From: Alphaproteobacteria bacterium MarineAlpha10_Bin3
GTDB taxonomy: Bacteria; Pseudomonadota; Alphaproteobacteria; UBA8366; GCA-2717185
Reading direction: 5' to 3'
DNA: 11,351 nucleotides
Assembly: GCA_002937525.1 (NCBI GenBank)
Contig: PTKA01000005.1
Location: 1-11,351, forward strand
The translations under genes and the position numbers were made by a program. Below, piece after piece: positions 1 to 11,351 of the stretch. Within the stretch, counting starts at the first letter, position 1. Each line of letters begins with the position of its first letter. The notes beneath the pieces were generated by a model, which was given only the letters and a program-made list of their open reading frames with translations, did no database searches and was not told where the DNA came from.

Positions 1-72
1 GTGCCTCTTCGTCGGCATTCTGACCTCCCATTCTGGCTCCAGATCATGAGATTACATCTGGACCCGTTCTAG

Positions 73-300
73 GGGGTCAGGTCAGTCGGTCTGCGGCCGG
101 GAGAGAAGCTCCACGAAGAGCTACTCACCCCGAGCGACGAGTTGGTGCAGCTGGAGAACGAGCGCATGTTTGAAGTGAGGGGGCCGATGCTCGATCGCGA
201 CAGGTTCATCGAGGAACTCGGGGTCCTGCGGGCGCTCAAGGATCGGCGCGATGCGAACGGGTGTCTCGAGCAGCTTCGCCGCATGACGTACATCGGCTGA
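73..300 (+). pseudogene. 3' remnant of a polysaccharide-biosynthesis nucleotide-sugar epimerase/dehydratase gene
   Basis: The frame ending in TGA at 298-300 encodes about 75 residues that begin with GLRPGEKLHEELLTPSDE, followed by ENERMFEVRGP. This is the characteristic C-terminal region of CapD/FnlA-type NAD-dependent UDP-sugar epimerases and 4,6-dehydratases, which act in capsule or O-antigen precursor synthesis. An in-frame TAG at 70-72 cuts it off. The bases before that (1-69) do not encode the preceding part of the family in this frame. The NAD-binding Rossmann fold and the catalytic YxxxK are therefore absent. It is a gene fragment left by deletion or recombination, or the product of a misjoin at the contig start. 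The family call rests on the RPGEKL motif and is fairly secure. Whether the rest lies elsewhere in the genome cannot be seen. Confidence 0.6.
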
Positions 301-376
301 AGGGAGCCGACTGCGTCCGCCGATCGTTTCGGGTTGAAGCAGTACCCGCTGTAGCGCGGTGTCCGGCCGCTCCGGG

Positions 377-1579
377 TCAGGCTTCCGCGGCCCTTCTCGT
401 CCCCATCTTCAAAAACTGCCCCACTACCCGATGCCCACTCAACTCATCCAACAACGGCCGATGCCAATCAAAATCCGCCCTATTCCGAATCAAATCCATC
501 AGCGACTCCATCCCCCCAATCCACATGAGCGCCGCGAGCTTGGCGTCGGAGATGGTGTCGAAGGCCTCTCGAAGCTGCTGCCCGGCCTGGAGCTCCGGTT
601 CGAGCAAGCCGCGCCAGGCGGTTTCGTACGAGGAGAGCGCCGCCGCGGACAGATCATCACGCCGCAAAGCGGCATCGAGCGTCGCTGCTGCCTCCCGCGC
701 CCCGAGCATGCTGTAGTAGATACCCCCATTGCTCGTCGTCTTCACCTGGCCCGCTGCCTCGCCGACAACCAGAACCCGATCGTCGTGGGTGCGTCCGGGC
801 GCCCCCACCGGGATCGGGCTCAATCGCACGCGGGCGTCGGACAGATCCAGCCGATGGGCGAGGTGCTCGGACGCCAGAATCGCGTCCAGATGCTGGCGCG
901 CCTTGCCGGACGTCGTCAGTCCGATCTTGGCCCACCCTTGGTCGAGCGGCACCGCCCAGCCGAACGAGCCCGGCGCCCACTTGCTACCGACGTAGACCTC
1001 GGTCTGGTGAAGATCTTTGGCCCGGCATAGCAGCTGGACCCCCTGAACGAACTCGCGCGGCCCGTCCATGTCGAACGAGCGCAGGATCGCCAGGTGGTAG
1101 CCGACGGCGAGAACGATGGCGCGGCCGCGAAACGTTTCCGTGCGCTTGTCGGTGACGCCGTCGACCTCGACGCCGTGAGGGCTGCGGCTTCCCCCCGCGA
1201 CCCGCACTCCGGTGCGCAACTCGGCGCCGGCTTGCTCAGCGCGTTCGGCGAGCGCCGCGTCGAACTCGAAGCGGCGTACGATGTGGGCCAACGGTCGACC
1301 GCCTTCGAAGGTGACCTCGCGCCGATAAGGCCCGCGAAAAACCACGTCCGAAATCGTGTTGACTACCAACCCACGCGGCAGATCAAAAACTTCGAACGCT
1401 TCCTCGCCAATAATCCCGGTGCAGTTGGCGCAAGCCCCCGGCCTGTGGTCACGCTCGAGAAGCAGAATCCGGTGCCCCCGCCCCGCCAGATGTTCGGCGC
1501 AGAGGCTCCCGGCCGGGCCGGCGCCGACGACGATTACATCCCATTCGGGATCGGTTGCAAGGCTGCGATTGCTGCTCAC
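377..1579 (-). CDS. Geranylgeranyl reductase family FAD-dependent oxidoreductase
   Basis: This is a flavoprotein of the geranylgeranyl reductase family, which reduces double bonds of isoprenoid chains on lipids, quinones or pigments; the actual substrate is not evident. The N-terminus (about residues 14-24) has the FAD-binding Rossmann pattern DVIVVGAGPAG, and the strand ending in LLLER supplies the ribose-binding Glu near residue 42. A second FAD motif, VLVVGEAAG, is followed by a Gly-rich TTSNGGIYY stretch, as is usual in this family. I chose the GTG start at 1579 because GGAG lies 7 nt upstream and the 400-residue product matches the family length. An ATG at 1729 would add 50 residues of non-family sequence. 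There are no membrane segments. The gene stands alone, facing away from the PilB-like reading frame, so context gives no pathway. Confidence 0.85.
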   Translation of the reverse strand: MSSNRSLATDPEWDVIVVGAGPAGSLCAEHLAGRGHRILLLERDHRPGACANCTGIIGEEAFEVFDLPRGLVVNTISDVVFRGPYRREVTFEGGRPLAHIVRRFEFDAALAERAEQAGAELRTGVRVAGGSRSPHGVEVDGVTDKRTETFRGRAIVLAVGYHLAILRSFDMDGPREFVQGVQLLCRAKDLHQTEVYVGSKWAPGSFGWAVPLDQGWAKIGLTTSGKARQHLDAILASEHLAHRLDLSDARVRLSPIPVGAPGRTHDDRVLVVGEAAGQVKTTSNGGIYYSMLGAREAAATLDAALRRDDLSAAALSSYETAWRGLLEPELQAGQQLREAFDTISDAKLAALMWIGGMESLMDLIRNRADFDWHRPLLDELSGHRVVGQFLKMGTRRAAEA

Positions 1580-1936
1580 GACAAGACTCCGTTGCCTCCA
1601 CGTTGGAGCGTCCAAACCTACAGAGCCATCTTGGCCCGACGCAAGCCAAGAGTCTAGTTTTGTCAAAGCAACGGCCTCCGTGCGTTTCGACGGCCACCGC
1701 ATCGAGCATCCATGCTCATTCACGCTCACTCCGCGCGACTCCCAATCACCCTTTCATTCATCTGATTAGTGCTTTACTCCAACACCCCCCAATCACTATC
1801 CTTTACACACCAGCCCAACGTATGCCGACGTGGGACGAAGAAGTGCGCGGCGGCGGGGAACCGCATGTGTCCCTGCGCCGCTCGCTCGCGGGAAGTGCTC
1901 CACCGAGCGCGCTTGCCGTATCGTTCCGCTCGGGCA
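1580..1936. other. Gene-poor interval between divergent genes
   Basis: I find no convincing gene in these 357 bases. The short open frames on both strands have no recognisable domains. The part from about 1735 to 1810 is visibly less GC-rich than its surroundings and holds two direct copies of CCCAATCAC (1741-1749 and 1788-1796), each followed within a few bases by CCTTT. It lies upstream of both the geranylgeranyl reductase-like gene (minus strand) and the PilB-like frame (plus strand), so regulatory sites are expected. I could not identify a promoter with a good -35 and -10 pair. Confidence 0.4.
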
Positions 1937-2329
1937 ATGCAGGATGGCGAGCAAGACCTAGTGGCCGATCAAGATCAGGGGAGGCAGTTGAGCGCCTCGG
2001 GCGCACAGGCCTCCGCCGGGACGATGGCTCCGGCACAGGGTGACGGTGGCGCTGCCTCCGGAGCCCCCGGTTCGGTCGCCCCACAGGAACCCGCCTAGGG
2101 AGAGGTCGTTACCGAGCAGACCGGTAGGGTTCCCGAGGGAGGGCCGGTCGCTGCCGACCGACGCCCCCAGCGCCGTCTCACCACGCGGCTTGGCCGCCTC
2201 CTCGTCGACAACGGGCTGATTTCCGAAGAAGCGCTCCACGACGCGCTCGAAGACCAGGCCGCCAGCGGCGAGCGTCTCGGCCACTATCTGGTCGAAAAGA
2301 AGCTCGTTCAGGAATCCGACCTCGTCCGC
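1937..2329 (+). pseudogene. N-terminal coding region of a PilB/GspE-type ATPase (MshEN domain), interrupted by an amber codon
   Basis: In the same frame as the following ORF, bases 2189-2329 encode RLGRLLVDNGLISEEAL and, after 20-odd residues, RLGHYLVEKKLV. These are the paired RLG-type motifs of MshEN domains, which bind cyclic di-GMP in type IV pilus and type II secretion ATPases. The domain therefore starts well before the first in-frame ATG at 2330. Between 2099 and 2189 there is no ATG, GTG or TTG. Further upstream an open Ala/Gly/Gln-rich stretch, possibly starting at ATG 1937, runs into TAG at 2096-2098. The low-complexity composition is the same on both sides of the TAG, so a single C-to-T change (CAG to TAG), real or a sequencing error, would explain it. 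As written, the gene has no clean start and is probably broken. Confidence 0.5.
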
Positions 2330-3868
2330 ATGCTCTCCGACCAGTATGGCGTGCCCGCTGCCGACATTGACAACCTGGAAGTGCTTTCCAGCATCCTGGA
2401 GCTGGTGCCGGCGGAGATGGCGCGCCGTTACCTGTTGGTGCCGGTGCAGGTCGACGAAAAAGTCCTCGAGGTGGCGATGGTCGACCCGACCGACGTCGTC
2501 GCCATGGACGACCTCAAGTTCGCCACCGGCTTGCGTATCCAGCCGATGGTCGCCGCGGAGCGCGCCGTGACGGAAGCCATCGAGCGCCTCTACGGCGCCC
2601 AGGACGACAACCAGATCTCGCAGATGATGAACGACCTCACCAGCGAGCTGAACTCTCCCGGTGAGCTCGAGATCGTCGACACCGACGAGAACATCGACCT
2701 CGAGTCGCTATCGGCGGCCTCGGGCGAGGCGCCGGAAAAATCCCTGGCCTGGGTTTCCGCCTGTTCGGGCAATGGCGATTGCATCGACGCCTGCCAGGAC
2801 GGGGTCAATCCGCGCTTCATGATCAAACTGGCCCGGCTGGCCCAGAACAAAAAGCGCGACATTCAGACCATCCGCGCCGACGGCAAGGCCCGCTTTCAGA
2901 AGATGGCGCGTTCGGTGCGGGTCATCTCCCGCCTGCAACTCACCACCGAGGAGCTTTTCCGCCTGACGCGCGCACCCCGGCAACTGGACAGCGAACCGGA
3001 TCCGAATGTCGTCTTCTATACCGGATGTAATGTCTTGAAAACGCCTCATATCGCCTTGTTATGTCTGGATGTCATGGACCGGATTGGCGCGCGCTATGCG
3101 GTGTTCGGCGGGCCGTCCAATTGCTGCGGCATCCTGCAAATGCGGGCCGGCGATGCGGCCAGTGCGGGCCGGCAGGGCGGGCGTACACTGGACCGATTTT
3201 TTGGCACCGGTGCCGATGAAGTCCTGTCCTGGTGCCCGACCTGCGACGTGCAGCTTGGCGAAGCCATGCTGCCGAGCCAGCCATCCAACGGCGCGTTCGG
3301 CATGACCATGTTTTCGGTCTATCTCGCCCGGAAACTGGATGCGCTGAAGGAACATTTCGTTCACCGGGTGGAAAAGCGGGTCGGGCTGCACGAACATAGC
3401 GGCACCAATGGCGTGACCGCGTCCGTTCGGACATTGTTGCGGGCGATTCCGGGGCTCGAATTCGTCGAACTGGATCAGCCGGCGGCCGGCTACGCCTGCA
3501 CCGCGCTGGCCGGCACGCCCGATTTCAAGCGTGATTTGCACGCCGAACAGCTTCGTGCCGCCGAGGCGGCGGGAGTGACGACGCTGGCCGGTATCTACCA
3601 TTCATGTCACCGCGATTTTTGCGCCCATGAGCGTGAATGGCCCTTCGAGGTGGTTAATTTCATGGAACTGATCGGCGAAGCCATGGGGCTCTATCGACCC
3701 GACCTCTTCAAGCGCCTGAAACTGATGCAGGATGTCGATGCGGTCATTGCCGAATGCGGCGACATGATCGAGCGCCACAAGCTCGACCGCGACGAGGTCC
3801 GCGACGTGATCCTGAACGACATGTTCGGTGAACAGACCTTGCCGCTCGACCGGTCGCTCATTTCGTAG
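2330..3868 (+). CDS. Fused ORF: PilB/GspE MshEN region joined to a CCG-type (HdrB/GlpC-like) Fe-S oxidoreductase
   Basis: Residues 1-135 from the ATG at 2330 continue a PilB/GspE N-terminal region (DQYGVPAADI, LELVPAEMARRYLLVPV, the acidic DTDENIDLESL linker). In PilB proteins this linker leads into the ATPase core. Here it stops after GEAP and at residue 136 (base 2735) becomes an unrelated Fe-S protein. That part has a C145-x5-C151-x3-C155 cluster motif followed by VNPRFM, then a CCG domain with C233, C265-C266-G and C302-x2-C305. A second, degenerate CCG-like half follows, including YHSCHRDFC. CCG domains bind Fe-S clusters in heterodisulfide-reductase B/D, GlpC and relatives, and pass electrons between thiols, quinones and flavins. 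No Walker motifs are present, so there is no pilus ATPase activity. Codon use changes at the join. The redox half belongs with the downstream genes; the fusion itself may be an artefact. Confidence 0.65.
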   Translation: MLSDQYGVPAADIDNLEVLSSILELVPAEMARRYLLVPVQVDEKVLEVAMVDPTDVVAMDDLKFATGLRIQPMVAAERAVTEAIERLYGAQDDNQISQMMNDLTSELNSPGELEIVDTDENIDLESLSAASGEAPEKSLAWVSACSGNGDCIDACQDGVNPRFMIKLARLAQNKKRDIQTIRADGKARFQKMARSVRVISRLQLTTEELFRLTRAPRQLDSEPDPNVVFYTGCNVLKTPHIALLCLDVMDRIGARYAVFGGPSNCCGILQMRAGDAASAGRQGGRTLDRFFGTGADEVLSWCPTCDVQLGEAMLPSQPSNGAFGMTMFSVYLARKLDALKEHFVHRVEKRVGLHEHSGTNGVTASVRTLLRAIPGLEFVELDQPAAGYACTALAGTPDFKRDLHAEQLRAAEAAGVTTLAGIYHSCHRDFCAHEREWPFEVVNFMELIGEAMGLYRPDLFKRLKLMQDVDAVIAECGDMIERHKLDRDEVRDVILNDMFGEQTLPLDRSLIS

Positions 3869-3905
3869 CGCTGGCCGTATCGTTTCCTCGCATGATAGGC
3901 TTGGC

Positions 3906-3951
3906 GCGAACCATTAAGGACGCAAATGCCGCGAACCGTAAGGACGCAAAT
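3906..3951 (+). repeat. Tandem imperfect repeat that duplicates a ribosome-binding site
   Basis: Two direct copies with a 25-base period, 3906-3927 (22 nt) and 3931-3951 (21 nt), share GCGAACC at their left end and TAAGGACGCAAAT at their right end. They differ only by AT versus G in the middle. Each carries an AAGGA Shine-Dalgarno-like core. The upstream copy is followed by an out-of-frame ATG at 3926, and the downstream copy by the selenoprotein-candidate ATG at 3955. Confidence 0.75.
3940..3944 (+). promoter_or_regulatory. Ribosome binding site that decides the start at 3955
   Basis: AAGGA lies 10 nt before ATG 3955. It supports initiation upstream of the in-frame TGA rather than at the later GTG 4021, which would lack the active-site motif. 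Confidence 0.5.
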
Positions 3952-3954
3952 TCA

Positions 3955-4602
3955 ATGGCGCAGACCGTTACCCTGGAAGTCTTCACCGACTACGTTTGAC
4001 CGTGGTGTTACATCAGTACCGTGCGTATTGAAAAACTGAAACAGAATTTCGACATCGAAGTGAAGCTGGTGCATTTCCCGCTGCATCCCGACACCCCCGA
4101 TGAAGGCCGTTCGCTGGAAGATCTGTTCGCTGGCCGGGGCATGGATTTGAAGGCGAGCTATGCGCGCATGAAGGCGCTGATGGACGCCGCAGGCCTGCCT
4201 TATGGCGAACGTTCGCACACCTATAACAGCCGCCTGGCGCAGGAACTGGGCAAATGGGCCGATACCGTGGATGGCGGCGAGGCGCTGCACGATGCGCTGT
4301 ACCGGGGCTATTTCGTCGACCGGCGCAATATCGGCGATGTCGATGAACTTCTGACGATCGTTGAAGCCGTCGGGCTGCCGGTGGATGACGCGCGCAATGT
4401 GCTGGAAACCCGCAGCTTCAAGGATGCGGTCGATGCGGATTGGGCCAAATCGCATCAATATGGCGTCACCGGCGTGCCGACCTTCGTTGCCGGCGGGCGC
4501 GGCGTGGTCGGCGCGCAGCCCTATGGAGCGATTGCCGATCTATTGACCCAGGCCGGCGCGCTTCAGGCGACGCTCAGCAGTCCCGCCGGCGAGGACGAAT
4601 AG
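3955..4602 (+). CDS. Probable selenoprotein: DsbA/FrnE-family thiol oxidoreductase with a U-P-W-C active site (TGA read through at 3997-3999)
   Basis: Read from ATG 3955 with TGA as selenocysteine, the gene gives 215 residues, the usual size of FrnE-like DsbA-family proteins. The N-terminus has the beta strand LEVFTDYV and then U15-P16-W17-C18-Y, exactly where homologues carry CPWCY. C18 is the only cysteine. The helical insertion follows, and GVPTFV near residues 174-178 supplies the cis-proline loop (P175) that faces the active site in thioredoxin folds. There is no signal peptide, so a cytoplasmic role in thiol-disulfide exchange is likely; the substrate is unknown. The open frame continues without a break on both sides of the TGA, and a SECIS-like hairpin follows it. 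The gene starts 86 nt after the Fe-S oxidoreductase and overlaps the convergent hydrolase gene by 40 nt. The alternatives are a nonsense mutation or a sequencing error at a Cys codon. A start at GTG 4021 would give a 193-residue protein with no catalytic motif, which I consider wrong. Confidence 0.82.
4013..4031 (+). promoter_or_regulatory. Candidate bacterial SECIS element within the coding sequence
   Basis: The bases 4013-4019 pair with 4025-4031 in a 7-bp stem (one G-U pair), leaving the loop CGUGC at 4020-4024. The loop begins 21 nt after the TGA and has G at its second position. Both fit the published general model of bacterial SECIS elements: a G among the first two loop bases, and a distance of roughly 16-37 nt from UGA to loop. 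This would recruit SelB with Sec-tRNA to the TGA. The fold was worked out by eye and has no energy calculation behind it. Confidence 0.6.
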
Positions 4603-6098
4603 CCGGTCAAGGTGCGTTCGGCGTGATGCATCCGCCAGCTTAGCATCTTCTGCGCATAGTTCAGGATTTCCGCGGCATATTCCGGGTCGCCGGTCAGGTC
4701 GCGAAACTGGTTCGGGTCGGCTTGCAGATCGAAGAACAGCGGCGGCAGCGCGTCGAAATGGACGTATTTGAACCGCGCGTCGCGGATGATCGACAGGCCG
4801 CACTGGTCGATGGTCAAGCCAAGCGGCGGCGGCGTGCCGGCGGCTTCGTAATAGGGCCGGAAATCATATTCGTAATGGGCTTGCGCGCGCCAGTCCGCCG
4901 GCGTTTTACCGTCCAGGAAGGGGCGCAGCGATGCGCCATCGCAGACCCTGGGGACCGGCGCGCCGAGCCATTCCAGGATCGTTGGCATGACATCGACCGA
5001 TTCGGCGAATGAATCGACAATGCCGCCATGCGTGCCGGGCGCGCCGGGGTCGCGGATGACTAGCGGAATGTGAAAGGATTCGTCGAAATATCCCTGTTTA
5101 CCGAGCAGATAATGGTCGCCCAGCTGTTCGCCGTGGTCGGAAGTGAAAACGATCAGCGTGTTGTCGTACTGGCCGCTTTCCTTCAGGTAGGCGACGATGC
5201 GGCCGAGATGCTCGTCGATTTCCGAGATCAAACCGTAATACGCCGCCCGCATGCGCCGCACCGCGGCTTCGTCCATGTTGCGGCCCAGCCCGGCGCCGTC
5301 GCGGAAGAACTTGGCTTGCTCGACATGGCCAAGCTGATAGGCCAGCAACGGGTGCTGGGCGGCTTCCGCTTCGGGGGTCGCGGCGCGGACCGGCGGCGGG
5401 ACTTCGTCGGGATCGTACAGCGCGTTATAGGGGCTGGGGGCAATGAAAGGGGGATGCGGGCGGTAATATCCCAGATGCAGGAACCAGGGCTGGGCGCCCG
5501 CGCCGCGCAGATAAGCCAGCCCATGTTCGGTCGCCCAGCTGGTATCGGAATGCGCGCTATCGATGCGCGACGCCGCCAGCGTTGCGCCAGGGCCGGCCGG
5601 GTTCGGTTCGGCCGGAAGCCAGATATCGTTCGGGTCGGCCGGCACATCGACCTCGCGCGCCCGCAACCAGTCGAAATAGGGCCGCCGTGCGGGATCGAGC
5701 CGGGCAATCGGCGTCCAGCCCGCCATCAGTTCGCCGAGCGCGCTGAATCGGGGATCGGCCGGGCTGGTCGTCCGGGGGTCCGGCGTGGTGGTGGTGTAAC
5801 CGATAAAGGCCGGGTCGTATCCCGCCTGGCGCAGCGCGTGGGCCAGATTGCCGTGCCGCGCATCGAGCGGCACGCCATTCTGCGTCGCCCGGTGGTTCAT
5901 CATATACAGGCCGGTCAGCAGCGACGCGCGCGCCGGGCCGCACGGGACGCACTGCGTATAGGCGTTGCGAAAAGTAACCCCGTCCCGGCACAGCGCATCC
6001 AGATGGGGCGTGCGCACGCACGGATGACCCAGGTACGAAACCGTATCGCCGCGCCACTGATCGACGACGATAAGCAGAACGTTTTTAGCCTCGGCCAT
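4563..6098 (-). CDS. Phosphonate monoester hydrolase (alkaline phosphatase/sulfatase superfamily)
   Basis: The 511-residue protein matches, over its whole length as I recall it, the phosphonate monoester/phosphodiester hydrolases of Rhizobium and Burkholderia (PMH, PehA). These hydrolyse phosphonate monoesters and, promiscuously, phosphodiesters and sulfate esters. D13 (VVDQWRGD) is an expected metal ligand. C53 in CVPCGPARASLLTG fits the C-x-P-x-R motif, in which the cysteine is converted to the formylglycine nucleophile. The position usually held by Ser is Ala56. The family signatures YMMNHRA, GYTTTTPDPRTTSP and LGYYRPHPPF follow, and D321-H322 in TSDHGEQLGDH completes the metal site. The ATG at 6098 has GGGAG 8 nt upstream. 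No signal peptide is seen, so it is probably cytoplasmic. It is convergent with the DsbA-like gene. No formylglycine-generating enzyme is in the window. Confidence 0.92.
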   Translation of the reverse strand: MAEAKNVLLIVVDQWRGDTVSYLGHPCVRTPHLDALCRDGVTFRNAYTQCVPCGPARASLLTGLYMMNHRATQNGVPLDARHGNLAHALRQAGYDPAFIGYTTTTPDPRTTSPADPRFSALGELMAGWTPIARLDPARRPYFDWLRAREVDVPADPNDIWLPAEPNPAGPGATLAASRIDSAHSDTSWATEHGLAYLRGAGAQPWFLHLGYYRPHPPFIAPSPYNALYDPDEVPPPVRAATPEAEAAQHPLLAYQLGHVEQAKFFRDGAGLGRNMDEAAVRRMRAAYYGLISEIDEHLGRIVAYLKESGQYDNTLIVFTSDHGEQLGDHYLLGKQGYFDESFHIPLVIRDPGAPGTHGGIVDSFAESVDVMPTILEWLGAPVPRVCDGASLRPFLDGKTPADWRAQAHYEYDFRPYYEAAGTPPPLGLTIDQCGLSIIRDARFKYVHFDALPPLFFDLQADPNQFRDLTGDPEYAAEILNYAQKMLSWRMHHAERTLTGYSSSPAGLLSVA

Positions 6099-6116
6099 GG
6101 CGCGCGCTCCCGATTG

Positions 6117-6149
6117 TCCGCCAACGTTATAGTTCCGCCAACCTTATAG
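6117..6149 (-). repeat. 17-bp-period direct repeat upstream of the phosphonate monoester hydrolase gene
   Basis: Two 16-nt copies (6117-6132 and 6134-6149) differ at one base. On the coding strand of the hydrolase each reads CTATAA, one variable base, then GTTGGCGGA. They end 19 bp before its ATG. They could be an operator or a promoter duplication with TATAA cores; nothing else in the sequence decides this. Confidence 0.6.
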
Positions 6150-6184
6150 CCGGTTCGCGCGGTGCTTTGGAACGATCCTATTGT

Positions 6185-6212
6185 TTGATTGTGATTGGCG
6201 CCGGAATACCCT
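6185..6212 (+). promoter_or_regulatory. Possible promoter of tRNA-Pro
   Basis: TTGATT (6185-6190) and TACCCT (6207-6212) are separated by 16 nt. They would place the transcription start about 8 nt before the tRNA. The match to the -10 consensus is weak. Confidence 0.25.
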
Positions 6213-6227
6213 AATTTCGCCGCCAGC

Positions 6228-6304
6228 CGGGGTGTAGCTCAGTCTGGTAGAGTGCCTGCTTTGGGAGCAGGAAGCCGCAGGTTCGAATCCTGCCTCCCCG
6301 ACCA
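6228..6304 (+). tRNA. tRNA-Pro (anticodon TGG)
   Basis: The sequence folds into a standard 77-nt cloverleaf with the 3' CCA encoded (6302-6304). The anticodon stem is CCTGC/GCAGG with the loop TTTGGGA, placing TGG at 6262-6264, which reads proline CCN codons. The T arm is GCAGG-TTCGAAT-CCTGC. The acceptor stem pairs except for a U-U opposition at the sixth pair (6233 with 6295), where many relatives have U-A. Confidence 0.95.
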
Positions 6305-6346
6305 GTGAAATATGCTTCCCCATTGAAGCCAAGGCGAGTGAGACAC

Positions 6347-6652
6347 ATGGAAGTGCGTATATTCAAGCCGGCGAAAACCGCCATGCAGTCCGGGCGCGCC
6401 GCGACCAAGGAATGGGTGATGGAATTCGAACCCGGCGCGCGGATTGAGCCGGATCCCTTGATGGGCTGGTCGGGGTCATCCGATACAAGCGCGCAGGTGC
6501 GCCTTCACTTTGCGACATCGAGCGAAGCCGTGGCCCACGCCGAAAAGAACGGCTGGACCCATAGCGTTCAGAAGCCAAGGGAACCTCGTATTCAGCGCAA
6601 GGCCTATGCGGACAACTTCGCCTTCAGGCGGACCCAGAGCTGGACCCATTGA
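6347..6652 (+). CDS. NADH-ubiquinone oxidoreductase accessory subunit, NDUFS4 family (ETC complex I subunit)
   Basis: The 101-residue protein reads MEVRIFKPAKTAMQSGRAATKEWVMEFEP, then PLMGWSGSSDTSAQVRLHFATSSEAVAHAEKNGW and ends with ADNFAFRRTQSWTH. This is the small NDUFS4/NDUFA4-type subunit shared by alphaproteobacterial and mitochondrial complex I. It binds the peripheral arm near the N module and stabilises it; it has no catalytic residues. The bacterial form has no presequence, as here. I chose ATG 6347 because the conserved sequence begins there; a GTG at 6305 would overlap the tRNA-Pro end. It lies between tRNA-Pro (42 nt upstream) and tRNA-Arg (74 nt downstream), away from any nuo cluster in this window, and may be transcribed with the tRNAs. 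Confidence 0.88.
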   Translation: MEVRIFKPAKTAMQSGRAATKEWVMEFEPGARIEPDPLMGWSGSSDTSAQVRLHFATSSEAVAHAEKNGWTHSVQKPREPRIQRKAYADNFAFRRTQSWTH

Positions 6653-6726
6653 AGGCGGACCGGAAGACGTCGATTCCGATTTGCCCTGGAATATTGCCAA
6701 GGCGGTGCTGGGAAATAATTTGTGCA

Positions 6727-6803
6727 GACCCCGTAGCTCAACCGGATAGAGCATCGGATTTCTAATCCGACGGTTACAGGTTCGAGTCCTGTCGGGGTCG
6801 CCA
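6727..6803 (+). tRNA. tRNA-Arg (anticodon TCT)
   Basis: This is a complete 77-nt cloverleaf. The acceptor is GACCCCG/CGGGGTC with no mismatch, and CCA is encoded at 6801-6803. The anticodon stem is TCGGA/TCCGA with the loop TTTCTAA, placing TCT at 6761-6763, which reads the arginine codons AGA and AGG. The T arm is ACAGG-TTCGAGT-CCTGT. Confidence 0.96.
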
Positions 6804-6855
6804 TATTTTCGCTAACTTGGGTTCACGAGGAGAATCAACGCAATTGCGCCGAGTA

Positions 6856-8226
6856 TCAGGAACTCCAGGGCTGGATGGCTGATTTCAGCGCCTTGTATCC
6901 ATCGATGAATCCGGGGCGTTCGCCAGCATAAATTTCGTCGAATTTTGCCAGCGCCGCATCGAGCCAATCGCGAAGATCGGCGTTATCGGAGTTGGCGTCA
7001 AGATAGGCGGTGCGGATCAAGACAAAATGAATGCGCGGGTCGTAGGGTCGTTTGGTGCCGCCCATGGATTCGTCGCCGTCGAGCAAACGCAGCAGCATGG
7101 CGTCGGCGGAACCAAGGGTCTGCTCGTGGATCGGCGGTCCGGACATGCGGTACATCACCGATGTCATGTCGCGGCCATTGCCCGTCGTATAACCCATCTC
7201 GCCCCATAAATTGTCCATCGATGCGTCCGCGCCAAGATGATCTATCACCAACTGGCCGAACCGGCGCAGCGGATCGGAAACATCGGCAAGCAGATCGGTT
7301 AGGCGGTCGCCGTCGAGATCGGTGGCGAACACGATAACGTCCTGCTTTTCGATCAAATCCCAGAGCAGTAGCCCGTAATTGGTATCGGCGATATGCTGTT
7401 CGATCTGGCCGCTCCAAGTTTTCATGCCATCCTTGAAGCCGTCGGGCAGCAACGCGATAATCCGGTCGACCCGTTCGCGGTTTTCGACATAGCCGTCCAC
7501 GGCCCATTTCCGCCCCACCGAGAATTTCGTGCCTAGCAGCATCCACGAAAGGATCCCTGCATTGATGCCGTCTTCCATGGCCTGGGTCGGCTTGAAAGCG
7601 ACCCGGCCGAGCTTGCCGGTCTCGTTTACCATTCCCAGGAAACGGCGGCACGCATAGGCCATCTGGACACCCGGCGTGTTCATCTCCGAATGAATGATTC
7701 CGGTCTTGGGATCGACATCGAAGACGGCGCGGTCCTGCGAATATGGCAGACAGGGCATGCAGCGGACCACCGTGATCGGCCCATAGGGGCGGACATTGCA
7801 GTACACGCCGGCCTGAGTGCGCAGCGGTGCATTGGCGGATTTTCCCATAACCACGACCTTGCCGCCCTTGCCGTCATTGACATAGGCGTCGCCCGCCGTG
7901 GACCACTTGATCGATGTGCATGGCATATTGCCGAACCATTTCAAGGTCTCCAGCTTGGTGTCGTGCCGGTATTGCGACCACATCGGCACCGCGTAATAGG
8001 GCAGTCCCAGAATATCGATGGCGGCCAGCGTGCCGAGCAGGGCATAGGCGTCGGTCAAGGAATGGGCGACGGGATTGACAACCCCGTCGTGATTTCCGCC
8101 CTTCCAGATTACCGCATCGGGACATCCCTCGGGCATAACATCCGATGGCTCGAAAAGACCCGACAAGAGACCGAACAGGTCGCCGCCTTCGGCTTCGGTC
8201 CGCGCAATATTTATAAGATCTAACAT
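6856..8226 (-). CDS. Conserved-looking protein of unknown function (456 aa) with a CxxC motif
   Basis: I do not recognise this family. The protein is soluble-looking, with no signal peptide or clear membrane helix. A cysteine group stands out: C143, then C156-M-P-C159, with C35 and C103 further upstream. The CxxC could bind a metal or be redox active. The segment GGNHDGVVNPVAHSLTDAYALLG and the later DLDGDRLTDLLADVSDPLRRFGQLVIDHLGAD look like constrained, folded sequence. I chose ATG 8226 because GGGAAG lies 8 nt upstream; the ORF remains open to an ATG at 8319, but that extension is low in recognisable structure. It is the last gene of the minus-strand series and lies 102 nt after the lipoprotein gene, so it may have its own promoter. 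Its 3' end faces tRNA-Arg. Confidence 0.7.
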   Translation of the reverse strand: MLDLINIARTEAEGGDLFGLLSGLFEPSDVMPEGCPDAVIWKGGNHDGVVNPVAHSLTDAYALLGTLAAIDILGLPYYAVPMWSQYRHDTKLETLKWFGNMPCTSIKWSTAGDAYVNDGKGGKVVVMGKSANAPLRTQAGVYCNVRPYGPITVVRCMPCLPYSQDRAVFDVDPKTGIIHSEMNTPGVQMAYACRRFLGMVNETGKLGRVAFKPTQAMEDGINAGILSWMLLGTKFSVGRKWAVDGYVENRERVDRIIALLPDGFKDGMKTWSGQIEQHIADTNYGLLLWDLIEKQDVIVFATDLDGDRLTDLLADVSDPLRRFGQLVIDHLGADASMDNLWGEMGYTTGNGRDMTSVMYRMSGPPIHEQTLGSADAMLLRLLDGDESMGGTKRPYDPRIHFVLIRTAYLDANSDNADLRDWLDAALAKFDEIYAGERPGFIDGYKALKSAIQPWSS

Positions 8227-8328
8227 CTGGATGTCTTCCCGTGAATTTTGGGTTGCAATGGTAAGCTGATTCGGAAATTGGGGTGTCGACACATTACCGC
8301 GCCGTTGCCCCAGGGGCAATCTTGCGTC

Positions 8329-8616
8329 CTAATTCGGAACGCATCTGAAACTGATGCGCGTCTTCTTGAATAACGGGCATTCGTTCAGCATCGTGTCGAG
8401 CCGCCAGGGGGTAACGGCGGCGGTGGGTTTGGGGCAAGCTTGGAGGGCGATTTGTTCGATCTCTCGCCGGTCGTGGTCACCGGAATCGTAGCAGACCGAA
8501 ACAACCGCACCGCCGCCACCAGGTCCATGCAATGGGTCGGTTGTCACCGTTGGCGGGTAGGACGTGCAGGACGCGGCCAGTGTCGCAATCGCTATCGCGC
8601 ACCACTTTCCGCTCAA
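8329..8616 (-). CDS. Small cysteine-containing lipoprotein
   Basis: The 95-residue product begins, from a TTG start, with MSGKWCAIAIATLAASC. This is a short positively charged start, a hydrophobic stretch and an LAASC lipobox, so signal peptidase II cleavage and lipidation of Cys17 are expected. The mature part is short, has a Gly-rich linker and holds four further cysteines (in VVSVCY, LQACP, NECP and FRCVPN) that could form two disulfides in the periplasm. The TTG at 8616-8614 overlaps the TGA of the VWA gene by two bases in the arrangement TTGA, typical of translational coupling. A longer reading from ATG 8787 lies inside the VWA gene and is less likely. The function is unknown; it may help anchor whatever the MoxR/VWA pair acts on. 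Confidence 0.6.
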   Translation of the reverse strand: MSGKWCAIAIATLAASCTSYPPTVTTDPLHGPGGGGAVVSVCYDSGDHDRREIEQIALQACPKPTAAVTPWRLDTMLNECPLFKKTRISFRCVPN

Positions 8617-9791
8617 TGGATCAATTCCCGCATCGCTGAATCCAGACCGTCCAGGGTCAGTGGATACATACGGTCTTCCATGAGCTGCGACAGAATTTCG
8701 ATCGAGGGCGTGTAACTCCAACTCCGGCCCGGTTGCGGGTTGAGCCAGACGGCGTTTTTGTAGGTCATCAGCAAACGCTGCATCCATGTCGCTCCGGCTT
8801 CTTCATTCCAATGTTCGACGCTGCCGCCGGGATAGGTGATTTCATACGGGCTCATGGTCGCATCGCCAACGAAGATCAGCTTGTAGTCGCCAGGATAGGT
8901 CCGCAGCACCTCCCATGTATCGATCCGTTCGCTGTGCCGGCGCCGGTTATCCTTCCACACCGCTTCATAGGGGCAATTGTGGAAATAGAAGTATTCCAGA
9001 TGTTTGAATTCAGACCGCGATGCCGAAAACAGTTCTTCGCAAATCTTGACATGATCGTCCATCGAACCGCCGATATCGAGAAACAGCAGTACCTTGATCA
9101 TATTCTTGCGTTCGGCGACCATCTTGATGTCGAGATAACCGCCATTGCGGGCGGTCGCGTCGATCGTGCCATCGAGATCGAATTCGGTCTCCAGCCCGTC
9201 GCGCGCGAAGCGGCGAAGACGCCGCAGCGCCATCTTGATGTTCCGCGTGCCGAGTTCCACCGAATCGTCCAGATTGCGGAATTCCCGTTTGTCCCAGACC
9301 TTGACCGCGCGACGATGACGCGATTCCTCCTGCCCGATACGGATGCCTTCCGGGTTGTAGCCATAGGCGCCAAACGGCGAGGTGCCGGCCGTGCCGATCC
9401 ATTTGCTGCCACCCTGGTGGCGCTTTTCCTGCTCGGCCAGGCGCTGGCGGAGAGTCTCCATCAGCTTCTCCCAGCCGCCCAGCGACTCGATCAGCGCTTT
9501 TTCTTCCTCGCTCAAATGGCGCTCGGTCAGTTTGCGCAGCCATTCATCCGGCAACTCGACCTGCATTTCGCCTTCGGGAGCCTCCAGCCCCTTGAAAACA
9601 TGCCCGAATACCCGGTCGAACCGGTCCAGATGGCGTTCATCCTTAACCAGGGTCGCGCGGCTTAAATAATAAAATTCATCGACCCGGCAACTGGTTACCC
9701 GATGCTTCATGGCATCCATGAGAATGAGATATTCCTTCAAGGACACAGGCAGGCCGGCAGTTCTTAATTCCAGAAACAAATTTATGAACAT
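8613..9791 (-). CDS. VWA-domain protein of the CoxE-like family
   Basis: The 392-residue product begins MFINLFLELRTAGLPVSLKEYL, a typical CoxE-like N-terminus. It ends in a von Willebrand factor A fold with the MIDAS-type motif D239-I-G-G-S243-M-D, in which the middle Ser of the canonical DxSxS is Gly. Members work with MoxR AAA+ ATPases as chaperones that insert metal cofactors or assemble complexes; in the carbon monoxide dehydrogenase system CoxD and CoxE have this role. The middle contains charged, probably helical sequence (residues 80-125) and a Gly-rich segment. I chose ATG 9791, with AGGA 9 nt upstream, over ATG 9830. The gene follows the moxR-type gene by 156 nt and overlaps the lipoprotein start. 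No CO dehydrogenase genes are in the window, so the client is unknown. Confidence 0.87.
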   Translation of the reverse strand: MFINLFLELRTAGLPVSLKEYLILMDAMKHRVTSCRVDEFYYLSRATLVKDERHLDRFDRVFGHVFKGLEAPEGEMQVELPDEWLRKLTERHLSEEEKALIESLGGWEKLMETLRQRLAEQEKRHQGGSKWIGTAGTSPFGAYGYNPEGIRIGQEESRHRRAVKVWDKREFRNLDDSVELGTRNIKMALRRLRRFARDGLETEFDLDGTIDATARNGGYLDIKMVAERKNMIKVLLFLDIGGSMDDHVKICEELFSASRSEFKHLEYFYFHNCPYEAVWKDNRRRHSERIDTWEVLRTYPGDYKLIFVGDATMSPYEITYPGGSVEHWNEEAGATWMQRLLMTYKNAVWLNPQPGRSWSYTPSIEILSQLMEDRMYPLTLDGLDSAMRELIH

Positions 9792-9846
9792 AGCGGCGAT
9801 TCCTGTCCCATAACCCGAACGGCGGATCATACAGCCTGCGGCACCA

Positions 9847-9874
9847 ACGGCAATATTGCCGTGACGGCGCCGTT
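9847..9874. repeat. Two adjacent palindromes between the moxR-type and VWA genes
   Basis: A perfect 16-bp palindrome (9847-9862, half-site ACGGCAAT) is followed one base later by a perfect 10-bp palindrome (9864-9873, ACGGC/GCCGT). Both begin with ACGGC, and the outer AACGGC at 9846 can also pair with GCCGTT at 9869. In RNA these form alternative hairpins in the moxR-VWA intergenic region. They could act as an attenuator, a processing or stability element, or a protein site. No T-run follows on the minus strand, so a simple intrinsic terminator is unlikely. Confidence 0.55.
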
Positions 9875-9947
9875 AATGAGGCGCTTGGGCGCGATCCGCC
9901 AAGGTGGAACGACGGTGCCGCGTTCCCCCTTCTCCCTTCCCCAAAAT

Positions 9948-10793
9948 CTAGCGCTGCTCCCGCCGGGCCATGAAGGCCAATCGCTCGAAAAGCTGCACGT
10001 CCTGTTCGTTCTTCAGCAAGGCGCCATAAAGCGGCGGGATGAGCTTGCTGGTATCCTTGGCTCGAAGCACTTCGGGCGGCATATCTTCCGCCATCAACAG
10101 CTTGATCCAGTCGAGCAGTTCGGAGGTCGAGGGCGGCTTCTTCAACCCCGGAACATCGCGCACGTCGTAGAACAGGTTCAGCGCCTCGCGTACCAACTCT
10201 TTTTGGATGTTGGGATAATGCACATCGACGATTTTCAACATCGTATCGCGATCCGGAAACGCGATGTAATGGAAGAAGCAGCGGCGCAGGAACGCGTCCG
10301 GCAATTCTTTTTCGTTGTTCGAAGTGATGATCACGACCGGACGTAATTTCGCCTTCACGATTTCCTGCGTTTCATAGACGAAGAATTCCATGCGATCGAG
10401 TTCGAGGAGCAGATCATTCGGAAATTCAATATCGGCTTTGTCGATTTCGTCGATCAGCAGTACCGGCCGCTCGCCATAGTCAAACGCATCCCACAATTTG
10501 CCGCGCACGATGTAATTCGCGATATCATGTACCGCGTCATTGCCAAGCTGGCTGTCGCGCAGGCGGCGCACTGCGTCGTATTCATAAAGTCCTTGCTGCG
10601 CCGTCGTCGTGGATTTCACATGCCATTCGATCAACGGCATGCCGAGCGCCTGGGCGATCTCCTGCGCCAGGATCGTTTTGCCGGTGCCGGGCTCTCCCTT
10701 GATGAGAAGCGGCCGTTCAAGGACGATTGCCGCGTTGACGGCGACCCGCAGATCCTCGGTCGCGATATAGGTGTCGGTACCTTTGAAGCGCAT
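9948..10793 (-). CDS. MoxR-type AAA+ ATPase
   Basis: The 281-residue protein is a MoxR-family AAA+ ATPase. Walker A is GEPGTGKT at residues 33-40, Walker B is VLLIDEID at 111-118 with D115 and E116, sensor 1 is ITSNN near 156-160, and the arginine-finger region is PDAFLRRC (R170, R171). MoxR proteins form hexameric chaperones with VWA partners and drive metal insertion or maturation of enzymes. The VWA gene directly downstream on the same strand is the obvious partner. The length is normal for the CoxD-like branch. The ATG at 10793 begins the conserved MRFKGTDTYIATEDL region; the ribosome-binding site is weak. It lies 63 nt downstream of the alaS stop on the same strand, so it may be partly co-transcribed with alaS. 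Confidence 0.93.
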   Translation of the reverse strand: MRFKGTDTYIATEDLRVAVNAAIVLERPLLIKGEPGTGKTILAQEIAQALGMPLIEWHVKSTTTAQQGLYEYDAVRRLRDSQLGNDAVHDIANYIVRGKLWDAFDYGERPVLLIDEIDKADIEFPNDLLLELDRMEFFVYETQEIVKAKLRPVVIITSNNEKELPDAFLRRCFFHYIAFPDRDTMLKIVDVHYPNIQKELVREALNLFYDVRDVPGLKKPPSTSELLDWIKLLMAEDMPPEVLRAKDTSKLIPPLYGALLKNEQDVQLFERLAFMARREQR

Positions 10794-10856
10794 GCTCTAA
10801 ATCCGTTCGATTGATTGAATTTGCCGCGGCCGGACTAGGCGGCGGGAAAGGCGCGA

Positions 10857-11351
10857 TCAAGCCTGCCCGGCGGTTTGATCCGCGCTCTGGTTGGACAAGG
10901 CTTCCTCGATTGCCGCCAGCGCCTGCGGCGCCGCGTCGCCATTGGGTCCGCCGGCTTGTGCCATGTCCGGGCGGCCGCCGCCGCCTTTACCACCCAGCGC
11001 CGCCGAACCGATGCGGACCAGATCGACGGCGCTCAACCGGTCGGTCAGATCGTCGGTCACGCCGACGACAATCGACGCCTTGCCGTCGCTGACCGAAACC
11101 ACGGTGACGACGCCCGACCCGATTTGGGTCTTTAATGAATCAGTCAATGGTTTCAGTTCTTTGGCAGGAATATCTTGAAGAATTCGCGCTGTGAGGGCAA
11201 TCCCCGCGACCTGTCTGACATCGGGTGCGATGCTGTCCGCCCCGCCGCCCACTGCGATCTTCTGGCGCAGATCGGAGGCTTCGCGCTCCAGGCGCCGGCG
11301 GTCCTCCAGCAGGCTGGCGACACGGCCTGGAACGTCGTCGGGCGACGCCTT
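10857..11351 (-). CDS. alaS: Alanyl-tRNA synthetase, C-terminal part (5' end outside window)
   Basis: The last 164 residues of alanyl-tRNA synthetase are present; the gene continues past the window edge. The visible sequence starts with a charged coiled-coil helix (LLEDRRRLEREASDLRQKI). The C-Ala/DHHA1 domain follows, recognisable by VVTVVSVSDGKASIVVGVTDDL and by GGKGGGGRPDMAQAGG, the glycine-rich signature of AlaRS. This domain helps bind the tRNA elbow and links aminoacylation to editing. The end is normal for the family, with a short disordered Ala/Gln tail. The aminoacylation and editing domains are not in the window. Confidence 0.97.
   Translation of the reverse strand, partial: KASPDDVPGRVASLLEDRRRLEREASDLRQKIAVGGGADSIAPDVRQVAGIALTARILQDIPAKELKPLTDSLKTQIGSGVVTVVSVSDGKASIVVGVTDDLTDRLSAVDLVRIGSAALGGKGGGGRPDMAQAGGPNGDAAPQALAAIEEALSNQSADQTAGQA

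Follow-up and report, generated by a model that had tools for sequence, protein, structure and literature searches.

Does an in-frame TGA in a thiol-disulfide oxidoreductase gene of a marine alphaproteobacterium interrupt the gene, or is it read as an amino acid? The window analysed here, a stretch of 11,351 nucleotides of contig PTKA01000005.1 (assembly GCA_002937525.1), holds a FrnE/DsbA-like gene at 3955–4602, with 215 codons followed by a TAG stop and with a match to the Pfam family DSBA; this gene and its features given below lie on the forward strand. Its frame is open from the ATG at 3955 to the TAG at 4600–4602 except for a single TGA, at 3997–3999, which takes the place of the first Cys in a DsbA-type CPWC motif. 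A preliminary description of the sequence had given these positions and the length of 215 residues, all of which were confirmed, as were the residues flanking the TGA, LEVFTDYV-U-PWCYISTV.

Comparison of the column across genomes and loci leads us to read the TGA as selenocysteine 15, the U of U-P-W-C. Judged from comparative sequence data, the gene almost certainly encodes a small FrnE-like oxidoreductase of the DsbA superfamily, probably cytoplasmic, in which selenocysteine is the nucleophile. By comparison, the TGA is conserved in one column, is exchanged with Cys codons only and is followed on its 3' side by a conserved and covarying hairpin; together with a tRNA-Sec and a partial selA in the host and SelB in its relatives, this upholds the selenocysteine reading of the preliminary description.

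Gene start and active site

The codon of Cys18, which we expect to act as resolving residue in the redox pair, is a TGT at 4006–4008, and it is TGT or TGC in all mapped loci that cover the column. If U is replaced by C, the letter C occurs twice in the protein, so C18 is its sole true cysteine, as had been noted. The expectation that conventional gene calling would begin at the GTG at 4021 and lose the active site was also borne out, since the frame in the mechanical ORF list runs from this GTG and is 193 residues long, and P0002, the closest protein in the database (96% identical across 90% of the query), likewise has 193 residues, starts with MRIEKL and is without the active site. Automatic annotation would call the gene without its active site, yet it is very probably a working selenoprotein. 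No NCBIfam profile scored above its cut-off against the selenoprotein.

It could be argued that the gene callers are right, and that the true protein starts at the GTG while the part before the TGA is untranslated; 47 of the best 120 of 8000 scored database matches also begin downstream of the site. This is very improbable, however. Residues 1–14 are conserved in the relatives, the three bases at 4021–4023 are GTG in just 15 of 33 TGA-containing sequences (the remainder have GGG, GTT or GTC), and the shorter product would be without the first beta strand as well as the active site. The GTG, which lies in the loop of the hairpin described below, is probably no start.

Among the same best 120 matches, 69 have CPWC, three have RPWC and one has CPWF, two DFVCPW proteins being counted as CPWC by their printed start. 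The three RPWC proteins (P0005, P0027 and P0031) carry Arg at the Sec position together with the Sec-type peptide S-T-V/G-R. As CGA is one base from TGA, they may represent a variant, an error or a real loss of selenocysteine.

An exact 13-nucleotide direct repeat is found just upstream of the ATG, at 3915–3927 and 3939–3951. The second copy holds AAGGA, seen by eye, and is from its position the likely ribosome binding site. There is also an 11-nucleotide near repeat at 3902–3912 and 3927–3937.

Conservation of the TGA

A search of 144 genomes, the host's own included, gave matches at E<=1e-20 in 39. In 22 of these (own included) the match was at 56–100% identity, and all 22 have TGA at the column. 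The remaining 17 matched at 28–35% identity, and the eight of them that were compared (L035–L042) have Cys codons. Within the host's own family the TGA gene was found in nine of ten other genomes, the tenth (G008) being an assembly that is 62% complete. The best 80 of 129 named loci gave TGA in 15, TGC or TGT in 64 and a missing column in one (L097); two of the TGA loci, L043 and L044, are the same sequences as loci of the 144-genome search. A sample of the class (385 genomes) held 15 other genomes with matches at E<=1e-40, and an in-frame TGA was reported in each; two of them (G053 and G122) had already been met in the 144-genome search, and in all 13 new loci the TGA is exactly at the column. 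Homologues with Cys and others with TGA at the same column, which the preliminary description had named as support to look for, were thus both found, and in the loci compared no codon other than TGA or a Cys codon was met at the column.

Taken alone, an in-frame TGA in a single draft metagenome assembly would suggest an error of sequencing, or that a nonsense mutation had recently turned an ordinary CPWC gene into a pseudogene. The same TGA is, however, present in 21 other genomes of the 144-genome search, in the 15 named loci with their overlap of two, and in 13 further genomes, one of which (G340) is a single-contig assembly. The frame is also otherwise intact and conserved on either side of the codon. 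TGA at the column in all 22 near genomes and in frame in all 15 class-sample genomes is beyond chance, and an explanation by error or decay has hardly any probability left.

In a sample of the phylum (398 genomes) the window's own gene was the sole match at E<=1e-40. By the class and phylum samples, the gene is thus confined to some alphaproteobacterial families as judged from the sequences, and neither sample holds a Cys form at this threshold. The titles of metagenome bins among the named loci also mention Planctomycetes, Acidobacteria, Chloroflexi, SAR324 and Pseudomonadales; some of these contigs may be misbinned.

The Cys homologues of the same clade (from Rhodospirillales and SAR116 bins, for instance L051 and L083) have the same length and the same conserved residues as the selenoprotein, and the 64 Cys loci among the best 80 of 129 are 42–66% identical to it. 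They differ in having CPWC, mostly followed by G-D-x-R where the Sec form has S/C-T-V/G-R, and in not keeping the hairpin.

Two further stop signals were set aside. A second stop in some TGA loci was taken as the terminal stop; in L136, L140 and L145 its position is given, and it falls where the alignment ends on the C-terminal side. A second homologue in the host (contig C216, 2676–3299) was reported with two TGA codons, but its own site is CPWC, with Cys at both positions, and we regard this DsbA-like protein, 24–26% identical, as an ordinary Cys protein.

A hairpin after the TGA

Once duplicates had been removed, 35 TGA loci and 64 Cys loci remained; from these, 33 and 55 distinct N-free stretches of 54 bases were compared. 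Counted from the T of the TGA, bases 17–23 pair with bases 29–35 in the TGA set, and enclose a loop of five bases in which the second is invariably G (33 of 33 sequences). In the window this SECIS-like hairpin occupies 4013–4031, with the stem formed by 4013–4019 and 4025–4031, the loop at 4020–4024 and the invariant G at 4021. RNAalifold on its own predicts the five inner pairs of the helix.

The folding energy of the window hairpin is ordinary (z 0.57; 145 of 200 shuffled sequences equal or surpass it), and covariation was therefore used as evidence instead. Over the seven pairs 97.4% of 231 cells are paired, as compared to 90.1% in shuffled alignments and 24–46% when the helix was slid. Two-sided changes occur in 14 cells over the 33 distinct sequences against a shuffled mean of 2.8, and the covariation score of the helix was reached by none of 500 shuffles. 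Two of five covariation measures, the number of pairs with a two-sided change and the further pair types, showed no excess over the shuffles. Thirteen later TGA sequences, which had no part in defining the helix, all keep the seven pairs; the third pair is U-A in two of them, and the fifth is C-G in two. Pairing in the 55 Cys sequences varies along the stem: it is seen in 7% and 16% for the two innermost pairs, in 35–65% for three others and in 93–95% for two.

By its pairing, its place just after the TGA and the G in its small apical loop, the predicted element is a bacterial SECIS-type hairpin. An Rfam scan of the window and of five loci returned no SECIS family. The missing Rfam match in the window, the ordinary folding energy and the two measures level with the shuffles are counted against the selenocysteine reading. 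The gene brings with it a densely sampled, covarying set of SECIS elements and matched Cys homologues, which is enough for a family model.

Genes for selenocysteine insertion

The host assembly, which is 64% complete, comprises 2.3 Mb in 502 contigs. It holds a tRNA-Sec of 67.8 bits (cut-off 47) on the minus strand of contig C189 (locus L006, 1080–1175), and ARAGORN agrees, with the anticodon TCA. A long frame that follows it on the same strand and runs off the contig matches nothing in Pfam or NCBIfam. The assembly also holds the N-terminal part of SelA (353 bits, positions 3–276 of 455), which stops three bases short of a contig end. The preliminary description had proposed a search for selA, selB, selC and selD in the genome; selC and the partial selA speak for its reading, while SelB and SelD gave nothing over the cut-off in this 64% complete assembly, which we count against it. 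With that completeness and with selA running off a contig end, the lack of a selB match neither refutes nor upholds the reading. The host's matches to TIGR00475 and TIGR00476 fall well short of cut-off, and we ascribe them to other proteins.

A survey covered 48 genomes picked from the 144, of which 21 carry the TGA gene and 27 lack it. SelB was found in 18 of the 21 TGA-bearing genomes as compared to 2 of the 27 others (G008 and G069), a tRNA-Sec of at least 68 bits in 18 against 2, and SelD in 17 against 3. At least one of the three is present in each of the 21. Weak tRNA-Sec matches of 49.6–53.9 bits in genomes without SelB, which we ascribe to other tRNAs whose variable arm is long, were not counted; this leaves G002 without a counted tRNA-Sec. 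Both G002 and G053 have the TGA gene but SelD alone of the three, and this is counted against the selenocysteine reading. SelD also serves other uses of selenium. Orphan SelD has been reported (PMC5029168).

The SelD matches of six TGA-bearing relatives (G004, G005, G007, G009, G019 and G028) themselves hold an in-frame TGA, and SelD is therefore probably a selenoprotein there.

A changed code or a suppressor tRNA that inserts Trp, Cys or another amino acid would also leave the frame open, but TGA is used as a stop in the window, where it ends five of the eight main reading frames, the column swaps with Cys codons alone and the host has tRNA-Sec and selA, so that this explanation is extremely improbable.

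Fold and probable function

The selenocysteine-containing protein matches Pfam DSBA (PF01323) with 111 bits, against a cut-off of 25.6. The best solved relatives by sequence are Deinococcus radiodurans FrnE (E 5.8e-22) and SCO1869 (E 1.4e-21). An AlphaFold model built with 41 aligned sequences has a mean pLDDT of 93.2, and when it was compared with Foldseek five FrnE entries ranked first (TM by query length 0.81–0.85, rmsd 5.8–8.5), with SCO1869 next.

D. radiodurans FrnE (DR_0659; 5cnw, 5co3, 5coh, 5cp1 and 5xwh) shares the DsbA fold and a CPWC-type site with the window protein at 29–31% identity, and has Cys where the window protein has Sec. The C-terminal CxxxxC of DrFrnE (PMC8945050) is missing from the window protein, in which C18 is the only Cys. 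According to the same source this motif occurs in many FrnE proteins while some are without it. The name FrnE/DsbA-like given in the preliminary description therefore fits the fold, but not the C-terminal motif of many FrnE proteins.

No signal peptide is evident by eye, and the protein is thus probably cytoplasmic; FrnE proteins are predicted to be cytoplasmic as well (PMC8945050). DrFrnE is described as having disulfide isomerase and insulin reduction activity, and disruption of its gene makes cells sensitive to cadmium and diamide (PMC8945050). By analogy with the role that has been proposed for DrFrnE, the window protein likely repairs oxidised thiols of proteins in the cytoplasm.

We expect synthesis and catalysis to proceed as follows. 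SelB carrying Sec-tRNA-Sec would bind the hairpin, and the UGA would be read as Sec15. As in thioredoxin-fold enzymes, Sec15 would be the nucleophile that attacks the disulfide of a substrate, and Cys18 would resolve the mixed bond. A cellular reductant, likely thioredoxin or glutathione, would then restore the Sec15/Cys18 pair. The C-terminal CxxxxC of DrFrnE has been proposed to serve in regeneration (PMC8945050), and since the window protein is without it, the route of the electrons must differ.

Relation to described selenoproteins

Selenoproteins of this kind are already in print. The Sargasso Sea selenoproteome of 2005 lists a new family, "DsbA-like protein", with nine sequences, COG2761, a UXXC motif and a predicted SECIS (PMC1088965), and D. 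radiodurans frnE has been assigned to the same COG (PMC1978522). This agrees with the statement in the preliminary description that DsbA-like selenoproteins had been reported, and it answers what was left open there, whether a U-P-W-C FrnE-like form had been described: it had, as the DsbA-like UXXC family under COG2761 (PMC1088965). By their description, the Sargasso proteins resemble the present one in the PF01323 domain, the UxxC motif, the widespread Cys homologues and the SECIS after the TGA.

Later sources count or tabulate the family. Four DsbA-like selenoproteins were counted in 2006 (PMC1794560), and a table row "DsbA-like protein 41 45", which we read as organisms and genes, stands in PMC5029168. 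A family with PF01323 and UxxC is tabulated in PMC9312934, and again as "DsbA-like protein form 1, PF01323, UxxC" in a 2026 review (PMC13188914); in PMC9402790 the name DsbA-like was met in the abbreviation list only. With its PF01323 domain and U-P-W-C the window protein fits this definition. The 2006 table lists one selenoprotein family for Alphaproteobacteria (PMC1794560), so the host group extends at least that table.

A literature search for selenoprotein or selenocysteine together with FrnE gave no title or abstract opening on a FrnE selenoprotein, and one for selenoprotein together with COG2761 gave PMC1088965 alone. As far as these titles, abstract openings and tables go, it is the name FrnE that is not met for the family, while the family itself is already in print. 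For the specialist, the gene is an expected member of a family printed since 2005, now well shown in alphaproteobacterial families.

Sec and Cys forms in the clade

In a quick tree built from 103 rows, of which 35 are Sec, 64 Cys and four distant, the Sec rows and the Cys rows each call for three changes, or four with the outgroup taken as Cys. Since 35 of the 100 inner branches are unresolved and the placing of the root is uncertain, no direction of the exchange is claimed.

The clade may tentatively be seen as a natural record of this exchange, a view to which we give somewhat less than even weight. The Sec form would be old and widely carried, by alphaproteobacteria and by the bins whose titles name Planctomycetes, Acidobacteria, Chloroflexi, SAR324 and Pseudomonadales, and after a turn to Cys the hairpin would decay and the residues that it had imposed, S/C-T-V/G, would give way to G-D. 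If this is true, the hairpin has shaped the protein beside its own active site.

One Cys form, L075 (967–1575), keeps T-G-R-I-E after the site, and its stem is, by eye, partly broken. From its sequence it may be a recent conversion from Sec to Cys.

Neighbouring genes

Flanks of about 1.5 kb for the genome loci and of up to 4 kb for the named loci were compared with the window. Among the six other main genes of the window there was a single recurrence in the flanks of relatives, a sulfatase match in L044. A frame of 487 residues on the minus strand (6856–8319) has no Pfam match. Upstream of the selenoprotein gene, at 2330–3868, a protein of 512 residues combines by Pfam an MshEN domain with a Cys-rich CCG domain like that of heterodisulfide reductase, a pairing that is to our knowledge unusual.
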